A DNA stretch of 64,000 nt from Opitutaceae bacterium (lineage in GTDB: Bacteria > Verrucomicrobiota > Verrucomicrobiia > Opitutales > Opitutaceae): the NCBI GenBank assembly GCA_030693515.1, contig JAUYAK010000085.1:1-64000 (forward strand). The letters are read 5' to 3'. Under the pieces are notes generated by a model. It was given only the letters and a program-made list of their open reading frames with translations. It was not told the origin of the DNA and made no database searches. The stretch's first letter is position 1, and each line of letters begins with the position of its first letter. Positions 1-64,000 of this stretch are shown in pieces. Made by a program: the position numbers and the translations under genes.

Positions 1-195
1 GGCGGCGCGATCGTCGGCGAATCGGTCGAGGAGGCCGTCACGCGCAAGAACGCGCAGGAAATCACGATCAAAATGAAGAACGGCGACATCATCGCCGTCG
101 TGCAGGAAGTGCGCAACGACGGCCGGTTTCGCGCCGGCCAGCACGTGCAGGTGATGCAGGGCGGCGGCGGCACCACGGTGCGCCGCCTCGACTGA
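1..195 (+). CDS. Outer-membrane lipoprotein, SlyB/glycine-zipper type, C-terminal part
   Basis: The reading frame enters from the left edge and ends at TGA 193-195, leaving the last 64 residues. The visible part starts GGAIVGESVEEAVTR, which resembles the end of a glycine-zipper segment. It continues as a compact beta domain (ITIKMKNGDIIAVVQE ... GQHVQVMQ) typical of the C-terminal half of SlyB/Pcp-type lipoproteins that sit in the outer membrane. The start, lipobox and most of the glycine zipper lie outside the window. The next gene begins 2 bases downstream and repeats the C-terminal motif, so the two are probably co-transcribed paralogues. The family call rests on this fragment only. Confidence 0.6.
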   Translation, partial: GGAIVGESVEEAVTRKNAQEITIKMKNGDIIAVVQEVRNDGRFRAGQHVQVMQGGGGTTVRRLD

Positions 196-197
196 CC

Positions 198-641
198 ATG
201 CGCGGGCTCGCGGCAAAGCTGGCGCTGGCCCTGGCGGCCGGTGCCGCGCTCGGCGGCTGCACCGGGATCAATCTCGCGCAGTCGCGCCCGCCGCCCCGCA
301 AGCCCGTCACCGACATCGCGCGCCAGGAGCGCGGCGAGGTCGTCACGGTGCACGATACCACCCTCGATTTGTCCACCGGACGGGGCCGCTCCATCGGCAT
401 GCACGCGCCGGCAGTTCCCATCGGTCCCGTGGCCGTGCGCGTGCCGGTCTCGGTCGGCGGCGAGAAACGCGTCGATGTGCCCGCCGAGGAAATCACCGTG
501 CGCCTCTCGACCGGCAAGCTGATCGCCGTCGTGCAGGAGCTGAGTTCGCCGCCCTTCGCGCCCGGCGAACGCGTGCGCGTGCTCTACGAGCGGACCGACG
601 AGCAAGGCGGCACCGGCCGCATCCAGATCGTGCGGGAGTAG
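198..641 (+). CDS. Putative lipoprotein, paralogue of the upstream SlyB-like protein
   Basis: This 147-residue protein has a signal peptide ending in a lipobox (ALGGC, Cys near residue 21), so it should be lipid-anchored. The C-terminal half carries EEITVRLSTGKLIAVVQEL followed by PGERVRVLYE. This matches in order the end of the upstream protein (ITIKMKNGDIIAVVQE, GQHVQVMQ), so both share a small beta domain. Unlike SlyB it has no obvious glycine zipper; the middle is an unremarkable region containing GRGRSIGMHAPAVPIGPVAV. It starts 2 bases after the upstream stop, which supports an operon. The specific function is unknown; a role in the cell envelope is inferred from the anchor. Confidence 0.7.
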   Translation: MRGLAAKLALALAAGAALGGCTGINLAQSRPPPRKPVTDIARQERGEVVTVHDTTLDLSTGRGRSIGMHAPAVPIGPVAVRVPVSVGGEKRVDVPAEEITVRLSTGKLIAVVQELSSPPFAPGERVRVLYERTDEQGGTGRIQIVRE

Positions 642-658
642 AACGCGCCAAGCGCGCT

Positions 659-1579
659 TCAGCTGCCGGCGCGGCGCACGGTGCCGAAGACCGCGCGATG
701 CCCGGCGCGGGCCTGCCGCAGCGTCGCACGCACCAGCGCGAGGTCGGCACCGTCGAGCGGGAGACGCGGCGCGCGGATGGTCGCGGTGCCACAGCCCATT
801 TCCTGCTGAATCCATTTAATGTGCTGCACGAACTTCGGCACCGTATCGAGCCGGAGCAACGGCAGGAACCACCGGTAGATCGCGTCGGCGCGGGCGGTGT
901 CGCCGACGATCGCGGCATTGAAAAGGGCGACGCTCTCGACGGGAAACGCGTTCACGAGCCCCGCGATCCAGCCCCGCGCCCCTGCGGCCAACCCCTCGAC
1001 GATCGCATCGTCCATGCCGACGAGCAGTGCAAGCCGGTCGCCCACCAGATGGCGGATGGCGGTCACGCGGCGCGTGTCGCCGCTCGACTCCTTCACCGCC
1101 CGCAGCGTGGAAAACTCCGCCGCGAGCTCCGCGATCTGCGCGGGCACGTAGTCGGTTTTGTAGGCCGGGGGATTGTTGTAGAGCAGGCAGGGCAGCTTGG
1201 TCGCGCGAAAGACCGCGGCGAGGTGGGCCTTCATCTCGCGCCAATCCGTGCTGTAAACGTAGGGCGGCAGCACCATCAGGCCTGCGGCCCCGGCCTTCGC
1301 CGCACCACGCGCGAGCGCCACGGCCTCCGCGGTCGAGAGTGCCGCGACTCCGAGCACCACGGGCACGCGGTCGCCGGCGGCGCGGACCGCGGTGCGGACG
1401 AGGGCGAGTTTCTCCTCGAACGAAAGCGTCGCCGCTTCGCCGAGCGAGCCACCGACAACGAGGCCCGTGCAGCCGGACTCGATCATCCAGCGGCCGTGGC
1501 GCGCGAAGGCCGCATGGTCGATGGCGCCACGGGGGCGCAGGTTGGTGGTGAGAGCAGGAAGAACGCCGGTCCAGTTCAT
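659..1579 (-). CDS. DapA-family deaminase/aldolase, likely pyrroline-4-hydroxy-2-carboxylate deaminase
   Basis: The 306-residue product belongs to the DapA/N-acetylneuraminate lyase TIM-barrel family. It has the N-terminal GGSLGEAATLSFEEK loop, the LLYNNPPAY segment with the conserved Tyr, and AVKESSGD with the Schiff-base Lys. It is the last gene of a minus-strand operon whose other members are a 4-hydroxyproline epimerase and a D-amino-acid oxidase-like flavoprotein. By that context it most likely converts delta-1-pyrroline-4-hydroxy-2-carboxylate to alpha-ketoglutarate semialdehyde and ammonia, the third step of hydroxyproline catabolism. Its ATG overlaps the upstream stop by four bases (ATGA). 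The family is certain; the substrate comes from the neighbours, since this family also includes true dihydrodipicolinate synthases and sugar-acid aldolases. Confidence 0.85.
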   Translation of the reverse strand: MNWTGVLPALTTNLRPRGAIDHAAFARHGRWMIESGCTGLVVGGSLGEAATLSFEEKLALVRTAVRAAGDRVPVVLGVAALSTAEAVALARGAAKAGAAGLMVLPPYVYSTDWREMKAHLAAVFRATKLPCLLYNNPPAYKTDYVPAQIAELAAEFSTLRAVKESSGDTRRVTAIRHLVGDRLALLVGMDDAIVEGLAAGARGWIAGLVNAFPVESVALFNAAIVGDTARADAIYRWFLPLLRLDTVPKFVQHIKWIQQEMGCGTATIRAPRLPLDGADLALVRATLRQARAGHRAVFGTVRRAGS

Positions 1580-2826
1580 GGGAATCGATCAGGGTTGAGG
1601 AGCGTGAGGTCGTGGGAGGGGTTTTCGCCCGAAAGCAGTTCAGCGATCAGCCGGCCGGTGATGGGCGCGAGGCTCAGGCCCATCATCGCGTGGCCGGTCG
1701 CGGCGGTGAGATTCGCGTATCGCGCAAAGCGACCGACATACGGCATGCCGTCGGGCGAGCACGGCCGCAGGCCCCGCCACACGGGCACATCGCGAAAATC
1801 CTCCACGGAAAAATCGGGGAAGTAGCGCGGCACCGATTCGACGATACCCGCGACCCGCTCGGGTTGAATCGATTCGTCGAGGCCGCTCAGCTCCATCGTG
1901 CCGCCGACCCGCAGCGCCGATCCCATCGGCGTCACCGCCACGCGCGCCTCCGTGAAGATCGAGCAGAGCCGCGGGAGCTGGCGCGGACGCGGCAGGGTGA
2001 GACTGTAGCCCTTGCCCGCCTGCATCGGCAGCTTCAGCCCGAGCGGCCGCACCGCCTCGGGCGACCATGAGCCGCCGGCCAGCACAAACTCATCCGCCTC
2101 GATTTCGCCCAGCGCCGTGATCGCAGCGGCCAGGCGGTGGCCCGTCTGCCGCCAGCCGGTGATCTCGGTCTGCCACTGAAACTGCACGCCTGCGGCGCGC
2201 GCGAGCCGGAGCAGCGCGGGCATGAGCCGTTGCGGCGTGAGATGGCAGTCGAGCGGGAAATAGATCCCGCCCGCGACCGCCATGCGCACGTCGGGATCGA
2301 GTTCGCCCGCCCGCGCCGCGGAGACGACCTCGGCGGCCAGGCCGAGTTCGCGCGCCCGGGTGGCGACCATGGCCTCCTCGTCGAGGGCATGCTGGGTTTT
2401 GCACAGCATGAGCAGACCGCGCTGCACGAGGCCGATGTCGTTCTTCGTTTCTTCGGCGAGCTGCGTGTAGAGTTCGCGGCTCGCCAGACTGAGGTCCCGT
2501 AGCACGGGCGCGCAGCGGGCGACATGATCGGCACTGGCCGCGCGCATGAAGCGCACGCCCCAGCCGATGAGTTCCGCGCTCAGACGCGGCCGGATGTAAA
2601 ATGGGCTCTTGCGGTTGAACATCCACTTGAGCGCCAGCGTGGTCATGCCTGGCGCCGCCAGCGGGATGAAGTGGCTCGGCACAATCATCCCGGCGTTGCC
2701 AAACGAGCACCCGTCGCGGTCTTCGGCCAACCGCTCGACCACCGTCACACGGTGGCCGCGCGCCGCGAGTTCGCGCGCGCCGCAGAGGCCGATGAGGCCG
2801 GCGCCGAGGATCACGACGCGGCTCAT
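1576..2826 (-). CDS. FAD-dependent D-amino-acid oxidase/dehydrogenase, likely D-hydroxyproline dehydrogenase
   Basis: The 416-residue protein starts with a dinucleotide-binding motif (VVILGAGLIGLCGA) and the following GHRVTVVER strand. It then has the CSFGNAGMIVPSHFIP segment characteristic of DadA-like D-amino-acid dehydrogenases, and a C-terminal FAD-binding motif (ATGHAMMGLSLAPITGR). ATG 2824-2826 was chosen because it directly precedes the Rossmann motif and overlaps the epimerase stop as ATGA; an in-frame start 18 bases upstream is less likely. In context it should oxidise cis-4-hydroxy-D-proline, made by the epimerase, to pyrroline-4-hydroxy-2-carboxylate for the DapA-family deaminase downstream. 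The flavoprotein family is clear; the substrate is inferred from the operon. Confidence 0.87.
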   Translation of the reverse strand: MSRVVILGAGLIGLCGARELAARGHRVTVVERLAEDRDGCSFGNAGMIVPSHFIPLAAPGMTTLALKWMFNRKSPFYIRPRLSAELIGWGVRFMRAASADHVARCAPVLRDLSLASRELYTQLAEETKNDIGLVQRGLLMLCKTQHALDEEAMVATRARELGLAAEVVSAARAGELDPDVRMAVAGGIYFPLDCHLTPQRLMPALLRLARAAGVQFQWQTEITGWRQTGHRLAAAITALGEIEADEFVLAGGSWSPEAVRPLGLKLPMQAGKGYSLTLPRPRQLPRLCSIFTEARVAVTPMGSALRVGGTMELSGLDESIQPERVAGIVESVPRYFPDFSVEDFRDVPVWRGLRPCSPDGMPYVGRFARYANLTAATGHAMMGLSLAPITGRLIAELLSGENPSHDLTLLNPDRFP

Positions 2827-3749
2827 GCGCGGATGCCCCAGCAAAACGGATCGCGCTCGTCGAGGAGCAGCGTGGCCTCGGCGCAGACATGCGCCTCGCC
2901 CGTGATCGTCGGCGCGATCTCGCCCCGCGCGCGATCATGCCAGCGGTAGCGGGCCGTGAAACGGCTGCCGATGATGCTCTCCTGCACCCACGCGGCGCCC
3001 TCGGCGAGCTTCCCGTCGGCGGCGAGACACGCGAGCTTGGCGCTCGTGCCGGTGCCGCACGGCGAGCGGTCGTAGGCGCCACCGGGGCAAAGCACAAAAT
3101 TACGACTTACCCCTGCGGGTGTCGGCGCGAACAGTTCGATGTGATCGACCTCGGGGAAGCCCTGCGCGTTGACGGCGCGGCGCACGCGTTTCGTGAAATC
3201 CACCAGCCCGTCGATCTGTGCGATTTCGAGGGGCATGGTGCGCTCCTCGACGAGGAAAAACCAGTTGCCGCCCCACGCGATATCGCCCTGCACCGCGCCG
3301 TGCCCGGGCACCTCCACGACGACATCACGGGCCCGCCGATGGCTCGGGACATTGGCAACGGAGACGCGCCCGTCCGCGTGCAGCTCGGCCGTGATCGCGC
3401 CGACCGGAGTATCGATGCCGATCCGGCCGGGCTTCAGCCGGCCGAGGTGCGCGAGCGAAGCGACCAGCCCGATGGTCCCGTGACCGCACATGCCGAGCGG
3501 GCCGACGTTGTTGAAAAAAATCACACCGAGGTCGCAGCCCGCCGTGTGAGGCGGCACCAGCAGCGCGCCCACCATCACATCCGAGCCGCGGGGCTCATTG
3601 ACGATCGCGGAGCGATAGCGGTCGAACTCGTCTTTGAAACGCGCGGCGCGCTCCGCCAGCGAGCCGCCACCCAGATCCGGGCCGCCGTCGAGCACGAGCC
3701 GGGTGGGCTCGCCACCCGTGTGGGAATCAAGGATGCGAATGCGTTTCAT
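2823..3749 (-). CDS. 4-hydroxyproline epimerase (proline racemase family)
   Basis: The 308-residue protein is a proline-racemase-family enzyme. It has the N-terminal IRILDSHTGGEPTRLV motif and both catalytic cysteines, in MCGHGTIG and in PCGTGTSA. Two cysteines mark a racemase or epimerase; the related trans-3-hydroxyproline dehydratases carry Thr at one site. It should interconvert trans-4-hydroxy-L-proline and cis-4-hydroxy-D-proline in the cytoplasm. ATG 3747-3749 begins at the conserved N-terminus, and its last base on this strand is the first base of the peptidase stop codon (TGATG), so the two are translationally coupled. The gene after it is the matching D-amino-acid flavoenzyme. Proline racemase is a possible alternative activity, made less likely by the operon. 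Confidence 0.9.
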   Translation of the reverse strand: MKRIRILDSHTGGEPTRLVLDGGPDLGGGSLAERAARFKDEFDRYRSAIVNEPRGSDVMVGALLVPPHTAGCDLGVIFFNNVGPLGMCGHGTIGLVASLAHLGRLKPGRIGIDTPVGAITAELHADGRVSVANVPSHRRARDVVVEVPGHGAVQGDIAWGGNWFFLVEERTMPLEIAQIDGLVDFTKRVRRAVNAQGFPEVDHIELFAPTPAGVSRNFVLCPGGAYDRSPCGTGTSAKLACLAADGKLAEGAAWVQESIIGSRFTARYRWHDRARGEIAPTITGEAHVCAEATLLLDERDPFCWGIRA

Positions 3750-5944
3750 CACGGAGACGGGGATAGAAAGGCGTGCACAAAAAAATCCTCCATGCGCTTC
3801 CGCCCATAGGGCGTGCGGAAGACGCCGTGCCCGGCGCCGGGCATCACCAAGTAGTCGAAATCCTTGCCCGCCTTGATTAGCGCATCGGCCACCTGGTAGG
3901 TGCTCGCGGGATCCACGTTGCGATCGAGTTCGCCGACGGCGAGCAGCAGACGCCCGCGCAGCCGCGCGGCGTGGGTGACGTTGGAGTTCTCCGCGTAGTG
4001 CGGGCCCACGGGCCAGCCCATCCACTGCTCGTTCCACCAAATCTTGTCCATGCGGTTGTCGTGGCATCCGCAGTCGCTCGCAGCAGCATGGTAGAAATCG
4101 CCATGAAACAGCAGCGCACCGAGCGCACTTTGACCGCCCGCACTCGTGCCGTAGATGCCGACGCGCGTGAGATCGAGCTGGGGATATTTCCCGGCGGCGG
4201 CCTTGATCCAGGCAATGCGATCGGGAAAGCCGGCGTCAGCGAGGTTGCGCCAGGCCACATCGTGAAAGGCCTTGCTGCGGCCGGTCGTGCCCATGCCGTC
4301 GAGCTGCACCACGATGAAGCCACGCTCGACGAGGGGGTCGTGCGCACCGAAGGCCTTGGGCGTGAAATAACCGTGCGGCCCGGCATAGATGCGCTCGATG
4401 ACGGGATATTTCTTCGCCGGATCAAAATCGCGCGGGCGGTGGATGAGGCCGAAGATGTCGGTCGCGCCGTCACGGCCTTTGGCGACGAAGCGCTCGGGCC
4501 AGCGGCCGCGCGCGGCGAGGAGCGCGGTCGCGTCGGCCCTTTCTAGCTCGAGCACGATCGCGCCATCGTCGGCGCGGCGCAGCACGGACACCGGCGGGAC
4601 ATCGACGCGCGACCAAGTGTCGACGAAGAATTTCTTGTCCGGAGAAAAACCGATTGTGTGCATGCCGGGCTCGGGCGTGAGGATCTTGAAACCCGAGCCG
4701 TCGAGATGCGCACGACAGAGCTGTTCGTAATAGGGATCGTCGAGGCCGCCGGCCCCGGCGGCGCGGAACCACACGACGCGGCTGCGCTTGTCCACATGCT
4801 CGATGCCGCGGACGACCCACTCGCCGCGGGTGATCGGATTCTTCACGCCACCGGCGTGCGCGTTGAAGAGCCACAGGTGCAGCCAGCCGTCCCGCTCGCT
4901 CGCGGCGATCACTTCGTCAGTCGCATCGAGGTGCTCCGTGAAGCGGCCGCTGCGCGAGTAGTGGACGAAGGTCGCACTGCGTTCCTCGGCGACAATGCGG
5001 AGCGCGCCGGTGGCCGCCTCGACGGCGCACAGTTGCAGCAGCTGATGGCCGCGCTGGTTGAACAGAAACGTGAACCGCGACGAATCCGCCGCCCAGCGCA
5101 CGGGCTCGAAACTCCACGCGTGCTCCATCCCGCCGAGATCGATGGGCAGCTCACGCGCCGTCGCCACGTCGAAGAGCCGTGGGCGGCCGACCGGTAGCTC
5201 GTCACCCGGCTTGAGGTAGGGATACGACTGTGTCCGAGGCTGGAGCTGATCCGCGGGGCTCGACTCGACCATCGTCACGCGGCGTTCGGGCACGATGCGG
5301 GTCTGGAGCGCGATGAGGCGTTTGGAATCCGGCGACCAGCGCACGTCGGGCTCATGGGCGGGGTAATTGGCCCGGTCGTATTGCATGCTGACCATGCGCG
5401 CGCGCGAGGCGTCGCGGCGAAACGTGTGGCCCGGGTTGCCATCGACGGAGAGCCGGTGCTCACGCTGCGTGCCGACCTCGCGCAGCCAGAGATTGTCGTC
5501 GCGGGCGAAGGCCTCCCACTTGCCGTCGGGCGAACGCGCGCGACGGGCGCGGGCGTCGTCCTCGCCGGCCGGAGTGGGCGGTTTTTCAGGTGCGGCGGGT
5601 TCGGCGGCGAGTGTGTAGGTTTCGAGGTTGAGCACCCACGCGCGATTGTCGGCGCGGAAGCGCAGCGTCTTTGCGTCCGTCCCCAGCGTGGAGCGCGGCA
5701 CCGCGCCGAGCCTGGCCTCCGCGATCACGGCCGTCGCCCGCGCCTGATCAAAGGCCGGCGTGCGCACGCCGCGCAGCGCATCGACGATCCAGAATTCCTC
5801 CGCCCCCGCGGGCAGGTCGTTGCGATACCAGAAGCGTGAGGACTGCCCGATCCAGTGCGGCTCGACGGGGCCGCGGTGGAGCCTGGGCACCTCGGCCCCC
5901 GCGAGAGTGGCAACCGTGAAAACGAGGCAGATGATCCAGCGCAT
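3749..5944 (-). CDS. Secreted S9-family (DPP-IV type) peptidase
   Basis: With the start placed at ATG 5942-5944 the protein is 731 residues and begins with a clean signal peptide (MRWIICLVFTVATLAGA). An in-frame start 48 bases upstream would only add a non-signal extension. The N-terminal ~470 residues form the beta-propeller of the DPP-IV family. The C-terminal hydrolase has a nucleophile elbow YGTSAGGQS (Ser near 601), an Asp in GELDRNVD (near 674) and a His in GAGHGVF (near 706). DPP-IV enzymes remove X-Pro or X-Ala dipeptides. Leading a hydroxyproline operon, this one probably releases proline- or hydroxyproline-containing dipeptides from collagen-like peptides outside the cytoplasm. It faces the AraC-type regulator across about 175 bases. 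The exact dipeptide preference is not visible. Confidence 0.88.
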   Translation of the reverse strand: MRWIICLVFTVATLAGAEVPRLHRGPVEPHWIGQSSRFWYRNDLPAGAEEFWIVDALRGVRTPAFDQARATAVIAEARLGAVPRSTLGTDAKTLRFRADNRAWVLNLETYTLAAEPAAPEKPPTPAGEDDARARRARSPDGKWEAFARDDNLWLREVGTQREHRLSVDGNPGHTFRRDASRARMVSMQYDRANYPAHEPDVRWSPDSKRLIALQTRIVPERRVTMVESSPADQLQPRTQSYPYLKPGDELPVGRPRLFDVATARELPIDLGGMEHAWSFEPVRWAADSSRFTFLFNQRGHQLLQLCAVEAATGALRIVAEERSATFVHYSRSGRFTEHLDATDEVIAASERDGWLHLWLFNAHAGGVKNPITRGEWVVRGIEHVDKRSRVVWFRAAGAGGLDDPYYEQLCRAHLDGSGFKILTPEPGMHTIGFSPDKKFFVDTWSRVDVPPVSVLRRADDGAIVLELERADATALLAARGRWPERFVAKGRDGATDIFGLIHRPRDFDPAKKYPVIERIYAGPHGYFTPKAFGAHDPLVERGFIVVQLDGMGTTGRSKAFHDVAWRNLADAGFPDRIAWIKAAAGKYPQLDLTRVGIYGTSAGGQSALGALLFHGDFYHAAASDCGCHDNRMDKIWWNEQWMGWPVGPHYAENSNVTHAARLRGRLLLAVGELDRNVDPASTYQVADALIKAGKDFDYLVMPGAGHGVFRTPYGRKRMEDFFVHAFLSPSP

Positions 5945-6119
5945 GGAGGCAAAGCGGAGGCGAAGGGGCATCACGGTCGCAGCCAAGCGCACAGCCCGCC
6001 GGCTGGCACTGGGAAAAACAGACGAAGCTCACTTACCCAAGGATCGACCACGCGCCGAGCATAGCACGGGCGTCTTGCACCGGATCGGGCGGTTTGGCAT
6101 CGGTTGCGCACCAGCCGCC
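5945..6119. promoter_or_regulatory. Divergent promoter region of the hydroxyproline operon and its regulator
   Basis: These 175 bases separate the outward-facing starts of the DPP-IV-type peptidase and the PAS-AraC regulator. They must hold the operon promoter and probably the regulator's binding site. I could not pick out a convincing -35/-10 pair or repeat operator by eye, and the 3' end is affected by the uncertain start of the regulator. Confidence 0.45.
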
Positions 6120-6854
6120 GTGCGACCCGCCCTCCCCCATCCCCTCGCCCAGCTCGCGGACGCGCACGCAGCGGAGGCGCTCTTCGATCTGGTGCCGGAC
6201 GTGGTCTTCTTCGTGAAAGACGCGGACGGACGCTACGTGGTCGTAAACCACACGCTCGTCACCCGCTGCGGCCGGCAGACCAAGGCCGAGCTCGTGGGCT
6301 GCACGGTCGCCGATTTTTTCCCCGCGGACCTCGCGGCCGCCTACGCCGCGCAGGACCGGCAGGTAATCTCGACCGGCCGGCCGCTGCTGGAGAAACTCGA
6401 GTTGCACCTCTACCCTGACCGCCGCCCTGGCTGGTGCCTCACGAGCAAGATCCCGCTGCGCAGTCCGCAGGGACGCGTGGCTGGCTTGGCCGGCCTCTCG
6501 CGCGATCTGGCCGCCCCGGGCCCGGCCGGCCTCATCCCGCCCGAGATGGCGGGCGCGATCGCGTTGTTACAGGAAAACTTCGCCGAACCGCTCACCCCCG
6601 CCCGCCTGGCCGCGCGCGCCGGCCTGCCGGCGGAGCGCTTCGCGCGCGTGGTGAAGCGCATCTTCCACCTCACGCCCGGCCAGCTGATCATCCAGACCCG
6701 CCTGCAGGAGGCGACGCGCCGGCTGCGCGAGACCGACGAACGCGTGGCGGCCATCGCCGCGGCGTGCGGCTTCTATGACCACAGCTCGTTTACGCGGCAC
6801 TTCAAGGCCGCCACCGGCGTGACGCCGGTCGTCTATCGCGCGGGGCTGCGGTAG
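6120..6854 (+). CDS. PAS-domain AraC-family transcriptional regulator
   Basis: With a GTG start at 6120 the protein is 244 residues. Residues about 15-125 form a PAS domain (FDLVPDVVFFVKDADGRYVVVNHT ... is its sensor core, with the GRPLLEK and LRSPQGRVAGLAGLSRD strands). Residues about 140-240 hold the two helix-turn-helix motifs of AraC regulators (LTPARLAARAGLPAERF and VAAIAAACGFYDHSSFTRHF, ending in VTPVVYR). The frame stays open far upstream, but the region before 6120 lacks protein-like character and would run into the divergent gene's promoter. It is transcribed away from the hydroxyproline operon and is the obvious candidate regulator of it. A PAS sensor rather than the usual cupin implies a small-molecule or redox signal; the ligand is unknown. 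Confidence 0.82.
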   Translation: MRPALPHPLAQLADAHAAEALFDLVPDVVFFVKDADGRYVVVNHTLVTRCGRQTKAELVGCTVADFFPADLAAAYAAQDRQVISTGRPLLEKLELHLYPDRRPGWCLTSKIPLRSPQGRVAGLAGLSRDLAAPGPAGLIPPEMAGAIALLQENFAEPLTPARLAARAGLPAERFARVVKRIFHLTPGQLIIQTRLQEATRRLRETDERVAAIAAACGFYDHSSFTRHFKAATGVTPVVYRAGLR

Positions 6855-6993
6855 CGAGAACCAAGGCGCGCCCGCACTTGCCGGCGCTCTCCTTTCACCC
6901 TCATGGTGGCAGGAATGAACGTCTGCCTCGCCCCATGGCTACCCACCTTCACCGGTGCGGCGGCACCCGCCAAGCCTAGGCTGGAGCCGTGAC

Positions 6994-8367
6994 ATGATGA
7001 CGAGCGCCGCCCCTGAGAAACTCACCCTCGACGAGGCCCTCACCTCTGCGCGCGAAACCCGCGCGCTGCTCGTCGCCCCCGGGGCCCTGCGTGAAACGGC
7101 GCGGATTTTTCGCGACCAATTCCCCGGCCGCCGCGCCCTTGTGATCGCGGACGCACACACGATGCCGCTCGCCGGCCGCACCGTGGAGCAGGCGCTCGCT
7201 GTGGCCGGAATCGGCCTGGAGCCAGCGCTGATCCTCGATGATCCGGCGCTCTACGCGGAGCTGCGTTTCGTCGAGCAGGTCGAGGCCGCGCTGCGCCGCC
7301 ACGACGCGATCCCGGTCGCCGTGGGCGCCGGCACCGTCAACGATCTCGTGAAGCTCGCCGCCCACCGGACGGGCCGCGAAGGCTATCTCTGCGTCGCCAC
7401 CGCCGCGTCGATGGACGGCTACACGGCCTTCGGCGCATCCATCACGATAAACGGCGCCAAGCAAACTTTCGACTGCCCCGCGCCGCGCGCCGTCGTGGCC
7501 GATCTCGATCTCATCCGGGGCGCACCGGCGGAAATGACCGCCGCGGGCTACGCGGATCTCTTTGCGAAAATCACGGCGGGCGCCGACTGGATTCTCGCCG
7601 AGGCCCTCGGCGCCGAGCCCATCGATGCGCGAGCCTGGACGATCGTGCAGGGCGGCCTGCGCGGAGCCCTCGCCAATCCCGCGGGCGCGCGCGCCGGCGA
7701 ACCGCGGGCGCTGGCGCTGCTCGTCGAGGGGCTGATGCTCGGCGGCTTCGCGATGCAGTGGACGAAGAACAGCCGGCCCGCCTCGGGCGCCGAGCACCAG
7801 TTCAGCCACCTTTGGGACATGGAGCACCACACCCACCGTGGTGAAGCCCCGTCACACGGCTTCAAGGTTGGCCTCGCCACCCTCGCCGTCACTTCGCTCT
7901 ACGAGTGGCTGCTCGCACAGCCCTTCGATCAACTCGACATTGAGCGCTGTGCCGAGCGCTGGCCCACCGCCGCCGAAGCCAACACGGAAACGCACCGGAT
8001 GTTTGCCGGCGACGACTTCCTCGCCACTGCGCTGAAGGAAACCGCCGCCAAGCACATCACGCGCGACGACCTGCGCACGCAGTTGGGGCGGCTCCGCGCC
8101 CATTGGCCCGCCACTCGTGCCCGACTGGCCGCGCAGCTCCTGCCGCTCGCCGAGGCGCGCCGCCGCCTGCGGGCGGTCGGCGCTCCCACCGAGCCCGAGG
8201 CGATCGGGCTGACGCGGGCGCGACTGCGCGCGAGCTTCCTGCGCGCGCAACATATCCGCCGCCGCTTCACGGTGCTGGACCTCGCGGTGCGCACGGCGAC
8301 GCTGGAGCCGGCGCTCGAGGCGCTCTTCGGCGCCGGCGGCGCGTGGGCCGATCCTGTTTCCCCATGA
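6994..8367 (+). CDS. sn-Glycerol-1-phosphate dehydrogenase family protein (EgsA/AraM-like)
   Basis: The 457-residue protein matches the iron-dependent-alcohol-dehydrogenase-like family that includes archaeal EgsA and Bacillus AraM. Visible marks are VGAGTVNDLVKLA (nucleotide binding), TAASMDGYTAFGASI, and metal ligands in SGAEHQFSH and SHGFKVG. Such enzymes reduce dihydroxyacetone phosphate to sn-glycerol-1-phosphate with NAD(P)H. ATG 6994 was chosen because GGAG lies about 10 bases upstream; a second ATG follows immediately, and an upstream in-frame start at 6955 has no visible ribosome site. The stop overlaps the transporter start (ATGA). The C-terminal ~80 residues, rich in Arg, extend beyond the usual 350-400-residue family length. 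The exact product stereochemistry cannot be read from sequence. Confidence 0.85.
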   Translation: MMTSAAPEKLTLDEALTSARETRALLVAPGALRETARIFRDQFPGRRALVIADAHTMPLAGRTVEQALAVAGIGLEPALILDDPALYAELRFVEQVEAALRRHDAIPVAVGAGTVNDLVKLAAHRTGREGYLCVATAASMDGYTAFGASITINGAKQTFDCPAPRAVVADLDLIRGAPAEMTAAGYADLFAKITAGADWILAEALGAEPIDARAWTIVQGGLRGALANPAGARAGEPRALALLVEGLMLGGFAMQWTKNSRPASGAEHQFSHLWDMEHHTHRGEAPSHGFKVGLATLAVTSLYEWLLAQPFDQLDIERCAERWPTAAEANTETHRMFAGDDFLATALKETAAKHITRDDLRTQLGRLRAHWPATRARLAAQLLPLAEARRRLRAVGAPTEPEAIGLTRARLRASFLRAQHIRRRFTVLDLAVRTATLEPALEALFGAGGAWADPVSP

Positions 8368-9653
8368 ACCATCCGGCCCCGACCGACCCCGCCACGGCGG
8401 AGAAATTCCGCCAGTGGCAATATCGCACGCTCATCGCGACGATGTTCGGCTACGCGGCGTATTATTTCGTCCGCAAAAATCTGAGCGTCGCGATGCCGGG
8501 CATGCAGGAGGAACTCGGCATCACCAAGGCCGACCTCGGCACGTTTCTCACCGCCCACGGGTTGCTCTACGGCGTGTCGCGCTTCGTCAACGGGATGTGG
8601 GCCGACCGCGCGAACGCCCGCTGGTTCATGGTCGCGGGCCTGCTGCTCTCGGTCGTCGCCAATGTCTTCTTCGGCTTCGGCACCGAGGTGCTCTGGTTCG
8701 GGGTCGCCTGGATGTTCAACGGCTGGGTGCAGGGCATGGGGTTTCCGCCATGCTGCCGGCTGATGACCCACTGGTTTCCACCCGGCCAGCTCGCCACCAA
8801 GATGTCGATCTGGAACACCTCGCATTCGATCGGCGGCGCGACGGCGGTCGTCGTGTGCGGCTACCTCGCGTCGCATTTCGGCTGGCGGTGGAGTTTCCAC
8901 GGGCCGGCGATCCTCTGCACCATTGCGGGCGTGATTTTGTTTTTTATGCTGCGCGACACGCCGACGTCGGTGGGCCTCCCCGAGATCGTGGTCGCGGGCG
9001 ACACCGGCACGCACGGCGAGGACAAGAGCTCCGCCGACTACAAGCAATTCGTCCGCAAGCACGTCTTTGGGAACCCGCACATCTGGTGGATCTCGTTCGC
9101 CAACTTCTTCGTCTATGTCCTGCGCTTCGCGGTGCTCGACTGGGGCCCGACGCTCCTGAAGGAGATGAAGCATTTCAAACTCGAGCACTCGGCGTGGATC
9201 GTCGCCGGCTTCGAAGTCTCCGGCGTGATCGGCATGCTGATCGCGGGCTGGGTGACCGACCGGTTCTTCGGCGGGCGCGGGGCGCGCACCTGCGTCTTCT
9301 GCATGATCGGCGCGTGCGTCTCGCTGCTGGCGTTCTGGAAATTTGGCTCGACCCTCACGGCCGCGGCCGTGCTGCTCGGCGCGTCCGGCTTCTTCATCTA
9401 CGGCCCACAGGCGCTCATCGGCATCACGGCGGCCAACCTCGCCACGCGCCGCGCCGCCGCCACCGCCGCCGGTTTCACCGGGCTGTTCGCCTACGCGAGC
9501 ACGATCGTCTCCGGCCGCTGGCTCGGGCAAATGGTTGATCGCTCGGGCTGGGATGCGGCGTTTGGCGCCTTGCTCGCGATGGGCGCGGTGGGCATCGTTT
9601 TCTTCCTGCTCGCCTGGTCCGCCAAACCGCACGGCTACGGGCCGGCGAAATGA
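8364..9653 (+). CDS. MFS transporter, organophosphate:phosphate antiporter type (GlpT/UhpT-like)
   Basis: The 429-residue membrane protein is an MFS carrier of the OPA subfamily. It opens with FGYAAYYFVRKNLSVAMP, the signature first-helix region of GlpT and UhpT, followed by about twelve hydrophobic segments and the inter-helix loop WADRANARWF. The family exchanges a phosphorylated organic compound, such as glycerol-3-phosphate or a sugar phosphate, for inorganic phosphate across the inner membrane. ATG 8364 overlaps the dehydrogenase stop by four bases. Between a glycerol-phosphate dehydrogenase and a HAD phosphatase, a glycerophosphate or related triose-phosphate ester is the plausible substrate. 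That is inference from context. Confidence 0.88.
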   Translation: MNHPAPTDPATAEKFRQWQYRTLIATMFGYAAYYFVRKNLSVAMPGMQEELGITKADLGTFLTAHGLLYGVSRFVNGMWADRANARWFMVAGLLLSVVANVFFGFGTEVLWFGVAWMFNGWVQGMGFPPCCRLMTHWFPPGQLATKMSIWNTSHSIGGATAVVVCGYLASHFGWRWSFHGPAILCTIAGVILFFMLRDTPTSVGLPEIVVAGDTGTHGEDKSSADYKQFVRKHVFGNPHIWWISFANFFVYVLRFAVLDWGPTLLKEMKHFKLEHSAWIVAGFEVSGVIGMLIAGWVTDRFFGGRGARTCVFCMIGACVSLLAFWKFGSTLTAAAVLLGASGFFIYGPQALIGITAANLATRRAAATAAGFTGLFAYASTIVSGRWLGQMVDRSGWDAAFGALLAMGAVGIVFFLLAWSAKPHGYGPAK

Positions 9654-9663
9654 TGCCGCCTCA

Positions 9664-10500
9664 ATGACGCCTGCCTCCTTCCCGCCCGCCCGCCTCCGCC
9701 GCATCGCGCACGTCGCGCTCGATCTCGACGGGACCGTCTACCAAGGCGGCACGCTGTTCCCGTTCTCGATTTCGTTCCTCGCGTCGATGCGCGACCTGGG
9801 CATCGGCTGCACCTTCCTCACCAACAACCCCTCGAAAAGCGCCGCCGACTACCGCGCCAGCCTCGCACGCCTGGGCATCACGTGTGCGCCAGAGCAAATC
9901 TACACCTCGGCGCTCGCGACCATCGACTGGCTGCGCCGCGAGCGGCCCGAAATCCGCCGGCTCTTCGCCCTCGGCACGCCGAGCATGCTCGCGGAATTCT
10001 CCGCCGCCGGATTCACCCTCACCGCCGACGATCCGGCGGACGCGCCCGACGCCGTGCTCGTGGGTTTCGACCTCACGCTCACCTACGCGCGCCTCTGCCG
10101 CGCCGCCTGGTGGGTCAAAAACGGCAAGCCCTTCTTCGCGACCAATCCCGACCTCGTGTGTCCGACGGATCAGCCCAACGTGCTCGTGGACTGCGGCTCA
10201 ATTTGCGCCGCACTCGAAAAAGCCGCGGGCCGCGCCCCGGACCGCGTGTTCGGCAAACCCGATCCCACGATGCTCACCGGCATCATGGCGCGCCACGGCC
10301 TCGCGGCCGACCAAATCGCGATGGTGGGCGACCGCATCTACACCGACATCGCAATGGCCCGCCGCGCCGGTGCGCTTGGCGTGCTTGTGCTCAGCGGCGA
10401 GGCGACCGCCGCGGACGCCGCCGCCGCGCAACCGCCGCCCGACCTCGTGCTGCCGAGCCTCGCGGAGCTGGGCGCCTTACTCGCCGTGGCACGTTCATAG
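9664..10500 (+). CDS. HAD-IIA family phosphatase (NagD/AraL-like)
   Basis: The 278-residue protein is a HAD-superfamily IIA hydrolase. Motif I is ALDLDGTVYQGG with the nucleophile and acid Asp, motif II is FLTNNPSKS, motif III includes FGKPDPTM, and motif IV is MVGDRIYTDIAMARRAGALG. Relatives include NagD, phosphoglycolate/glycerol-3-phosphate phosphatases and AraL. In Bacillus, AraL is encoded in the same operon as AraM, the relative of the first gene of this operon. Here it probably dephosphorylates a small phosphoester linked to the pathway. It starts 10 bases after the transporter stop and is the last gene of the operon. Substrate is not determinable from sequence. Confidence 0.87.
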   Translation: MTPASFPPARLRRIAHVALDLDGTVYQGGTLFPFSISFLASMRDLGIGCTFLTNNPSKSAADYRASLARLGITCAPEQIYTSALATIDWLRRERPEIRRLFALGTPSMLAEFSAAGFTLTADDPADAPDAVLVGFDLTLTYARLCRAAWWVKNGKPFFATNPDLVCPTDQPNVLVDCGSICAALEKAAGRAPDRVFGKPDPTMLTGIMARHGLAADQIAMVGDRIYTDIAMARRAGALGVLVLSGEATAADAAAAQPPPDLVLPSLAELGALLAVARS

Positions 10501-10564
10501 CGCCATCCGCCGGCCTTAACGCCGCGCAACCGTGCGCGGGTAAAGCTTGTGGATTTCTCTCGCG

Positions 10565-11728
10565 TCATGGCGACGCGAGGCGCGCCCACCAAGAGCCCCC
10601 ATTTTCCCGATACATGGCGAGCAGCCGCGGGTCGTTGCGCAGCAGCCCGCCCAGGCGCCCGGTCGCTTCCACGTGCAGCGCCCGGAGAGCCGATATTTTC
10701 ACCTCGCGGCTGTCCGGCTGGGCGAAAATCACGTCACGACGTTGCTCAAACTCGCGCTGCGTGGTGAAGAGGCTGTTGGCCGTTTCGGCCGGCAAGCCGG
10801 CCCGGGCGACGAGCACGCTCGCCTGCCGATACGAGTAGTCCGTCGCCCGCTTGTAGTCCTCATGGCGCTCTGGCCCGAGCGCCAGCGCGATCTGGCCACT
10901 AATAAATTTTTCCGCCGCGGCGCGGCGCTCATAATCGAGGACGGAGCGGGTCGCCCATGAGGGATATTGTTCGTCGAATTCAGCCTTGAGCCGATACACG
11001 GCGCGAAATTCGTTCTCCGTGAGCTCGAAATCCCCGTGCTGGTAACGCATCGAGCTCGCCACGCGGCTAGTGCGCAGGTCGTAGTCCTCGAGTTCTTGCG
11101 CCGTCAGCACGGTCGCAAACTCGGCCCGCATCGCCTTGTCAATCTGGTGCAGCTTCTCGTGGTCGTCCGGCGTGGTCATCCCACGCTGGAGATCCCGCAC
11201 TGCCTGCCGCTGTTCGCCGAAACGCTCCTGCATTTCAATCAGGCGATCCAGCTTCTCGGCGGCGAGGCCCGGAAAATGGCGGCGCAGATAAATCGCGGGG
11301 GCACTGTCCGGATCGCGGCCGAGCACCCCGGCAACGGCCGACCGTTCCTCCCGCGCGAGCGCGCGAAACTCCGCCGCCAATTTCGGATCAAACGTGACGG
11401 TTCGCCAATACGGCACGGCCGCCTGCGCCTCTTCGAGGGCCTTGCGTTGGGCTGAAAATCGTTCGCGCACCTGCGCCGCGACGATCGCGCGCACGGCCCA
11501 AGGCGGAAAGCCCTCCGCGGCGAGGCGTGCTGACAGCTCGAAGAGTTGATCCGAATTCAAGGCCGTCCACGTTTCGGGCCCGGGCGCGGCTCTCGGCGCG
11601 GGGGCCTGCGCCGCCCGCGACGGTGCCGGGAGCGGCGCGATGGACGTCCATTGGGCGACGGCGATGACGGCGAGCAATGCGAAGTTCGCGGCAAGGGTGG
11701 CGCCTAAGCCAAAGGGAAAGGTCTTCAT
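10565..11728 (-). CDS. Membrane-anchored protein of unknown function, second of a tandem paralogous pair
   Basis: The 387-residue product begins with MKTFPFGLGATLAANFALLAV, a signal anchor, followed by a Pro/Ala-rich linker and a mostly helical, charged domain. Shared blocks with the neighbouring upstream gene appear in the same order: RLAAEGFPPWAVRAIVAAQV here versus RLRAAGFPPGVIRGLVTARV there, and LTAQELEDYDLRTS versus LTPEELADYRRRTS. The start at 11728 places the signal anchor at the N-terminus; an earlier in-frame start would bury it. It begins 4 bases after the paralogue's stop, so they form an operon. I do not recognise a known family, enzyme motif or metal site; a periplasmic structural or binding role is possible. 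Confidence 0.75.
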   Translation of the reverse strand: MKTFPFGLGATLAANFALLAVIAVAQWTSIAPLPAPSRAAQAPAPRAAPGPETWTALNSDQLFELSARLAAEGFPPWAVRAIVAAQVRERFSAQRKALEEAQAAVPYWRTVTFDPKLAAEFRALAREERSAVAGVLGRDPDSAPAIYLRRHFPGLAAEKLDRLIEMQERFGEQRQAVRDLQRGMTTPDDHEKLHQIDKAMRAEFATVLTAQELEDYDLRTSRVASSMRYQHGDFELTENEFRAVYRLKAEFDEQYPSWATRSVLDYERRAAAEKFISGQIALALGPERHEDYKRATDYSYRQASVLVARAGLPAETANSLFTTQREFEQRRDVIFAQPDSREVKISALRALHVEATGRLGGLLRNDPRLLAMYRENGGSWWARLASP

Positions 11729-11732
11729 GGCA

Positions 11733-12998
11733 TCAGGGCCTCGGCGTAGGCAAAAAGCGGAAATCGGGTGAAGCCCCGAAGCTGTGGCGGTTGGAGTCCG
11801 TGACAAATGTCAGCGTCTGGGCCCGGGCAAAAGACACGGCGGCTCCGCGTTCGAGATAAGGCAGCCAGCGCTCGGTGATTTTCAGGTAGGAGGGCCCCGC
11901 GATTCCGCCGAGCACTTGGAGAATCTGCTGCCGGCCGGCCTGCGCGAGCCGCTGCAATGCGTCCCGCTTTGCCTGCACGTCGAGCGTCCTGTCGTCGAAA
12001 ATCTGATTGGACCTAATCGCGATGCTCTCGCGCAGGTCGTAAACTTGGACGGGCAGCTCGCGCGGCAGGTTCGAGCGTTCGACGAGGCGGACGATCTGCT
12101 GAAACTCGTCACTGGACTCCCGGACATAGTCGGCGAAGCGCGCAGGGCCGAGCGCCGTGTGCAACTCGACCAAATATTGATCATGGATCACGCGACGCGT
12201 GCCTTGATCCATGAGCGAGAAATTGCCGGGGCTGATCCGCGCGTTGAGATTTTCCTGCACGCGGAAGAGGGCGTGGAACTCGGCCTCGCTCGCCTCGAAC
12301 CCGCCTGAGCGATCGCGCAGCAGCGCGGTGATCGGGGACGTGCGGCGGCGGTAGTCCGCCAGCTCCTCCGGCGTCAGCGCCGCGGCGAGATCGGCGAGCT
12401 TCTCCCGCGCGAGCAGCTCCAGCTTCGCGCGATCCTCGGGCAAGTTGATGCCGCCGGTGGCGGCCCGCACCGCGGAGTTCATCTGGCTGTAGTCGTCCTC
12501 GATGCGCTGCAGGATATCGATCTTCGAGCGGGACAGGCGGCCAAACTGCCGCCGCTGATCCGCGGAGACTTCGTCGTTCGCGAAGAATCCGTCCGCAAAC
12601 AAATCGCGCGCGACGCGCGCCCGCTCCTGCATCAGTTCCCGGGTCTGCTCCATGCGCTGGTGCGCCTCGCCGTAGAAACCGTCCTTCAGCTTCCAAAACG
12701 GCGTCGCCGCATCGGGATCGCGCAGGTCGCGGATCTGGGAGTCATACCGCCGATTGACCCGGGCCGTGACCAAGCCGCGGATCACGCCCGGCGGAAACCC
12801 CGCCGCACGCAAGCGCGCGACAAACGCCGCCGAATCCTCGTGGTGCACCACGGCCCACACCTTCGATCGCTCGGGTGGTGCTGGCGCATCAAGCGTGACG
12901 GGTTTCGCAGGCCTGGTCATCGCAGACTCCGTCGTGAACCATGCCCGCAGCGTCGTAGGCGCCAGCGCCGGATTGCGCGCGAGGGCGGCGAGCAGCAC
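11733..12998 (-). CDS. Membrane-anchored protein of unknown function, first of a tandem paralogous pair
   Basis: Annotated from GTG 12996-12998 the protein is 421 residues: a short hydrophobic start, a Pro-rich linker and a charged helical domain paralogous to the next gene (shared FPPxxIRxLV and LTPEELADYRRRTS blocks). The true N-terminus is uncertain. In the same frame the upstream codons read KALLIAVSLCINAVLLAALA, a good signal anchor matching the paralogue's MKTF... start. The codon before that Lys is ATA (13038-13040), not ATG, and no ribosome site is clear. Either initiation is at the internal GTG, or at a rare or mutated start. Function unknown. Confidence 0.72.
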   Translation of the reverse strand: MLLAALARNPALAPTTLRAWFTTESAMTRPAKPVTLDAPAPPERSKVWAVVHHEDSAAFVARLRAAGFPPGVIRGLVTARVNRRYDSQIRDLRDPDAATPFWKLKDGFYGEAHQRMEQTRELMQERARVARDLFADGFFANDEVSADQRRQFGRLSRSKIDILQRIEDDYSQMNSAVRAATGGINLPEDRAKLELLAREKLADLAAALTPEELADYRRRTSPITALLRDRSGGFEASEAEFHALFRVQENLNARISPGNFSLMDQGTRRVIHDQYLVELHTALGPARFADYVRESSDEFQQIVRLVERSNLPRELPVQVYDLRESIAIRSNQIFDDRTLDVQAKRDALQRLAQAGRQQILQVLGGIAGPSYLKITERWLPYLERGAAVSFARAQTLTFVTDSNRHSFGASPDFRFLPTPRP

Positions 12999-13221
12999 GG
13001 CATTGATGCAAAGGGAAACTGCTATGAGCAGAGCTTTTATCGGGAGTCTGGGGCAGGACGGAGCTGAGCTCGGGAAACAAGCGTCACGCCTACCACGAAG
13101 CGAGCGAAACCATGAAACCCCACGAAGTGAATAGCCCCACGCGCCCTACCTTTTCATCCCCTCTCCCTTCACCCAAAAACATTCGGAACCGCAGGCCCTC
13201 ATCTCTTTCCCAACGGGCAAG

Positions 13222-13830
13222 GTGATCCGCCCCTTTCCCCTGCCGTTGTTCGTGTTGGCTGCCGCGCTCGGTGCGGGCCTCACTTCGGCCGCGGAGTCGT
13301 CGCCGCTCCTGAAGGAGCCTGCTCCGGCTGGCGCCAGGTCGGCGGCCCGGCCGACGGCGACACGCGCGATTTCTCCGCAGGTCGCCGGGCTGCTCGCCGC
13401 CGCTGCGCCGACATATTCGCCGTCCGAAGCGCCGCCCGCCCAACCGGTCGAGGCCGAGCCGCGGCAACCCGACCAGCCGCGCAACCGGATCATCCGTCTG
13501 TCGCCTTACATCGTCCGCGAACGCCCACCGCCGGAATTGAAGGAACGCCACATCCTCACCGCCAAGGGCCGGCTCGACCTCGCACTCCAACGCCATCCGG
13601 GCCTGCGGCTCGGATCGCTGGGCCCGCTCAATAACAACCGCTGGGCCCACGCCATGCTCGAGGAGGAGTTCGCCCTCGAACGACGAAAGGAAATGCTGGA
13701 CCTGCTCAGCCTGCTGCCCGCCGGCCCCCACAAGCCGGAACCCTTCCTCTTCTGGCGCCCATGGTTCACGACGCTGCGGCCGTCGAGCAGTCCTCAGGGC
13801 GGATTGGTCGTGCCGTGGGAGAAAAAATGA
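13222..13830 (+). CDS. Secreted protein of unknown function
   Basis: The 202-residue protein starts at GTG 13222 with a signal peptide (MIRPFPLPLFVLAAALGAG ... SAAES). After a Pro/Ala-rich low-complexity stretch (residues ~30-85) comes a conserved-looking block, RNRIIRLSPYIVRERPPPEL, then a region with KGRLDLALQRHPGLRLGSLG and LEEEFALERRKEMLDLLSLL. It is divergent from the tandem paralogous pair to its left, across about 220 bases. I recognise no named domain. The strong signal peptide and ordinary codon use argue that it is real. Confidence 0.65.
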   Translation: MIRPFPLPLFVLAAALGAGLTSAAESSPLLKEPAPAGARSAARPTATRAISPQVAGLLAAAAPTYSPSEAPPAQPVEAEPRQPDQPRNRIIRLSPYIVRERPPPELKERHILTAKGRLDLALQRHPGLRLGSLGPLNNNRWAHAMLEEEFALERRKEMLDLLSLLPAGPHKPEPFLFWRPWFTTLRPSSSPQGGLVVPWEKK

Positions 13831-14305
13831 CCGGCCGAGCGCTGCCAAAAGAGCCGAGGAGTCATAATCCGTCCACCAACCTCGGAGGAGTGCGGATACT
13901 GCCGGCTCTTAGCGCGAAGTTCGCTGATTCGACAGTTGGCCTGCACTTGAAAAGCCGCAGTGTTCGCCCGTTTTGTTGGATCAACATGAAGAATGAAGTT
14001 CCCTACGGCGAGCGCGCCACGGCGCTGCGCAAACACGATTTCTACGTGTATGACCTCGGCCTACACCTCAAATGGAGCCCGTCCGGTGAGGATATCCTGC
14101 AGCACCTTTGCGCCAACCAGACGTTCATCGTCGATTCATGCGCCCAACGGAGCAAGGTCAGCAGATGAGGTCTGGCTCTTAAGAGATATGAAAGGCATCG
14201 AGGTGCCTCGCCGACCAACTCGATCCGGTCCCTTCCTCCTAACTGCGCTGCCTTCGCCATCACAACTGCTCGCGTTCAAATCCTGACCTTGCCATCCCAA
14301 TCGCC
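13831..14305. other. 475-base intergenic region with one doubtful small ORF
   Basis: No convincing gene is present. The stretch is visibly less GC-rich than its surroundings. A 60-residue frame on the plus strand (ATG 13986, stop 14166-14168; contains RKHDFYVYDLGLHLKWSPSG) looks more protein-like than chance, but it has no recognisable relatives and no clear ribosome site. It may be a remnant of a lost gene. No terminator hairpin followed by a T-run was found. Confidence 0.4.
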
Positions 14306-15115
14306 ATGAACCCCGTCGCCTCCCGCTGCGCCATCGCCGCGCTCCTCGTCTCCACCGCCTTCGCCGCACCCGAGTTTGTCGCCCATCGCGGCGCGTCGCA
14401 CGACGCGCCGGAGAACACGGTCGCTGCCGCGAAGCTCGCCTGGGCGCAGGGCGCCGACGCCGTCGAACTCGACATCTGGCTCAGCAAAGACGGCGAGGCC
14501 GTCGTGATCCACGATGCGACGACCAAGCGCACCGCTGGCAAGGATGCGTCCGTCGTCACCCAGACCCTCGCCGAGCTCCGCCAGCTCGACGCCGGCGGGT
14601 GGAAAAACCCGAAATTCGCGGGCGAGAAGATCCCCACGCTCGACGAGCTGCTCGCCACCCTGCCGCGCGAGCCCGGCAAGCGCATCTTCATCGAGATCAA
14701 GACCGGTCCCGAGATCGTGCCGGCCATGGTCGCCGCGATCCGCCGCGCAGGTCTCTCACCCAAGCAGACGGTGATCATCAGCTTCAAATACGACTCCCTC
14801 GTCGCCTCGAAAAAAGCGCTGCCCGACTACGCGGCGCTCTGGCTGCTCGGCAAGCCCTCCACCGATCCGAAGAAGAAGTCGCTGACTCTCGATGAAGTGA
14901 TCCGCGATTGCCGCGCCGCCCAGCTCGACGGTCTCGACCTCAACCATGGCTGGCCGCTTGACGCTGCCGCGGTGAAAAAAATCCGCGCCGCCAACCTCCA
15001 GCTTCACGTCTGGACCGTCGACGACGTCGCCATCGCCAGGCACTGGACCGCCCTCGGCGTGGACAGCATCACGACCAACCGCCCCGGCTGGCTGCGTGAG
15101 CAGCTGCGGCCCTAA
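14306..15115 (+). CDS. Secreted glycerophosphodiester phosphodiesterase
   Basis: The 269-residue protein has a short signal peptide (ending STAFAAP) followed by a GDPD TIM barrel. Diagnostic motifs are FVAHRGASHDAPENT (catalytic His), VELDIWLSKDGEAVVIHD (metal-binding Glu and Asp, second His) and IFIEIKTGPE. The C-terminal LHVWTVDD and ITTNRPGWL complete the barrel. The family hydrolyses glycerophosphodiesters, such as deacylated phospholipids, to glycerol-3-phosphate and an alcohol. Being exported, it would act in the periplasm and could feed the organophosphate transporter encoded 4.7 kb upstream, although the two are not in one operon. It converges tail to tail with the FecR/LamG gene, with no gap. 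Confidence 0.92.
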   Translation: MNPVASRCAIAALLVSTAFAAPEFVAHRGASHDAPENTVAAAKLAWAQGADAVELDIWLSKDGEAVVIHDATTKRTAGKDASVVTQTLAELRQLDAGGWKNPKFAGEKIPTLDELLATLPREPGKRIFIEIKTGPEIVPAMVAAIRRAGLSPKQTVIISFKYDSLVASKKALPDYAALWLLGKPSTDPKKKSLTLDEVIRDCRAAQLDGLDLNHGWPLDAAAVKKIRAANLQLHVWTVDDVAIARHWTALGVDSITTNRPGWLREQLRP

Positions 15116-16708
15116 TCACCGCGTCGCTGAAGTCAGCGACGGCGGCGGACCGAGCTGATTGTATTTCATCAGCGAGCGGATCTGCTCCTGATCGAGCGTG
15201 GCGTTGAAGACGAAGACCTCGTCCAGCGCCCCTCGGAAAAAACGGCCGAGCGCGTTGCGTTGCTCGACGCTGACGTAGCCGAGATTGCGGCCGAGCCACA
15301 TGTTGTGCGCCTCGGGACCGGTGATTTGGGTGCGGATTTCGCCGACGGCCTTGCGGGCCGCGGGTTCAAGTTCGCCGTCGAGGTAGAGCAAAATGTGTGT
15401 GCCGGCATCCGGCCGGTGCCCGCCATACATGACGACAGCGCAGTGGTGCCAGCGATCGTCGCGAAGGTCGGTCGTGCCGACGACAAAGCTTCGGTGCACG
15501 CCGAGGCGGAGGCGGCCGAGCGGGCCTTCCGCCGCATTCGGGTTCACCGAAATCTGCCACGCGAGGCCAGGCTTGTTGGTGCCCCAATTGATGATGCCGT
15601 AGCCTTCGTCGATGCTCGAGTCCCGCGGCACTTTGACCCAGAAGGCCACGGTGCGCGGCTCGCCGCCGGGGATGCCGGGGAACTCGCATTCCATGAAGGT
15701 CTCCCGGCCGTCGAACGCGAGCCCCGCGCCAAATTGCCCCGCGATCCACCGCGGTCCGGCGCCGCCCTCCGGGTAGGTGCGGCGGATGGCCCGCGCGCCG
15801 GGCACGCCGAGGCCGCGACCGCGGTTGACGGAGACCTCCCCGGCCCCCTCGTCGAACGACCAATGCAAAAAACCCGTCGCGCCGGTCGAGAGCGGCGGCA
15901 GATCGGTGATGAACTCGCCGGCATCCGCCTCAAACTGCTCGATCCGCTGCGACGTGAGGCGCGCGGCTTGGTTCACCGAGAGATGCACCGGCTTCTGCTG
16001 GTTGCCGGGCACGGCATCGACCTTGCCCTCCAGGACATGCACCTCCGTGTCGCCGGAAGGCCCGACGCTGACGCCAAATTCCGTGCCCTGGTCGATCAGG
16101 CGGCCGCGCGGGCTGTCGAGGATGAAGCCCTTGGTGCCGGGCGCCATCCGCGTCACCACCCGGCCCTGATGAAGAAACGCATGTTGCGGCCCCAGCACCT
16201 CGAAATCCGCCGGCCCCTCGACAATCACCGTCGCGCCAAGGTCAAACTTCAGCTCGACGAGCCCGCCTGCCAGTTGCAGGCGGCGGGTGTCGAGTGCGTC
16301 ACCGATTCTCGGCGCCGTCTGGCCCGTTTCCCACGTGGCGGATTCGACGCGGACGATCCGCGCTTCGGGCGCGCCAGGGCGCTTCAGCCCCCAGCCCGCG
16401 AGACTGAGCACCAAGGCGGCGGCGGCGGCCCAGGCCCAACCCGGCAGCCAACTGCCGCGGCGCCACGGCCCGACGGTGCGCAGCGCCGCGTTGTCCGCCA
16501 AGCGGGCCCGCACCTCCCGGACAAACGCCCCGTCGTCAGGATAGAGGTGCTCATGGGCCAGCAGGCGATCCAGGACCGTCAGGTGGCTCAGCTCGGCCAG
16601 CAGCTGCGGATCAGACCGGCAGGCGTCGAGCAAGCACGCGGCTTCCCCGGGCTCGAGGTCACCCGCGCAGGCGCGGGCCAGCAGCTGGCGTTGTTCGTCG
16701 CGCGTCAT
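15116..16708 (-). CDS. FecR-domain protein with C-terminal LamG domain (putative ECF sigma partner)
   Basis: The 530-residue protein has a cytoplasmic N-terminus of about 85 residues (MTRDEQRQLLARACAGDLEP...), one transmembrane helix (WLPGWAWAAAAALVLSLAGW), a FecR-like domain at about residues 120-240 (VIVEGPADFEVLG ... GRLIDQGTEFGVSV ... VHVLEGKVDA), and a C-terminal LamG/concanavalin-like jelly roll from about 300 (FDEGAGE ... WHHCAVVMYGG ... FFRGALDEVFVFNATL). Its ATG overlaps the sigma-factor stop (ATGA). By analogy with FecR systems it should regulate that sigma factor from the membrane. The LamG domain replaces the usual TonB-receptor contact region and suggests binding of an extracellular glycan or surface ligand. 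That sensing role is inference. Confidence 0.85.
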   Translation of the reverse strand: MTRDEQRQLLARACAGDLEPGEAACLLDACRSDPQLLAELSHLTVLDRLLAHEHLYPDDGAFVREVRARLADNAALRTVGPWRRGSWLPGWAWAAAAALVLSLAGWGLKRPGAPEARIVRVESATWETGQTAPRIGDALDTRRLQLAGGLVELKFDLGATVIVEGPADFEVLGPQHAFLHQGRVVTRMAPGTKGFILDSPRGRLIDQGTEFGVSVGPSGDTEVHVLEGKVDAVPGNQQKPVHLSVNQAARLTSQRIEQFEADAGEFITDLPPLSTGATGFLHWSFDEGAGEVSVNRGRGLGVPGARAIRRTYPEGGAGPRWIAGQFGAGLAFDGRETFMECEFPGIPGGEPRTVAFWVKVPRDSSIDEGYGIINWGTNKPGLAWQISVNPNAAEGPLGRLRLGVHRSFVVGTTDLRDDRWHHCAVVMYGGHRPDAGTHILLYLDGELEPAARKAVGEIRTQITGPEAHNMWLGRNLGYVSVEQRNALGRFFRGALDEVFVFNATLDQEQIRSLMKYNQLGPPPSLTSATR

Positions 16709-17277
16709 GTGGTTGATTCGAGGTCGCGGACTTTGCGCCCGATGCACTCGGCGAGAATCTCGCGGAGCCGGTGCAGTTGCATGGTGAGCGCGGAGTAGCC
16801 GCGCTGCAGCCGGTCGGAAAGCTCGCGCACGGTTTCCTCCTCGCCGTAACGCCGGTGCAACAGTTCGCGCGCCGGGCCGTCCATCCGCTCCAGGCAGTCG
16901 CGCAGCGCCGCGTGGAGCAGCGGCTCGCGCGCCGGGCCGCAGTCCGCAGCGATCCGCTCGTCGAGCAGACCAGCGAGTTCGGCGCTGCCGCCGATCGCCT
17001 GGGCGCGGAATTTCCGCCAGTGGTTGCGCAGGAGATTCAGGGCGATGCGGCGCAGCCACGGCGCGAGCGGCCGCTCGGGATCGAAGCCGTCGAGTTTCCG
17101 ATACGCGGTCAGGAAGACTTCCTGCGCCAGATCCTCGGCCTCGTGCGGATCGTGCATGCGGGCGACGAGACAGGCGCGCACCCCGCGATGATGGCGCGCG
17201 ACGAGCGCGGCAAAGGCCTCGGCCTCGCCCCGCTGGGCGGCGCGCACCCACTGCTTTTCCTCCGCGTCGGCGTTCAT
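16705..17277 (-). CDS. ECF RNA polymerase sigma factor
   Basis: The 190-residue protein has sigma region 2 (HDPHEAEDLAQEVFLTAYRK, then APWLRRIALNLLRNHWRKF) and region 4 with a helix-turn-helix (ETVRELSDRLQRGYSALTMQ). The linker is short, as in extracytoplasmic-function sigma factors; regions 1 and 3 are absent. ATG 17275-17277 was chosen because it gives the normal family length; the open frame runs further upstream into the receptor promoter. It is co-translated with the FecR/LamG gene and diverges from a TonB-dependent receptor, so the receptor and sulfatase locus are likely targets. The ligand and promoter motif are not known. Confidence 0.9.
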   Translation of the reverse strand: MNADAEEKQWVRAAQRGEAEAFAALVARHHRGVRACLVARMHDPHEAEDLAQEVFLTAYRKLDGFDPERPLAPWLRRIALNLLRNHWRKFRAQAIGGSAELAGLLDERIAADCGPAREPLLHAALRDCLERMDGPARELLHRRYGEEETVRELSDRLQRGYSALTMQLHRLREILAECIGRKVRDLESTT

Positions 17278-17443
17278 GGTTCGCAAGGAGAATTGTCCCA
17301 AGGCCGCGCCGAGAACACACGATTCCGAAAATATTTTCTTCGGCTTGGTGTTATCCCTCGTCGCTCGCGACAATCCTTCCGTGAACCCCCGTCTCATCCC
17401 CGAGGCCGGTGGCCTGCCCCTCAAACAGCCCCCAACCGCAGCC

Positions 17444-20428
17444 ATGCTCCCTACCCTCCGTCCGTTCCTCGCCGCGCTTGCCGTCGCCTGCCTCCTCGCG
17501 CCCGCCGCGGCCCCGATCCTCCGCGCGCAAGCCGTCGCCCCGGCGCCGGCCACCGCCAAGCCCGCCACCGCCACCAAGGAAGAGGCCGTCGTGCTCAATG
17601 TTTTTGAGGTCAAGGACGACCCCCGCGACACCTACGACGCCACCAACACCAATTCCGTCACCGGCACCAACACCTCGCTCAGCAAGACCCCGCTCGACGC
17701 CAAGGTCTTCAACCGCCAGATGCTCGACGACATGGGCACGGTCGACATGACCGACATGCTGTGGAAAATCGGCGGTCTCGGCGCCGCCGTCATCAACGGC
17801 GGCGAGGACGTGCGCGGCATGGTCGATGGCGATCGGCAGGACCCGAAGTCGATGACGATGCGTGGCCTTCAGATCAGCAACCCGCGCCGCGACGGCTTCC
17901 TCCGATCCGACACCACGTTGCTCGACACCTTCGACATCGACCGCGTCGAGGCCATCGGCGGCTCCAACTCCCTGCTCTTCGGCTCCGGCGACGCCGGCGG
18001 CGTCATCACGAGCGCCTCCAAGCGCGCCTACCTGAAACGCCGCCCCACTATGACCTGGAGCGCCACCGGCGATTCCGAGGGCTCGCGCCGCTACACCGTC
18101 GATGCCCAGGTCGGCGAAAAACACTTCGCCGTCCGCTTCAACGGCGTGAAGGACGACACCAAGTATTCCCGCCCCGGCCTTGGCCGCTATGCCGAGGGCT
18201 ACCACATCGCCGCCACCATCCAGCCGTGGAAGCGCCTCCAGATCCGCGGCGAATATCGCTACTACAGCCGCGACACCATTTTCGCCCAGGCCTCGACCGT
18301 GCGGGCGCCCCTCTCCTGGCAGTTGCCCGCGCGCGACCCCCGCGGCGCGCAGATTGTCAACGTGCCCGGCAACCTCACCGCCACCAACGTGGACAACAAG
18401 AGCGCCCGCTATCTCGTCGCCTTCCCTGAGGTCGTCGCGCTGTCGGGCGGCGTTCTCGATCTCGACAAGGTCGACTCCGCCGTCGGCCCCTACCACCGCG
18501 ACGTCTATTTCAACCGCATCAAGTCCGTCGTCGCCGAGGCCACGATCATCGAGGGCCTCGCGATCCAGCTCCGCTACGGCCACGACGCGCGCGTTAACGA
18601 GGCCCCCCGCGCCAGCAGCACCACCGTCTTCGCCCCCGGCGCCATCGGTAACAACTACGTCGATCCCGTCACCGGCCAAATCGGGCAGAAGTGGGCGTTC
18701 AACACCTCGGTGGTCGCCACGCCCTTCTTCACCGGCGCCCGCGGCTACCGCGGCGCGCTCGCCTACCAGAAGGATCTCGGCCGTTGGTTCGGCCGTCACC
18801 AGGCCAACGTCTTCCGGCAAGACATGGAATCGTGGTCCAACCAATACACCTCGCGCTTTTACGAGACCGACGCCTCCGGCAACATCATCCAGAACCTCGC
18901 GCAAATCACCAACGCCGAGTCCGGCCGCAACCTCATGCCCAGCGTCTGGGTGCCGATGTTCCCCGAGACGATTCTCGGCGGCCAGGACTGGCCGACGCAG
19001 ACGATCAAGCACCCCAACGGGCGCATCTACAAATCCGCGCCGCAGGTTTACTCCGGCGCCGTGCCCGCCACCGCCACCAACCCGATGGGCATGTCCGGCG
19101 TGCCCAGCGCCACCGCCCCCGGCAACGGCTCCTACATCATGGACGACACGAACGAGAAAAGCTGGGGCGCCAGCCTCTTCTCCGAGTGGTGGGGCGGCCG
19201 CATCGACACGATGGCGGGTATCCGCAAGGAGGAAGCCACCGGCCTGCGCAAGGCCACCGGCATCCGCCGCGGCCCCATCTCCTATGACGGCCTCAATCTC
19301 GGCACGGTCATCGACACCCCGATCAAGGACCTGCGCATGTCGCTCAGCTACTCGTCGAACGGCAAAATCAACTTCGACACCACGCGCGACCTCTTCAACG
19401 ATCCGCTGCCCGCCGGCAAAGGCGTGAGCAAAGACATTGGCTTCAAGCTCGACCTCTGGGAGCGCCGCCTCTCCGGCGCGGTCAACTACTACCAGTCCGA
19501 GGCGCAGAACTTCACCGCCACCTTCGGCAATCGCGATGACATCGATCCGAACGGCATTAACGGCCGCTTCGGCGGCAACGCCTACACCTTCAGCAAGACC
19601 TCCGACGGTTACAACGTCACCCTCTCCGCCAAGCCGCTCAAGGGTTGGGAAATGCGGATCAACTTCGCGACGGCCAACGGCTCCGAACGCAGCAACGTCA
19701 CGCTGCCCCAGTTCTACAACGACCAGTTTAACACCACCACCGTCGGTGGCCAGCAGGTCGTCGGCATCAAGGCCACGCCCACCTCGGCCGTCGCCCCCTT
19801 CACCGTGCCCTCCGATCCGCGCGATCCGAACTCCACGATGATCCCGCTCTCGCTCGCGATGCTGCGCGATCCCAATAGCCCCTACTTCGCCACCCTCGAC
19901 CGCGAAGGCGGCCAGATCACCAACGCGCAGAACCTCGGGCTTTTCACCCCCGGCGTCGGCACCGGCGTCAGCGGCCTGCCCATCACCGATCACCAGCTCG
20001 GCTTCGTGTCGCCCTCGGGCGGCACGCTCATCGTGCGCCGCGCCGGCGAGCAGACCGCCGGCTACGCCGAACGCGCCTACAGTCTCGTCAACACCTACAC
20101 CTTCACCGAGGGCCGCCTCCGCGGCTTGCGCGCCGGCCTCACCACGAGCTTCCAGCAGAACCACCGCGCCTTCATGTATACCGACGCCGCCGACGCCGGG
20201 AAGCGGAAGATGTTCTTCTACCCGAACCGCTTCACGAACGATCTGTTCGTCTCCTACGGCTTCCGGGTGAACCGCTTCGTGCGCGCCAGCGTGCAAGTCA
20301 ACGTGTTCAACCTCCTCGACGAGCAGCGCGTGCTCCACCAAATCCGCGCTGCCAACGGCACATTCGCCTACGCGGGCTATTTCTACACCCCGCGCCGGCT
20401 CGCGATCACCACGCGGCTCACCTATTGA
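17444..20428 (+). CDS. TonB-dependent outer-membrane receptor
   Basis: The 994-residue protein has a signal peptide (MLPTLRPFLAALAVACLLAPAA region), an N-terminal segment with VVLNVFEVKDD that resembles a TonB box, and a plug domain (NRQMLDDMGTVDMTDMLWKI ... GFLRSDTTLLDTFDIDRVE ... GGVI). A long beta-barrel follows and ends RLAITTRLTY with a terminal aromatic residue, as in outer-membrane barrels. ATG 17444 was preferred because it starts the signal peptide; the frame is open further upstream, including a GTG at 17381. It probably imports a glycan breakdown product or chelate using TonB energy. It diverges from the ECF sigma gene and neighbours a sulfatase, which suggests a sulfated or complex carbohydrate. 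The substrate is not visible. Confidence 0.9.
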   Translation: MLPTLRPFLAALAVACLLAPAAAPILRAQAVAPAPATAKPATATKEEAVVLNVFEVKDDPRDTYDATNTNSVTGTNTSLSKTPLDAKVFNRQMLDDMGTVDMTDMLWKIGGLGAAVINGGEDVRGMVDGDRQDPKSMTMRGLQISNPRRDGFLRSDTTLLDTFDIDRVEAIGGSNSLLFGSGDAGGVITSASKRAYLKRRPTMTWSATGDSEGSRRYTVDAQVGEKHFAVRFNGVKDDTKYSRPGLGRYAEGYHIAATIQPWKRLQIRGEYRYYSRDTIFAQASTVRAPLSWQLPARDPRGAQIVNVPGNLTATNVDNKSARYLVAFPEVVALSGGVLDLDKVDSAVGPYHRDVYFNRIKSVVAEATIIEGLAIQLRYGHDARVNEAPRASSTTVFAPGAIGNNYVDPVTGQIGQKWAFNTSVVATPFFTGARGYRGALAYQKDLGRWFGRHQANVFRQDMESWSNQYTSRFYETDASGNIIQNLAQITNAESGRNLMPSVWVPMFPETILGGQDWPTQTIKHPNGRIYKSAPQVYSGAVPATATNPMGMSGVPSATAPGNGSYIMDDTNEKSWGASLFSEWWGGRIDTMAGIRKEEATGLRKATGIRRGPISYDGLNLGTVIDTPIKDLRMSLSYSSNGKINFDTTRDLFNDPLPAGKGVSKDIGFKLDLWERRLSGAVNYYQSEAQNFTATFGNRDDIDPNGINGRFGGNAYTFSKTSDGYNVTLSAKPLKGWEMRINFATANGSERSNVTLPQFYNDQFNTTTVGGQQVVGIKATPTSAVAPFTVPSDPRDPNSTMIPLSLAMLRDPNSPYFATLDREGGQITNAQNLGLFTPGVGTGVSGLPITDHQLGFVSPSGGTLIVRRAGEQTAGYAERAYSLVNTYTFTEGRLRGLRAGLTTSFQQNHRAFMYTDAADAGKRKMFFYPNRFTNDLFVSYGFRVNRFVRASVQVNVFNLLDEQRVLHQIRAANGTFAYAGYFYTPRRLAITTRLTY

Positions 20429-20444
20429 CGATGCGCCGCGCGCC

Positions 20445-21848
20445 TCACGGCGAGTGGCGCTTCGCCTTCGAGATTCCCCCGTGCCAGATGTCGTATTTCG
20501 GATCCGCGTGACGCCCGAAAAACCCAGCCAACCGCCCCGCGAGTTCCGTGCGCTGCGCCTCCGTGTCGGGCCGGCCGTGGAGATTCGCGCGCTCCAGCGG
20601 ATCGTTCGCGAGATCGTAGAGCTCGAACGGCCCGGCTGGATGGCGCGCGACGTATTTCCACCGGTCCGTGCGGATGGCGCGCATGGTTTCCATCTCGTAG
20701 AAGACGACATTGTCCCACGCGATGGGCTCGCCGCGCAGCACGCCGGAAAAATCGCGGCCCGGCGAACGCGGCGCGGTCGGCATCCGTCCACCCAGACCGA
20801 GCTGCGTGAGCACCGTCGGGAGAAAATCGTAGTTGCTCACCAGCAGATCGCTCGTGCGGCCGGCGGGGATTTTTCCCGGCTGCCGGAAGATGAGCGGGAT
20901 CTGCATCATCAGATCATGCGCCGCGATCGGCCGGAAATGGTCGCCCATGCCCCACATGCCGTTCTGCCCGCCCATCCAGCCTTGGTCGGAGGCATAGACG
21001 ACGAGCGTGTTATTGCCGAGACCGAGGCGCTCGATCGCCGCCATCACCTCGCCCACGCCATCATCGACGCCGCTCACCTCGGCCGCGGTCCGCTCCATCG
21101 CGAGCTGGGTGTTGTGAAACGGCTTGTTGCCGTTCTGCCACGGGTGCATCGGTTCGGTGGGAAAGCTCTGGAACCGGTGGCCGCGGTAGGCCTCAGCGTG
21201 GCGGTTGCGGGGCGCGTTGCGCATCAGCCCGCCGAGCACGTAGGGCCCGTTGTAGGCCAGAAACAGGAAGAAGGGCCGGGCCCGGTTCTGCTCGATGAAC
21301 CCGATCGCCTTCCGCGTCCAGAGATCCGTCGTGTAGCCGGCCTCTTTGCGGACCGCGCCGTCCTCGATCACGTTTTGGTCGTAGAATTCGTTCGTGTGGC
21401 CGTCCGGCTTGGTGACCCAGAAAGAAAAACCCTCGCTGGGGCGAAGATTGTCGCCGAGGTGCCATTTGCCGCTGAGGCCGCAGGTGTAGCCGGCATCGCG
21501 GAGGATTTCGCCGAGCGAGGTGAACTCCGCGAGCGTGTTGTAGGCCTCGGGCCCCATCATGAACTTCGGGTCGAGAAACGAATGCACGCCGTGCTGCGAC
21601 GGCATGAGCCCGGTGAGAAACGTCGCGCGCGTGGGCGAGCACACGGGGTTGCTGCTGTAGGCCCGCGTGAAGCGCACGCCCTCGGCCGCGAGCCGATCGA
21701 CATGGGGCGTGCGGATGTCGGGATTGCCGTAGCTGCCGAGAGTCCACGCGCCCTGGTTGTCAGTGAGGATGAAGACCAGGTTCGGCGGCGGCTCGGCCGC
21801 GAGTGCGGTGACAACGCAAAGCAAGAAACAACCAAGGACGCGGTGCAT
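20445..21848 (-). CDS. Secreted sulfatase (arylsulfatase family)
   Basis: The 467-residue protein has a signal peptide (MHRVLGCFLLCVVTALAAE) and the sulfatase/alkaline-phosphatase fold. Markers are LVFILTDNQGAWTLG (calcium ligands), the formylglycine motif VCSPTRATFLTG, GLSGKWHLG, and VYASDQGWMGG. The CxPxR core is intact, so Cys maturation to formylglycine is expected. ATG 21848 starts the signal peptide; a longer in-frame start 66 bases upstream would bury it. It converges with the TonB receptor and diverges from the next secreted gene. The substrate is unknown; adjacency to receptor and oxidoreductase genes suggests a sulfated polysaccharide. Confidence 0.9.
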   Translation of the reverse strand: MHRVLGCFLLCVVTALAAEPPPNLVFILTDNQGAWTLGSYGNPDIRTPHVDRLAAEGVRFTRAYSSNPVCSPTRATFLTGLMPSQHGVHSFLDPKFMMGPEAYNTLAEFTSLGEILRDAGYTCGLSGKWHLGDNLRPSEGFSFWVTKPDGHTNEFYDQNVIEDGAVRKEAGYTTDLWTRKAIGFIEQNRARPFFLFLAYNGPYVLGGLMRNAPRNRHAEAYRGHRFQSFPTEPMHPWQNGNKPFHNTQLAMERTAAEVSGVDDGVGEVMAAIERLGLGNNTLVVYASDQGWMGGQNGMWGMGDHFRPIAAHDLMMQIPLIFRQPGKIPAGRTSDLLVSNYDFLPTVLTQLGLGGRMPTAPRSPGRDFSGVLRGEPIAWDNVVFYEMETMRAIRTDRWKYVARHPAGPFELYDLANDPLERANLHGRPDTEAQRTELAGRLAGFFGRHADPKYDIWHGGISKAKRHSP

Positions 21849-21934
21849 GGGGTGGCGGGGTGCGGCGCGAGCATCGGCCGCCCGCAGCGCGCCGCGCAAG
21901 ATCGTCTTGGACACGGCCGCCCTCTTTCCATCGC

Positions 21935-24427
21935 ATGAACGTGCTTCGCGCCGTCCTCTGTCTCCTCGCCGCGCTGCCGCTCTGCGCCGCCGAAGCGCCG
22001 CGTGCCATCAGCGGCATCTACCCGCACCTGGCGATGTTCAACACCCACCACGAGTGTGGCACCGGCGCTGTCGTGCCGTGGGCTGACCGGCTCTGGGTCG
22101 TCACCTACGCGCCGCACCAGCCGCGCGGCGGCAGCGATAAGCTCTACGAGATCACACCCGACCTCCGGCAAATCGTCCGACCCGAGAGCATCGGCGGCAC
22201 GCCGGCCAACCGTTTCATCCACGCCGAGTCTCAGCAGCTTTTCATCGGTCCCTACGCCATCGATGCGCAGCGGCGCGTGCGCGCGATTCCCTACACGCAG
22301 ATGTTTGGCCGCCCCACGGGCAACGCCCGCCACCTCACTGATCCGGCGAACAAGATCTACTATGCCTCGATGGAGGAGGGCTTCTATGAGGTCGATGTGC
22401 GCACGCTCGCCGTCACGGAGCTATTTCGCGACGAACAGGTGAAGGAGCCGTTTCGCCGCGCCGATCTGCCCGGCTATCACGGCAAGGGCCTCTACTCCGG
22501 CCAGGGCGTGCTCGTTTACGCCAACAACGGCGAAAATTCCCCGCTCGCCCGCACCCGCCCCGACATCCCGAGCGGCGCCCTCGCCGAATGGGATGGAAAA
22601 TCGGAGACGTGGACCGTCATCCGCCGCAACCAGTTCACCGAAGTCACCGGCCCCGGCGATCTCTCTGGCAACAAGCATCCCGCCACCGATCCCATCTGGT
22701 CCGTCGGCTGGGATCACCGCTCGCTGATCCTGATGGTGCGCGATGCGAAATCCGGAACTGCGGGAGGGGCATTGCGCCCCGACTCGCCAGCGGACGGATC
22801 TTCGTCGGGGCATAAAGCCCCTCCCACAACCGGCGCCTGGCACATCTACCGGCTCCCGAAGTCGAGCCACTCCTACGACGGCGCGCACGGCTGGAACACC
22901 GAGTGGCCCCGCATCCGCGACATCGGCGAAAAAGACCTGCTCATGACGATGCATGGCGCGTTCTGGCGTTTCCCGAGGAATTTCGATTCCACGCACTCCG
23001 CCGGCATCACGCCGCGCTCCAACTACCTCAAGGTCGTCGGCGATTTTACACGCTGGGGCGATCGCCTTGTGCTCGGCTGCGACGACACCGCGCAGAGCGA
23101 GTTTCTCAACAAGCGCCGCGTGAAGGGCGACGTCGCCGGCCCCGGCCAGTCGCAATCCAACCTCTGGTTCATCGAGCCCGCCCAGCTCGATCGTCTCGGC
23201 CCCGTGATCGGCCGCGGTGCCGTGTGGCTCGATGAGCCCGTGAAAAAGGACGCGCCCTCCGATGCGTTTCTCTTCTCCGGCTACGACGAGCGCACCCTCC
23301 ACCTCGCGCACGACGCGTCCGAACCCGTCACCTTCACGCTCGAGATTGATCGCGCCGGCAACGGCGCGTGGAGCGAAGTGCGCCGCATCACCGTGCCGGC
23401 CGCCGGTTATGTCTTCACGGCATTCACCGATCGCGAACGCGGCGCGTGGATTCGGGTGCGCGCCGCACGCGACCTCGGACGCGCGACCGCTTTCTTCAGC
23501 TATCGCAATCGCGACCCGCGCCCGACCGTGCCGGATTCCCGGTTCGACGATCTCGGCACCGCCGGCGCCAGCGGAGCGCTCCTGCACGCTCGTGGCGCGG
23601 GGAAAAAGACGCTGGGCGTCGCTGGAATCTCCAACCGCCTCACATTTCACGAGCTTAACGAGAACCTCAACCTCGTGCGCACCGACGAGCCCGGCGCCGC
23701 TGAGTGGATGCGCGAGAAAATCTCCCCGCCGCGCAACGCCCTCGGCTACGATGCCGCCTCCGTGATCTACACCGACGAACAGGGCAAGCGCTGGCGCCTG
23801 CCGCGCGGTCACGCCGATTTTTCCTCCACCTCACCGCATGGCGTCGAACGCACGGCGCGCGAAGTCGTCACGGAGCGCGACGTGCTCAATGCTGGCGGCA
23901 CGTTTTTCGAACTACCCGCCGAAAACGCCGGCGGCATCGCCAAGGCCCGCCCCATCGCCACGCACAACCGCCGCATCCACGACTTTGCGAGCTGGCGCGG
24001 TCTGCTCGTGATGTCAGGCGTGGTCGGCAATGCGGCTTCATCCAATCCTCGCATTGTCCACTCCCCGGATCATCAGGCCGCCGTGTGGCTCGGCGTCATC
24101 GACGACCTGTGGTCCTTCGGCAAACCCGTCGGCGTCGGCGGCCCGTGGAAAGACACCGCCGTCAGCGCCGGCGCGCCCTCCGATCCCTATTTGATGACCG
24201 GTTACGACCAGATGTCTCTCGTGCTCTCGCATACTTCGCCCGGCGCCGTTCGCATCCGCCTTGAGATCGACCTCACGGGCACCGGCGTCTGGGCCACCTA
24301 CGCCACCCTCGACGTTCCCGCCGGCCGACCGCTCACTCATGGCTTCCCCGCCGGCTACCAAGCCTATTGGCTCCGCGTCTCCGCCGATGTCGCGACCACC
24401 GCCACCGCCCAGCTCACCTACGAATAA
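21935..24427 (+). CDS. Large secreted protein of unknown function with an intragenic palindrome
   Basis: The 830-residue protein has a signal peptide (MNVLRAVLCLLAALPLCAAE) and a long beta-rich body. I see repeated segments of the type LFSGYDERTLHLAHDASEPVTFTLE and LMTGYDQMSLVLSHTSPGAV, which occur in both halves and look like a duplicated beta domain of about 110 residues. An N-terminal part with HLAMFNTHHECGTGAVVPWA resembles a propeller. A 22-base imperfect palindrome at 22762-22825 is translated in frame near residues 274-300 (see separate entry). It lies 7 bases before the FAD oxidoreductase gene, so the two form an operon. No enzyme motif was recognised; a polymer-binding or structural role in the locus is a guess. 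Confidence 0.75.
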   Translation: MNVLRAVLCLLAALPLCAAEAPRAISGIYPHLAMFNTHHECGTGAVVPWADRLWVVTYAPHQPRGGSDKLYEITPDLRQIVRPESIGGTPANRFIHAESQQLFIGPYAIDAQRRVRAIPYTQMFGRPTGNARHLTDPANKIYYASMEEGFYEVDVRTLAVTELFRDEQVKEPFRRADLPGYHGKGLYSGQGVLVYANNGENSPLARTRPDIPSGALAEWDGKSETWTVIRRNQFTEVTGPGDLSGNKHPATDPIWSVGWDHRSLILMVRDAKSGTAGGALRPDSPADGSSSGHKAPPTTGAWHIYRLPKSSHSYDGAHGWNTEWPRIRDIGEKDLLMTMHGAFWRFPRNFDSTHSAGITPRSNYLKVVGDFTRWGDRLVLGCDDTAQSEFLNKRRVKGDVAGPGQSQSNLWFIEPAQLDRLGPVIGRGAVWLDEPVKKDAPSDAFLFSGYDERTLHLAHDASEPVTFTLEIDRAGNGAWSEVRRITVPAAGYVFTAFTDRERGAWIRVRAARDLGRATAFFSYRNRDPRPTVPDSRFDDLGTAGASGALLHARGAGKKTLGVAGISNRLTFHELNENLNLVRTDEPGAAEWMREKISPPRNALGYDAASVIYTDEQGKRWRLPRGHADFSSTSPHGVERTAREVVTERDVLNAGGTFFELPAENAGGIAKARPIATHNRRIHDFASWRGLLVMSGVVGNAASSNPRIVHSPDHQAAVWLGVIDDLWSFGKPVGVGGPWKDTAVSAGAPSDPYLMTGYDQMSLVLSHTSPGAVRIRLEIDLTGTGVWATYATLDVPAGRPLTHGFPAGYQAYWLRVSADVATTATAQLTYE
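22762..22825. repeat. REP-like palindrome inside a coding sequence
   Basis: The left arm at 22762-22783 (starts GGGAGGGGC, ends CCCCGAC) is the reverse complement of the right arm at 22804-22825 at 19 of 22 positions, with a 20-base spacer. The reading frame passes through it without a stop, adding an Ala/Gly/Ser/Pro-rich stretch (TAGGALRPDSPADGSSSGHK region) between AKSG and GAWHIYRLPK. This looks like an inserted short palindromic element of the REP type. Confidence 0.75.
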
Positions 24428-24434
24428 TTTCCCC

Positions 24435-26729
24435 ATGAAACTCCACCGCCTCGTCATTCCTCTCCTCTGTCTCGGGCTCTCGTCCGTCGCCGCCCGCGCT
24501 GCCGATCGCCTCCTCGTCGAGGCCGAGAACTTCCGCTCCCGCGGCGGCTGGTCGCTCGACACGCAGTTCATTCACCTCATGGGTTCGCCTTACCTGCTCG
24601 CGCACGGCCTGGGCCAGCCCGTCGCGGACGCGACCACCACGGTGAACTTCCCTGCCACGGGCACCTATCGCGTGTGGGTGCGCACCAAGGACTGGGTCGC
24701 CCACTGGCAAGCCGCCGGCACGCCCGGCCGCTTCCAAGTGCTCGTCAACGGTACGCCCCTCGCCGAGACCTTCGGCACCAAGGGCGCCGCGTGGTTCTGG
24801 CACGACGGTGGCACGATCACCGTCGCGCAGAAACAGACGTCGCTCGCCCTGCGCGATCTCACGGGCTTCGCCGGCCGCTGCGATGCCATTTACTTCACCT
24901 CCGATCTCGCCGAGACACCACCCTCCGACAACGCACCGCTCTCCGCCTGGCGCAAGGCCACCCTCGGCCTGCCGGCCGCGCCGCAGGACATGGGCGAGTT
25001 TGATCTCGTCGTCGTCGGCGGCGGCTACGGCGGCCTAGGCAGCGCGATCTCCGCGGCGCGCATGGGCCTGAAAGTCGCGCTCATCCAGGAGCGTCCGGTG
25101 CTCGGCGGCAACGGCTCCTCCGAGGTCCGCGTCTGGGCCATGGGCCTCATCCGCCGCGGCAAATATCCGCACATCGGCGAGATGGTCGATGAATTCGCCG
25201 ACCGCGCGAAAAACTCCCCCGGCACCTTCGAGGAGTTTGGCGACGCCCAGAAGGAGGCGCTGATCCGTTCCGAGACGAACATTTCCCTTTTCCTCAACGA
25301 GCACGTCCACGCCGCCGAGACGCGCGACAACCGCATCGTGTCCGTCACCGCGCTCAACACCACCGACAGCCGCGAGAAGAAGTTCCGCGGGAAATATTTC
25401 GTGGACTGCACCGGCCATGGCGCCCTCGCTCACCTCGCCGGCGCCAAATACGAAATCGAGCTCAAGGACCTGCTCGGCATGTCCAACATGTGGGTCTGGT
25501 CCAACGACACCGCGCCGCGCACCTTCCCCGAGACGCCTTGGGCGCTCGACCTCGCGATGGACGATTTCCCCTACCCGAAGCTCGGCAAGGCCGACATGGC
25601 CGACAAGGGCAAGGGCGAGTGGTTTTGGGAGAGCGGCTTCAACAAACACCCGATCAACGACCTTGAGCTCATCCGCGACTGGAACCTCCGCGCCGTCTTC
25701 GGCGCCTTCAACGCGATGAAGAACCGCGACGGCAAGGCCGAGCACCCGAACGCCAAGCTCGACTGGGTCGCCTACATTGGCGGCACGCGCGAATCTCGCC
25801 GCATAATCGGCGATGTGGTCCTCACGCACGAGGACATCGTCACGAAGAAAGATTTTCCCGATGGCTGCGTGCCCAGCACCTGGAGCATCGATCTCCACTT
25901 CCCGCGCAAGGAATACGCCGTCAAGTTTCCCGACAACCCCTTCATCGCGATCGCGCAGCACGACCGCCGCATCGACCGCGACTTCGGCTATCCCATCCCC
26001 TACCGCTGCCTCTATTCCGTCAACGTGACGAACATGTTCATGGCCGGCCGCAACATCAGCGTGACCGATCAGGCCCTCGGCACCGTGCGCGTGATGAAGA
26101 CCATCGGCATGATGGGGGAGGTCGTGGGCAAGGCCGCCGCCGTCGCGCTCAAGCACGGCGCCACGCCGCGCGACGTCTATCATCTCTACTGGTCTGAGCT
26201 CGACGCGCTCCTGAAGCTCCCCGGCCGCGCGCGCCGCGCCGCCGACGGCACCACTCAGCTCGTCGGCCCCGAACCCGGCCCGGTCATCGACGTCGGCGGC
26301 GGCAACTTCGGCGTGAGCGTCGCCTCCCTCAAGGGTGTCGTCGTGGACAACAAGGCCGCGAAACTCACCGGCAAATGGGAAAGCGGGACCCACCTCGCGC
26401 ACATCGGCCCTGACTACGTCTATGCGCGCGGCGCGGGCAAGAGCGCGAGCTTCGCCTTCACGGTCCCCGCCGACGGCCGCTACGAAGTCCGCTTCGCCAC
26501 CGCCCCGCACGAGAACCGCGCGAGCAACGCCACCCTCGTCATCCGCCACGCCGAAGGCACCGCCACCGTGACCGTGAACCAAAAGAAACCCGCCCCGATC
26601 GACGGCTACTGGGTTTCACTCGGCACGTTTCGCTTCACCGCAGGCAAACCCGCCGCCGTCGAATGCGACGCGACCAACGCCGACGGCAACGTCCACCTGG
26701 ACGCGGTGCAGGTGCTGCCGGTGCAGTAA
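24435..26729 (+). CDS. Secreted FAD-dependent oxidoreductase with golvesin-like C-terminal domain
   Basis: The 764-residue protein has a signal peptide (MKLHRLVIPLLCLGLSSVAARA). An N-terminal beta domain follows (residues ~25-160, YRVWVRTKDW ... GRFQVLVNG), then an FAD-binding Rossmann domain (FDLVVVGGGYGGLGSAISA, then LIQERPVLGGNGSSEVR) of the FAD_oxidored family. The flavin C-terminal motif MFMAGRNISVTDQALGTVR comes next, and the last ~130 residues resemble a golvesin/xanthan-lyase carbohydrate-binding domain (SFAFTVPADGRYEVRFA ... VHLDAVQVLPV). It begins 7 bases after the previous gene. Such proteins are often labelled xanthan-lyase-like; the substrate is unknown. It probably acts on a polysaccharide in the periplasm or at the surface. 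Confidence 0.85.
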   Translation: MKLHRLVIPLLCLGLSSVAARAADRLLVEAENFRSRGGWSLDTQFIHLMGSPYLLAHGLGQPVADATTTVNFPATGTYRVWVRTKDWVAHWQAAGTPGRFQVLVNGTPLAETFGTKGAAWFWHDGGTITVAQKQTSLALRDLTGFAGRCDAIYFTSDLAETPPSDNAPLSAWRKATLGLPAAPQDMGEFDLVVVGGGYGGLGSAISAARMGLKVALIQERPVLGGNGSSEVRVWAMGLIRRGKYPHIGEMVDEFADRAKNSPGTFEEFGDAQKEALIRSETNISLFLNEHVHAAETRDNRIVSVTALNTTDSREKKFRGKYFVDCTGHGALAHLAGAKYEIELKDLLGMSNMWVWSNDTAPRTFPETPWALDLAMDDFPYPKLGKADMADKGKGEWFWESGFNKHPINDLELIRDWNLRAVFGAFNAMKNRDGKAEHPNAKLDWVAYIGGTRESRRIIGDVVLTHEDIVTKKDFPDGCVPSTWSIDLHFPRKEYAVKFPDNPFIAIAQHDRRIDRDFGYPIPYRCLYSVNVTNMFMAGRNISVTDQALGTVRVMKTIGMMGEVVGKAAAVALKHGATPRDVYHLYWSELDALLKLPGRARRAADGTTQLVGPEPGPVIDVGGGNFGVSVASLKGVVVDNKAAKLTGKWESGTHLAHIGPDYVYARGAGKSASFAFTVPADGRYEVRFATAPHENRASNATLVIRHAEGTATVTVNQKKPAPIDGYWVSLGTFRFTAGKPAAVECDATNADGNVHLDAVQVLPVQ

Positions 26730-26778
26730 ACAACGGCGCATGCACCGCTGCACCGGCCCTGAATGCGGTTTGACTCTC

Positions 26779-26802
26779 TTGACAGTCACTCTTGACTGCC
26801 AA
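26779..26802. promoter_or_regulatory. Inverted repeat upstream of the toxin-antitoxin pair
   Basis: TTGACAGTCA (26779-26788) and TGACTGCCAA (26793-26802) form a 10-base inverted repeat with one mismatch and a 4-base spacer, ending 2 bases before the antitoxin ATG. The position suits autoregulation by an antitoxin or complex. TTGACA at its left edge could double as a -35 box, which would put the -10 near the start codon. Function is inferred from position. Confidence 0.5.
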
Positions 26803-26804
26803 GT

Positions 26805-27029
26805 ATGAAAACCAACACCCGATCCTTCCAGCGCGACTTCCCCCGGATGCGCCGGCTGGCAGCGGCCGGCACGGTGATTGTGGTGGAGGCGGAAGGGCAG
26901 GCCTTTGAATTCCGGGCACGCCGCCGCGGCGTCGGTGTGCTCGGCTGCCTGAGCGGCCGGGCCAAGCTCGGCAAATTGCGCGAAGGCCCGGCCATTCCCG
27001 CCGCCGAGTGGGGCCCGCTCGCGCAGTGA
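26805..27029 (+). CDS. Putative type II antitoxin, partner of the adjacent PIN toxin
   Basis: The 74-residue protein (FRARRRGVGVLGCLSGRAKL in the middle) precedes a PIN-domain gene and overlaps it by four bases (GTGA), the usual arrangement of VapBC modules. It resembles the short Phd/VapB-type antitoxins with an N-terminal DNA-binding segment (RMRRLAAAGTVIVVEAEGQ) and a C-terminal toxin-binding tail ending IPAAEWGPLAQ. A palindrome directly upstream may be its operator. It should neutralise the toxin and repress the operon. Family assignment is from context and short similarity only. Confidence 0.7.
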   Translation: MKTNTRSFQRDFPRMRRLAAAGTVIVVEAEGQAFEFRARRRGVGVLGCLSGRAKLGKLREGPAIPAAEWGPLAQ

Positions 27030-27412
27030 AATTCCTGCTCGATACCCATGCGGTCCTCTGGATCGCGGAAGCGTCCCCGCGCCTTTCGGCCAAAGTGCGG
27101 GCGCTCGCCGCCAAGGGCGACGCCGACGATTTCGGGGTCGCAGCGATCTCTCTGCTGGAAATCGCCCGCAAGGCCCACACCGGCGAAATCGATCTCAGTC
27201 CCGACGGCGCGACGTGGCTGGACGATCTTAGCCATCGTTTCCGCATTCTTCCCATCACGCCCAAAATCGCGTGGCGCTCAGTGCGGCTGGATTGGGCACA
27301 CAAAGACCCGGCCGACCGCCTCATCTGCGCCACCGCACAGGAGCACAAGCTGACGCTCCTCACCCACGATCAGGAAATCAGCCGCTGGGGAGGCGTGGAG
27401 GTCTTGTGGTGA
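27026..27412 (+). CDS. PIN-domain ribonuclease toxin, VapC-like
   Basis: The 128-residue protein starts at GTG 27026 with KFLLDTHAVLW, the first PIN acidic residue. Later acidic positions are LEIARKAH (Glu), and HKDPADRLICATAQ with THDQEI, which complete the metal site of PIN RNases. This Thr-His-Ala-Val/Leu-Trp subtype is common among VapC toxins. It would cleave RNA when not bound by the antitoxin encoded immediately upstream. The GTG start is used because it overlaps the antitoxin stop and begins the domain; an earlier in-frame start at 27008 lies inside the antitoxin. Targets are unknown. Confidence 0.85.
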   Translation: MKFLLDTHAVLWIAEASPRLSAKVRALAAKGDADDFGVAAISLLEIARKAHTGEIDLSPDGATWLDDLSHRFRILPITPKIAWRSVRLDWAHKDPADRLICATAQEHKLTLLTHDQEISRWGGVEVLW

Positions 27413-27443
27413 AGGCACGAACGATATTTGGCCGCGGCCACCC

Positions 27444-28709
27444 TTGAAACGCGTCGCCCTCCAGCTTTACCGCTTCGCGATCGTCGCGATCGTCGCGTGG
27501 CTGGTTCGTGATCTCGCGGTGCGGCAGCGGACGCAGGGGGATTCGCCGGTCGTCGTCGACGAGGTGAAGTTGTTTTTCCCCGAGGCCGCGCGGCTGCGCC
27601 CCGACAGCTCGGCGCGCGACGGACTCTTCATCCTCGACCGCGAGGGGCGCGAGCTCGGCTATGTTGTGCGCACCTTTCCGCCGGCGCAGGACCTCATCGG
27701 CTACGCGGGTGCCACCGACACGCTCGTCGTCCTCGACCGCGACTGGAAAATCCGCGGCCTGAGAATCCATACTTCCGACGAAACCGAAGACTACCTCAAG
27801 TCCATCACCACCGACCGACGCTTTCTGAAAAAATGGAACAGCCTCACCTGGGACGCCGCCGCTGAACTCGATTTGGACGCCGCGGGCATCGAGGGCGTCT
27901 CGGGCGCGACGATGACGAGCATGGCCATCGCCCGCGGGGTGAAGCTCCGCCTCCAGCACGCGCACGCCGAGATCAGCGCACCGCCCGCCCTGCACATCGG
28001 CTGGCGCGACGCCGGCATGCTCGCCGTGCTGATCGGCGCGGCGCTCATGGCCTTCGGCCCCGCCGACTGGAAGCGCCGCTGGAAGCTCCCATGGCAGATC
28101 CTGCTCGTGGGCTACGTCGGTTTTGTCGCCGGCGATTTACTCGCGATGAAGCTCTTCGGCGGCTGGGCGCGCGCCGGGGTGCCGTGGACCAACGCCCCGG
28201 GCCTCGTGCTGCTCGCAGCGTCGGCACTCGTGGTGCCGTGGGTCACGGGCGCTCCGCTCTACTGCCACCACGTCTGCCCGCACGGCGCCGCCCAGGAACT
28301 GCTGGGCCGCATCCGTCCGCGGCGCTGGCAACTCACGCTGCCGCCGGGCGCGGTGCGCGGCCTCGAATATCTGCCGCCCGCGCTGCTCGGCTTCTCGCTC
28401 GTGATGGCGCTCCTCGCGCTGCCGTTTGATCTCGCGGGGCTGGAGCCCTTCGCCGCCTACGTGGTGCGCTCAGCCGGGATCGCGACGCTCGCGGTCGCGG
28501 GGCTCGGGCTCGTGGCCTCGTTGTTCGTGCCGCAGGCCTATTGCCGCTTCGGCTGCCCCACAGGCGCGCTGCTCAATTTCGTCCGTGCGCGCGGCGCGAC
28601 GGATCGGTTTTCGCGGCGCGATGCGGCGGCGCTCGGGCTTCTCGCCGTCGCCGTCACGCTGCATTGGCACTATCTGCCGCTCATCCTGTGGGTGAAAGGC
28701 GTGGGATGA
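27444..28709 (+). CDS. FMN-binding, NapH/NosR-like membrane electron-transfer protein
   Basis: The 421-residue protein has an N-terminal signal anchor (QLYRFAIVAIVAWLV). An FMN-binding domain spans residues ~60-175, with the flavinylation motif GVSGATMTSMA, whose Thr is the expected covalent FMN site. Five or six transmembrane helices follow, with two CxxxCP motifs (CHHVCPHGA and CRFGCPTGA) like those of NosR and NapH. Those motifs suggest a membrane-bound iron-sulfur centre moving electrons between quinol or cytoplasm and the covalent flavin outside. The stop overlaps the ApbE start (ATGA), and ApbE is the enzyme that attaches the FMN. The start is TTG 27444. The electron acceptor is unknown. 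Confidence 0.83.
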   Translation: MKRVALQLYRFAIVAIVAWLVRDLAVRQRTQGDSPVVVDEVKLFFPEAARLRPDSSARDGLFILDREGRELGYVVRTFPPAQDLIGYAGATDTLVVLDRDWKIRGLRIHTSDETEDYLKSITTDRRFLKKWNSLTWDAAAELDLDAAGIEGVSGATMTSMAIARGVKLRLQHAHAEISAPPALHIGWRDAGMLAVLIGAALMAFGPADWKRRWKLPWQILLVGYVGFVAGDLLAMKLFGGWARAGVPWTNAPGLVLLAASALVVPWVTGAPLYCHHVCPHGAAQELLGRIRPRRWQLTLPPGAVRGLEYLPPALLGFSLVMALLALPFDLAGLEPFAAYVVRSAGIATLAVAGLGLVASLFVPQAYCRFGCPTGALLNFVRARGATDRFSRRDAAALGLLAVAVTLHWHYLPLILWVKGVG

Positions 28710-29755
28710 AACGCCTCCTCTCCCTCTTCGCTGCCTCGCTGGGTGTCGTGGCCTCGGGTGCCACGGACGTCGTCACGCTCACGGGCCGCGCGATGGGCAC
28801 GGCGTGGACCGTGAAGTTCCAAGCCCCCGCGCACGGACTCGATCCCGAGGGCCTGCGCGCCCGCATCGCGGCGCGACTCGAGGCTCTGGAGCAGCAGCTC
28901 TCCACGTGGCGCCCGTCCTCGGATCTTTCGCGTTTCAACACCACCGCACACACCGCGTGGTTTTCCGCTCCGCCTGAGCTCATCGCCGTCGCCGCGGCAT
29001 CGTTACGCGTCGCCGCGCTCACTGGCGGCGCATTCGATCCCACGGTCGCTCCGCTGGTGCGGCTGTGGGGCTTCGGCGCCGAAGGGAGCATTGAGAGCGT
29101 GCCCTCACCCGAGGCCGTTGCTTTTGCGCAGGCGCGTGTCGATTGGCGCACGCTCGAAGTGGAGGCGTCACCGCCTGCGCTGCGGCGGACGCGACCAGGG
29201 ATCACCGTCGACTTTTCTTCGACGGCCAAAGGCTTCGCCGCCGACGCCGTGAGCGCCTTGCTCGCCACGGAAGACCTGCCCCGCCACCTCGTGCAGATCG
29301 GCGGAGATGTGCGCACCGGTGCCGCGCCTGACGGCCGATCCGGCTGGCCGGTCGCGATCGAGCAGCCGTTGGACGAGGGGCGCGGCATCGCCTGCGTGGT
29401 CCCGCTGGCCGGTCTGGCCGTTTCCACGTCCGGCGATTATCGGAATTTTTTTCGCGCGGGCGCCCAGCGTCACGGCCACATCATCGATCCGCGCACGGGC
29501 CGACCGGTGCAGGGCGACCTGGCTTCGGTGACAGTCGTGCATCCGTCGGCCGCGGTCTCGAGCTCGCTAGCCACGGGACTTTTCGTGCTCGGCCTCGAGG
29601 CGGGTCGGCGTCTCGCCGAACGCGAGGGTCTCGCGTGTCTCTTTCTCGTCCGCGATGGCGGCGGTTTCACGTCGCTCCCCACCGCCGAGTTCGAGAAACT
29701 CCGGCCGTCGTCGCCACCCGTGGCTCCTAGGGCTGGCGCGCCCAGGCGGCCTTGA
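28706..29755 (+). CDS. apbE: FAD:protein FMN transferase
   Basis: The 349-residue protein has a signal peptide (MKRLLSLFAASLGVVASGA) and the ApbE fold. Diagnostic segments are RAMGTAWTVKF, GAFDPTVAPLVRLWGFG, VDFSSTAKGFAAD, LVQIGGDVR and HGHIIDPRTGRPVQ, followed by SSSLATGLFVLG. ApbE enzymes transfer FMN from FAD onto a Thr in an S-G-A-T type motif of exported flavoproteins, with Mg. The preceding gene carries exactly such a motif and overlaps this one by four bases, so that protein is the likely client. The 3' end overlaps the convergent amidohydrolase gene by 29 bases. Confidence 0.92.
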   Translation: MKRLLSLFAASLGVVASGATDVVTLTGRAMGTAWTVKFQAPAHGLDPEGLRARIAARLEALEQQLSTWRPSSDLSRFNTTAHTAWFSAPPELIAVAAASLRVAALTGGAFDPTVAPLVRLWGFGAEGSIESVPSPEAVAFAQARVDWRTLEVEASPPALRRTRPGITVDFSSTAKGFAADAVSALLATEDLPRHLVQIGGDVRTGAAPDGRSGWPVAIEQPLDEGRGIACVVPLAGLAVSTSGDYRNFFRAGAQRHGHIIDPRTGRPVQGDLASVTVVHPSAAVSSSLATGLFVLGLEAGRRLAEREGLACLFLVRDGGGFTSLPTAEFEKLRPSSPPVAPRAGAPRRP

Positions 29756-30815
29756 GTGCGAAGATGCGTTCGGCGTTGGCGTGATAGAACTTCTCCAGCA
29801 CGGCGCGCGGCAGGCCGAGTGATTCGGTCTTCTGCCCGTAGTAGGTCATCGGCCCGCGGCCCGCGTAGTAGTCGAAGTCCCCACGGTAGCGCAGCTCGAG
29901 GGAGGTGGCATGGCCGCGCCGTTGCTGGTCGCTGGGCGGCGTGTCGCGGCGGTGCGGCAGCCAGCTCGAATCGACACCATACATGATGCGATCCGGGAAA
30001 CGCAGGAAGAGCGCGCGCACGTTTTCACTCGGATGGCGCGTGAGGTTGCGCGTGCGCGCGGCCACCTCGATGCTGAAGTTGGAAAAACGCGCCAGGCGCT
30101 CCGCGATGCCTGCCAGATCGTGCTCGAGGCTGCCGAGGTGCGCGCCCACGACGGTGAGCGTCGGGTGTTTCCGCATGATGTTGTCCCGTGCCGCGATGAT
30201 GGCGGCGTGGCTCGGGTAGTCCGGCTTGCCGTGCAGATGCCACTGCGGGTTCTGCGAATAGTAGCCGTAGTGCGAACTCGTGGGATCGAGCGGCAGCCAG
30301 GCGTCGATGGGCTCGGCGAGGTGCGCGTGCAGTGGTTTCCCGCGTCGCGCGAGGTGCGCGTAGATGGGATCGAAAAGCGGATCATCAGGTAGAATGAACT
30401 TCCCATCGCGGTCCTTGATCTCGATCCCGACCTCCTTCCAGATTTTCACTGCGACGGCGCCGCGGGCAAAGGCAGCGTCGAGCCAGGCAATCGTCTTCGG
30501 CACGAAGTCGGGCTCGTCGCGCCCGCGCAGGTCGAACGTCGTCGTGACCGGGTAGAGTTCGGGTTCCTTGCGATAGAGTTCGAAGGCCACGCGATCCATC
30601 GTCGCGAGGCGGCCATCGCCACCCGGCACGCAGACGTTGATCGTGCGGACGTTGATGCGGCGGAACAGCGCATGGAACGCCGGCACGTCCTCGAAGATGT
30701 GCGAGTGCACGTCGATCTTCAGGAGTTGTTCGTAAACGGGCGCCGGCTCCTCGGCCGCGGACAGCGGGGCGAGGGCGGCCACAAGGGCGAAAGCGAGGCG
30801 ACGGAGCAGGGGCAT
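29727..30815 (-). CDS. Secreted amidohydrolase-family protein
   Basis: The 362-residue protein has a signal peptide ([20 protein letters not shown]) and an amidohydrolase-2 TIM barrel. It has [15 protein letters not shown] (metal-binding HxH), [26 protein letters not shown] and MYGVDSSWL (late Asp). These give one or two metal sites typical of TIM-barrel hydrolases and decarboxylases. ATG 30815 is chosen to begin the signal peptide; ApbE overlaps its end and the next gene diverges from it. The substrate is not recognisable; ring-cleavage decarboxylases and lactonases share the fold, but most of those are cytoplasmic. Confidence 0.78.
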
Positions 30816-30875
30816 GGCGCCAGCAGGCATGTTTCCGCTTTGCCCGGCGACGCAAAACCAGCCCAACTCCCGGGC

Positions 30876-32072
30876 ATGAACCCCTCCCCTGCGCCCGCCC
30901 CGGCGCGGCTCGCCTCGATCGATGCCTACCGCGGTTTCGTGATGCTGCTCATGATGGCCGAGGTCCTGCGCCTCAAGCGCGTGGCCGCCGCGCTGCCCGA
31001 CAGCGGGCTCTGGCAATTCCTCGCCTGGCACCAGACGCACGTCGAGTGGATCGGCTGCACCCTGCACGATCTCATCCAGCCGTCGTTCTCGTTTCTCGTG
31101 GGCGTGGCGCTGCCCTTTTCCATCGCGGCGCGGCTGGCGCGCGGCAACTCGCCGGCGCGGATGACGCTCCATGCCGCCTGGCGCGCCCTGCTGCTGGTGC
31201 TGCTCGGCATCTTCCTGCGCTCGGCCAGCCGCAACACGACCAACTGGACCTTCGAGGACACGCTCACACAGATCGGTCTCGGCTACGTGTTTCTCTTCGC
31301 GCTCGGTTTCCGCCCGCTGCGCGATCAGTGGATCGCGTTGGGCGCAATCGTCGCGGGCTATTGGGCGGCGTTCGCGCTCTGGCCGCTGCCGGGCGCGGGC
31401 TTCGACCCGGCAAGCGTCGGCCTGAAGGCGGACTGGCTCGCGGCCCACGGGCAGGCGGGCTTTGCGGCGCATTGGCAGAAAAACACCAACCTCGCGTGGG
31501 CCTTCGACACGTGGTGGATGAACCTCTTCCCGCGCGAACGGCCGTTTGCGTTCCATCCCGGCGGCTACGCCACCCTTAGCTTCATCCCCACGCTCGGCAC
31601 GATGATCCTCGGGCTCATCGCCGGCGGCGTGCTGCGCAGCGAGCGCGACGCCGCGGCCAAGCTCCGCTGGTTTGCCATCGCCGGCACCGCGTGCCTGATC
31701 GGCGGCGCGGCCCTCGGCTGGCTGGGCGTCTGCCCGGTCGTGAAGCGCATCTGGACGCCGAGCTGGGTCCTCTACAGCGGCGGCTGGTGCCTGCTGCTGC
31801 TCGCGCTCTTCCACCTCGTGATCGATCTGCGGGGCTGGCGCGGCTGGGCCTTCCCGCTGCTCGTCATCGGCGCCAACTCCATCGCGGCCTACTGCCTCGC
31901 CCACGGCTTCGACAGCTACGTGCTGAAAAATCTCACCACCCACCTGGGGGCGAAAACCTTCCGCGTGTTCGGCCCCGCCTACGAGCCGCTCCTGCAAGGC
32001 GCCGCGACGCTCGCCATCCTCTGGCTCATCCTATGGTGGATGTATCGGCGGAAAATCTTCCTGAAGCTCTGA
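30876..32072 (+). CDS. Multi-pass membrane protein, DUF5009/heparan-glucosaminide acetyltransferase-like
   Basis: The 398-residue protein has about ten hydrophobic helices and begins with the family motif [15 protein letters not shown], followed by [20 protein letters not shown] and [10 protein letters not shown]. This is the signature of the DUF1624/DUF5009 group related to human HGSNAT and bacterial NagX, which transfer acetyl groups across the membrane to amino sugars. The loop with [10 protein letters not shown] and WWMNLFPRE lies on the outer side. It diverges from the amidohydrolase gene by about 60 bases and converges with the TlpA-like gene. Acetyl transfer to glucosamine-type sugars is a family-level guess. 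Confidence 0.82.
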
Positions 32073-32096
32073 CGTCCCGAGGCCGCCAGACTGCGC

Positions 32097-32663
32097 TCAC
32101 ATCGGCTTCGCGCCTTCGGCCATCACCGCGGCGATCTTCTTCTCGTAAGTCTCGGTTTCCTCCGCGCCGAGCTTGCGGTCGCGGATCTGGCCGTCGCGAT
32201 CGATCAGGAACGTCGTGGGGATCGCCTCAATGCCGCCAAACTTTGCCTGGACCTCGTCATCACCCATCACGATCGGATAGTTGATGCCGTATTTTCCGGC
32301 AAAGGCCTTCACGACGTCCGGCCCGGCTTGATCGAGCGACACGCCGACGATCACCAGGCCCTGCGCGCCATATTTTTTCTGCAGCTCGACGTAGCCGGGA
32401 ATTTCCGCGCGGCACGGCCCGCACCACGTCGCCCAAAAATCGACGACCACCACCTTGCCCTTGAATTGTTCAGAGGTCACGGCCTTGCCCTCCAGATCCT
32501 GGAGCTTCCATACCGGGGCGGCGCCGAGCTTCGGCAAAGCTCCCGCTACGCTGGGCGCGGACTTGGCCGGCGCCTCCGTGCTGGTGGCGGGCTTGCCGCA
32601 ACCGGCCAGAGCCAGGGCGGCGAGGAGCATTGAGGGAACGGCAAACGCGAGCGAGGTCTTCAT
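32097..32663 (-). CDS. TlpA-type thioredoxin-fold lipoprotein
   Basis: The 188-residue protein has a lipoprotein signal (MLLAALALAGC, Cys near 22), a linker, and a TlpA/ResA thioredoxin domain with FWATWCGPCRAEIPG (CxxC) and the cis-Pro loop IPTTFLIDRDG. It should act as a membrane-anchored periplasmic thiol-disulfide reductase, for example in cytochrome c maturation or repair of oxidised cysteines. ATG 32663 begins the signal. It is tandem with the LysR gene, which lies upstream on the same strand about 75 bases away; whether they share a transcript is unclear. Confidence 0.9.
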   Translation of the reverse strand: MKTSLAFAVPSMLLAALALAGCGKPATSTEAPAKSAPSVAGALPKLGAAPVWKLQDLEGKAVTSEQFKGKVVVVDFWATWCGPCRAEIPGYVELQKKYGAQGLVIVGVSLDQAGPDVVKAFAGKYGINYPIVMGDDEVQAKFGGIEAIPTTFLIDRDGQIRDRKLGAEETETYEKKIAAVMAEGAKPM

Positions 32664-32739
32664 GGGAGATGGGTGGGACGAGGTGACAGCCTGCTCATGA
32701 GAGCCGGCGGGGCAAATTTTCTTCCCGCCGCCGGCGCGT

Positions 32740-33639
32740 TTACTTCCCATGCGATTCCGGCAGGTCGAGCCCCAGCGTCTCGATGAACTTCTTCATCGCC
32801 GGCGTGAGCACGCGGCCCTTGCGGTGGAGGATGGCGAGCGGGCGGGTGAACCCCTTGCCCTTGAACTGCAGCACCGCGAGCGTGCCCTGCTTCTTCTCCT
32901 GCATCACCGTCGCCTGCGGCACGATGGCGATGCCATGGTCGATCTCCACGGCGCGCTTCACGGTCTCGATGTTGTCGAACTCCATTACCGGATCGATCTC
33001 GAGCTTGTGCTCCCGGAAGATCGCATCGACGGCCTTGCGCGTCGGGATATCGGGATCGAAGCCGATGAACTTCTGCGCGGCGAGGTCCTTGACCTCGATG
33101 TCGGTGCGCTTGGCCAGCGCGTGCTGCGGATGGGTGATGACCACGAGATGGTCGTCGCGGAACGGCAGCACCTCGATCTGGCGCTGCTTCACCGGGAAAG
33201 CCACCAGGCCAAAGTCCACGGCGTTGTGCAGGATGTCCTCATAGACGAGGTTCGAGCGGCGGTATTCCACGCGCACGTTGACCGAGGGGAAATCGTGGAG
33301 GAATTTCTTGATGAACGGCGGCAGCTCGTGGAGCCCGATCGAGTAGATGGTGGAGATGCGGATGGTGCCGCTGATCACCTTTTTCATCTCCTGCAGTTCG
33401 GACAGGAGCTTCTCGTAGGTGTGCAGGACCTCCTTTGCCGCGTCGTAGACGCGCGCGCCCTCGCGCGTGAGCTGAAACTGCTTCTGGCTGCGATCGATCA
33501 GCAGCGTCTTGAAGTGCCGCTCCATCGCGCGCGCCTGCTGGCTCACGGCGGATTGCGTGATGCCGTTGAGCTTCGCTGACTTTGAAAAGCTCTTCGTCTC
33601 GACGAGGTCGGCGAAGATTTTGAAATTCTCGATCTGCAT
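32740..33639 (-). CDS. LysR-family transcriptional regulator
   Basis: The 299-residue protein has an N-terminal winged helix-turn-helix (MQIENFKIFADLVETKSFSK, GITQSAVSQQARAMERHF). A substrate-binding domain follows, with TIRISTIYSIGLHELP, LVAFPVKQRQIEV and the effector-site region GIAIVPQATVM. It is typical of LysR regulators in length and order. It is divergent from the yggS-like gene with 73 bases between starts, so that region may carry its operator. LysR proteins usually need a small co-inducer; which one is not evident here. Confidence 0.92.
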   Translation of the reverse strand: MQIENFKIFADLVETKSFSKSAKLNGITQSAVSQQARAMERHFKTLLIDRSQKQFQLTREGARVYDAAKEVLHTYEKLLSELQEMKKVISGTIRISTIYSIGLHELPPFIKKFLHDFPSVNVRVEYRRSNLVYEDILHNAVDFGLVAFPVKQRQIEVLPFRDDHLVVITHPQHALAKRTDIEVKDLAAQKFIGFDPDIPTRKAVDAIFREHKLEIDPVMEFDNIETVKRAVEIDHGIAIVPQATVMQEKKQGTLAVLQFKGKGFTRPLAILHRKGRVLTPAMKKFIETLGLDLPESHGK

Positions 33640-33712
33640 GATTGGCTGGCCTTGTTTGCCGGAGCCTAGAAAGTCCCGTTCTGTCGTAAACCACTAAGTC
33701 GCCGCCCGTCCC

Positions 33713-34417
33713 ATGCTGCTCGCCTACGAGGAATTTACCCGCCGCACCGATGCCATCCGCGCCCAGATCGCCGCGGCGTGCATCGGCGCCCGCCGCGATC
33801 CCGCCACGGTGGAGCTGCTCGCCGTCACCAAGACCCACCCTGCCGGCGCCGTCGACCATGCGGCGCGCTACGGCCTGCGCGGCGTCGGCGAGAATCGCGT
33901 GCAGGAAGGCGTGGAAAAGCGCGCGCAGACCACCACCGCCATTCGCTGGGAACTCATCGGCCACCTCCAGTCCAACAAGGCGAAACTCGCTGCGCGGCAC
34001 TTTGACCGCGTGCAGAGCGTGGACAGCGCCAAGCTGCTCGCCCACCTCGACCGCGCCGCCGCCGAGTGTGGCAAGACCCTGCCCGTCCTCCTCCAGATCA
34101 ACGCCGGCGACGATCCCGCGAAGTTCGGCGCCGACCTCACGGACGCCCCGGCCCTGCTCGAAGCCGCGCTCGCGCTGAAGGCCCTGCGTGTCGATGGCCT
34201 CATGACCATCGCGCCGCTCGGCGCCACGCCCGCCGAGACCACCGCGCACGCCGAGCGAACCTTCGCCAACCTGCGCACGCTCCGCGACGATCTCGCCGCG
34301 CGCTTCGCGACGCCGCTGCCCGAGCTCTCGATGGGCATGACCGGCGATCTGGCGATCGCCGTCGCCGCCGGCAGCACGATGGTGCGCGTGGGCACGGCGC
34401 TCTTCGGCTCACGGTAG
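33713..34417 (+). CDS. PLP-binding homeostasis protein, YggS family
   Basis: The 234-residue protein is a single-domain alanine-racemase-fold PLP protein. The cofactor Lys is in LLAVTKTHPAGAV, with GENRVQEGVEK, WELIGHLQSNK, GLMTIAPLG and the phosphate-binding end SMGMTGDLAIAVAAGSTMVR. The family controls free pyridoxal phosphate and amino-acid balance rather than having a known catalytic role. It is divergent from the LysR gene and is followed 63 bases later by a SirB1-like gene on the same strand. Length and motifs are complete. Confidence 0.93.
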   Translation: MLLAYEEFTRRTDAIRAQIAAACIGARRDPATVELLAVTKTHPAGAVDHAARYGLRGVGENRVQEGVEKRAQTTTAIRWELIGHLQSNKAKLAARHFDRVQSVDSAKLLAHLDRAAAECGKTLPVLLQINAGDDPAKFGADLTDAPALLEAALALKALRVDGLMTIAPLGATPAETTAHAERTFANLRTLRDDLAARFATPLPELSMGMTGDLAIAVAAGSTMVRVGTALFGSR

Positions 34418-34480
34418 TTTTTTCGCGTCGTTACCCGTTTCCCTGTTGCCCCGACTGGAAAAAGAATTTCGGTTGCCAGC

Positions 34481-35350
34481 GTGGAAACCGAAACTCTCGG
34501 CACGGCGCAGCGCGACGCGTTCCTCGGCCTGCTCGACGACCCGAGCCCGCTCGTGCGGCGGGCCCTCCTCCTCCGCTTCGCGGAGCTCGGCCCGGCCGCC
34601 GCGTCGTTTCTCCAGACGGTCGTGCGCGGGCCCAACCGCGTCGCCGCCCGCCACGCCGCGTGGTTCCTCGACGAGCTGAAGTTCACCGATCCGGTCGCGG
34701 AGTTCCGCGGCTTCATCCGGTCGATGCACTACGAGCTCGAGACCGGCGCCCTCCTGCTCGCCCGCACCGTCTCGCCGCGGCTCGATGCCGGCGAATGCTG
34801 CACCCAGCTCGACGCCATCGCCGCCCGCTGCCGCGAGCTGATCGTCGAGCCCTCGTCGGCGCGCGAAAAATGCCGCATCATCAACCGCGTGCTCTTCCAC
34901 GAATGCGGCTTCCACGGCAACGTCGAGCACTACACCGATCCGCTCAACAGCTTCCTCGATCAGGTGCTGGAACGCCGCACGGGCATCCCGATTTCGCTGA
35001 GCATCGTCTATCTGCTGGTCGCGCAGCGCGCAGGGCTGGAACTCGAGCCGGTCGGCCTGCCAGGCCATTTTGTCGTCGGCTGCTTCAGCGACGAACTCCC
35101 CTTCTTCGTCGATCCGTTTGAGCGCGGGCTGTTTCGTGACGTGCCGGAAATCTTCGATCTGCTGCGGGCCGCCAACCATACGCCCCAACCCTCCGATCTC
35201 GCGCCGACGCCCGTGCGCGAGGTGCTGTGCCGGGGTTGCCGCAATCTGGTGAATCACTACGCCGCCGCCGGCGACACCGTGCGGGCGAAGCTTTTCGCCG
35301 GATTCGTGGACGAATTCGAAGCCGCCTACGCCAAGCACGCGTCGGGATGA
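34481..35350 (+). CDS. SirB1/transglutaminase-like domain protein
   Basis: The 289-residue protein starts at GTG 34481. Residues ~1-70 form a short helical, HEAT-like region. The rest matches the SirB1/transglutaminase-core-2 family: INRVLFHECGFHGN, DPLNSFLDQVLERRTGIPIS, LSIVYLLVAQRAGLELEPVGLPGHFVV and FVDPFERG. In true transglutaminases the catalytic Cys is at the start of a helix; here the equivalent GIPISLS carries Ser, as in the SirB1 group, so it is probably not a transglutaminase. The molecular function of the family is not established. Confidence 0.82.
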   Translation: METETLGTAQRDAFLGLLDDPSPLVRRALLLRFAELGPAAASFLQTVVRGPNRVAARHAAWFLDELKFTDPVAEFRGFIRSMHYELETGALLLARTVSPRLDAGECCTQLDAIAARCRELIVEPSSAREKCRIINRVLFHECGFHGNVEHYTDPLNSFLDQVLERRTGIPISLSIVYLLVAQRAGLELEPVGLPGHFVVGCFSDELPFFVDPFERGLFRDVPEIFDLLRAANHTPQPSDLAPTPVREVLCRGCRNLVNHYAAAGDTVRAKLFAGFVDEFEAAYAKHASG

Positions 35351-35432
35351 GGTCGAAATTACGATGGGAGGAATTGCGATTTACGTCCGCGGTTCGTGTG
35401 TGCGTCGTAGTTCGTGAATCCCAAACCGTAAA

Positions 35433-36344
35433 TTGAACGACCCTCTCACCCTCACCGATCTCGAGTCCTGGTCCCGCCCGGGCGTCTCGCTCGCCGTGCT
35501 CGGCCACCCGATCAAGCACTCCGTCAGCCCGGCGATGCACAACGCCGCGCTCGACGCACTGGCCCGGACCGAGCCCGCGTTTGCTGATTGGCGCTATTTC
35601 CGCTTCGAGGTTCATCCCGACGATTTGCCGCGCGCGCTCGAATTGCTGCACGCGAAACGATTCCGGGGCGTGAACCTCACCGTGCCGCACAAGATCATCG
35701 CCTTCGATCGCGTCGCCGCCGTGGATCAAGCCGCGCAGCCTATCGGAGCCGTCAACACCCTGCTCTGGACCGAACGCGGCTGGTGCGGCCACAACACCGA
35801 CGGCTACGGCCTCGCTGCCGCCGTGCACGAGACACTCGGCCGTGATCTCGCGGGCGCGCACATTATTCTCCTCGGCGCCGGGGGTGCCGCGCGCGGCGCC
35901 GCCGTCGAGTGCCTCCAACGCCGCTGCGCCTCCCTCTGGATCGCCAACCGCACCGCGGAGAACCTCGCCAAGCTGCTCGCCACGCTCGCGCCCATCGCGG
36001 AAGGGATCGCCGTGCGCGGCTTCGCCCCGGCCGAGATTCCGGCCGATCTGCCGGCGGGCACGCTCGTCATCAATGCCACCAGCGCCGGCCTCAAGCCGGC
36101 CGACCCGCTTCCCATCAACCTCGCCGCGCTCCCCCGCCCCGCCGCCGTGTTCGACATGATCTACAATCCGCCGATGACCCCGCTGCTGCACGCCGCCGCC
36201 CAGCTCGGCGTGCCCCACGCCCATGGTCTCACCATGCTCGTCCACCAAGGCGCGAAAGCCCTCGAAATCTGGAGCGGCATTTCCGCCACCCGCACTGCGC
36301 CGACGATGGCCGCCGCTGCGCGCGCCGCCATGAGCGTCGCTTGA
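35433..36344 (+). CDS. aroE: Shikimate dehydrogenase
   Basis: The 303-residue protein has the shikimate-binding motif LGHPIKHSVSPAMHNAAL and the catalytic region VNLTVPHKI with Lys. GAVNTLLWTERGWCGHNTDGYG follows, as does a nucleotide-binding LLGAGGAARGAAVE, plus NRTAENLAKL and DMIYNPPMTPLL. It reduces 3-dehydroshikimate to shikimate with NADPH. The start is TTG 35433, because no ATG or GTG lies between the previous stop and the conserved N-terminus. A DAHP synthase gene, the first step of the same pathway, lies 4.3 kb downstream. Confidence 0.93.
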   Translation: MNDPLTLTDLESWSRPGVSLAVLGHPIKHSVSPAMHNAALDALARTEPAFADWRYFRFEVHPDDLPRALELLHAKRFRGVNLTVPHKIIAFDRVAAVDQAAQPIGAVNTLLWTERGWCGHNTDGYGLAAAVHETLGRDLAGAHIILLGAGGAARGAAVECLQRRCASLWIANRTAENLAKLLATLAPIAEGIAVRGFAPAEIPADLPAGTLVINATSAGLKPADPLPINLAALPRPAAVFDMIYNPPMTPLLHAAAQLGVPHAHGLTMLVHQGAKALEIWSGISATRTAPTMAAAARAAMSVA

Positions 36345-36374
36345 CTCGCGAGCCCTCGCCGCAACGCTGCCGGC

Positions 36375-36554
36375 ATGCCCACGCTCACTGCACGCTCCCA
36401 GAAGCCCAAGAGCCGCACCCCGCGTGCCCGTGCGAAGCACGCCACCAAGCGCGGCCCGGCCGCCCGTTCGTTTGCCGAGGGGATGCGTCCATTTTTCGGC
36501 ATGGTGAAAAACGCCCCGCCGGATCTTTCGACGCGTGAAGGTTTCGGCCGCTAG
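36375..36554 (+). CDS. Short putative antitoxin preceding a PIN toxin
   Basis: This 59-residue frame (ATG 36375, stop TAG 36552-36554) encodes a strongly basic N-terminal half (KSRTPRARAKHATKRGPAAR) and a C-terminal tail (FAEGMRPFFGMVKNAPPDLS). It overlaps the following PIN-domain gene by 20 bases, the gene order and spacing of type II toxin-antitoxin pairs. The basic half could bind DNA and the tail the toxin. It has no recognised DNA-binding fold, so the antitoxin call depends on the neighbour. Confidence 0.6.
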   Translation: MPTLTARSQKPKSRTPRARAKHATKRGPAARSFAEGMRPFFGMVKNAPPDLSTREGFGR

Positions 36555-36954
36555 GTATCTGATCGATGCCGGCCCACTCGTCGGTGCGCTCTCCGCGGCG
36601 GATCAATGGCACAACTGGAGCACAGACGTGATCGCGACCCTGGATGAGCCCGTGTTCACCACCGAGACGGTCTTTGCCGAAGCGTGCCATCTCCTGCGCA
36701 GTGAAAAGCCGGCGATCCAAGCGCTCATCCGCCAGGTAAGTGAACGCCGGCTTAACCTAATTCCCATCTGGGAATCCGACGGGGCGCGCGCTGCCGCACT
36801 GCTCGCCAAATACGACTTCATGGATGCCGGCGACGCCTCGCTCGTCGTGCTCTCGGAAAAATTTCCGCGCGCTAAAATCATCACCACGGATGTCCGCCAC
36901 TTCACGGTTTATCGCCGGTCTCGCGACGTCACGCTGCCGCTCATTCACCCCTGA
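36535..36954 (+). CDS. PIN-domain protein, VapC-like toxin
   Basis: The 139-residue protein starts at GTG 36535 and has a PIN fold: YLIDAGPLVGALSAAD (first Asp), TTETVFAEACHLL (Glu), KYDFMDAGDASLVVLSE (two Asp) and IITTDVRHFTVY (Asp). The four acidic residues make an Mg-dependent RNase site. The upstream 59-residue frame overlapping its start is the probable antitoxin. The gene ends 9 bases before the prepilin peptidase gene. Its RNA target is unknown. Confidence 0.85.
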   Translation: MKVSAARYLIDAGPLVGALSAADQWHNWSTDVIATLDEPVFTTETVFAEACHLLRSEKPAIQALIRQVSERRLNLIPIWESDGARAAALLAKYDFMDAGDASLVVLSEKFPRAKIITTDVRHFTVYRRSRDVTLPLIHP

Positions 36955-36963
36955 TCGCCACCC

Positions 36964-37878
36964 ATGGAATCATCCGCCTTTGCCGAAGTCTCCGCCGCGT
37001 TCCCGTGGTTTTTTCCCGCGGTCGCGTTCATCTTCGGCGCGTGCGTGGGGAGTTTTCTCAACGTCGTGATTTACCGGATGCCGAAGGAGCAGTCGGTCGT
37101 CACCCCTGGTTCGCACTGCGGGTGCGGTCAGCCGATTCGGTTCTACGACAACATCCCGATCCTCTCGTGGCTCCTCCTGCGCGGGCGGGCGCGGTGCTGC
37201 GGGCGGGCATTTTCGTTTCGCTACCCGTTTGTCGAATTGCTGACCGGCGCGCTGTTCACCGTCTGCTGGCTGCATTTTCCCCCGTGGGTCGCGGTCTGCG
37301 GTTGGGTGTTTGTAAGCTGCCTGATCGCGGCGACGTTCATCGATCTCGATCACATGATCATCCCGGACCTGTTCACGATCGGGCTGGGGGTGTTCGGGGT
37401 GTTCATCTCGACGCTGGTGCCCGCGCTGCACGGGCACGACAGCGGGATTTTTCTCGTCGATGCACTGCGCGGGGCACGCTCCGCCGTGCTCGGGCTGCTG
37501 ATCGGCTCGGGCCTGGTGCTCTGGATCGCGCTCATCGCCGAGGCGGTGCTGCGCAAGGAGGCGATGGGGTTCGGCGACGTGAAATTTGTCGGCGCGATCG
37601 GGGCGTTCTGCGGCTGGCAAGGCGCGGTGTTCACGGTGTTTGGCGGCGCGGTGGTGGGCACGGTGTGGTTCGCGATCGCGTGGGCTTGGGAAAAGGCGAC
37701 CGGCCGGCGCGCCGCGGTGGCGCCGCCGTCGGAGACGCCCGAGGGCGAGGCCGCGCCGCTGGGCTTCGGCGCGCACGTGCCCTTCGGCCCGATGCTCGCG
37801 ATCGCGGGCGCGCTGTATTTCCTGGCGTTCCGCGGACCGGTGCTCCGCTGGATGGCGGAGATGGCTCAGTTGTTCTGA
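36964..37878 (+). CDS. pilD: Prepilin peptidase (type IV leader peptidase)
   Basis: The 304-residue membrane protein has the N-terminal FGACVGSFLNVVIYRMP, a cytoplasmic cysteine-rich loop, and both catalytic aspartates, in ATFIDLDHMIIPD and AMGFGDVKFVGAIGAF. It cleaves and methylates type IV pilin and type II secretion pseudopilin leaders. The zinc loop is unusual: cysteines are spaced HCGCGQPI and RCCGRAF (CxC ... CC) instead of the textbook two CxxC pairs. Seven or eight hydrophobic helices are visible. It follows the PIN toxin closely and is transcribed on its own strand towards the convergent inositol-phosphatase-like gene. Confidence 0.93.
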   Translation: MESSAFAEVSAAFPWFFPAVAFIFGACVGSFLNVVIYRMPKEQSVVTPGSHCGCGQPIRFYDNIPILSWLLLRGRARCCGRAFSFRYPFVELLTGALFTVCWLHFPPWVAVCGWVFVSCLIAATFIDLDHMIIPDLFTIGLGVFGVFISTLVPALHGHDSGIFLVDALRGARSAVLGLLIGSGLVLWIALIAEAVLRKEAMGFGDVKFVGAIGAFCGWQGAVFTVFGGAVVGTVWFAIAWAWEKATGRRAAVAPPSETPEGEAAPLGFGAHVPFGPMLAIAGALYFLAFRGPVLRWMAEMAQLF

Positions 37879-37885
37879 GCGCCGC

Positions 37886-38893
37886 TCAGAAATGCCGCGC
37901 CATCGCGCGGCGCAGCACCGGGCGCACGAGACGCGCGAGGTGCGCGTTGGCGTAGCCCATCCACGCGACCGGCGTGGTCGTGTCGAGCGGGGCGCGGAGC
38001 GGGCCGCCGTCGGGCGCCTCGATCAGGCAGCCGGCTTCGCGCGCGATGAGCGCGGTGCAGATGTCGTAGGGATGGCAGCAGAGCGTGGCGGCCGAGAATC
38101 CGAGCTTCGCGTAAGCAGGGGGGCGCAAATCGCCGAGCATCCGGTCGTGCCCGACGATGAGTTCGAAGAGCTGGCCGCCGGTGCAAATGTATTGGTCGTC
38201 GAAGACGAGCTGGCCGCCATTTTTGCCGAGCAGGCCGAGGTCCCGCCAGAGCGTCTCCTCGACGGCACCGAGCAGGGCCTTGCCTTCCGGAAAGAAGCGC
38301 GCGAGCGAGGCGAAGCCGTGCTCGAAGCCGCGCGCGCGCGAGGGACGCGGCGTCCAGCGCCGCCGCGTGCCGCGCACAAGATCGTGGGTCTCCGCGATCA
38401 CGCCGCCGCCGCGCACCGCGCTGAGCTGATCGGCACGATCTTGTTTCGAGACGGGCAGCTCGGTCATCGCCGCGACGACGATGTCGCCGAGGTGCGTGCG
38501 CGCGCCACGCTGCGGCGCCAGGCCCGCGAGGATGAACGCGGAGCGCTTGTCATACATGATGCCGCGCGTGCCATCGATCGGGTCGAGGATGCATTTCCAC
38601 GCGGTCTGGGCGACGGGCGTGCCGCGAGGAAAGGTGACCGCTTCGCCTTCGAGACCTTCCATCACGAGCTCGACCGGACATGTGCGCGGCCAGTGCCGCC
38701 CGAACCACGCGATGATCGCCTCTTCGCTGATGCGATCGATGTGATAGATCGTGTCGGCGGCGGTCACGGCCGCGACCCGCGCAAATTTCCCCGACTGCCG
38801 CCGACGGGCAGCGATCACGGTGTCGCGCAGATGAGCCTGCAACGCGCAGAGCAAGCGACGGAGGGTGACGAGCTGGCGGGCATGGGCAGGCAT
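37886..38893 (-). CDS. Inositol-monophosphatase-family protein
   Basis: The 335-residue protein has the metal-binding motif CILDPIDGTRGIMYDKRSAF and the later CHPYDICTALIAREAGCLIE, as in IMPase/SuhB/CysQ enzymes. The C-terminal metal motif is slightly different from the canonical WDxAAG, with PYDICTA in its place. The length is greater than the usual ~260 residues, with extra residues between the two motifs. It probably dephosphorylates a small phosphate ester with Mg. It converges with the prepilin peptidase gene 7 bases away. The substrate cannot be assigned. Confidence 0.8.
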   Translation of the reverse strand: MPAHARQLVTLRRLLCALQAHLRDTVIAARRRQSGKFARVAAVTAADTIYHIDRISEEAIIAWFGRHWPRTCPVELVMEGLEGEAVTFPRGTPVAQTAWKCILDPIDGTRGIMYDKRSAFILAGLAPQRGARTHLGDIVVAAMTELPVSKQDRADQLSAVRGGGVIAETHDLVRGTRRRWTPRPSRARGFEHGFASLARFFPEGKALLGAVEETLWRDLGLLGKNGGQLVFDDQYICTGGQLFELIVGHDRMLGDLRPPAYAKLGFSAATLCCHPYDICTALIAREAGCLIEAPDGGPLRAPLDTTTPVAWMGYANAHLARLVRPVLRRAMARHF

Positions 38894-38938
38894 CGCGGTT
38901 TTAGCGAACGTGCCCGCGTCTGGTCCGCGGCTCCAGCC

Positions 38939-39214
38939 TCATCCTCGCGCGCGCAGCTCCGCCGCCGGCTTGAAACGCACCGTCCGGATCGCCGGGATCT
39001 TCATCGGCTGCCGGGTGTGGGGATTGTAGCCGTTGCGGGCGGGCCGCGTGGTCATTGAAAAAGCGCCAAAGCCGACCAGCGACACCTCCTTGTCCCGCCG
39101 GAGCCCGCGCTTGATCGCGGTCAGCACGGCATCGGTGGCGCGCTCCGCGGACGCCATGGACGTGCCTTGGCTCATGATCTTTTGCACATCGGCAACGAGG
39201 GCGGCCTTGTTCAT
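38939..39214 (-). CDS. HU/IHF-family DNA-binding protein
   Basis: The 91-residue protein has the full HU fold: MNKAALVADVQKIMSQ (helix 1), DAVLTAIKRGLRRDKEVSLVGFGAF and the beta-arm region ARNGYNPHTRQPMKIPA, ending VRFKPAAEL. ATG 39214 gives the normal HU length; the open frame extends another 18 codons upstream without HU character. It binds and bends DNA non-specifically as a dimer. It lies between an inositol-phosphatase-like gene and a small helical protein, all on the minus strand. Confidence 0.92.
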   Translation of the reverse strand: MNKAALVADVQKIMSQGTSMASAERATDAVLTAIKRGLRRDKEVSLVGFGAFSMTTRPARNGYNPHTRQPMKIPAIRTVRFKPAAELRARG

Positions 39215-39264
39215 CGGGGCGAATGAAAGGGCGAGCGAAGAAACCCCGCCCGGCCCGGTCAAAC

Positions 39265-39495
39265 TCATTTCCCATCATCCGGCCGGGGCGGCGGGGCGAA
39301 GCGTGCGGGAACGTCACCCGCGCGGCCTTTCACCAGCACCTCGATCAGGCCCGCGAGGGCGGCCTCGCGCGTGGTGCCGCGCTCCGCCGCGAGCTGGTCG
39401 GCGCGCTTGAGGAGTTGCGCGGCCATAGTCGCCGCCTGCGCGCGCGCCGAGCCAAGGCGTTCGCAGAGCTGGGAGAGTTGTTCGATTTCGCTCAC
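39265..39495 (-). CDS. Small helical protein of unknown function
   Basis: The 76-residue product starts at GTG 39495 (overlapping the YgfZ gene stop as GTGA) and is mainly one or two helices (EIEQLSQLCERLGSARAQAA, then AAQLLKRADQLAAERG). Its length and coiled-coil character resemble small subunits such as XseB, but the conserved family motif is not visible, so I do not assign one. The overlap with ygfZ supports translational coupling. HU follows 50 bases downstream. Confidence 0.6.
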   Translation of the reverse strand: MSEIEQLSQLCERLGSARAQAATMAAQLLKRADQLAAERGTTREAALAGLIEVLVKGRAGDVPARFAPPPRPDDGK

Positions 39496-40400
39496 AACGG
39501 ATCGACGAGCCCTACTTTTTGCGACGCCGGGGCCGCCAGCGCCAGCTCGCTCGCCCCGTTGGCCGCGAGGAGCGAAATCATCGCCATGCCGATCCAACCG
39601 CCGCCCTCATCCGACACAGCGGATCGCACTTCGCCCGCGCGTCGCTCCCCCGCGAATAGCGCCGCTGGCAGTGACTCCGGACACTCCCCCGCGCCGCGCA
39701 CGCGCACCAGCCGCCGCCGCACCTGCCCCATGGATTTGAGCCGCGCCATCACTTCCTGGCCGAGGTAGCAGCCCTTGGTGTAGGAAATCGCCTCAGCCTC
39801 GAGACGGGCCTCGTTGGGCAAGTCGCCCGGCCCGACATCGGCCGGCACCGCCGGGATGCCTGCCGCAATCCGCCGCCGCTCGAGCTCGGATTCGGTGAGT
39901 TCAGGCACTGCGGACATGCGCTGAGAAAGCATGGCCGGCAGCCCATCGCCCACCCGGTAGAGGACTTCGAGCCCCGCGCCGCCACGCCGGCCGCGAAAGA
40001 CCACGCCCTCCTGGGTCAAACCCGCATCCCAGCCGGCGACTGCCTGGCCTTCACCCGCAAGCACACTCACGCCCGCCCACGCATCGGTTTCATCGGCCAA
40101 CGTGACATCGTCTGCGATGACATAGCCCTCGAGACGCTCCCGGATCACCGACGCCGCGGAAAAGTAGCTGCCCACCCAAAACTGCCCGGCACCGGCCCCG
40201 CGGATCACAAAACTATCGGCGAGCACCTTTCCTTTTATCGACAACCACAGACCGTAGCGCGCCTCACCCACCTCAATCCCTCGCAGGTCATTGGTGAACT
40301 GCCCTTGGAGAAACGTCGCCGCATCGTCGCCCGTGACCTGCAACCAAGCCGCCGGCCTCCAGGTGAAAACCGCCGCGGAAGTAGTTTTATTGATAGGCAT
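39492..40400 (-). CDS. ygfZ: Folate-binding protein YgfZ/GcvT-like
   Basis: The 302-residue protein carries the YgfZ signature KGCYLGQEVMARLKSMGQVR and the N-terminal GDDAATFLQGQFTNDL of the aminomethyltransferase fold. Family members bind tetrahydrofolate and help maintain iron-sulfur enzymes. It is the first gene of the minus-strand group and faces the DAHP synthase gene across a 286-base region that contains two hairpins. Length is normal for the family. Confidence 0.92.
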   Translation of the reverse strand: MPINKTTSAAVFTWRPAAWLQVTGDDAATFLQGQFTNDLRGIEVGEARYGLWLSIKGKVLADSFVIRGAGAGQFWVGSYFSAASVIRERLEGYVIADDVTLADETDAWAGVSVLAGEGQAVAGWDAGLTQEGVVFRGRRGGAGLEVLYRVGDGLPAMLSQRMSAVPELTESELERRRIAAGIPAVPADVGPGDLPNEARLEAEAISYTKGCYLGQEVMARLKSMGQVRRRLVRVRGAGECPESLPAALFAGERRAGEVRSAVSDEGGGWIGMAMISLLAANGASELALAAPASQKVGLVDPL

Positions 40401-40508
40401 TAAGATGCTTAAAATGAGCGTTTAGAGAAATAAGTGATAGATTTTGAAAACTTGCAGTTGACCGGCCCAATCAAACGCCTATCCCTAGCAACATCAAGTT
40501 TAACACTT

Positions 40509-40531
40509 CTCCCCGCTTAGCGGGGAGTTTT
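40509..40531 (+). terminator. Hairpin with short T-run in the DAHP synthase leader
   Basis: CTCCCCGC (40509-40516) and GCGGGGAG (40520-40527) make an 8-base stem with a 3-base loop, followed by TTTT. It has terminator form on the plus strand but lies upstream of the DAHP synthase gene, with no plus-strand gene ending before it. It could be part of an attenuator with the next hairpin. Confidence 0.55.
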
Positions 40532-40551
40532 GGGGTAACTAAGAAAGCAAA

Positions 40552-40589
40552 GGCCGGCCGCTTAGGGGTAAGCGGCCGGCCACTTTTTT
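40552..40589 (+). terminator. Strong rho-independent terminator-like hairpin upstream of DAHP synthase
   Basis: Arms 40552-40564 and 40569-40581 (GGCCGGCCGCTTA and its exact complement) form a perfect 13-base stem with a GGGG loop, followed after AC by six Ts. It lies 98 bases before the DAHP synthase ATG on the same strand. No plus-strand gene ends just upstream. It may end a short leader transcript or act as a regulated attenuator. Confidence 0.8.
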
Positions 40590-40686
40590 GCCCGGATATC
40601 GCCCCTCGCCTGAAACGCCCGAGCCGGCCGGTCTGCACAAACCGAGACTTGCACCGCCGGAGCGCCGCCCGCCAAGCTGACCCTTC

Positions 40687-41742
40687 ATGCAGAAAACGTC
40701 CGACATCCACGTTGTCGAAACGCGCCCCTTGCCCTCGCCCGCCGCACTCTTGGCCGAACTGCCCAAGACCGAGGCGCAGGCCGAGTTTGTCACCCGGGCG
40801 CGCCGTGAAATCCACCGGCTGATCTTCACCGACGACAAGCGGTTCCTCCTCATCATCGGGCCCTGCTCGATCCACGATCTGGAGGCGGGCCGCGACTACG
40901 CGCGCCGCCTCGCCGGGCTGGCGCGCGAAGTCTCCGACCGCGTCGTGGTCGTGATGCGCGTCTATTTCGAAAAACCGCGCACGACCGTCGGCTGGAAAGG
41001 CCTCGTGATGGACCCGCACCTCGACGGCTCGCACGACATCGCCGCCGGCCTGCGCCTCGGGCGCAGTTTCCTCCGCGACGTCCTGGACCTCGGCCTGCCG
41101 ACCGCGACGGAGTTTCTCGATCCGATCACGCCGCAATACGTCGCGGACCTCGTGTGCTGGGGCGCCATCGGCGCGCGCACCACGGAATCGCAGACGCACC
41201 GCCAGATGGCCAGTGGCCTCTCGATGCCGCTCGGTTTCAAGAACGGCACCGACGGCACCTTCCAAGCCGCCATCAACGCCATCAAGGCCGCCTCCCAGCC
41301 GCAGACGTTTCTCGGCATCAACCTCGACGGCGGCGCCGCCGCCATCGTCACGAGCGGCAATCCCGCCTGCCACGTCGTCCTCCGCGGCGGCGCGGCCGGC
41401 CCCAACTACTCGCCGGCCCACATCGCCCAGACCGAGCAGCTCCTCGCCAAGGCCGGCCTGCCCAAGTCCATCCTCGTGGACTGCTCGCACGACAACTCCG
41501 CCAAGAAACCCGAACTCCAGCCCGAAGTCCTCCGCGCCCTCCTCGATCAGATCGCCGCCGGCAATGCCTCCATCATGGGCGCGATGATCGAGAGCAACCT
41601 CGGCGCCGGCAACCAGACCTTCCCGCAGCCGAAGGAAAAACTCCGCTACGGCGTGAGCATCACGGACGGCTGCATCGACTGGCCCACCACCGAAAAGCTC
41701 ATTCGCGATCTGCACGCGGGCCTCGCCTCGCGCTTTCGTTGA
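40687..41742 (+). CDS. 3-Deoxy-7-phosphoheptulonate (DAHP) synthase, class I alpha
   Basis: The 351-residue protein matches the AroF/AroG/AroH type: LLIIGPCSIHDLEAG, VMRVYFEKPRTTVGWKG, TATEFLDPITPQYVADL, WGAIGARTTESQTHRQMASG, GFKNGTDGT and LVDCSHDNSAKKPELQ (metal site with Cys, His and Asp). It condenses phosphoenolpyruvate and erythrose-4-phosphate, the first step of aromatic amino-acid synthesis. Two terminator-like hairpins precede it and may regulate expression; no leader peptide rich in aromatic codons is visible. Which aromatic amino acid inhibits it cannot be read. Confidence 0.93.
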   Translation: MQKTSDIHVVETRPLPSPAALLAELPKTEAQAEFVTRARREIHRLIFTDDKRFLLIIGPCSIHDLEAGRDYARRLAGLAREVSDRVVVVMRVYFEKPRTTVGWKGLVMDPHLDGSHDIAAGLRLGRSFLRDVLDLGLPTATEFLDPITPQYVADLVCWGAIGARTTESQTHRQMASGLSMPLGFKNGTDGTFQAAINAIKAASQPQTFLGINLDGGAAAIVTSGNPACHVVLRGGAAGPNYSPAHIAQTEQLLAKAGLPKSILVDCSHDNSAKKPELQPEVLRALLDQIAAGNASIMGAMIESNLGAGNQTFPQPKEKLRYGVSITDGCIDWPTTEKLIRDLHAGLASRFR

Positions 41743-41815
41743 AATCATTTTCCCGGCCGAAAAATTCTTTCGCGTTTTTCGTGTGTTTCGCGGTTAACCC
41801 GTCCCTCATTTCCTC

Positions 41816-42799
41816 ATGAAGACTCCCCTTCGCGTCGCCGTCACCGGAGCCGCCGGTCAAATCGGCTACTCCCTCCTCTTCCGCATCGCCTCCGGCGCGA
41901 TGTTCGGCCCCGACCAGCCCGTGATCCTCCAGCTCATCGAGGCCCCGATCGAGAAGGCGCTGCAGGCTCTCGGCGGCGTCGCCATGGAGCTCGACGACTG
42001 CGCCTTCCCCCTGCTGAAGGGCATCGTCCAAACCTCCGATCCCGCCGTCGGCTTCAAGGACGCCAACTGGTGCCTCCTCGTCGGTGCCAAGCCCCGCGGC
42101 CCGGGCATGGAGCGCGCCGACCTCCTCAAGGACAACGGCAAGATCTTCATCGGCCAGGGCCAGATCATCGACGCCGTCGCCGCCGCCGATGCCCGCGTCT
42201 GCGTGGTCGGCAATCCCGCCAACACCAACTGCATGATCGCCGCCTCGCAGGCGAAACGCCTCCCCGCGGAGCGCTTCACCGCGATGGTCCGCCTCGATCA
42301 GAACCGCGCGCAGACCCAGCTCGCCAAAAAAGCCGGCGTCGATCTCACCGCCGTGAAGGACATCTTCATCTACGGCAACCACAGCCCCACGATGTTTCCC
42401 TCGTTCGCGCACGCCACGATCAACGGCCAGCCTGCGACCTCCGTCATCACCGACACCGCCTGGCTCCAGGGCCCGTTCTGCGAGACCGTCTGCAAGCGCG
42501 GCGCCGCCATCATCGCCGCGCGCGGCCTCTCCTCCGCCGCCTCCGCCGCCAACGCCCTCGTCGATCACGTGCGCTCGCTCGTCACGCCCGGCGCGATCCA
42601 CTCCCTCGCGGTGAAGAGCGAGGGCCGTTACGGCTTCGATGCCAATGTCTGGGCTGGCATGCCCGTCCGCACCACGACGCCCGGCAGCTACGAAGTCATC
42701 ACGAGCTACGTCATGGACGATTTCGCGAAATCCAAAATCGCCGCGACCAACAAGGAACTCGTGGACGAGCGCTCCTTCGTCGCCGACATGATCAAGTAA
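41816..42799 (+). CDS. mdh: Malate dehydrogenase
   Basis: The 327-residue protein has the NAD-binding [19 protein letters not shown], the substrate loop [30 protein letters not shown], and [12 protein letters not shown] with [13 protein letters not shown] containing the catalytic His. This is the type typical of cytosolic and many bacterial malate dehydrogenases rather than the LDH-like type. It oxidises malate to oxaloacetate in the TCA cycle. A clear terminator follows at 42825-42854. The preceding 73 bases include a short AT-richer stretch before the ATG. Confidence 0.95.
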
Positions 42800-42824
42800 C
42801 GAAAACTCGTTTTCGCTATCTCCA

Positions 42825-42854
42825 CGGCGCCCTCATCCGGGTGCCGTTTTTTTT
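42825..42854 (+). terminator. Rho-independent terminator of the malate dehydrogenase gene
   Basis: CGGCGCCC (42825-42832) pairs with GGGTGCCG (42839-42846), 8 base pairs with one G-U, with a 6-base loop and eight Ts at 42847-42854. It begins 26 bases after the mdh stop. Confidence 0.85.
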
Positions 42855-42856
42855 GC

Positions 42857-42932
42857 AGCGCGAAGACGCCAAGGCGCGACGCTCGCACTCACTTCCTTCT
42901 CGGCTTTCTTCGCGCCTTGGCGTCTTCGCGCT
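42857..42932. repeat. Perfect 23-base inverted repeat downstream of mdh
   Basis: Arms at 42857-42879 (contains GCGAAGACGCCAAGGCGCG) and 42910-42932 are exact reverse complements, separated by 30 bases. It lies between the mdh terminator and the convergent gene. The sequence has the look of a dispersed intergenic repeat rather than a terminator, since no T-run follows it. Confidence 0.85.
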
Positions 42933-42945
42933 TAGTTTGCTTTTC

Positions 42946-43641
42946 CTACCCGATCAGCCCGCTCAGCGCCTTGCTGATCTGAAACGCCGCGCGCACCGCG
43001 CCAAACGCCTCAATCAGCTCCGCCGGCCCGGCGCCCCGCGGAAACACCACTTCGAGCGTCGCACCCGTGCAGCGCACCTCCGCCTCGACCCCGTCCACGC
43101 GGATCGTGCATTCGCTGCCATCCGAGGGATAGGACACCTCCAGCCCGCCCTCGCCATCCAGCGCCTCGATCGCGTCGATCACCGCCTCCACCCGCACGCC
43201 TTTCTTCAGCGCAATGGAGATCTCCGTGAACCGCCCCGCAAAGATCCGGGCAAACTCGTCCCGCCGCGCGAGGTCGGCATCGCCCAGCTCACGCAGCGTC
43301 GTCGTCACCGCGTAGCGCGCCGCATCCCGCTCCTCGAGCGCGTAGAAAATCTCCACCGTGAAATCCCGCGCCGTCAGCACCGCGAGCGGGCTCGTCACGT
43401 TCAGCGCGACCTCCTTGCGCTTGTAGCCGAGCCCGGCACGCACGGCTTGGAACAACCGCTCCGCCTCGTCCGCCAGCTCCGTGTCGCAAATTTTGCCGAG
43501 GAAGGCGTTGGTCGTGGCGTTGGCCGCATCCGGCACCGTGTGGTGGCCCTTCTTGAAACCCGCCAGTGTCTTCACCGCGCCGGCTGATCGCCCGACAAAT
43601 GCGATGCTCGCGACGACGCGCGACGGGAGTGGTTCGGCCAT
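42946..43641 (-). CDS. Conserved-looking cytoplasmic protein of unknown function
   Basis: With the start at ATG 43639-43641 the product is 231 residues and has no signal peptide or membrane segment. It reads as an alternating alpha/beta protein (VVASIAFVGRSAGAVKTLAG, VEIFYALEERDAARYAVTT, ISIALKKGVRVEAVIDAIEAL, ECTIRVDGVEAEVRCTG). No catalytic motif or known domain was recognised. The frame continues upstream of the chosen start into the region of the small membrane-protein gene, which argues for the shorter form. Confidence 0.6.
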   Translation of the reverse strand: MAEPLPSRVVASIAFVGRSAGAVKTLAGFKKGHHTVPDAANATTNAFLGKICDTELADEAERLFQAVRAGLGYKRKEVALNVTSPLAVLTARDFTVEIFYALEERDAARYAVTTTLRELGDADLARRDEFARIFAGRFTEISIALKKGVRVEAVIDAIEALDGEGGLEVSYPSDGSECTIRVDGVEAEVRCTGATLEVVFPRGAGPAELIEAFGAVRAAFQISKALSGLIG

Positions 43642-43688
43642 GCGCAGCGAGCAAACGCGCCGCGCTCCCGCCCGCCAGCCCGAAAAAC

Positions 43689-43913
43689 TCACGCCGTCCG
43701 CCGCCCCGCCCGCACAATCAGAGAGACAATCCCCGTGACGACCAGCACCGGCACCCACAGCGGCGCCAGCACCACCGTCAAACCCATCCCCAGCGCCACC
43801 AGGCCCGCGAGCAGGATCGCCAGGATGCAACCGAGCGCCAGCGTGAGCGGCAGCAGCTTGAGCGCGACCAGCGCCAGACACACGAGCAGGAAAATCTTCA
43901 GGAAGGATTTCAT
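43689..43913 (-). CDS. Small integral membrane protein of unknown function
   Basis: The 74-residue protein is almost entirely hydrophobic, with two transmembrane helices (FLKIFLLVCLALVALKLLPL and LGMGLTVVLAPLWVPVLVVT) and a basic C-terminus (RAGRRTA). The basic end suggests the C-terminus stays in the cytoplasm. It precedes the 231-residue gene by about 47 bases on the same strand, so co-expression is possible. No family is recognisable at this length. Confidence 0.65.
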   Translation of the reverse strand: MKSFLKIFLLVCLALVALKLLPLTLALGCILAILLAGLVALGMGLTVVLAPLWVPVLVVTGIVSLIVRAGRRTA

Positions 43914-43976
43914 GCCTAGGAAAACCCGGCTACCCGAGAAAAGTTGCAGCCATTCCCTCCGACCCCGGCGCGCCGC

Positions 43977-45428
43977 CTACTCGTGGTTCCACTTGCGCGC
44001 CCACGGATCCTTGGTCGCGATCTGAAACGCCTTCACCTTGGCCAGCAGTTCGGCCTTGAGCGCCTGCTGCGCGGGATCGTCGGCGAGGTTTTCCACCTCG
44101 GCGGGATCGCGCGTGAGGTCGTAAAGCTCGAGCTTCGGACGGTGCAAAAAGCGCTCGATGGGCCGGCGCCCCAGCCGCGCGCGGCCCGCCTCGTTCGCGC
44201 TGATCCACGTCGGCGACTTGATGAGGTCGAGCGCCGAGGGATAGGTCAGGTCGTGCGCGAGGTTCACGATCAGTTTGTGTGTGCGGGTGCGCACCGCACG
44301 CATCGGGTAATACATCGTGACCTCGTGCAGCGTATGGGACGCGTAGATTTCGTTCCACCCGCGCAGTTCGCGGCCGTCGAAGCCGGCCCGGAAGGAGCGT
44401 CCGTCGCATTCGCCGGCGGCGGGCGGCGCACCGGCCGCGTCGAGCAGCGTGGGCGTGAGGTCGGCCCAGGTGACCATCGCATCTTGCACCGCGCCGGGCT
44501 GCGTGCGACCCGGCGCGCGCACGATCAGCGGCAAGCGGATGCCGGGATCGTAGAGCGTGGTCTTGGCGCCGGGAAACGCCGCGCCGTTGTCGGAGAGATA
44601 GACGATGAGCGTGGACTCGTATTTACCCGCGGCCTTGAGGATCGCGATGAGGCGGCCGATGCCCTGATCGAGCCGCGCGATCGCCTGGTAATATTCCGCG
44701 ATTTCGGCCCGGGTCGCCGGGGTGTCCGAAAGCCACGATGGCACGGGCACCTCCTCGGGCCGGAACACCACCGGCGTGATGCCGGGATAGCCCGCGACGC
44801 GGTTGCCAAAGGAATTGGGTTGCGGCCATGTGTCGAATGTCGGACGGCCATCGGGCAGGACGGCGTTGGCGCGGTGCGGATCGTCGGTCGCAAAATAGAG
44901 GAAGAACGGCCGCGCATCATCCGCCTCGATCACACGGCGCGACTGCTCGGCCATCTCGACGGGACTGCGCCCGATGGTCGCGGGGTCGTTGGCCGCGCCG
45001 GCGGAGAGCACGGTCTCGAACGCATAGACCGCCTCGGGCGCGACGTGGAACTTGCCGATGCGCGCCGTGCGGTAGCCCGCGGCGGCGAGCCGCACGGGCA
45101 GGCTCTTCACGTGCGCATACGACTGGAAATGGTGATCATCATGCTGGAGGCCATACATGCCGTTGCGGTGGTTGTGCTGACCGGTGAGGAGCACGGAGCG
45201 CGACGGACTGCAGCTCGCCGTCGTGCAGAACGCCTCGTTGAACCGCGTGCCATCGGCCGCGAGCGCGTCGAGCGCCGGAGTTTTTACGACGGCGTTGCCG
45301 TAGCAGCCGAGCGCCTCGCGCCCATGGTCGTCGGAGACGATGAGGAGGATGTTGGGCCGCGCCACTGCGGCGGAGAGCGGCGCCGAGCCGAGCGCAAACA
45401 GGATGAGGGCGGGGAAAACAAAACGCAT
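43977..45428 (-). CDS. Secreted sulfatase, heparan-N-sulfatase-like
   Basis: The 483-residue protein has a signal peptide (MRFVFPALILFALGSAPLSA). Sulfatase motifs are PNILLIVSDDHGREALGCYG (metal Asp pair), ASCSPSRSVLLTGQHNHRNG (formylglycine motif with intact Cys), RIGKFHVAPE and YLSDNGAAFPG. The overall pattern is closer to sulfamidase-type enzymes than to the first sulfatase of the window, but the substrate is not established. It diverges from the DUF1016-type gene across about 105 bases. ATG 45428 starts the signal peptide. Confidence 0.9.
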   Translation of the reverse strand: MRFVFPALILFALGSAPLSAAVARPNILLIVSDDHGREALGCYGNAVVKTPALDALAADGTRFNEAFCTTASCSPSRSVLLTGQHNHRNGMYGLQHDDHHFQSYAHVKSLPVRLAAAGYRTARIGKFHVAPEAVYAFETVLSAGAANDPATIGRSPVEMAEQSRRVIEADDARPFFLYFATDDPHRANAVLPDGRPTFDTWPQPNSFGNRVAGYPGITPVVFRPEEVPVPSWLSDTPATRAEIAEYYQAIARLDQGIGRLIAILKAAGKYESTLIVYLSDNGAAFPGAKTTLYDPGIRLPLIVRAPGRTQPGAVQDAMVTWADLTPTLLDAAGAPPAAGECDGRSFRAGFDGRELRGWNEIYASHTLHEVTMYYPMRAVRTRTHKLIVNLAHDLTYPSALDLIKSPTWISANEAGRARLGRRPIERFLHRPKLELYDLTRDPAEVENLADDPAQQALKAELLAKVKAFQIATKDPWARKWNHE

Positions 45429-45532
45429 GGGGCGGCATGAGTGTGAGCGCAGCGCGCGCGCCGCGTCGCGCAAAATCTCGCCAGCTTCCCCGAACTCGCG
45501 ATTCTCCCGGCTGCCACGGTCCAGCCCGCGCC

Positions 45533-46717
45533 ATGAAGAAACGCCCCGCACCCAAGCCCCGCACCGCCGCCACCTACCCCCGCCTGATCGGCGGCATCGG
45601 CGCGCTGCTCGAGACCTCCCGCCACACGGCCGCGCGGGCGGTGAATTCGCTGATGACGGCGACCTACTGGGAAATTGGCCGCCGCATCGTCGAGTTTGAG
45701 CAGGGCGGCAAGCGGCGCGCCGGGTATGGCGACGAGCTGCTCAAGCGGCTGGCGGCGGATTTGACCTCGCGGTTCGGACGGGGGTTTTCCCAGCGCAGCC
45801 TCCAAAACATGCGCGCATTTTTCAGCTGTTTTCCACCCGATCAGATTTGGCAGACAGTGTCTGCCAAATCCGATCGGCCCGCCTTGGCCCCAATTTCGCA
45901 GACACTGTCTGCCAAATCCGCCCGTGAGCCCAAGCGAGCGACCTTGACGATCGACCCGGCCGGCCCCGCCCCGTCCCTGGCCGATCTCGCCCGCGCTTTC
46001 CCGCTGCCGTGGTCGCACTACGTCCTGCTCCTTTCGGCGCGATCGCTAGACGCACGCACCTTCTATCACACCGAGGCCCTGCGCGGCGGCTGGAGCGTGC
46101 GCCAGCTTGAGCGGCAGATCGGCACACTCTTCTACGAGCGCACCGCGCTATCCAAAAACAAGGCGGCCATGCTGCAGAAAGGCGCGCGGCCGCAGCCCAG
46201 CGAAGCGCTCAGCGCCACCGAGGCCATCCGTGATCCGCTCGTGCTGGAATTCCTCGACCTGCGCGACGAATACTCCGAGAGCGACTTGGAGCACGCGCTG
46301 GTGCGCCACCTCGAGACTTTCCTGATCGAGCTCGGCGGCGACTTCGCCTTTGTCGGCCGCCAGCGCCGGCTGCGGATCGACGACGAGTGGTATCGCGTGG
46401 ACCTGCTCTTTTTCCACCGCCGCCTGCGCTGCCTCGTCATCGTCGATCTCAAGCTCGGCAAGTTCACGCACGCCGATGCGGGCCAGATGCACCTCTATCT
46501 GAGCTACGCCAAGGAACACTGGACGCATCCGGGCGAGAACCCGCCTGTGGGTCTGATCCTCTGCTCCAGTGCCGGCCAAAACATCGTGCGCTACACCCTC
46601 GACACGCTGCCGACCAAAGTCATGGCCCGCGACTACCGGCTGGCGCTGCCCGATGAGAAACAGCTGGGCCGCGAGCTCGCGCAGGCGCGAAAGAAAATCG
46701 CGGGCCGCCGCCGGTGA
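45533..46717 (+). CDS. DUF1016/YhcG-family PD-(D/E)XK nuclease-like protein
   Basis: The 394-residue protein has the DUF1016 N-terminal domain (MTATYWEIGRRIVEFEQGGK, RAGYGDELLKRLAADLTSRF, GFSQRSLQNMRAF) and a C-terminal nuclease-like domain (LRIDDEWYRVDLLFFHR, CLVIVDLKLGKFTHADAGQM). That gives the Asp ... Asp-Leu-Lys pattern of PD-(D/E)XK enzymes. The family is associated with mobile DNA and defence but has no settled function. Between the two domains lie two near-copies of a peptide motif (IWQTVSAKS and ISQTLSAKS), encoded by DNA palindromes at 45845-45868 and 45895-45916. ATG 45533 begins the family N-terminus. Confidence 0.85.
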   Translation: MKKRPAPKPRTAATYPRLIGGIGALLETSRHTAARAVNSLMTATYWEIGRRIVEFEQGGKRRAGYGDELLKRLAADLTSRFGRGFSQRSLQNMRAFFSCFPPDQIWQTVSAKSDRPALAPISQTLSAKSAREPKRATLTIDPAGPAPSLADLARAFPLPWSHYVLLLSARSLDARTFYHTEALRGGWSVRQLERQIGTLFYERTALSKNKAAMLQKGARPQPSEALSATEAIRDPLVLEFLDLRDEYSESDLEHALVRHLETFLIELGGDFAFVGRQRRLRIDDEWYRVDLLFFHRRLRCLVIVDLKLGKFTHADAGQMHLYLSYAKEHWTHPGENPPVGLILCSSAGQNIVRYTLDTLPTKVMARDYRLALPDEKQLGRELAQARKKIAGRRR

Positions 46718-46748
46718 GCACCCGACCCGTTCCGTATCACTCGTCGCC

Positions 46749-47138
46749 ATGCCCGCCCCCATCCCCGTCGTCGCCGCCGTCATCCTCAATGCCGCCGGCC
46801 GCGTGCTGCTCGCACAGCGGCCGGCGCACAAGCACCTCGGGCTCAAGTGGGAGTTTCCCGGTGGCAAGGTCGAGCCGGGCGAGGCGCCCGAGGTCGCGCT
46901 CGTGCGCGAAATCCGCGAGGAGCTGGGCTGCGACATCTTCATCCGCCGCGCCCTGCCTCGCTTCACGCACGACTACGGCACGGTTGTCATCGAGATGATC
47001 CCGTTCGTCTGCGAACTAGCGCCCGCCGGACCGCCGCCACATGCGCATGAGCACGCGGCGCTGGCGTGGGTCGAAGTCGCCCAATTAAAAGACTACGACC
47101 TCGCGCCGGCGGATTGGCCGGTGCTGCCGCATTTGTAG
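46749..47138 (+). CDS. NUDIX hydrolase, MutT type
   Basis: The 129-residue protein has a complete NUDIX box, GGKVEPGEAPEVALVREIRE followed by ELG, within WEFPGGKV. The N-terminal VVAAVILNAAGRVLLAQRP and late WPVLPHL match MutT/CTP-pyrophosphatase-type enzymes, which hydrolyse oxidised or unusual nucleotides. The stop TAG 47136-47138 is part of a palindromic element starting at about 47134, so the final residues may have been altered by its arrival. It starts 31 bases after the nuclease-like gene. Confidence 0.9.
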   Translation: MPAPIPVVAAVILNAAGRVLLAQRPAHKHLGLKWEFPGGKVEPGEAPEVALVREIREELGCDIFIRRALPRFTHDYGTVVIEMIPFVCELAPAGPPPHAHEHAALAWVEVAQLKDYDLAPADWPVLPHL

Positions 47139-47170
47139 GGCCGCGGCTGGCGTCGAGCGCCGGCCCTGCA
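47134..47170. repeat. Palindromic element carrying the stop codon of the NUDIX gene
   Basis: TGTAGGGCC (47134-47142) and GGCCCTGCA (47162-47170) pair at 8 of 9 positions around an inner GGCG ... CGCC stem. The element overlaps the last codon and stop of the NUDIX gene. It shares the TGTAGGGC-type edge with the palindrome at 48877. Confidence 0.6.
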
Positions 47171-47206
47171 CTCGACACGCCCAGTGCGTCGATTCACTCT
47201 GCGCCC

Positions 47207-49978
47207 ATGCCGTCCGCCCCGCTCCCGCTCGAAGCCGTTTCCCGCCTGCCTGCGCCGGGCGACAACGTCGCGATCGCGATCCGGCGCATCGAGGTGGGCG
47301 AGGTGCTGGCGCTCGCCGGCGGCCTGCGCGCGCTGCCGCACACGGTGCTGGAGGGCCATCGTTTCGCCGTGCAGCCGATCGCGGCCGGCGAGTCGCTGCT
47401 CTCGTGGGGCCTGCCCTTTGGCCGAGCCCTGTGGCCCATCGCGCCGGGCGACTACGTGACCAATCGCGCGATGCTCGAGGGCCTCGCCGTCCGCCAGATC
47501 GGTGCCGCCGTGCTGCCGGCCACGGCCAACTTTGAGGATTCGCTCGAAGCCTTCACGCTCGACGAAAAAAAGATCCGCGCCGCGCCGGCCGTGCCACGCG
47601 CGCATCCCGCGCGCACGTTCGCCGGCTATCGCCGCCCCGCCAACCGCGGCGTCGGCACGCGCAACACCATCGTCGTCCTCGGCACCTCGTCGCGCGCCGC
47701 CAGCTTCGCGCGGCAGCTCGTCGCGCGGCTCCAGCCGCTCGCGCGCGTCCATCCCACCCTCGATGGCCTCGTCGCCATCGCGCACACCGAGGGCGGCGGC
47801 CCCGGCGAGGGCAACAACGCGCCCGAGGTGCTGCGCACGCTCGCCGGGTTCATGGTGCATCCGAATGTCGGCGCCGTGCTCGCCGTCGACTACGGGGTCG
47901 AGCCGGTGAACAACGCGCGCCTGCGCGACTTCATGCTGGCGCACGGCTACCCGCTCGACGCTGTGCCGCATCAGTTTCTCTCGCTCGATCGCGGGCTCGC
48001 CGCCGGACTCGCCGAGGGCGAGCGCCTCGTGCGTGGCTGGCTGCCCGCCGTCGCCGCCGAGCGCCGCACCGAGGAGCCGCTCAGCGCCCTGCGCATCGCG
48101 CTCCAGTGCGGCGGGTCGGATGCGTTTTCCGGCGTCTCGGGCAATCCCCTCGCCGGCGCGCTCGTGCACGAGGCCATCCGCCACGGCGCGACGGGCGTGC
48201 TGACCGAGACCGACGAATCGATGGGCGCGGAAAACTACCTCCTGTCCAACGTCCGCGACCTCGCGACGGCACGCGCCTTTGTCGGCAAGCTCGATGCGTT
48301 TCGCGAGAAGCTCACGTGGCACGGGCTCACGCCTGAGAGCAATCCCTCCGCCGGCAACCGCTTCCGCGGCCTCTACAACATCGCGCTGAAATCCCTCGGC
48401 GCCGTGCACAAGAAAGACCCGCGCACGCCGCTCCAGACCGTGATCGACTACGCGCAGCCGCTGCGCGATCTCGCGGACCCGGGCTTCACCTTCATGAACG
48501 GCCCCGGCAACGACCTCGAGGGCATCGCCGGGCAGGTCGCCGCCGGCTGCAACCTGATCCTCTTCGTCACCGGCAACGGCTCGATCACGAATTTCCCGTT
48601 CGTCCCCACGCTCAAGGTGACCACGACCACGCGCCGCCACACGCTGCTGATCCACGAGATGGACCTCAACGCCGGCCGCTACCTCGACGGCGAGCCGATG
48701 GCCGCCGTCGCGGCCGATGGCTTCGAGACGCTCGTCGCCACCGCCTCGGGCAAAAAATCCCAGGGCGAGCGCGCCGGCCACTCGCAGGTCTCGATTTGGC
48801 GCAACTGGCGGCAGACCGACACGTCTCAGCTCGCCGCGCTCAAGGCGCGCACCGCGCCCGATGGTGAGCCGCTGCCAGTAGGGCGGGTCTTTGACCCTCC
48901 CTTTCTCGCGTTGAGTGTCCGCACCGAGGGCGGGTCACAGACCCGCCCTACTCTAAACCCGCTCCCCTTTTTCCACACCCCCGACGGCCGCGTCGCCACC
49001 GAGCGCATCGGCCTCATTTTGCCCACGAGCCTCTGCGCCACGCAGATCGCGCGCCTCGCCGCCGAGCGGCTCAACGCCGGACCGCTCGCCGCCGCGCACG
49101 GGCTCACGCGCTGGATCGGCTTCACGCACACCGAGGGCTGCGGCTTCGGCGGCGAGACGATGTATCACCTGCTGCACCGGACCTACCGCGGCTACCTCAC
49201 GCACCCCAACATCGCCGCCGCCCTCCTGCTCGAGCACGGCTGCGAAAAGGTGCCCAACGATGTGATGCGCCACCACCTCGCCGCCGCGGGCGTGGACACC
49301 TCGCGCCTCGGCTGGACCAGCGTGCAGCTCGACGGCGGCATCGCCAAGGCCCTCGACAAAATCGAGACGTGGTTCACCGAGAAACTCCCCACGCTACCCG
49401 CTGCGGTGCCCACCCCCGCCTCGCTCGGCACGCTCAATCTCGCCCTGATCGCGGCCGGCCCCGTCGGCCCCGCCGCCGCCGCGGCCTTCGCCTCGATCGC
49501 GCGGGCCTTCCTGCACGCGGGCGGTTCTGTGCTCCTCGCCGAGGGTGATCCGCTGCTCGCGAGCGCGGAATTCCGCGGCGCGGTGCTCGGCGCCACGGCG
49601 CCGCACGCTACGCTCGCCTACGGCCAGCCGCTCACGCGCGCCGGCCTGCACCTCATCGCGAGCGAGACGGATCACTGGGTGGAAAACCTGACCGGCCTCT
49701 GCGGCTGCGGCGCGCATCTCGCGCTCGGCCTCGCCACCGAACACGGCCGCCAGGGCCACCCGATGCTCCCGCTCGTGCAGGTCGCCGAGCCCGCCGAGCG
49801 CGGCCGCATCCCCGGGGACGACATCGACCTCTTCCTGTCCGGCGACGCCCCCGCCGATGCGGACGCCATGGTCGCGCGCCTCGCCGCCGTCGCGCAGCGC
49901 CAGCAATCGGGCGTCGCGAGCGAACGCGGTCTGGTCGATTTCCAACTCACCCGCGGCCTGTTGGGCCTAACGACCTGA
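47207..49978 (+). CDS. Extended UxaA-family altronate/galactarate dehydratase-like protein
   Basis: The 923-residue protein is nearly twice the usual UxaA length. Residues ~1-110 resemble the SAF-type N-terminus. Residues ~135-330 (RPANRGVGTRNTIVVLGTSS, AHTEGGGPGEGNN, HPNVGAVLAVDYGVE) and ~340-545 (LRIALQCGGSDAFSGVSGNP, DSMGAENYLL-like region, TFMNGPGNDLEGIAGQVAAG, LILFVTGNGSITNFPFVPTL) are the two UxaA catalytic domains. A third block at ~600-720 (RIGLILPTSLCATQIARLAA, HTEGCGFGG, HPNIAAALLLEHGCE) repeats the first catalytic domain. A palindrome at 48877-48952 is translated inside the linker. It likely dehydrates a sugar acid, but the substrate is uncertain. Confidence 0.82.
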   Translation: MPSAPLPLEAVSRLPAPGDNVAIAIRRIEVGEVLALAGGLRALPHTVLEGHRFAVQPIAAGESLLSWGLPFGRALWPIAPGDYVTNRAMLEGLAVRQIGAAVLPATANFEDSLEAFTLDEKKIRAAPAVPRAHPARTFAGYRRPANRGVGTRNTIVVLGTSSRAASFARQLVARLQPLARVHPTLDGLVAIAHTEGGGPGEGNNAPEVLRTLAGFMVHPNVGAVLAVDYGVEPVNNARLRDFMLAHGYPLDAVPHQFLSLDRGLAAGLAEGERLVRGWLPAVAAERRTEEPLSALRIALQCGGSDAFSGVSGNPLAGALVHEAIRHGATGVLTETDESMGAENYLLSNVRDLATARAFVGKLDAFREKLTWHGLTPESNPSAGNRFRGLYNIALKSLGAVHKKDPRTPLQTVIDYAQPLRDLADPGFTFMNGPGNDLEGIAGQVAAGCNLILFVTGNGSITNFPFVPTLKVTTTTRRHTLLIHEMDLNAGRYLDGEPMAAVAADGFETLVATASGKKSQGERAGHSQVSIWRNWRQTDTSQLAALKARTAPDGEPLPVGRVFDPPFLALSVRTEGGSQTRPTLNPLPFFHTPDGRVATERIGLILPTSLCATQIARLAAERLNAGPLAAAHGLTRWIGFTHTEGCGFGGETMYHLLHRTYRGYLTHPNIAAALLLEHGCEKVPNDVMRHHLAAAGVDTSRLGWTSVQLDGGIAKALDKIETWFTEKLPTLPAAVPTPASLGTLNLALIAAGPVGPAAAAAFASIARAFLHAGGSVLLAEGDPLLASAEFRGAVLGATAPHATLAYGQPLTRAGLHLIASETDHWVENLTGLCGCGAHLALGLATEHGRQGHPMLPLVQVAEPAERGRIPGDDIDLFLSGDAPADADAMVARLAAVAQRQQSGVASERGLVDFQLTRGLLGLTT
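48877..48952. repeat. REP-like palindrome inside the UxaA-family coding sequence
   Basis: The left arm at 48877-48897 (AGTAGGGCGGGTC...) matches the reverse complement of the right arm ending at 48952 at about 20 of 21 positions, with a ~30-base centre. It is read through in frame and encodes VGRVFDPPFLALSVRTEGGS and a few more residues, in the linker before the duplicated domain. The translated stretch has no counterpart in the flanking UxaA domains. Confidence 0.75.
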
Positions 49979-50331
49979 CCGGCGTCCTGGCACCTTGGCG
50001 ACGTGGCCAGCCCCAAACTCCAAAGCCTGCCCCCCTCCGGCTCCCCCTCCGCGATCCCGAGGCGTCCACAGAGGCAATCAAATCCACCATCCAATTCCTC
50101 GACCACGGCCTGCGCGGCTACTACTGCGCCTTCGCCGGCCCCAAGACCGCCACCATCCGCCGCAGCGCCAAGGTGTTCGCCGCGTGATTACCAAGGCCGA
50201 GCGGCCTTTCGCCCCTCAAGGAGGCCGCGCCGCCAGCATCACCCACCTCGGAAGCTGCGCCACCAAAGGAAATCTCTGTCACTGACGCGCAGAAATCGTT
50301 TGGTCCTTGTTTACGCCACCATGCTTCGTGA
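49979..50331. other. 353-base region with a possible gene remnant
   Basis: No intact gene is visible. A plus-strand frame without a start codon (about 50041-50187, stop TGA 50185-50187) encodes a plausible C-terminal tail (STIQFLDHGLRGYYCAFAGP), which looks like the end of a degraded gene. A 6-base stem at 50193-50208 (AAGGCC ... GGCCTT) follows it. The region marks the boundary to the lower-GC Mrr-like gene. Confidence 0.4.
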
Positions 50332-51360
50332 GTGTGCGGACAGCCCAATATCCCTATTCGCAAGAAACGCTCATTGGCCAAAAAATCTGGTGACGCATAT
50401 CAAGACGCCGTCGCATTCGTCGCTAGGAACCTAGAACCGTCCGCCGAGATTCGGGTGGGAACTTGGATCGATGGCCCGGACGGACGCCGCGATCTTGACG
50501 TAGTGCTGCAGAAGAAAACGCCCGGTGCACCAAAGGTAGTTATCGAATGCAAAGACTGGAACAGGCCTATCGGCATCGGATTCATTGATGCTCTAGAATC
50601 AAAACGGCGGGACATTGGGGCCTCGGTGGCGATGATCTGCAGCAACTCGGGTTTTTCGTCCGACGCACTTCGAAAAGCCGCCCGAGTTGGGATTCCTACT
50701 TTGGCAGCCTTGATTGAAGGTGATCGCAGAATCCGCGTCGTCGTCCGAGAGCAGATCTTCACACGCATCGTGGACTTCGTTCATCACGGGTGCTCCATTC
50801 ACCATCAGGCCCACTCAGCTGGAGCGAATGACCTCCTCCAGAACCACTACACGAAGGAGTGGCTCTACTGTGGAAAATCTCTGGAATCGTGGGTTGCGGG
50901 AAAGCTAATGAGAATCGGCGTTCACGCTTCTCGATCGCACTCAATCCTTCTGAAGCATATCTTTAAGGCATTGGTGCCCTTCGACATTCGAGGAACGAGT
51001 ATTCTAGTTAGTGGTGTAGACATCAAAGCGAAATTCAACGTGCAGTGGATGACGCAGGTCGCCGAAATCGGAGCGTCGAGCGGAATGTATGATTACATGC
51101 GGAAGGTGGTCCTGTTTGGCCCGGGATGCTTCCAGTTTCATCTCAAAAACATCGACACGAAAACTTGGGGAGAACCCATCGCGATTGAAGAGGTCCCACC
51201 TCACCTGCTCCAACATCCTATCCCGACCTTCGGGGCATCTACTCCCCAAGTCGCGATGTCGCTGAGCATGCTACGGAATATGCCTCAAAGCGATCCGAAG
51301 GACGCGCCAGACCTAGACCCCCTTGTTCTCAGCCAAACGATCCTAAACGACGGCGTATAG
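50332..51360 (+). CDS. Mrr-like restriction endonuclease family protein
   Basis: The 342-residue protein has an N-terminal PD-(D/E)XK nuclease domain of the Mrr type: RRDLDVVLQ (Asp), KVVIECKDWNRPIG (Glu-x-Lys) and the following FIDALESKRRDIGASVAMIC, then TLAALIEG. The C-terminal ~200 residues are unassigned, with YTKEWLYCGKSLESWVAGKL and VLFGPGCFQFHLKN. Codon use and base composition are much less GC-rich than the neighbours, suggesting recent transfer. The start is GTG 50332; TTG 50374 is also possible. It may act in restriction of foreign DNA, but no methylase gene is adjacent. Confidence 0.78.
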   Translation: MCGQPNIPIRKKRSLAKKSGDAYQDAVAFVARNLEPSAEIRVGTWIDGPDGRRDLDVVLQKKTPGAPKVVIECKDWNRPIGIGFIDALESKRRDIGASVAMICSNSGFSSDALRKAARVGIPTLAALIEGDRRIRVVVREQIFTRIVDFVHHGCSIHHQAHSAGANDLLQNHYTKEWLYCGKSLESWVAGKLMRIGVHASRSHSILLKHIFKALVPFDIRGTSILVSGVDIKAKFNVQWMTQVAEIGASSGMYDYMRKVVLFGPGCFQFHLKNIDTKTWGEPIAIEEVPPHLLQHPIPTFGASTPQVAMSLSMLRNMPQSDPKDAPDLDPLVLSQTILNDGV

Positions 51361-51443
51361 CACGACGGCAAGAAACCGCGGCCACAATTCTTCATCAGTG
51401 AGATATTACGCGAGCAGTGACACCAACACCAAAGCCAACGCCG

Positions 51444-52016
51444 ATGAAGAATGATAAATCCGAAAACGCGCTCCCGCCCAAACAACGCGAAGAACTGCTC
51501 GCCACGTTACAGGCTCGCCTTGAGGAGAACCCGCAGCGCCACCCGAAGCTCGACTGGACGAAGGTCAAGGCGCGGCTGGAGGCGCAGCCCGAGAAACTGT
51601 GGTCGCTCGCCGAGATGGAGCGGGCGGGGGGCGAGCCGCATGTCGTCGGGCACGACGCGAAGACGGGCGAGGTCATCTTTTTCGATTGCTCGGCACAGAG
51701 CCCGAAAGGCCGCGAGAGTCTGTGCTACGACCGTGCGGCGCTGGATGGCCGGAAGAAATTCCCGCCGAAGGGCTGCGTCACCGAGGCTGCGGCGGCGCTG
51801 GGCGCCGAGCTGCTCGACGAGACGCAATATTTCGCACTGCAGGAACTCGGGAAATTCGACACGAAGACCTCGAGCTGGCTCAGGACCCCGCCGGAAATCC
51901 GCCAGCTCGGCGGCGCAATCTATGGCGACCGCCGCTACAACCGCACCTTCATCGGCCACAACGGCGCCGACTCCTACTACAGTGGCCGGGGCTTCCGTTG
52001 CTCACTGCGGGTCTGA
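51444..52016 (+). CDS. DUF4256-family protein
   Basis: The 190-residue protein matches the DUF4256 family throughout: MERAGGEPHVVGHDAKTGEV, FFDCSAQSPKGRESLCYDR, ALGAELLDETQYFALQELGK, FDTKTSSWLRTPPEIRQLGG and NGADSYYSGRGFRCSLRV at the end. The family is cytoplasmic and has no known function. ATG 51444 is taken; a GTG nine codons earlier (51417) is possible. It stands between the low-GC Mrr-like gene and an ArsR/SRPBCC operon and is itself back to normal GC content. An inverted repeat follows it. Confidence 0.88.
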   Translation: MKNDKSENALPPKQREELLATLQARLEENPQRHPKLDWTKVKARLEAQPEKLWSLAEMERAGGEPHVVGHDAKTGEVIFFDCSAQSPKGRESLCYDRAALDGRKKFPPKGCVTEAAAALGAELLDETQYFALQELGKFDTKTSSWLRTPPEIRQLGGAIYGDRRYNRTFIGHNGADSYYSGRGFRCSLRV

Positions 52017-52029
52017 GCGGGCGATTGCA

Positions 52030-52101
52030 TAGCCGCGGGCGTCCTGCCCGCCGGCTCAGGACTTTCGTCCAAACCACAGCGGGCAGGGACGCCCGCCGCT
52101 A
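52030..52101. repeat. REP-like palindrome between DUF4256 and ArsR genes
   Basis: The left arm at 52030-52051 (TAGCCGCGGGCGTCCTGCC...) and the right arm at 52079-52101 are near-exact reverse complements, differing by one-base indels. The spacer is about 27 bases. It is intergenic, begins 14 bases after the DUF4256 stop and is not followed by a T-run. Confidence 0.75.
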
Positions 52102-52183
52102 CCCCGAGCCATCGCGCACAAGCCCGCTCCTACCGCCGCGACGGTTCAATGAATTCATCGCCGCGCCGTGATTTCGCGCTTGC

Positions 52184-52207
52184 TTAATTAAGTTAATACT
52201 TAATTAA
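52184..52207. promoter_or_regulatory. Perfect AT-rich palindrome at the start of the ArsR gene
   Basis: TTAATTAAG (52184-52192) and CTTAATTAA (52199-52207) are exact reverse complements with a 6-base centre, TTAATA. The right arm overlaps the ATG of the ArsR gene. In this GC-rich DNA such a site is conspicuous and suits autoregulation by a dimeric ArsR repressor. The exact start site and -10 are not clear. Confidence 0.7.
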
Positions 52208-52557
52208 TGTCGGTCATGCAAAGCCTCCTGGCCATCGCCGACCCGACGCGGCGGCGCATTGTTGAACTGCTCGCGGTGAAAGAGCGGACGGCGGGCGAAC
52301 TCGTCGAGGAATTCGATATGAGCGCCCCGGCAATTTCCCAGCATCTCAACGTCCTTCGCGAGGCCGGCCTCGTCGTCACGCGCGCCGAGGGCCAGTCGCG
52401 CATCCAGTCCCTCAACCCCGCCGGCCTCGACGACCTCGAAGCCTGGTTGCAGAAAACGCGGTCCATCTGGTCGAGCCGGCTCGATGCCCTTGAGCGCGAG
52501 CTGCGCGCGGAGGACGAGGCGACCGCCAAGGATGCCAAGAAAAAAAGATCATCATGA
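52207..52557 (+). CDS. ArsR-family transcriptional regulator
   Basis: The 116-residue protein is a winged-helix ArsR regulator (LLAIADPTRRRIVELLAVKE, TAGELVEEFDMSAPAISQHL, NVLREAGLVVTRAEGQSR). No metal-binding Cys cluster is visible, so it belongs to the non-metal ArsR type often paired with SRPBCC proteins. It overlaps the next gene by four bases (ATGA) and begins inside an AT-rich palindrome that is its likely operator. A second Met three codons in could also be the start. Confidence 0.92.
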   Translation: MSVMQSLLAIADPTRRRIVELLAVKERTAGELVEEFDMSAPAISQHLNVLREAGLVVTRAEGQSRIQSLNPAGLDDLEAWLQKTRSIWSSRLDALERELRAEDEATAKDAKKKRSS

Positions 52558-53006
52558 CCAAGCCCGTCCAAGCGGTCGTCCTCCACCGCTTCACCATTTC
52601 GGCCGAACGCGTCTTCGACGCGTGGCTCGATGTCACGCTGCTCGGCCGCTGGATGTATGGCCCGGCCGTGCGCGACGAACGCATCGTGCGGCTCGCGCTC
52701 GAGCCCAAAGTGGGAGGCAAGTTCTCCTTCGTCGTCGATCGCCAGGGCACCGAGGTCGATCACGTCGGCGAGTATCTCGAAATCGATCGACCGCGCCGCT
52801 TGGTCTTCACGTGGGCGACGCGTGACAGCCTGCCCGACACGAGCCGCGTGATCGTTGAAATCACAGCGCTCGATCAAGGCTGTGACGTGAAGCTCACGCA
52901 TGAGATGGGCGCCCAGTGGACCGCGTTTGCCGACAAGGCCGCCGGCGCTTGGGCAAAGATGCTCACCGCGCTGGAACGGATGTTCGCGCCACCGGGCCGC
53001 AGTTGA
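52554..53006 (+). CDS. SRPBCC (AHSA1-like) domain protein
   Basis: The 150-residue protein has the SRPBCC/AHSA1 fold (VLHRFTISAERVFDAWLDVT, GRWMYGP, GGKFSFVVDRQGTEVDHVGE, YLEIDRPRRLVFTWA). These proteins form a deep hydrophobic pocket for small ligands and are commonly encoded with ArsR regulators. Its start overlaps the ArsR stop. A second SRPBCC gene follows 32 bases downstream, so all three likely form one operon. The ligand is unknown. Confidence 0.9.
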   Translation: MTKPVQAVVLHRFTISAERVFDAWLDVTLLGRWMYGPAVRDERIVRLALEPKVGGKFSFVVDRQGTEVDHVGEYLEIDRPRRLVFTWATRDSLPDTSRVIVEITALDQGCDVKLTHEMGAQWTAFADKAAGAWAKMLTALERMFAPPGRS

Positions 53007-53038
53007 GGCGTCTCCATCCTCAACGATTTTTTGAAAAC

Positions 53039-53587
53039 ATGAAACCCAACGAACAACCCGGTAAGTTCACCACGCCGGCGGAAGTGCGTCTCGTGCGCAC
53101 GCTGCCCGGCCCGATCGAGCGCGTCTGGGAGTATCTCACGAACCCCGAAAAGCGCGCGCGCTGGTTTGCCGGCGGCGTCTGCGAACCAAAGGTGAGCGGC
53201 AAGAACGACCTCCTTTTCCAACACAAAAACCTGTCGCCGCACGAAGAACCGCCCGAGCAATACAAGAAAATGCACGACGAAGGCTTCACGATGCCTTCGA
53301 CCATCCTGCGCTGTGAACCGCCGCGCGTGTTGAGCTACACCTTTGACGACGATTCCGACGTGACCTTCGAACTCACGCCGCAGGGCAAAGACGTGCTCCT
53401 CGTGCTGACTCATCGCGCCCGCGGCGAAGACATTCCCTCCATCCCCGGCTACGCGAGCGGCTGGCACACGCACTTCGCCTTGCTCACCGCGCTACTCGAA
53501 GGCACTCCGCCGCCGCCATTCTGGGCCCTGCACCTTCGGCTCAAGGCGGCATACGCGAAAGCCTACGCCGACCTGCCGAAGAGCTGA
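53039..53587 (+). CDS. Second SRPBCC (AHSA1-like) domain protein
   Basis: The 182-residue protein has the same fold as its neighbour (VRLVRTLPGPIERVWEYLTN, PEKRARWFAGGVCEPKVSG, PPRVLSYTFDDDSDVTFEL) with a longer insertion (HKNLSPHEEPPEQYKKMHDE) in the middle. It lies third in the ArsR operon. ATG 53039-53041 begins the domain; an in-frame start further upstream overlaps the previous gene. Its ligand is unknown. Downstream is a repeat-like stretch and then the insertion sequence. Confidence 0.88.
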   Translation: MKPNEQPGKFTTPAEVRLVRTLPGPIERVWEYLTNPEKRARWFAGGVCEPKVSGKNDLLFQHKNLSPHEEPPEQYKKMHDEGFTMPSTILRCEPPRVLSYTFDDDSDVTFELTPQGKDVLLVLTHRARGEDIPSIPGYASGWHTHFALLTALLEGTPPPPFWALHLRLKAAYAKAYADLPKS

Positions 53588-53732
53588 CCCGCGTTAATCA
53601 CCCTTTTTGTGAATATATTTTTCCACAGAGCGACTGAGCCCAGACCCAAAGGGCACAGAGCCAAACCCGCTGGCTTGCTCTGTGTCCTCCGTTTCCGCGC
53701 TCCGTGTCCTCTGTGTCTCATGCCTTGGCTTG

Positions 53733-54888
53733 AGGAGCCTCTGAAAAACTCCGCCTGACAAAGGAACCGATGAAACCGCGAGGGATCACAAGGCCGCGAT
53801 GAGCCAACAAACGACGTTTCTTTCCCTCGGTTGCCTGACCAAGCGCACGCGGGCGGACCGGTTTCTCGAGGAGATGAATCGCGTGGTGCCGTGGGCTGCG
53901 CTGGCCGAGATCGTCGCCCCGCATTACCGGCCCGCTGGCACCGGCCGACCGTTGACCGAGATCGCGCTGCTGCTGCGCCTGCACTGCCTGCAACTGTGGT
54001 ATAACCTCAGCGACCCCGGCCTGGAGGACGCGGTGCACGACCGCCTTTCGTTCCAACGTTTCCTCGGGCTCGATCCGCTGCACCAGAAGGTGCCCGACGA
54101 GACCACGGTGCTCAACTTCCGCCGGCTGCTTGAGCAGCACGGCCTGGCCGAGGCGATCTTCGCGCAGGTCAACGCCGGCCTCGCCGCCCAAGGTCTGCTC
54201 GTAAAGACCGGCACGGTGGTGGACGCGACGATCCTCGCCGCCCCGAGCAGCACGAAGAACCAGACCGGCCAGCGCGACCCCGCGATGAGTTCCACGCAGA
54301 AAGGCGGCGACTGGCACTTCGGGATGAAAGCGCACATCGGCGTCGATGCGAAAAGCGGGCTCGTGCACACCGTGCGCACCACCACCGCCAGCGTGCATGA
54401 CAGCCAGGTCTTCACGGAACTGACGCACGGCGAGGAGCAGCTCATCGCCGGCGACAGCGCCTACGCCAACCAAATGCTCAAGAGCAACTGCCGGCAAGCC
54501 GGCCTGCTCTATCTCATCCACGACAAGGCCAACCGCGGCCAGCCGCTCTCCGCCCGCCAGCGCCACCGCAACCGCCAGAAGTCCAGCCTCCGCGCCAAGG
54601 TCGAGTTCCCCTTCCGCATCATCAAGCGCCTCTGGGGGCACGCCAGCGTCCGCTACCGCGGCTTAGCCAAGAACACCGCGCGCCTCCACTTGCTCTTCGC
54701 CCTCTCCAATCTCTACCAAGTCCGCAAAACCCTGCGCGCCGCCGCCTGAACCACCCCGCCGGTCGTTCCACCCGGCCCAAGTCCACCCCCGCAACTTCCC
54801 TGCCCATGCCACTCGCCCGTTTCCATTCGCAAAAAAATCCCCTCGCACCCATCGGCCGGATTAAACAGTGAGTTTTTCAGAGGCTCCT
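53733..54888 (+). mobile_element. IS5-family insertion sequence
   Basis: A 1156-base element bounded by perfect 19-base terminal inverted repeats (AGGAGCCTCTGAAAAACTC at 53733-53751, its complement at 54870-54888) around one transposase gene. No clean target duplication is visible: the flanks are CTTG and AAAG. It interrupts the 3' end of a minus-strand AraC-type gene whose missing part is not present on the other side, which suggests a deletion after or during insertion. Confidence 0.92.
53799..54749 (+). CDS. IS5-family DDE transposase
   Basis: The 316-residue protein is full length for the family. It has an N-terminal DUF772-like domain (FLEEMNRVVPWAALAEIVAP, GTGRPLTEIALLLRLHCLQL, YNLSDPGLEDAVHDRLSFQR) and a catalytic core with Asp in GTVVDATILAAP, Asp in IAGDSAYANQML and Glu in RAKVEFPFRIIKRLWG. 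No frameshift is seen, so it may be active. It would cut and paste the element by binding its terminal repeats. Confidence 0.95.
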   Translation: MSQQTTFLSLGCLTKRTRADRFLEEMNRVVPWAALAEIVAPHYRPAGTGRPLTEIALLLRLHCLQLWYNLSDPGLEDAVHDRLSFQRFLGLDPLHQKVPDETTVLNFRRLLEQHGLAEAIFAQVNAGLAAQGLLVKTGTVVDATILAAPSSTKNQTGQRDPAMSSTQKGGDWHFGMKAHIGVDAKSGLVHTVRTTTASVHDSQVFTELTHGEEQLIAGDSAYANQMLKSNCRQAGLLYLIHDKANRGQPLSARQRHRNRQKSSLRAKVEFPFRIIKRLWGHASVRYRGLAKNTARLHLLFALSNLYQVRKTLRAAA

Positions 54889-55367
54889 AAAGTGAGGTCG
54901 AGCATGGCCCGCTGAAACACGAGGGGGCTCAGCATGTCGCGGCGACGCATCGCCGCCGCGACCGCGTCAGCGATGACACGGGCCTCGCCAAGCTCATCGG
55001 CAGAAAGCGTCCGGGAAAAATATCCCCGCCAACGCACGAGTTGCTGGAGGGGCTCGGGCACAAACGCGAAATGGAACACCGCCCGCTCGGTCTTTCCCCC
55101 CTCCACCAGCCAGTGATAGCGCACGTGGGGTGGCATCACCCAAAAATTTGCGGCGGCGAGCTGGCGGTGTGGTTCGTCGTGGAAGACGGGCCGCACTTTG
55201 CTCCGAAACGCGATCCAGAACTCCCAGTTTAGCCGATGATCGGAGTTATCGGGGGAACGCCTGAAATCGCGTTCGGCGTAGGTGAAGTAGCGGAGCATGC
55301 TTGGGTGATCGGTTGGTAGTGATGGCCGCCGCTCGAGGGACGAATAGGTGTAGGCAAGACTCGTCAT
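54861..55367 (-). pseudogene. AraC-type regulator truncated by the insertion sequence
   Basis: The frame from ATG 55367 encodes an N-terminal sensor half: RPVFHDEPHRQLAAANFWVM, PPHVRYHWLVEGGKTERAVF and a helical region (LSADELGEARVIADAVAAAM). It then enters the insertion sequence at 54888 and stops within it at 54861, adding GASEKLTV-type residues. The sensor domain and its Tyr/His-rich cupin character fit an AraC-family regulator, but no helix-turn-helix is left on either side of the element. It is most likely non-functional as a DNA-binding regulator. The SMC gene diverges from it. Confidence 0.75.
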
Positions 55368-55471
55368 CGATTGCCAGTCTATGCGTTGAGCGAGACGCAG
55401 CGCATAAACTTCCCGGTTTTTCCATTGCGGGGTGAGGGGGGCGGCCTTCAATCGCCCCCTTTCCAACCCGC

Positions 55472-58400
55472 ATGTATCTCAAGGCGCTCAAGCTGCATGG
55501 CTTCAAATCCTTCGCTGATCCGACCACCCTCCGCTTCGAGCCGGGGGTGACGGCCGTCGTCGGACCCAACGGCTGCGGCAAGTCCAACATCGCAGATGCC
55601 ATCCGCTGGGTGCTCGGCGAGCAGAGCGCCAAAGCCCTCCGCGGCGGCAAGATGCAGGACGTGATCTTCGAGGGCGCCGACACCCGCAAGGCTGCCCAAA
55701 TCTGCGAGGTCTCGCTCCTCCTTACAGACTGCGAAAAGCAACTCGGCAGCGAGTTTCACGAGATCGAGATCATGCGGCGCGTGCATCGCGACGGGCAGAG
55801 CGAGTATTCCTTCAACGGCCAGCCCTGCCGCCTGAAGGACATCCAAAAGCTCTTCATGGACACCGGCATTGGCCGGACGAGCTATTCGATCATGGCCCAG
55901 GGCCAGATTGACCAGATCCTTTCGTCCAAGCCGGAGGAGCGACGCGCGGTCTTCGAAGAGGCGGCGGGCATCACGAAATACAAATCCCAGCGCCGCGAGG
56001 CCCTCCAGAAACTTTCTCTCACCGACCAAAATCTCGCGCGTGTCGCCGACGTGATCGGCGAGGTCGGCCGCCAGATCGGCAGCCTGCGCCGCCAGGCGGC
56101 CAAGGCCATGCGCTACAAGCGCCTCAACCACCGCCTGCGCCACCTCGCGCTCGGCTGGAGCGGGTTCCATCACGCGCAGCTCACGGCGACGTTGGGCGAA
56201 CTCGAGGGCAAGGTCGCCGAGCTTCGCGCCGACGCCCAGGCCCGCCGCACCAATCTGGACGAGCAGGAAGCCTCGCTCGCGGCCCAACGCGCCCATCGCG
56301 GCCGGCTCAACCAGCGCGTGCAGGACGCGCAGCAGGCCGTCTATGATGTCCGCTCGCAGAAGGACGCCGCGGAAAACGCCGCCAATCTCGCCCAGATCAA
56401 GCGCAGCGGCCTCGAGGACCGGCTCGCCTCGTCGCGCGACAATCTCGGTGAGATCGAGATGCAGCTCCGCGAGGTCTCGGCGCAGGTCGACACCGGGGCG
56501 CAGGACAAGCAGCTCCAGCTTGAGCTGCTCGGCGGCAGCGACGCCGTCTTCCAGCAGCGCAACCGCGAGATCGCGATCGTCGAGGGTGAGCTGGGCAAGC
56601 TCGAGCAGGAGCTGAACCAGGCCAAATTTCACCTCCTCCAGTTGGAGAGCACCGTTGCACGCCTGCGCACCGACTGCTCCGGCTACGAGGTCGATCAGAA
56701 GACCAGCGCCCACAAGCACGACTCGCTCGCGCAGGAACTCGACGGCGTGCGCGCGCAGGTCGCCGCCGCCGAGCAGCTCGCGGCCGAGACCGAGGCCCGC
56801 GCCGAGGAGGCGACGGTCGCGAAGTCCCGCGCCAACGGCGAAGCGGCCACCGCGCAGCAGGCGATCACGGATCTCACGCGTGAATTTCGCGAGGCCCAGC
56901 GCAAACTCTCCGAGATCGATCGCGCGCTCGCGCAGCGCACCGCCCGGCTGCGCCTGCTCCAGCAGTTGCAGGAAAAATGGGAAGGCTTCGGCGAAGGCGC
57001 GAAGGCTGTGCTTCAGGGCCGGCTCGATGCCGCCCTCGCCGGCGCCAAGGTCACGCCGATCATGCAGGGCCTCGTGGTGAGCGCGGAGTATGGCAAAGCC
57101 GTCGAGGCCATCCTCGGCAACGCCGCCGAAGCGATCAGCGTGAGCGATCTCGCGACCGCGCGGCGCATCCTCGCGCAGCTCGACGCCGAGCAAATCGGCT
57201 CGGCCGTGCTGCGGGTCTCGGAGTTCAGCCTGCGCACCGAGGGGCATTTCGAATTGCCGCCGGGCCTCGTGCCCGCCGCGCAGGCCGCGGCCGACACCGA
57301 CCCCGCGCATCCCGCGCTGGGCGTGCTCCGCGAGTCCTACATCGCGGACGATCTCGGCGCGTTTCTCGATTTTTGGAAGGCCAACCCCGCGTTTCCCTTC
57401 CTCGCGGTCGCCACCCGCAAGGGTGACCTCGTCGATCGCCGCGGCCTCGTCTATGGCGGCCATCACGGCACCAAGCGCGCGGCCCACAGCATCGTGCAGC
57501 GCGAAATCGATCTGCGCGAGACGGCCAAAGCCCTCGCCGAAGAGCAGAAGGCCCACGACACCCAGAAGGCTGCGATCGACGTGCTGAACACTCAGCTCGC
57601 CGAAGCCGAGCGGACGGTCGAGCAGCGGCGCGCCGAGGTGCTCGTCGCCACCCAAACCATGGCCGCCGTGCAGGCCGAGCAGCGCAATGCCCGCCAGAAT
57701 CTTGAGGCCGCCGCGACGCGCCTCGGGCGCATGGAAAATGATCTCACCTCGCTCGAACACGCCCGCAACGAGGCGCACGCCCGCTGGGAAAAAGCCCAGG
57801 GCGGGCTGGCCGAGGCGAATGCCGCCGCCACCGCGCAACGGGAAAAAATCCGCGTGATCGAGATCCGGCTGGCCGAGGTCCGCATGGATCGTGATGTGAA
57901 GCGCGAGACGCTCGCGCAGGCCCGCCTCGAGCTCGCGGAGCGCCGCCAGAAGGTCGAGGTCATCGACCGCGGCCTCGGGGAGATGGAGCGCCGCCGCCAG
58001 CAGTTGAGCGAGCTGCTCGTGCAGCGCCAGACCGAGATCGAGTCCTGGACGGATCAAACCGCCGAGCTTGAGCACGACGCGACCGCCCAGCGCGCGCGCA
58101 GCGAGCAGCTGGCCGAGACGCTCACCGTCGCGCAGGCACAGGTCGAAAAGATCCGCATCGAGCTCGTCGAGGTCGAGCGCGCCATCAACGGCCTCGAGCA
58201 GGCGCAGCATGCCGTGCGCGAAGAGTCCGAATCCGCGCACGAGGTGCTGAGCACCCATGAGGTGAAGCTCGCGGAAAACCGCCAGCGGGCGCAGTTTCTC
58301 GCGGAGGAGGTCACGCGCGAATTTCAATCCGACATCGCGGCCCTCGAATGGCGTCGCCTGCTGTGGCACGCCGACGACGAGCCGGAGGGCGTGAAGCCCC

Positions 58401-59248
58401 TCGATCTCGACGAGGAGGAGGACGAGGTGCCGGCCGAAGGTGAAAAACCGAAAAAGAGGAAACTGAAAGCCCGGGGCGAGCCGACCGCCGAGGACCTGGC
58501 CGCCTGCGACACCACCGACTGGGCCGCCACCAAGGCCGAGGTCGATGCGCTGCGCCAGCGCCTCAACAGCATGGGCGCGGTCAATCTCGTCGCCATCGAG
58601 GAATACGCCGAGCTGAAGCAGCGCCACGACTTTCTCCAGGGCCAGGTCACCGATCTCACGACGGCGAAAGCCGAGCTGATCAAGGCCATCGACGAGATCA
58701 ATCAGACCTCGCTCCAGCAGTTCCAGGTGACGTTCGAGCAAATCCGAAAGAATTTCGAATACACCTTCGTCACGCTCTTCGGCGGCGGCCGCGCCCACCT
58801 CGAGTTGATCCAGGCGGAGGACATCCTTGAAAGCGGCATCGAGATCGTGGCGCAGCCGCCGGGCACCAAACTCAAGGGCATCACGCTCCTCTCCGGCGGA
58901 CAGAAGACGCTCACGGCGGTCGCGCTGCTCTTCGCGCTCTACATGGTGAAGCCCTCGCCGTTCTGCGTGCTCGACGAGCTGGACGCACCGCTGGACGAGT
59001 CGAACATCGGGCGCTTCACGGACCTGTTGAAGAAGTTCGTGGACGAGTCGCAGTTCATCATCATCACGCACAACAAGCGCACGGTCTCCGCGGCGCAGGT
59101 GATCTACGGCGTGACGATGGAGGAGCGCGGCGTGTCGAAGACCGTCTCGATGCGCTTCAACCACGAGCGCGGCGAGGCCGAGGCGCAACCCCGCAACATC
59201 GCGGAGTCGGTCACCGGGGCGCGGGCGCCGGCCTCGGCCGCGCGCTGA
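55472..59248 (+). CDS. smc: Chromosome segregation ATPase SMC
   Basis: The 1258-residue protein is a full bacterial SMC. It has an N-terminal head with HGFKSFADPTTLRF and Walker A VVGPNGCGKSNIADAIRWVL, long coiled coils (residues ~170-500 and ~680-1050), and a hinge at ~505-670 (VVSAEYGKAVEAILGN, GLVYGGHHGTKR). The C-terminal head has the signature LLSGGQKTLTAVALLFAL and Walker B FCVLDELDAPLDESN. It compacts and segregates chromosomes with ScpA/ScpB. An acidic then basic insertion near residue 975-1010 (DLDEEEDEVPAEGEKPKKRK) makes it somewhat longer than typical. The next gene begins 7 bases later. Confidence 0.95.
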   Translation: MYLKALKLHGFKSFADPTTLRFEPGVTAVVGPNGCGKSNIADAIRWVLGEQSAKALRGGKMQDVIFEGADTRKAAQICEVSLLLTDCEKQLGSEFHEIEIMRRVHRDGQSEYSFNGQPCRLKDIQKLFMDTGIGRTSYSIMAQGQIDQILSSKPEERRAVFEEAAGITKYKSQRREALQKLSLTDQNLARVADVIGEVGRQIGSLRRQAAKAMRYKRLNHRLRHLALGWSGFHHAQLTATLGELEGKVAELRADAQARRTNLDEQEASLAAQRAHRGRLNQRVQDAQQAVYDVRSQKDAAENAANLAQIKRSGLEDRLASSRDNLGEIEMQLREVSAQVDTGAQDKQLQLELLGGSDAVFQQRNREIAIVEGELGKLEQELNQAKFHLLQLESTVARLRTDCSGYEVDQKTSAHKHDSLAQELDGVRAQVAAAEQLAAETEARAEEATVAKSRANGEAATAQQAITDLTREFREAQRKLSEIDRALAQRTARLRLLQQLQEKWEGFGEGAKAVLQGRLDAALAGAKVTPIMQGLVVSAEYGKAVEAILGNAAEAISVSDLATARRILAQLDAEQIGSAVLRVSEFSLRTEGHFELPPGLVPAAQAAADTDPAHPALGVLRESYIADDLGAFLDFWKANPAFPFLAVATRKGDLVDRRGLVYGGHHGTKRAAHSIVQREIDLRETAKALAEEQKAHDTQKAAIDVLNTQLAEAERTVEQRRAEVLVATQTMAAVQAEQRNARQNLEAAATRLGRMENDLTSLEHARNEAHARWEKAQGGLAEANAAATAQREKIRVIEIRLAEVRMDRDVKRETLAQARLELAERRQKVEVIDRGLGEMERRRQQLSELLVQRQTEIESWTDQTAELEHDATAQRARSEQLAETLTVAQAQVEKIRIELVEVERAINGLEQAQHAVREESESAHEVLSTHEVKLAENRQRAQFLAEEVTREFQSDIAALEWRRLLWHADDEPEGVKPLDLDEEEDEVPAEGEKPKKRKLKARGEPTAEDLAACDTTDWAATKAEVDALRQRLNSMGAVNLVAIEEYAELKQRHDFLQGQVTDLTTAKAELIKAIDEINQTSLQQFQVTFEQIRKNFEYTFVTLFGGGRAHLELIQAEDILESGIEIVAQPPGTKLKGITLLSGGQKTLTAVALLFALYMVKPSPFCVLDELDAPLDESNIGRFTDLLKKFVDESQFIIITHNKRTVSAAQVIYGVTMEERGVSKTVSMRFNHERGEAEAQPRNIAESVTGARAPASAAR

Positions 59249-59255
59249 GGATGTC

Positions 59256-60083
59256 ATGAGCGCGGCTCCGCGAGGCGCCCTCGGTGCCGGTGTCCGCTGG
59301 GTGCGGGCGGCCGCGCTGGGGGCGGCGCTGGCGCTCGTCCCTTGCCCGCTGCCTGCCGCCGAGGTCGCGGAGCAGCTTTTCTCGCAGCGACTGCAAACGC
59401 TCCTCGAAGCGGGCAAATGGAGCGACGTCGCGCGGCATATCCAGCAGGCCCAGGCGCTGCGGCCCGTGCCCGCATGGCTCCCGGGCCGGGAGGCCGAGAT
59501 CCGTCTTGCGCAGGTGCGCATCGCGGCCGGCCGGGGCGATCAGCTCGCCGCGGTGGCAGCCGCGCGGCTCTTCCTGAACGGCGAAGACGATCGCCCGCCG
59601 CAGTTGCTGGCGCTGGCGCGCGCGCTGCACCTCACCGACGCGCAGCCCGTGGCGCTGGCGCTCATCAAGGAGATCGTGCGGCGCCAGCCGGCGTTTGCGC
59701 CGGCGACCCGGCAGCTCGCCGAGTGGGAGCCGCCCGTCGCGGAAAAGCCGCCGCGCGAGGCGTCGAAGTCCACACCCGAGCCGCAGCGCGAGCCGGAAAC
59801 AAAGCCCCCGGCACCCGCGCCCGACGAGGCGACCGCACTGCTCGTCCGCCTGCACACCGCGCGGGAGCAGGGCAACATTCCTGGAATGCTTGCCGCGACC
59901 CGCCTGTTTCTGACCGGTGATCGCGCGCGGTCCCTGCGCCTGCTTGAGGTGGCTCGCGAGTTTTCCACCCGCGGGGATCGCGCGGCGGCGATCATGCTCA
60001 CCAAGGAGGTGCTGCGGCGCACGGCGGATTTCCCGCCGGCGAAACGGCAGCTCGCAGAGCTGGAGGCGGCCGCGCCACCCTAG
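59256..60083 (+). CDS. Secreted TPR-like protein of unknown function
   Basis: The 275-residue protein has a signal peptide (VRAAALGAALALVPCPLPAA) and two helical regions of the same kind (residues ~40-145 and ~195-275) joined by a Pro/Glu-rich linker (EKPPREASKSTPEPQREPET). Both contain similar blocks, ALALIKEIVRRQPAFAPATR and AIMLTKEVLRRTADFPPAKR, each followed by QLAE; they are an internal duplication of TPR-like repeats. It follows smc by 7 bases and precedes yraN by 8, so the three probably share a transcript. Function unknown; periplasmic protein interaction is likely for this type. Confidence 0.75.
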   Translation: MSAAPRGALGAGVRWVRAAALGAALALVPCPLPAAEVAEQLFSQRLQTLLEAGKWSDVARHIQQAQALRPVPAWLPGREAEIRLAQVRIAAGRGDQLAAVAAARLFLNGEDDRPPQLLALARALHLTDAQPVALALIKEIVRRQPAFAPATRQLAEWEPPVAEKPPREASKSTPEPQREPETKPPAPAPDEATALLVRLHTAREQGNIPGMLAATRLFLTGDRARSLRLLEVAREFSTRGDRAAAIMLTKEVLRRTADFPPAKRQLAELEAAAPP

Positions 60084-60091
60084 GAGCCGCC

Positions 60092-60517
60092 ATGTGGGCC
60101 TTCTTGCGCGGTCTGTTTTCACGGCGCGCCGCCGCCGGGGCGGGGGAGCGGGGCGAGCGCCTCGCCGCCGCCTGGCTGCGCCGCGAAAAAGGCTTCGCGA
60201 TAATCGTGCGCAACTGGCGCAACCCGGCGGACCGCCGCGAGGAGATCGATCTCGTGGGCCGCGATGGCGAGGTGCTCGTCTTCGTCGAGGTGAAGACCCG
60301 CGCCGCCGGCGCGCTCGTGCCCGGCTACCATGCGATCGACGAGCGCAAGCGGCGGGTGCTCCGTCGCGCGATCCAGGCCTACCTCGTGCGGTTGCGCGAG
60401 CCGCCGCGGACCTACCGCTTCGATGTTGTCGAGGTGGCGACTGTCGCCGACGACACGGTGGCGCCCGAGATTCTCCACTTCGAGAACGTGCCGCTCTTCC
60501 CGGGGCGCCGGCGCTGA
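60092..60517 (+). CDS. yraN: UPF0102/YraN-family nuclease-like protein
   Basis: The 141-residue protein has the family core GERGERLAAAWLRREKGF, NWRNPADRREEIDLVGRDGE and VLVFVEVKTRAAGALV, which make up the Asp ... Glu-x-Lys site of a PD-(D/E)XK fold, then KRRVLRRAIQAYL. The family is widespread and its precise role is not settled. It overlaps no gene but sits 8 bases after the TPR-like gene. Confidence 0.92.
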   Translation: MWAFLRGLFSRRAAAGAGERGERLAAAWLRREKGFAIIVRNWRNPADRREEIDLVGRDGEVLVFVEVKTRAAGALVPGYHAIDERKRRVLRRAIQAYLVRLREPPRTYRFDVVEVATVADDTVAPEILHFENVPLFPGRRR

Positions 60518-60586
60518 GCGCGCGGCGCGTCATCACCAGCATTTCCCTTGCGCCGCCGCGGCTGCGGCCAGAACACTCGCGCCGCC

Positions 60587-62128
60587 ATGTCCGACTCACC
60601 GCGCCATCCTTTTCTGCACGGCCTCAGCAAGCACCGCGGCGCGCCGCCGACGGTCGTCGTGATCTTCGGCGCTTCCGGCGACCTCACGGCCCGCAAGCTC
60701 ATCCCCGCCGTTTACAATCTCAGCCACGACAACCTCCTCCCCGCGGATTTCTATCTCGTCGGCTACGGCCGCAAGCCGATCCCGGACGACGAATTCCGCA
60801 CGCTCGCCGCCGATGCCATCAAGGAGTTTTCCCGCCGCGATCTGACGGCGAGCGTCTGGGACCGCGTCGCGGCGCACACGACCTACGTCGCGGGTGGCTA
60901 CGATGAGAAGGCGGCCTTCGAAAAACTCGCCGTCCACATCAACGCCATCGAGAAGAAGCTCGGGCGCGATGTGCAGCGGCTGTTCTACATCTCGACGCCG
61001 CCCTCGGTCTTCGCGCCCATCCTCCAGAACCTCGGGGCCAGCGGGCTCGCCGGCAAGCACCTCGGCACGCCGCACCACTCCAAGGTGATCATCGAGAAAC
61101 CATTCGGCAAGGATCTGGCCTCCGCGCGTGAGCTCAACACCATCATCCGCTCGGTCTTCGAGGAGAACCAAGTCTATCGCATCGACCACTACCTCGGGAA
61201 GGAGACCGTGCAGGACCTGCTCGTGCAGCGCTTCGCCAACGCCATTTTCGAGCCGCTGTGGAACCGCAACTTCATCGACAGCGTGCAGATCACTGTGGCG
61301 GAGGAAGTGGGCGTGGGCACGCGCGGCGGCTACTACGAGCAGAGCGGCTGCCTGCGCGACATGATCCAGAATCACACGATGCAGCTCCTCGCGCTCACCG
61401 CGATGGAGCCGCCCGGCTCGCTCCACGCCGAGGCGATCCGCGACGAGAAAGTGAAGGTTCTGAACGCCATCCAGCCGCTCACCATCGGGCCCGCCGGCGA
61501 TGTCGCGCGCGCGCAATACTCCGCCGGCATGATGGGTGGCGAGGCCGCGGCCGGCTACCTCGAGGAGGAGGGCATCGCCGCGCAGTCCAACACCGAGACC
61601 TACGCCGCGATGCGCCTCTCAATCAACAACTGGCGCTGGCAGGGCGTGCCGTTCTACCTCCGCTCCGGCAAACGCATGGCCCGCCGCGTCTCCGAGATCG
61701 CGATTAATTTCCGGCGCCCGCCCGGCACGCTCTTCGCGGGCGAGACGGCGCGCTTCGACCTCGCGGCCAACACCCTGTCGTTCCAAATCCAGCCTGACGA
61801 GGGCCTGAGCCTCATCCTTAATACCAAGGTCCCCGGCCTCGAGACCCGCACGCAGCCGGTGAAGATGAGCTTCCGCTACGCGACGACGTTCGGCTCCAAC
61901 ACCGCCGAGGCCTACGAGCGCCTGGTGCTCGATGCGATGATTGGCGACGGCACGCTCTTCATCCGCGGCGATGAGGCCGAGGCGTCGTGGAAACTCTGCA
62001 CCCCTGTGCTCGATTACTGGAAGGGTGTCGGTCGCACCGGTATGGACACCTATCCCGCCGGTTCCTGGGGTCCGCCTAGCAGCGACGCGCTGCTCGCCAA
62101 GCATAACCACACCTGGCGCCAGCCCTGA
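60587..62128 (+). CDS. zwf: Glucose-6-phosphate 1-dehydrogenase
   Basis: The 513-residue protein has the nucleotide-binding VVVIFGASGDLTARKLIPAV, the Lys of VIIEKPFGKDL, the active-site motif YRIDHYLGKETVQDLL and FYLRSGKRMARR near the C-terminus. It oxidises glucose-6-phosphate to 6-phosphogluconolactone, producing NADPH. ATG 60587 begins the family N-terminus. It is followed 3 bases later by the opcA-like gene, its usual partner. Confidence 0.95.
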   Translation: MSDSPRHPFLHGLSKHRGAPPTVVVIFGASGDLTARKLIPAVYNLSHDNLLPADFYLVGYGRKPIPDDEFRTLAADAIKEFSRRDLTASVWDRVAAHTTYVAGGYDEKAAFEKLAVHINAIEKKLGRDVQRLFYISTPPSVFAPILQNLGASGLAGKHLGTPHHSKVIIEKPFGKDLASARELNTIIRSVFEENQVYRIDHYLGKETVQDLLVQRFANAIFEPLWNRNFIDSVQITVAEEVGVGTRGGYYEQSGCLRDMIQNHTMQLLALTAMEPPGSLHAEAIRDEKVKVLNAIQPLTIGPAGDVARAQYSAGMMGGEAAAGYLEEEGIAAQSNTETYAAMRLSINNWRWQGVPFYLRSGKRMARRVSEIAINFRRPPGTLFAGETARFDLAANTLSFQIQPDEGLSLILNTKVPGLETRTQPVKMSFRYATTFGSNTAEAYERLVLDAMIGDGTLFIRGDEAEASWKLCTPVLDYWKGVGRTGMDTYPAGSWGPPSSDALLAKHNHTWRQP

Positions 62129-62131
62129 GCC

Positions 62132-63124
62132 ATGCCCGCCATATTCGACGCCTTGCCCGGCTTGGAGGTGCCCGTCGGCGCGATCACCAAAAGCCTCGCC
62201 CAGATGTGGACCGACACGGCGGCGGACGGCCGGCCCGCCATCACGGTCGATGATGCCAAGGCCACCCAGGTCAATTTCGTCCTGCACCTCGGCCTCCAGA
62301 CGACGCCCGAGGACGCCGCCCGGCAATTCGAGATCGTCGTGAAGTTTTCCCGGCGGACACCCAGCCGCGTCGTCGTGCTGTGCCCGCTGCGCTCCGATGT
62401 GCCCGCGCCGCAGATGCGCGCGAAGATATTCGCCGAATGCTTCCTCGGGAAATCGAAAGCCGACAAGCGCTGTGTCGAATTCGTGATGCTGAGCTACTCG
62501 CGCAGCGCCCGGCCCTTTTTGGAAAACGAAGTCTCGATCTGTCTCTCGACGGATTTGCCGCTCTACTACTGGGCGCACGGTTTTTCCACCAGCGGCAAGC
62601 TGGCGGACTACCGCTACCTGCTCGGCCGCGCCAAGCGCGTCTTGATCGACAGTGCCATCGCACCCTCGGATGCGCTCACTTACCCGTGGCCCAATCCTTC
62701 GGCGCTCCGCGATCTGGCCTACTGCCGGCTGCTGCCGGTGCGGCAGAGCATCGGGCAGTTTCTCGCCGCCTATGCGCCGGAAAAAATCGCCGATGGCCTC
62801 GCCACTGCGGTGGTGTCGCACGCGCCGGCCCTCGCCGCCGAGGGCCGCGTGCTGCTCGCGTGGCTGCGACGCCGGCTCGTGGCCTGCGGCGCGGCGGTGG
62901 ACGCCGTGCGCCTCGAGACCAAGGCGCTGGCGCCAGGCGCCGCGGGCAGCCTGGCGGTGCAATTCGGCTACACGACCACGGCGCGGCAATTTCACTGGAG
63001 CGGCGATCTCGCGACCGGCCACGCGGCGTTCGACGCCGATCTCGGCTCCGGGCGCACCCGGCTCAAGGCCGCCATCAGCCTGCTCCCGCCGGAGAATGCG
63101 TTGAGCGAGGCGATGTTTTTCTGA
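62132..63124 (+). CDS. opcA: Glucose-6-phosphate dehydrogenase assembly protein OpcA
   Basis: The 330-residue protein has OpcA-type character: VVVLCPLRSDVPAPQMRAKI, LPLYYWAHGFSTSGKLADYR, LGRAKRVLIDSAIAPSDALT and LRDLAYCRLLPVRQSIGQFL. OpcA proteins bind and activate glucose-6-phosphate dehydrogenase in cyanobacteria and actinobacteria and respond to redox state. It starts 3 bases after zwf, so the two are translated together. No extra catalytic site is expected. Confidence 0.87.
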   Translation: MPAIFDALPGLEVPVGAITKSLAQMWTDTAADGRPAITVDDAKATQVNFVLHLGLQTTPEDAARQFEIVVKFSRRTPSRVVVLCPLRSDVPAPQMRAKIFAECFLGKSKADKRCVEFVMLSYSRSARPFLENEVSICLSTDLPLYYWAHGFSTSGKLADYRYLLGRAKRVLIDSAIAPSDALTYPWPNPSALRDLAYCRLLPVRQSIGQFLAAYAPEKIADGLATAVVSHAPALAAEGRVLLAWLRRRLVACGAAVDAVRLETKALAPGAAGSLAVQFGYTTTARQFHWSGDLATGHAAFDADLGSGRTRLKAAISLLPPENALSEAMFF

Positions 63125-63159
63125 GCGACACGGGACTGCGGGGCGCGTAGCACAGCGGC

Positions 63160-63420
63160 ATGAAGACGAAGCCCCGCGTCCTCGGCCTCGGTGGAATATT
63201 TTTCAAGGCGACGGATGCGCCGAAGCTCCGCGCCTGGTATGCGAAGCACCTCGGCCTGCCCATCGATCCCGCATGGGGTGGCTGCGCCTTTGAATGGCGC
63301 GACCTCAAGGACCCGCGCCGCAAGCGGGCGACGATCGGGAGCGCAGTTGAGGCGAAGACACCGTATTTTCGTCCGAGCACAAAGCCCTTCATGGTGAATT
63401 ACCAGGTCGGGTATTTGTGA
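63160..63420 (+). pseudogene. VOC/glyoxalase-family protein, truncated
   Basis: The 86-residue product starts like a complete glyoxalase/VOC protein (VLGLGGIFFKATDAPKLRAW, YAKHLGLPIDP) and reaches KPFMVNYQVGYL before a stop, about two-thirds of the usual ~130 residues. The second half of the fold and its metal ligand are missing. No continuation is obvious after the stop. It is either a decayed gene or a short variant. Confidence 0.6.
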
Positions 63421-63442
63421 CAGCGGGTCCCTGTCATCTTCC

Positions 63443-64000
63443 ATGAAATCACGGTTCATCCTCTCGTCTCTCGCACTGGTTTGGGCCGGCTTGCTGCAGG
63501 CTGCCGACCCCGTCGCGGTCGGCGTGGCCCGCATCGATATCACGCCCGAACTCCCGATCCAGCTCGCCGGCTACCAGTCCCGCACGACCGAGGCGACACG
63601 CGTGGGCGCGCCGCTGTCGGCCCGCGCGCTGGCCATCGGCTCAGACGCCGAGGGGCCCGTGGTGCTGATCACAGCGGATGTGATCGCCGTGAGCGAACAA
63701 CTGAGCGAGGCGGTGGCGGCGGCCATTCACGCGCGGCATGGCATCCCGCGGGAGCGAGTCGCCGTGTGCGCAACGCATCAGCATACCGGCCCCGCGATCG
63801 CGGGAACGCTCCCTTTCATGTTTTCCCGCGACTTGCCGCCCGATGCCACCGCGCGGATCGATCGGTATGCGGAGCTTTTGCAGCGCCGCCTGATTGAGGT
63901 CGCGCTTGCGGCCCTGGCCGATCGCAAGCCCGCCCGTCTCGCTTGGGCGCAGGGTCGGGCAGAGTTTGCCGTGAACCGCCGCCAGATCACCGACGGCCGG
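63443..64000 (+). CDS. Neutral/alkaline non-lysosomal ceramidase-like protein, N-terminal part
   Basis: The frame from ATG 63443 runs off the right edge, giving 186 residues. It has a signal peptide (ILSSLALVWAGLLQAA) and the ceramidase-family N-terminus: VGVARIDITPELPIQLAGYQ, VLITADVIAVSEQL, VAVCATHQHTGPAIAGTLPF (zinc-binding HxH motif). The family cleaves ceramide or acts on related amides. The rest of the gene, including other metal ligands, is outside the window. Confidence 0.82.
   Translation, partial: MKSRFILSSLALVWAGLLQAADPVAVGVARIDITPELPIQLAGYQSRTTEATRVGAPLSARALAIGSDAEGPVVLITADVIAVSEQLSEAVAAAIHARHGIPRERVAVCATHQHTGPAIAGTLPFMFSRDLPPDATARIDRYAELLQRRLIEVALAALADRKPARLAWAQGRAEFAVNRRQITDGR

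What the first reader, a model, noticed from the sequence alone, without database searches (positions are those of the whole stretch)
48877..48952. Second palindrome translated in frame inside a UxaA-family gene
A different palindrome (AGTAGGGCGGGTC-type arms) sits in the linker of the extended UxaA protein, also keeping the frame. Two independent intragenic events in one window, of different sequence families, argue for a general tolerance or mechanism rather than a single accident.
Basis: partly seen in the sequence, partly recalled or inferred. Interest (0 to 1): 0.6.

Follow-up and report, generated by a model that had tools for sequence, protein, structure and literature searches.

The report
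Mobile REP hairpin inside a gene
A 76-base mobile hairpin that is repeated across this bacterium's genome sits inside an enzyme gene and is read through as about 25 extra amino acids that the protein seems to tolerate, and related bacteria have had the same protein linker hit by other such hairpins.

Summary
It is a REPIN, a dimer of GTAG-headed REPs. The arm 12-mer occurs 111 times in the own genome (reversed control 1) and 0-3 times in ten same-genus genomes. Of 60 paired copies scored, six lie in frame in genes by my criterion. The linker was invaded repeatedly: 10 of 75 orthologue linkers carry an identifiable REP element, from at least three families shown to be multicopy in a host genome; parsimony on 66 sequences needs seven changes. 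A transposase (RAYT) flanked by this REP exists in a relative; none was found beside it in the own genome. Intragenic GTAG REP dimers are published, with the most in Opitutus terrae (PMC3733652). So: real, a known kind, with an unusually clear hot spot. A more surprising find came in passing: a RAYT-type transposase domain in frame inside alaS in at least 5 of 200 family genomes, this one included.

The parts
48877..48902 (+). left REP arm, AGTAGGGCGGGTC..., GTAG head
   Evidence: inverted repeat; genome copies
48903..48926 (+). 24-nt spacer between the two REP arms
48927..48952 (-). right REP arm (inverted), ...GACCCGCCCTACT
   Evidence: exact 12-mer at 48940-48951
47066..49978 (+). UxaA-family ORF that reads through the element (GD_AH_second, GD_AH_C matches before it); ORF from GTG 47066, part shared with orthologues from about 47216
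   Evidence: ORF; Pfam; orthologues
48875..48994 (+). linker after the invariant Pro-Leu (552-553) up to the conserved Ala-Thr (594-595); variable in length and sequence among orthologues
   Evidence: residues 560-579 coil with pLDDT below 50 in a weak model

Best explanation
The stretch is a REPIN: two GTAG-headed REP sequences in inverted orientation, a non-autonomous mobile element of the kind moved by a REP-associated tyrosine transposase (RAYT), an HUH enzyme that recognises the REP hairpin in single-stranded DNA. One copy landed in the segment of the uxaA-like gene that codes for a linker between domains. The left arm is open in one frame only (GTA GGG CGG GTC, read VGRV); the spacer and right arm stay open too, so translation continues and adds about 25 residues, probably unstructured, which the protein tolerates. 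Shown: the element, its copies, the open frame, its absence from the closest orthologues, several REP insertions in the same linker. Inferred: movement by a RAYT, and that the enzyme still works.
For: Hairpin and arms. 111 exact arm 12-mers, reversed control 1; 30 BLAST rows cover at least 72 of the 76 bases at 84% identity or better; 62 distinct paired copies in fetched loci, GTAG bases at 92-98% over 120 ends (the ends were picked by similarity to this arm, so this is an upper figure). Same-genus genomes 0-3 hits, at the level of their reversed controls: a recent amplification. Orthologue linkers differ; hairpin z (RNA parameters) below -3 in 7 of 66 linkers against 1 of 392 control windows from the same genes; the 40 linkers not flagged at that time (L135 among them) do not differ from controls (p 0.54). 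Other in-frame hosts in this genome: menC, glpD, fdhF-like, glycosyltransferase, TIR-TPR. REPtron: a 199-aa RAYT in G028 flanked by GTGGGGCGGGTC and GTAGGGCGGGTC; its 56% homologue in same-genus G122 is flanked by GTAGCGCGGGTC.
Against: No exact empty site: the linker is only 18-51 nt longer than in eight same-genus orthologues and 30 nt longer than in the nearest named relative L252, less than the 76-nt element, and 76 is not a multiple of three, so bases were lost or trimmed. No RAYT flanked by this REP was found at 11 RAYT-like places of the own genome; a REPIN copy lies about 2.5 kb from one of them. The nearest own RAYTs are 39% and 35% identical to the G028 one, and the 39% one has different inverted repeats. 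In G017, the other carrier of this arm type, the 12-mer is not above its control (5 against 7). Movement was not observed.
Confidence: 0.92

Rival explanations
1. The repeat is selected for as protein sequence: the encoded peptide is a functional linker and its DNA symmetry is secondary.
For: Six in-frame copies in this genome read the left arm in the same frame.
Against: That frame is the only open one: the TAG of the GTAG head and a TGA in the arm close the others (read from the sequence). Orthologues use unrelated linker sequences and lengths, and the six hosts are unrelated proteins.
Confidence: 0.03
2. Ancestral linker sequence inherited from one old REPIN, merely decaying or converting in each lineage, rather than repeated new insertions.
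For: The elements of the window, G017, G031, G050, G026, G146 and G043 start at the same codon after Pro-Leu-x; some linkers without an element (L114, L143) keep a GTG codon there.
Against: At least three REP families are involved; carriers are scattered, seven changes at minimum on the tree (some nodes weak); the unflagged linkers show no excess hairpin; the G160 and L257 elements start at other positions.
Confidence: 0.1
3. An RNA element (terminator, attenuator or regulatory hairpin) within the transcript.
For: Strong fold (computed with DNA parameters).
Against: No Rfam match at the element in 40000-52000 up to E 0.1; element absent from most orthologues.
Confidence: 0.03

Closest known systems
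Intragenic GTAG REP dimers of Opitutus terrae (PMC3733652; sections 15 and 16, first part of 17 and passages read)
   Same: GTAG or GTGG head, inverted dimers, inside ORFs, 20-30 encoded residues; [quoted passage not shown] terrae, and different REPs at about the same site of recB in two Xanthomonas species
   Different: Stem sequences could not be compared (figures and supplements not seen); a search of its main text for uxaA and altronate gave 0; here one linker is hit by several families in several genera
REPIN (PMC3116915, passages read)
   Same: Two inverted REPs with a variable spacer that fold into a hairpin
   Different: The passages seen treat copies in extragenic space; this copy is intragenic
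RAYT / TnpA-REP REPtrons (PMC8266576, passages read)
   Same: GTAG head, palindromic stem, a RAYT flanked by the same REP in relative G028
   Different: Cognate RAYT not found in the own genome; cleavage not tested
Rickettsia palindromic elements (PMC10969869, a review, passages read)
   Same: Repeated palindromes translated in frame in unrelated genes
   Different: [quoted passage not shown] here 76 nt with one open frame in the left arm

Membership tests
REPIN / GTAG REP dimer | GTAG (or GTRG) tetranucleotide at the outer end of each palindrome | tested here: met
   Both ends GTAG; 92-98% per base over 120 ends of the family, ends picked by similarity
REPIN / GTAG REP dimer | Two REPs in inverted orientation with a short spacer | tested here: met
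REPIN / GTAG REP dimer | Many dispersed copies in the genome | tested here: met
   111 exact arms
REPIN / GTAG REP dimer | Mostly extragenic location | tested here: inconclusive
   6 of 60 scored copies lie in frame in genes; the rest were not sorted into intergenic and gene-breaking
REPIN / GTAG REP dimer | RAYT gene flanked by the same REP in the own genome (not strictly defining: PMC3733652 section 16 says REPtrons may be missing, lost by deletion) | tested here: not met
   11 RAYT-like places, none with this 12-mer beside it; one has a copy about 2.5 kb away
REPIN / GTAG REP dimer | RAYT gene flanked by the same REP in a related genome | tested here: met
   L205 in G028
REPIN / GTAG REP dimer | Cleavage of the REP strand by the RAYT | not testable with these tools
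   needs biochemistry
Rickettsia palindromic element | About 150-bp element with an ORF for a conserved peptide (as described in PMC10969869) | tested here: not met
   76 nt; one open frame in the left arm

The most novel reading that the evidence does not exclude
In this bacterial family RAYT elements have taken protein loops as a habitat: short REPINs are written again and again into the same permissive linkers (uxaA), and whole transposase genes live in frame inside an essential gene (alaS), where loss of the insert is hard and the embedded enzyme stays under selection and may still act on REPs, an intein-like lifestyle without splicing.
Probability: 0.2. Interest if true: 0.85.

Novelty: new member of a known kind. 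Interest (0 to 1): 0.5.

Why it matters
It turns an isolated oddity into a countable process: one protein linker across many Opitutaceae records several arrivals of mobile hairpins, with empty and occupied states side by side. One can then ask directly how often a mobile element supplies new protein sequence and what decides whether it is kept. The alaS case, if confirmed at the bench, would show a transposase carried as a domain of an essential enzyme.

Tried and rejected
Codon scoring with a model trained on long window ORFs misjudged strands (left of the uxaA element it preferred the antisense); retrained on UxaA genes. That the linker is always hairpin-prone was rejected. The L117 (G023) palindrome was first flagged as a REP, but its core is single-copy in G023 and it is not counted; L118 was looked at as a remnant and is not counted; L253 and L255 show REP-like symmetry that was not confirmed and are not counted. 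A target-site rule (insertion at an existing GTGG) was left open for want of a clean empty site. Promoter and terminator scans were not run. The UxaA model is weak (mean pLDDT 67.6, pTM 0.50), so no fold search was made.

Rows and choices: the 75 linkers are 49 (window included) + 17 + 8 + 1 (G018). From (97 of 200 genomes matched) I used hits that reach the linker; L156 stopped short and was replaced by L294 of the same genome; G087 repeats L279; G195 has Ns and a frame break in the linker; G019 and G127 gave no alignable linker; distant hits without the linker were not used. Of 111 arm hits 100 places were listed and not each was fetched; 63 paired elements were found, one counted twice, two at contig edges, leaving 60 scored. 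The threshold for 'in frame' (codon score above 0.1 on both sides, at least 40 residues of ORF on each side) was set after seeing the scores; L024 passes narrowly (0.14, 0.16). In one search the sixth protein (L105) had wrong coordinates and its empty result means nothing.

Full report
What is there. The window is G000:C42:1-64000 of a 6.65 Mb, 130-contig genome. Of 32 UxaA relatives in named records, most titles say Opitutae, Opitutaceae, Opitutus or Verrucomicrobia MAGs; a few carry labels such as Spartobacteria or Pirellula. The stretch 48877-48952 is an inverted repeat with 26-nt arms, 92% complementary, 24-nt spacer. It folds as single-stranded DNA at z -6.4. It lies in frame in a UxaA-family ORF whose best GD_AH_second and GD_AH_C matches lie before it.

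A repeated element. GTAGGGCGGGTC occurs 61 + 50 times in the own genome against 0 + 1 for the reversed pattern. BLAST with the 76-mer scored 40 of 113 candidates, at 82-100% identity, most of them nearly full length. Fetched loci gave 63 paired elements, one counted twice (L056), so 62 places; the commonest lengths are 71 nt (17 rows) and 76 nt (15 rows). In ten same-genus genomes the 12-mer occurs 0-3 times, no more than its reversed control as a rule; it is high in a few other genera (29 in G196, 32 in G107, 37 in G087, 42 in G028, 48 in G059, 65 in G043). The family is a lineage-specific amplification.

In genes, in frame. With a codon model trained on UxaA genes, 60 distinct copies with both flanks were scored. 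Six are crossed by an ORF with coding signal on both sides in the same frame: uxaA, menC (L020), a TIR-TPR protein (L024, narrow), glpD (L068), an FdhF/YdeP-type oxidoreductase (L081) and a glycosyltransferase (L098). Family models run across the insert in menC, glpD, the oxidoreductase and the glycosyltransferase and lie on either side of it in the TIR-TPR protein. The six read the left arm in the frame GTA GGG CGG GTC or a one-base variant of it; in this arm the other two frames hold TAG and TGA. Two long crossing ORFs without codon support (L040, L074) had no Pfam match. Gene-breaking insertions were not counted, so this is not a test of a frame bias.

The linker as a hot spot. Among 75 orthologue linkers, 10 carry an identifiable REP element: the window and G017 (GTAGGGCGGGTC type; G017 with changes); G031, G050, G102 (decayed), G026, G146 and G043 (GTGGAGCGCGTTG type; G026 and G146 a single arm); G160 (GTAGGAGCCTGC type); and L257 (GTAGGGGCGTCGC type). 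Three families are multicopy in a host: the window's own; GTGGAGCGCGTTG with 14 in G031, 60 in G050, 51 in G026, 43 in G146 and 330 in G043, reversed controls 1-5; GTAGGAGCCTGCTTGCAGGC with 12 in G160, control 0. Against this, in G102 the GTGG 13-mer occurs once and in G017 the GTAG 12-mer 5 times, neither above control; the L257 type was not counted genome-wide. In G043 the contig breaks inside the element. On a 66-sequence tree without G043, parsimony needs seven changes, gains or losses; some nodes are weak (0.16 near L257, 0.46 near L109), so seven is rough. Hairpin z is below -3 in 7 of 66 linkers and 1 of 392 same-gene control windows. The overall shift of the first 49 linkers is not significant (p 0.07); it is the tail that differs.

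The transposase. The own genome has 7 Y1_Tnp Pfam places and four further RAYT-like places found with a protein query. None has GTAGGGCGGGTC beside it; one (C25) has a REPIN about 2.5 kb away. In G028 a 199-aa RAYT is flanked by this REP; 56% homologues in G122 and G031 are flanked by related GTAG REPs. The GTGG family has a REPtron in G087 (L201). Published work reports that TnpA-REP enzymes cleave single-stranded REPs and that the GTAG takes part in recognition and site choice (PMC8266576, passages). The link to the window element is an inference from these.

Known or new. PMC3733652 (sections 15-16, first part of 17, passages) reports intragenic GTAG dimers, most in Opitutus terrae, one family there mostly GTGG-tagged, and recurrence at about one recB site in two Xanthomonas species. 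Four searches on related terms listed no other paper that by title or abstract start deals with this in Opitutaceae; apart from those named here their papers were not opened. The window element is a new member of that kind.

In passing: alaS. In at least 5 of 200 family genomes (G000, G093, G080, G027, and G002 with its contigs broken at the left end of the insert) a transposase-like stretch (193-221 residues in the four complete ones) sits at the same place of alanyl-tRNA synthetase; the hit list is cut, so there may be more. In the own genome it matches Pfam Y1_Tnp (25.6 bits, cut-off 23) and NCBIfam NF047646, REP-associated tyrosine transposase (78.4 bits, just under its cut-off of 80). In the 26 other alaS loci compared, the span is 47-128 residues where the four have 241-269. 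No second alaS is listed above the cut of the list (E 8.8e-227) for those four. The PDHVH motif is present in all five (its catalytic role is recalled). dN/dS is lower in the insert than in the host in five of six pairs (G000-G093: 0.127/0.76 against 0.218/0.62; the exception is G093-G027), while dN alone is higher in the insert in three pairs; dS is near saturation. The host tree puts G093 with G027 and G000 and G080 apart, which suggests several arrivals or transfers. The ends read GGGGAGCG, close to the GGGGWSAS motif of TIR-flanked transposases in PMC3733652 section 16. Two searches listed no report of it; PMC3733652 does mention REPs, not a transposase, in tRNA synthetase genes of other bacteria.

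Noticed in passing
G000:C44:24217-27597 (L104:2218-5598): RAYT-type Y1 transposase domain, about 193 residues with REP-like inverted ends, in frame inside alaS; same site occupied in at least 5 of 200 family genomes from four genera; dN/dS lower than in the host gene in five of six pairs.
   Followed up: partly
window 22759-22828: Third in-frame palindrome, in an 855-aa ORF (21860-24427) without Pfam match but with coding signal on both sides; a close copy of its arms flanks a RAYT-like gene in G043 (L212).
   Followed up: partly
A weak Rfam miRNA hit there, far below the gathering score, looks like chance.
   Followed up: partly
window 42857-42932: Perfect 23-nt inverted repeat (AGCGCGAAGACGCCAAGGCGCGA) just after an ORF that ends at 42799 and looks like malate dehydrogenase by eye; seems intergenic.
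   Followed up: no
L253, L255, L267, L273 uxaA linkers: L253 and L255 show GGAG-headed symmetrical stretches, L267 and L273 short tandem repeats in the same linker, so other kinds of repeats may settle there too.
   Followed up: no
L022 and L099; L085, L086, L090, L091: REPINs with the same flanking sequence on different contigs, so they sit within larger repeated units.
   Followed up: no
G000:C120 (L105): RAYT-like gene flanked by 19-nt inverted repeats that contain GTAGCGGCGGGCG, so a further REP family with its own REPtron is likely in this genome.
   Followed up: no
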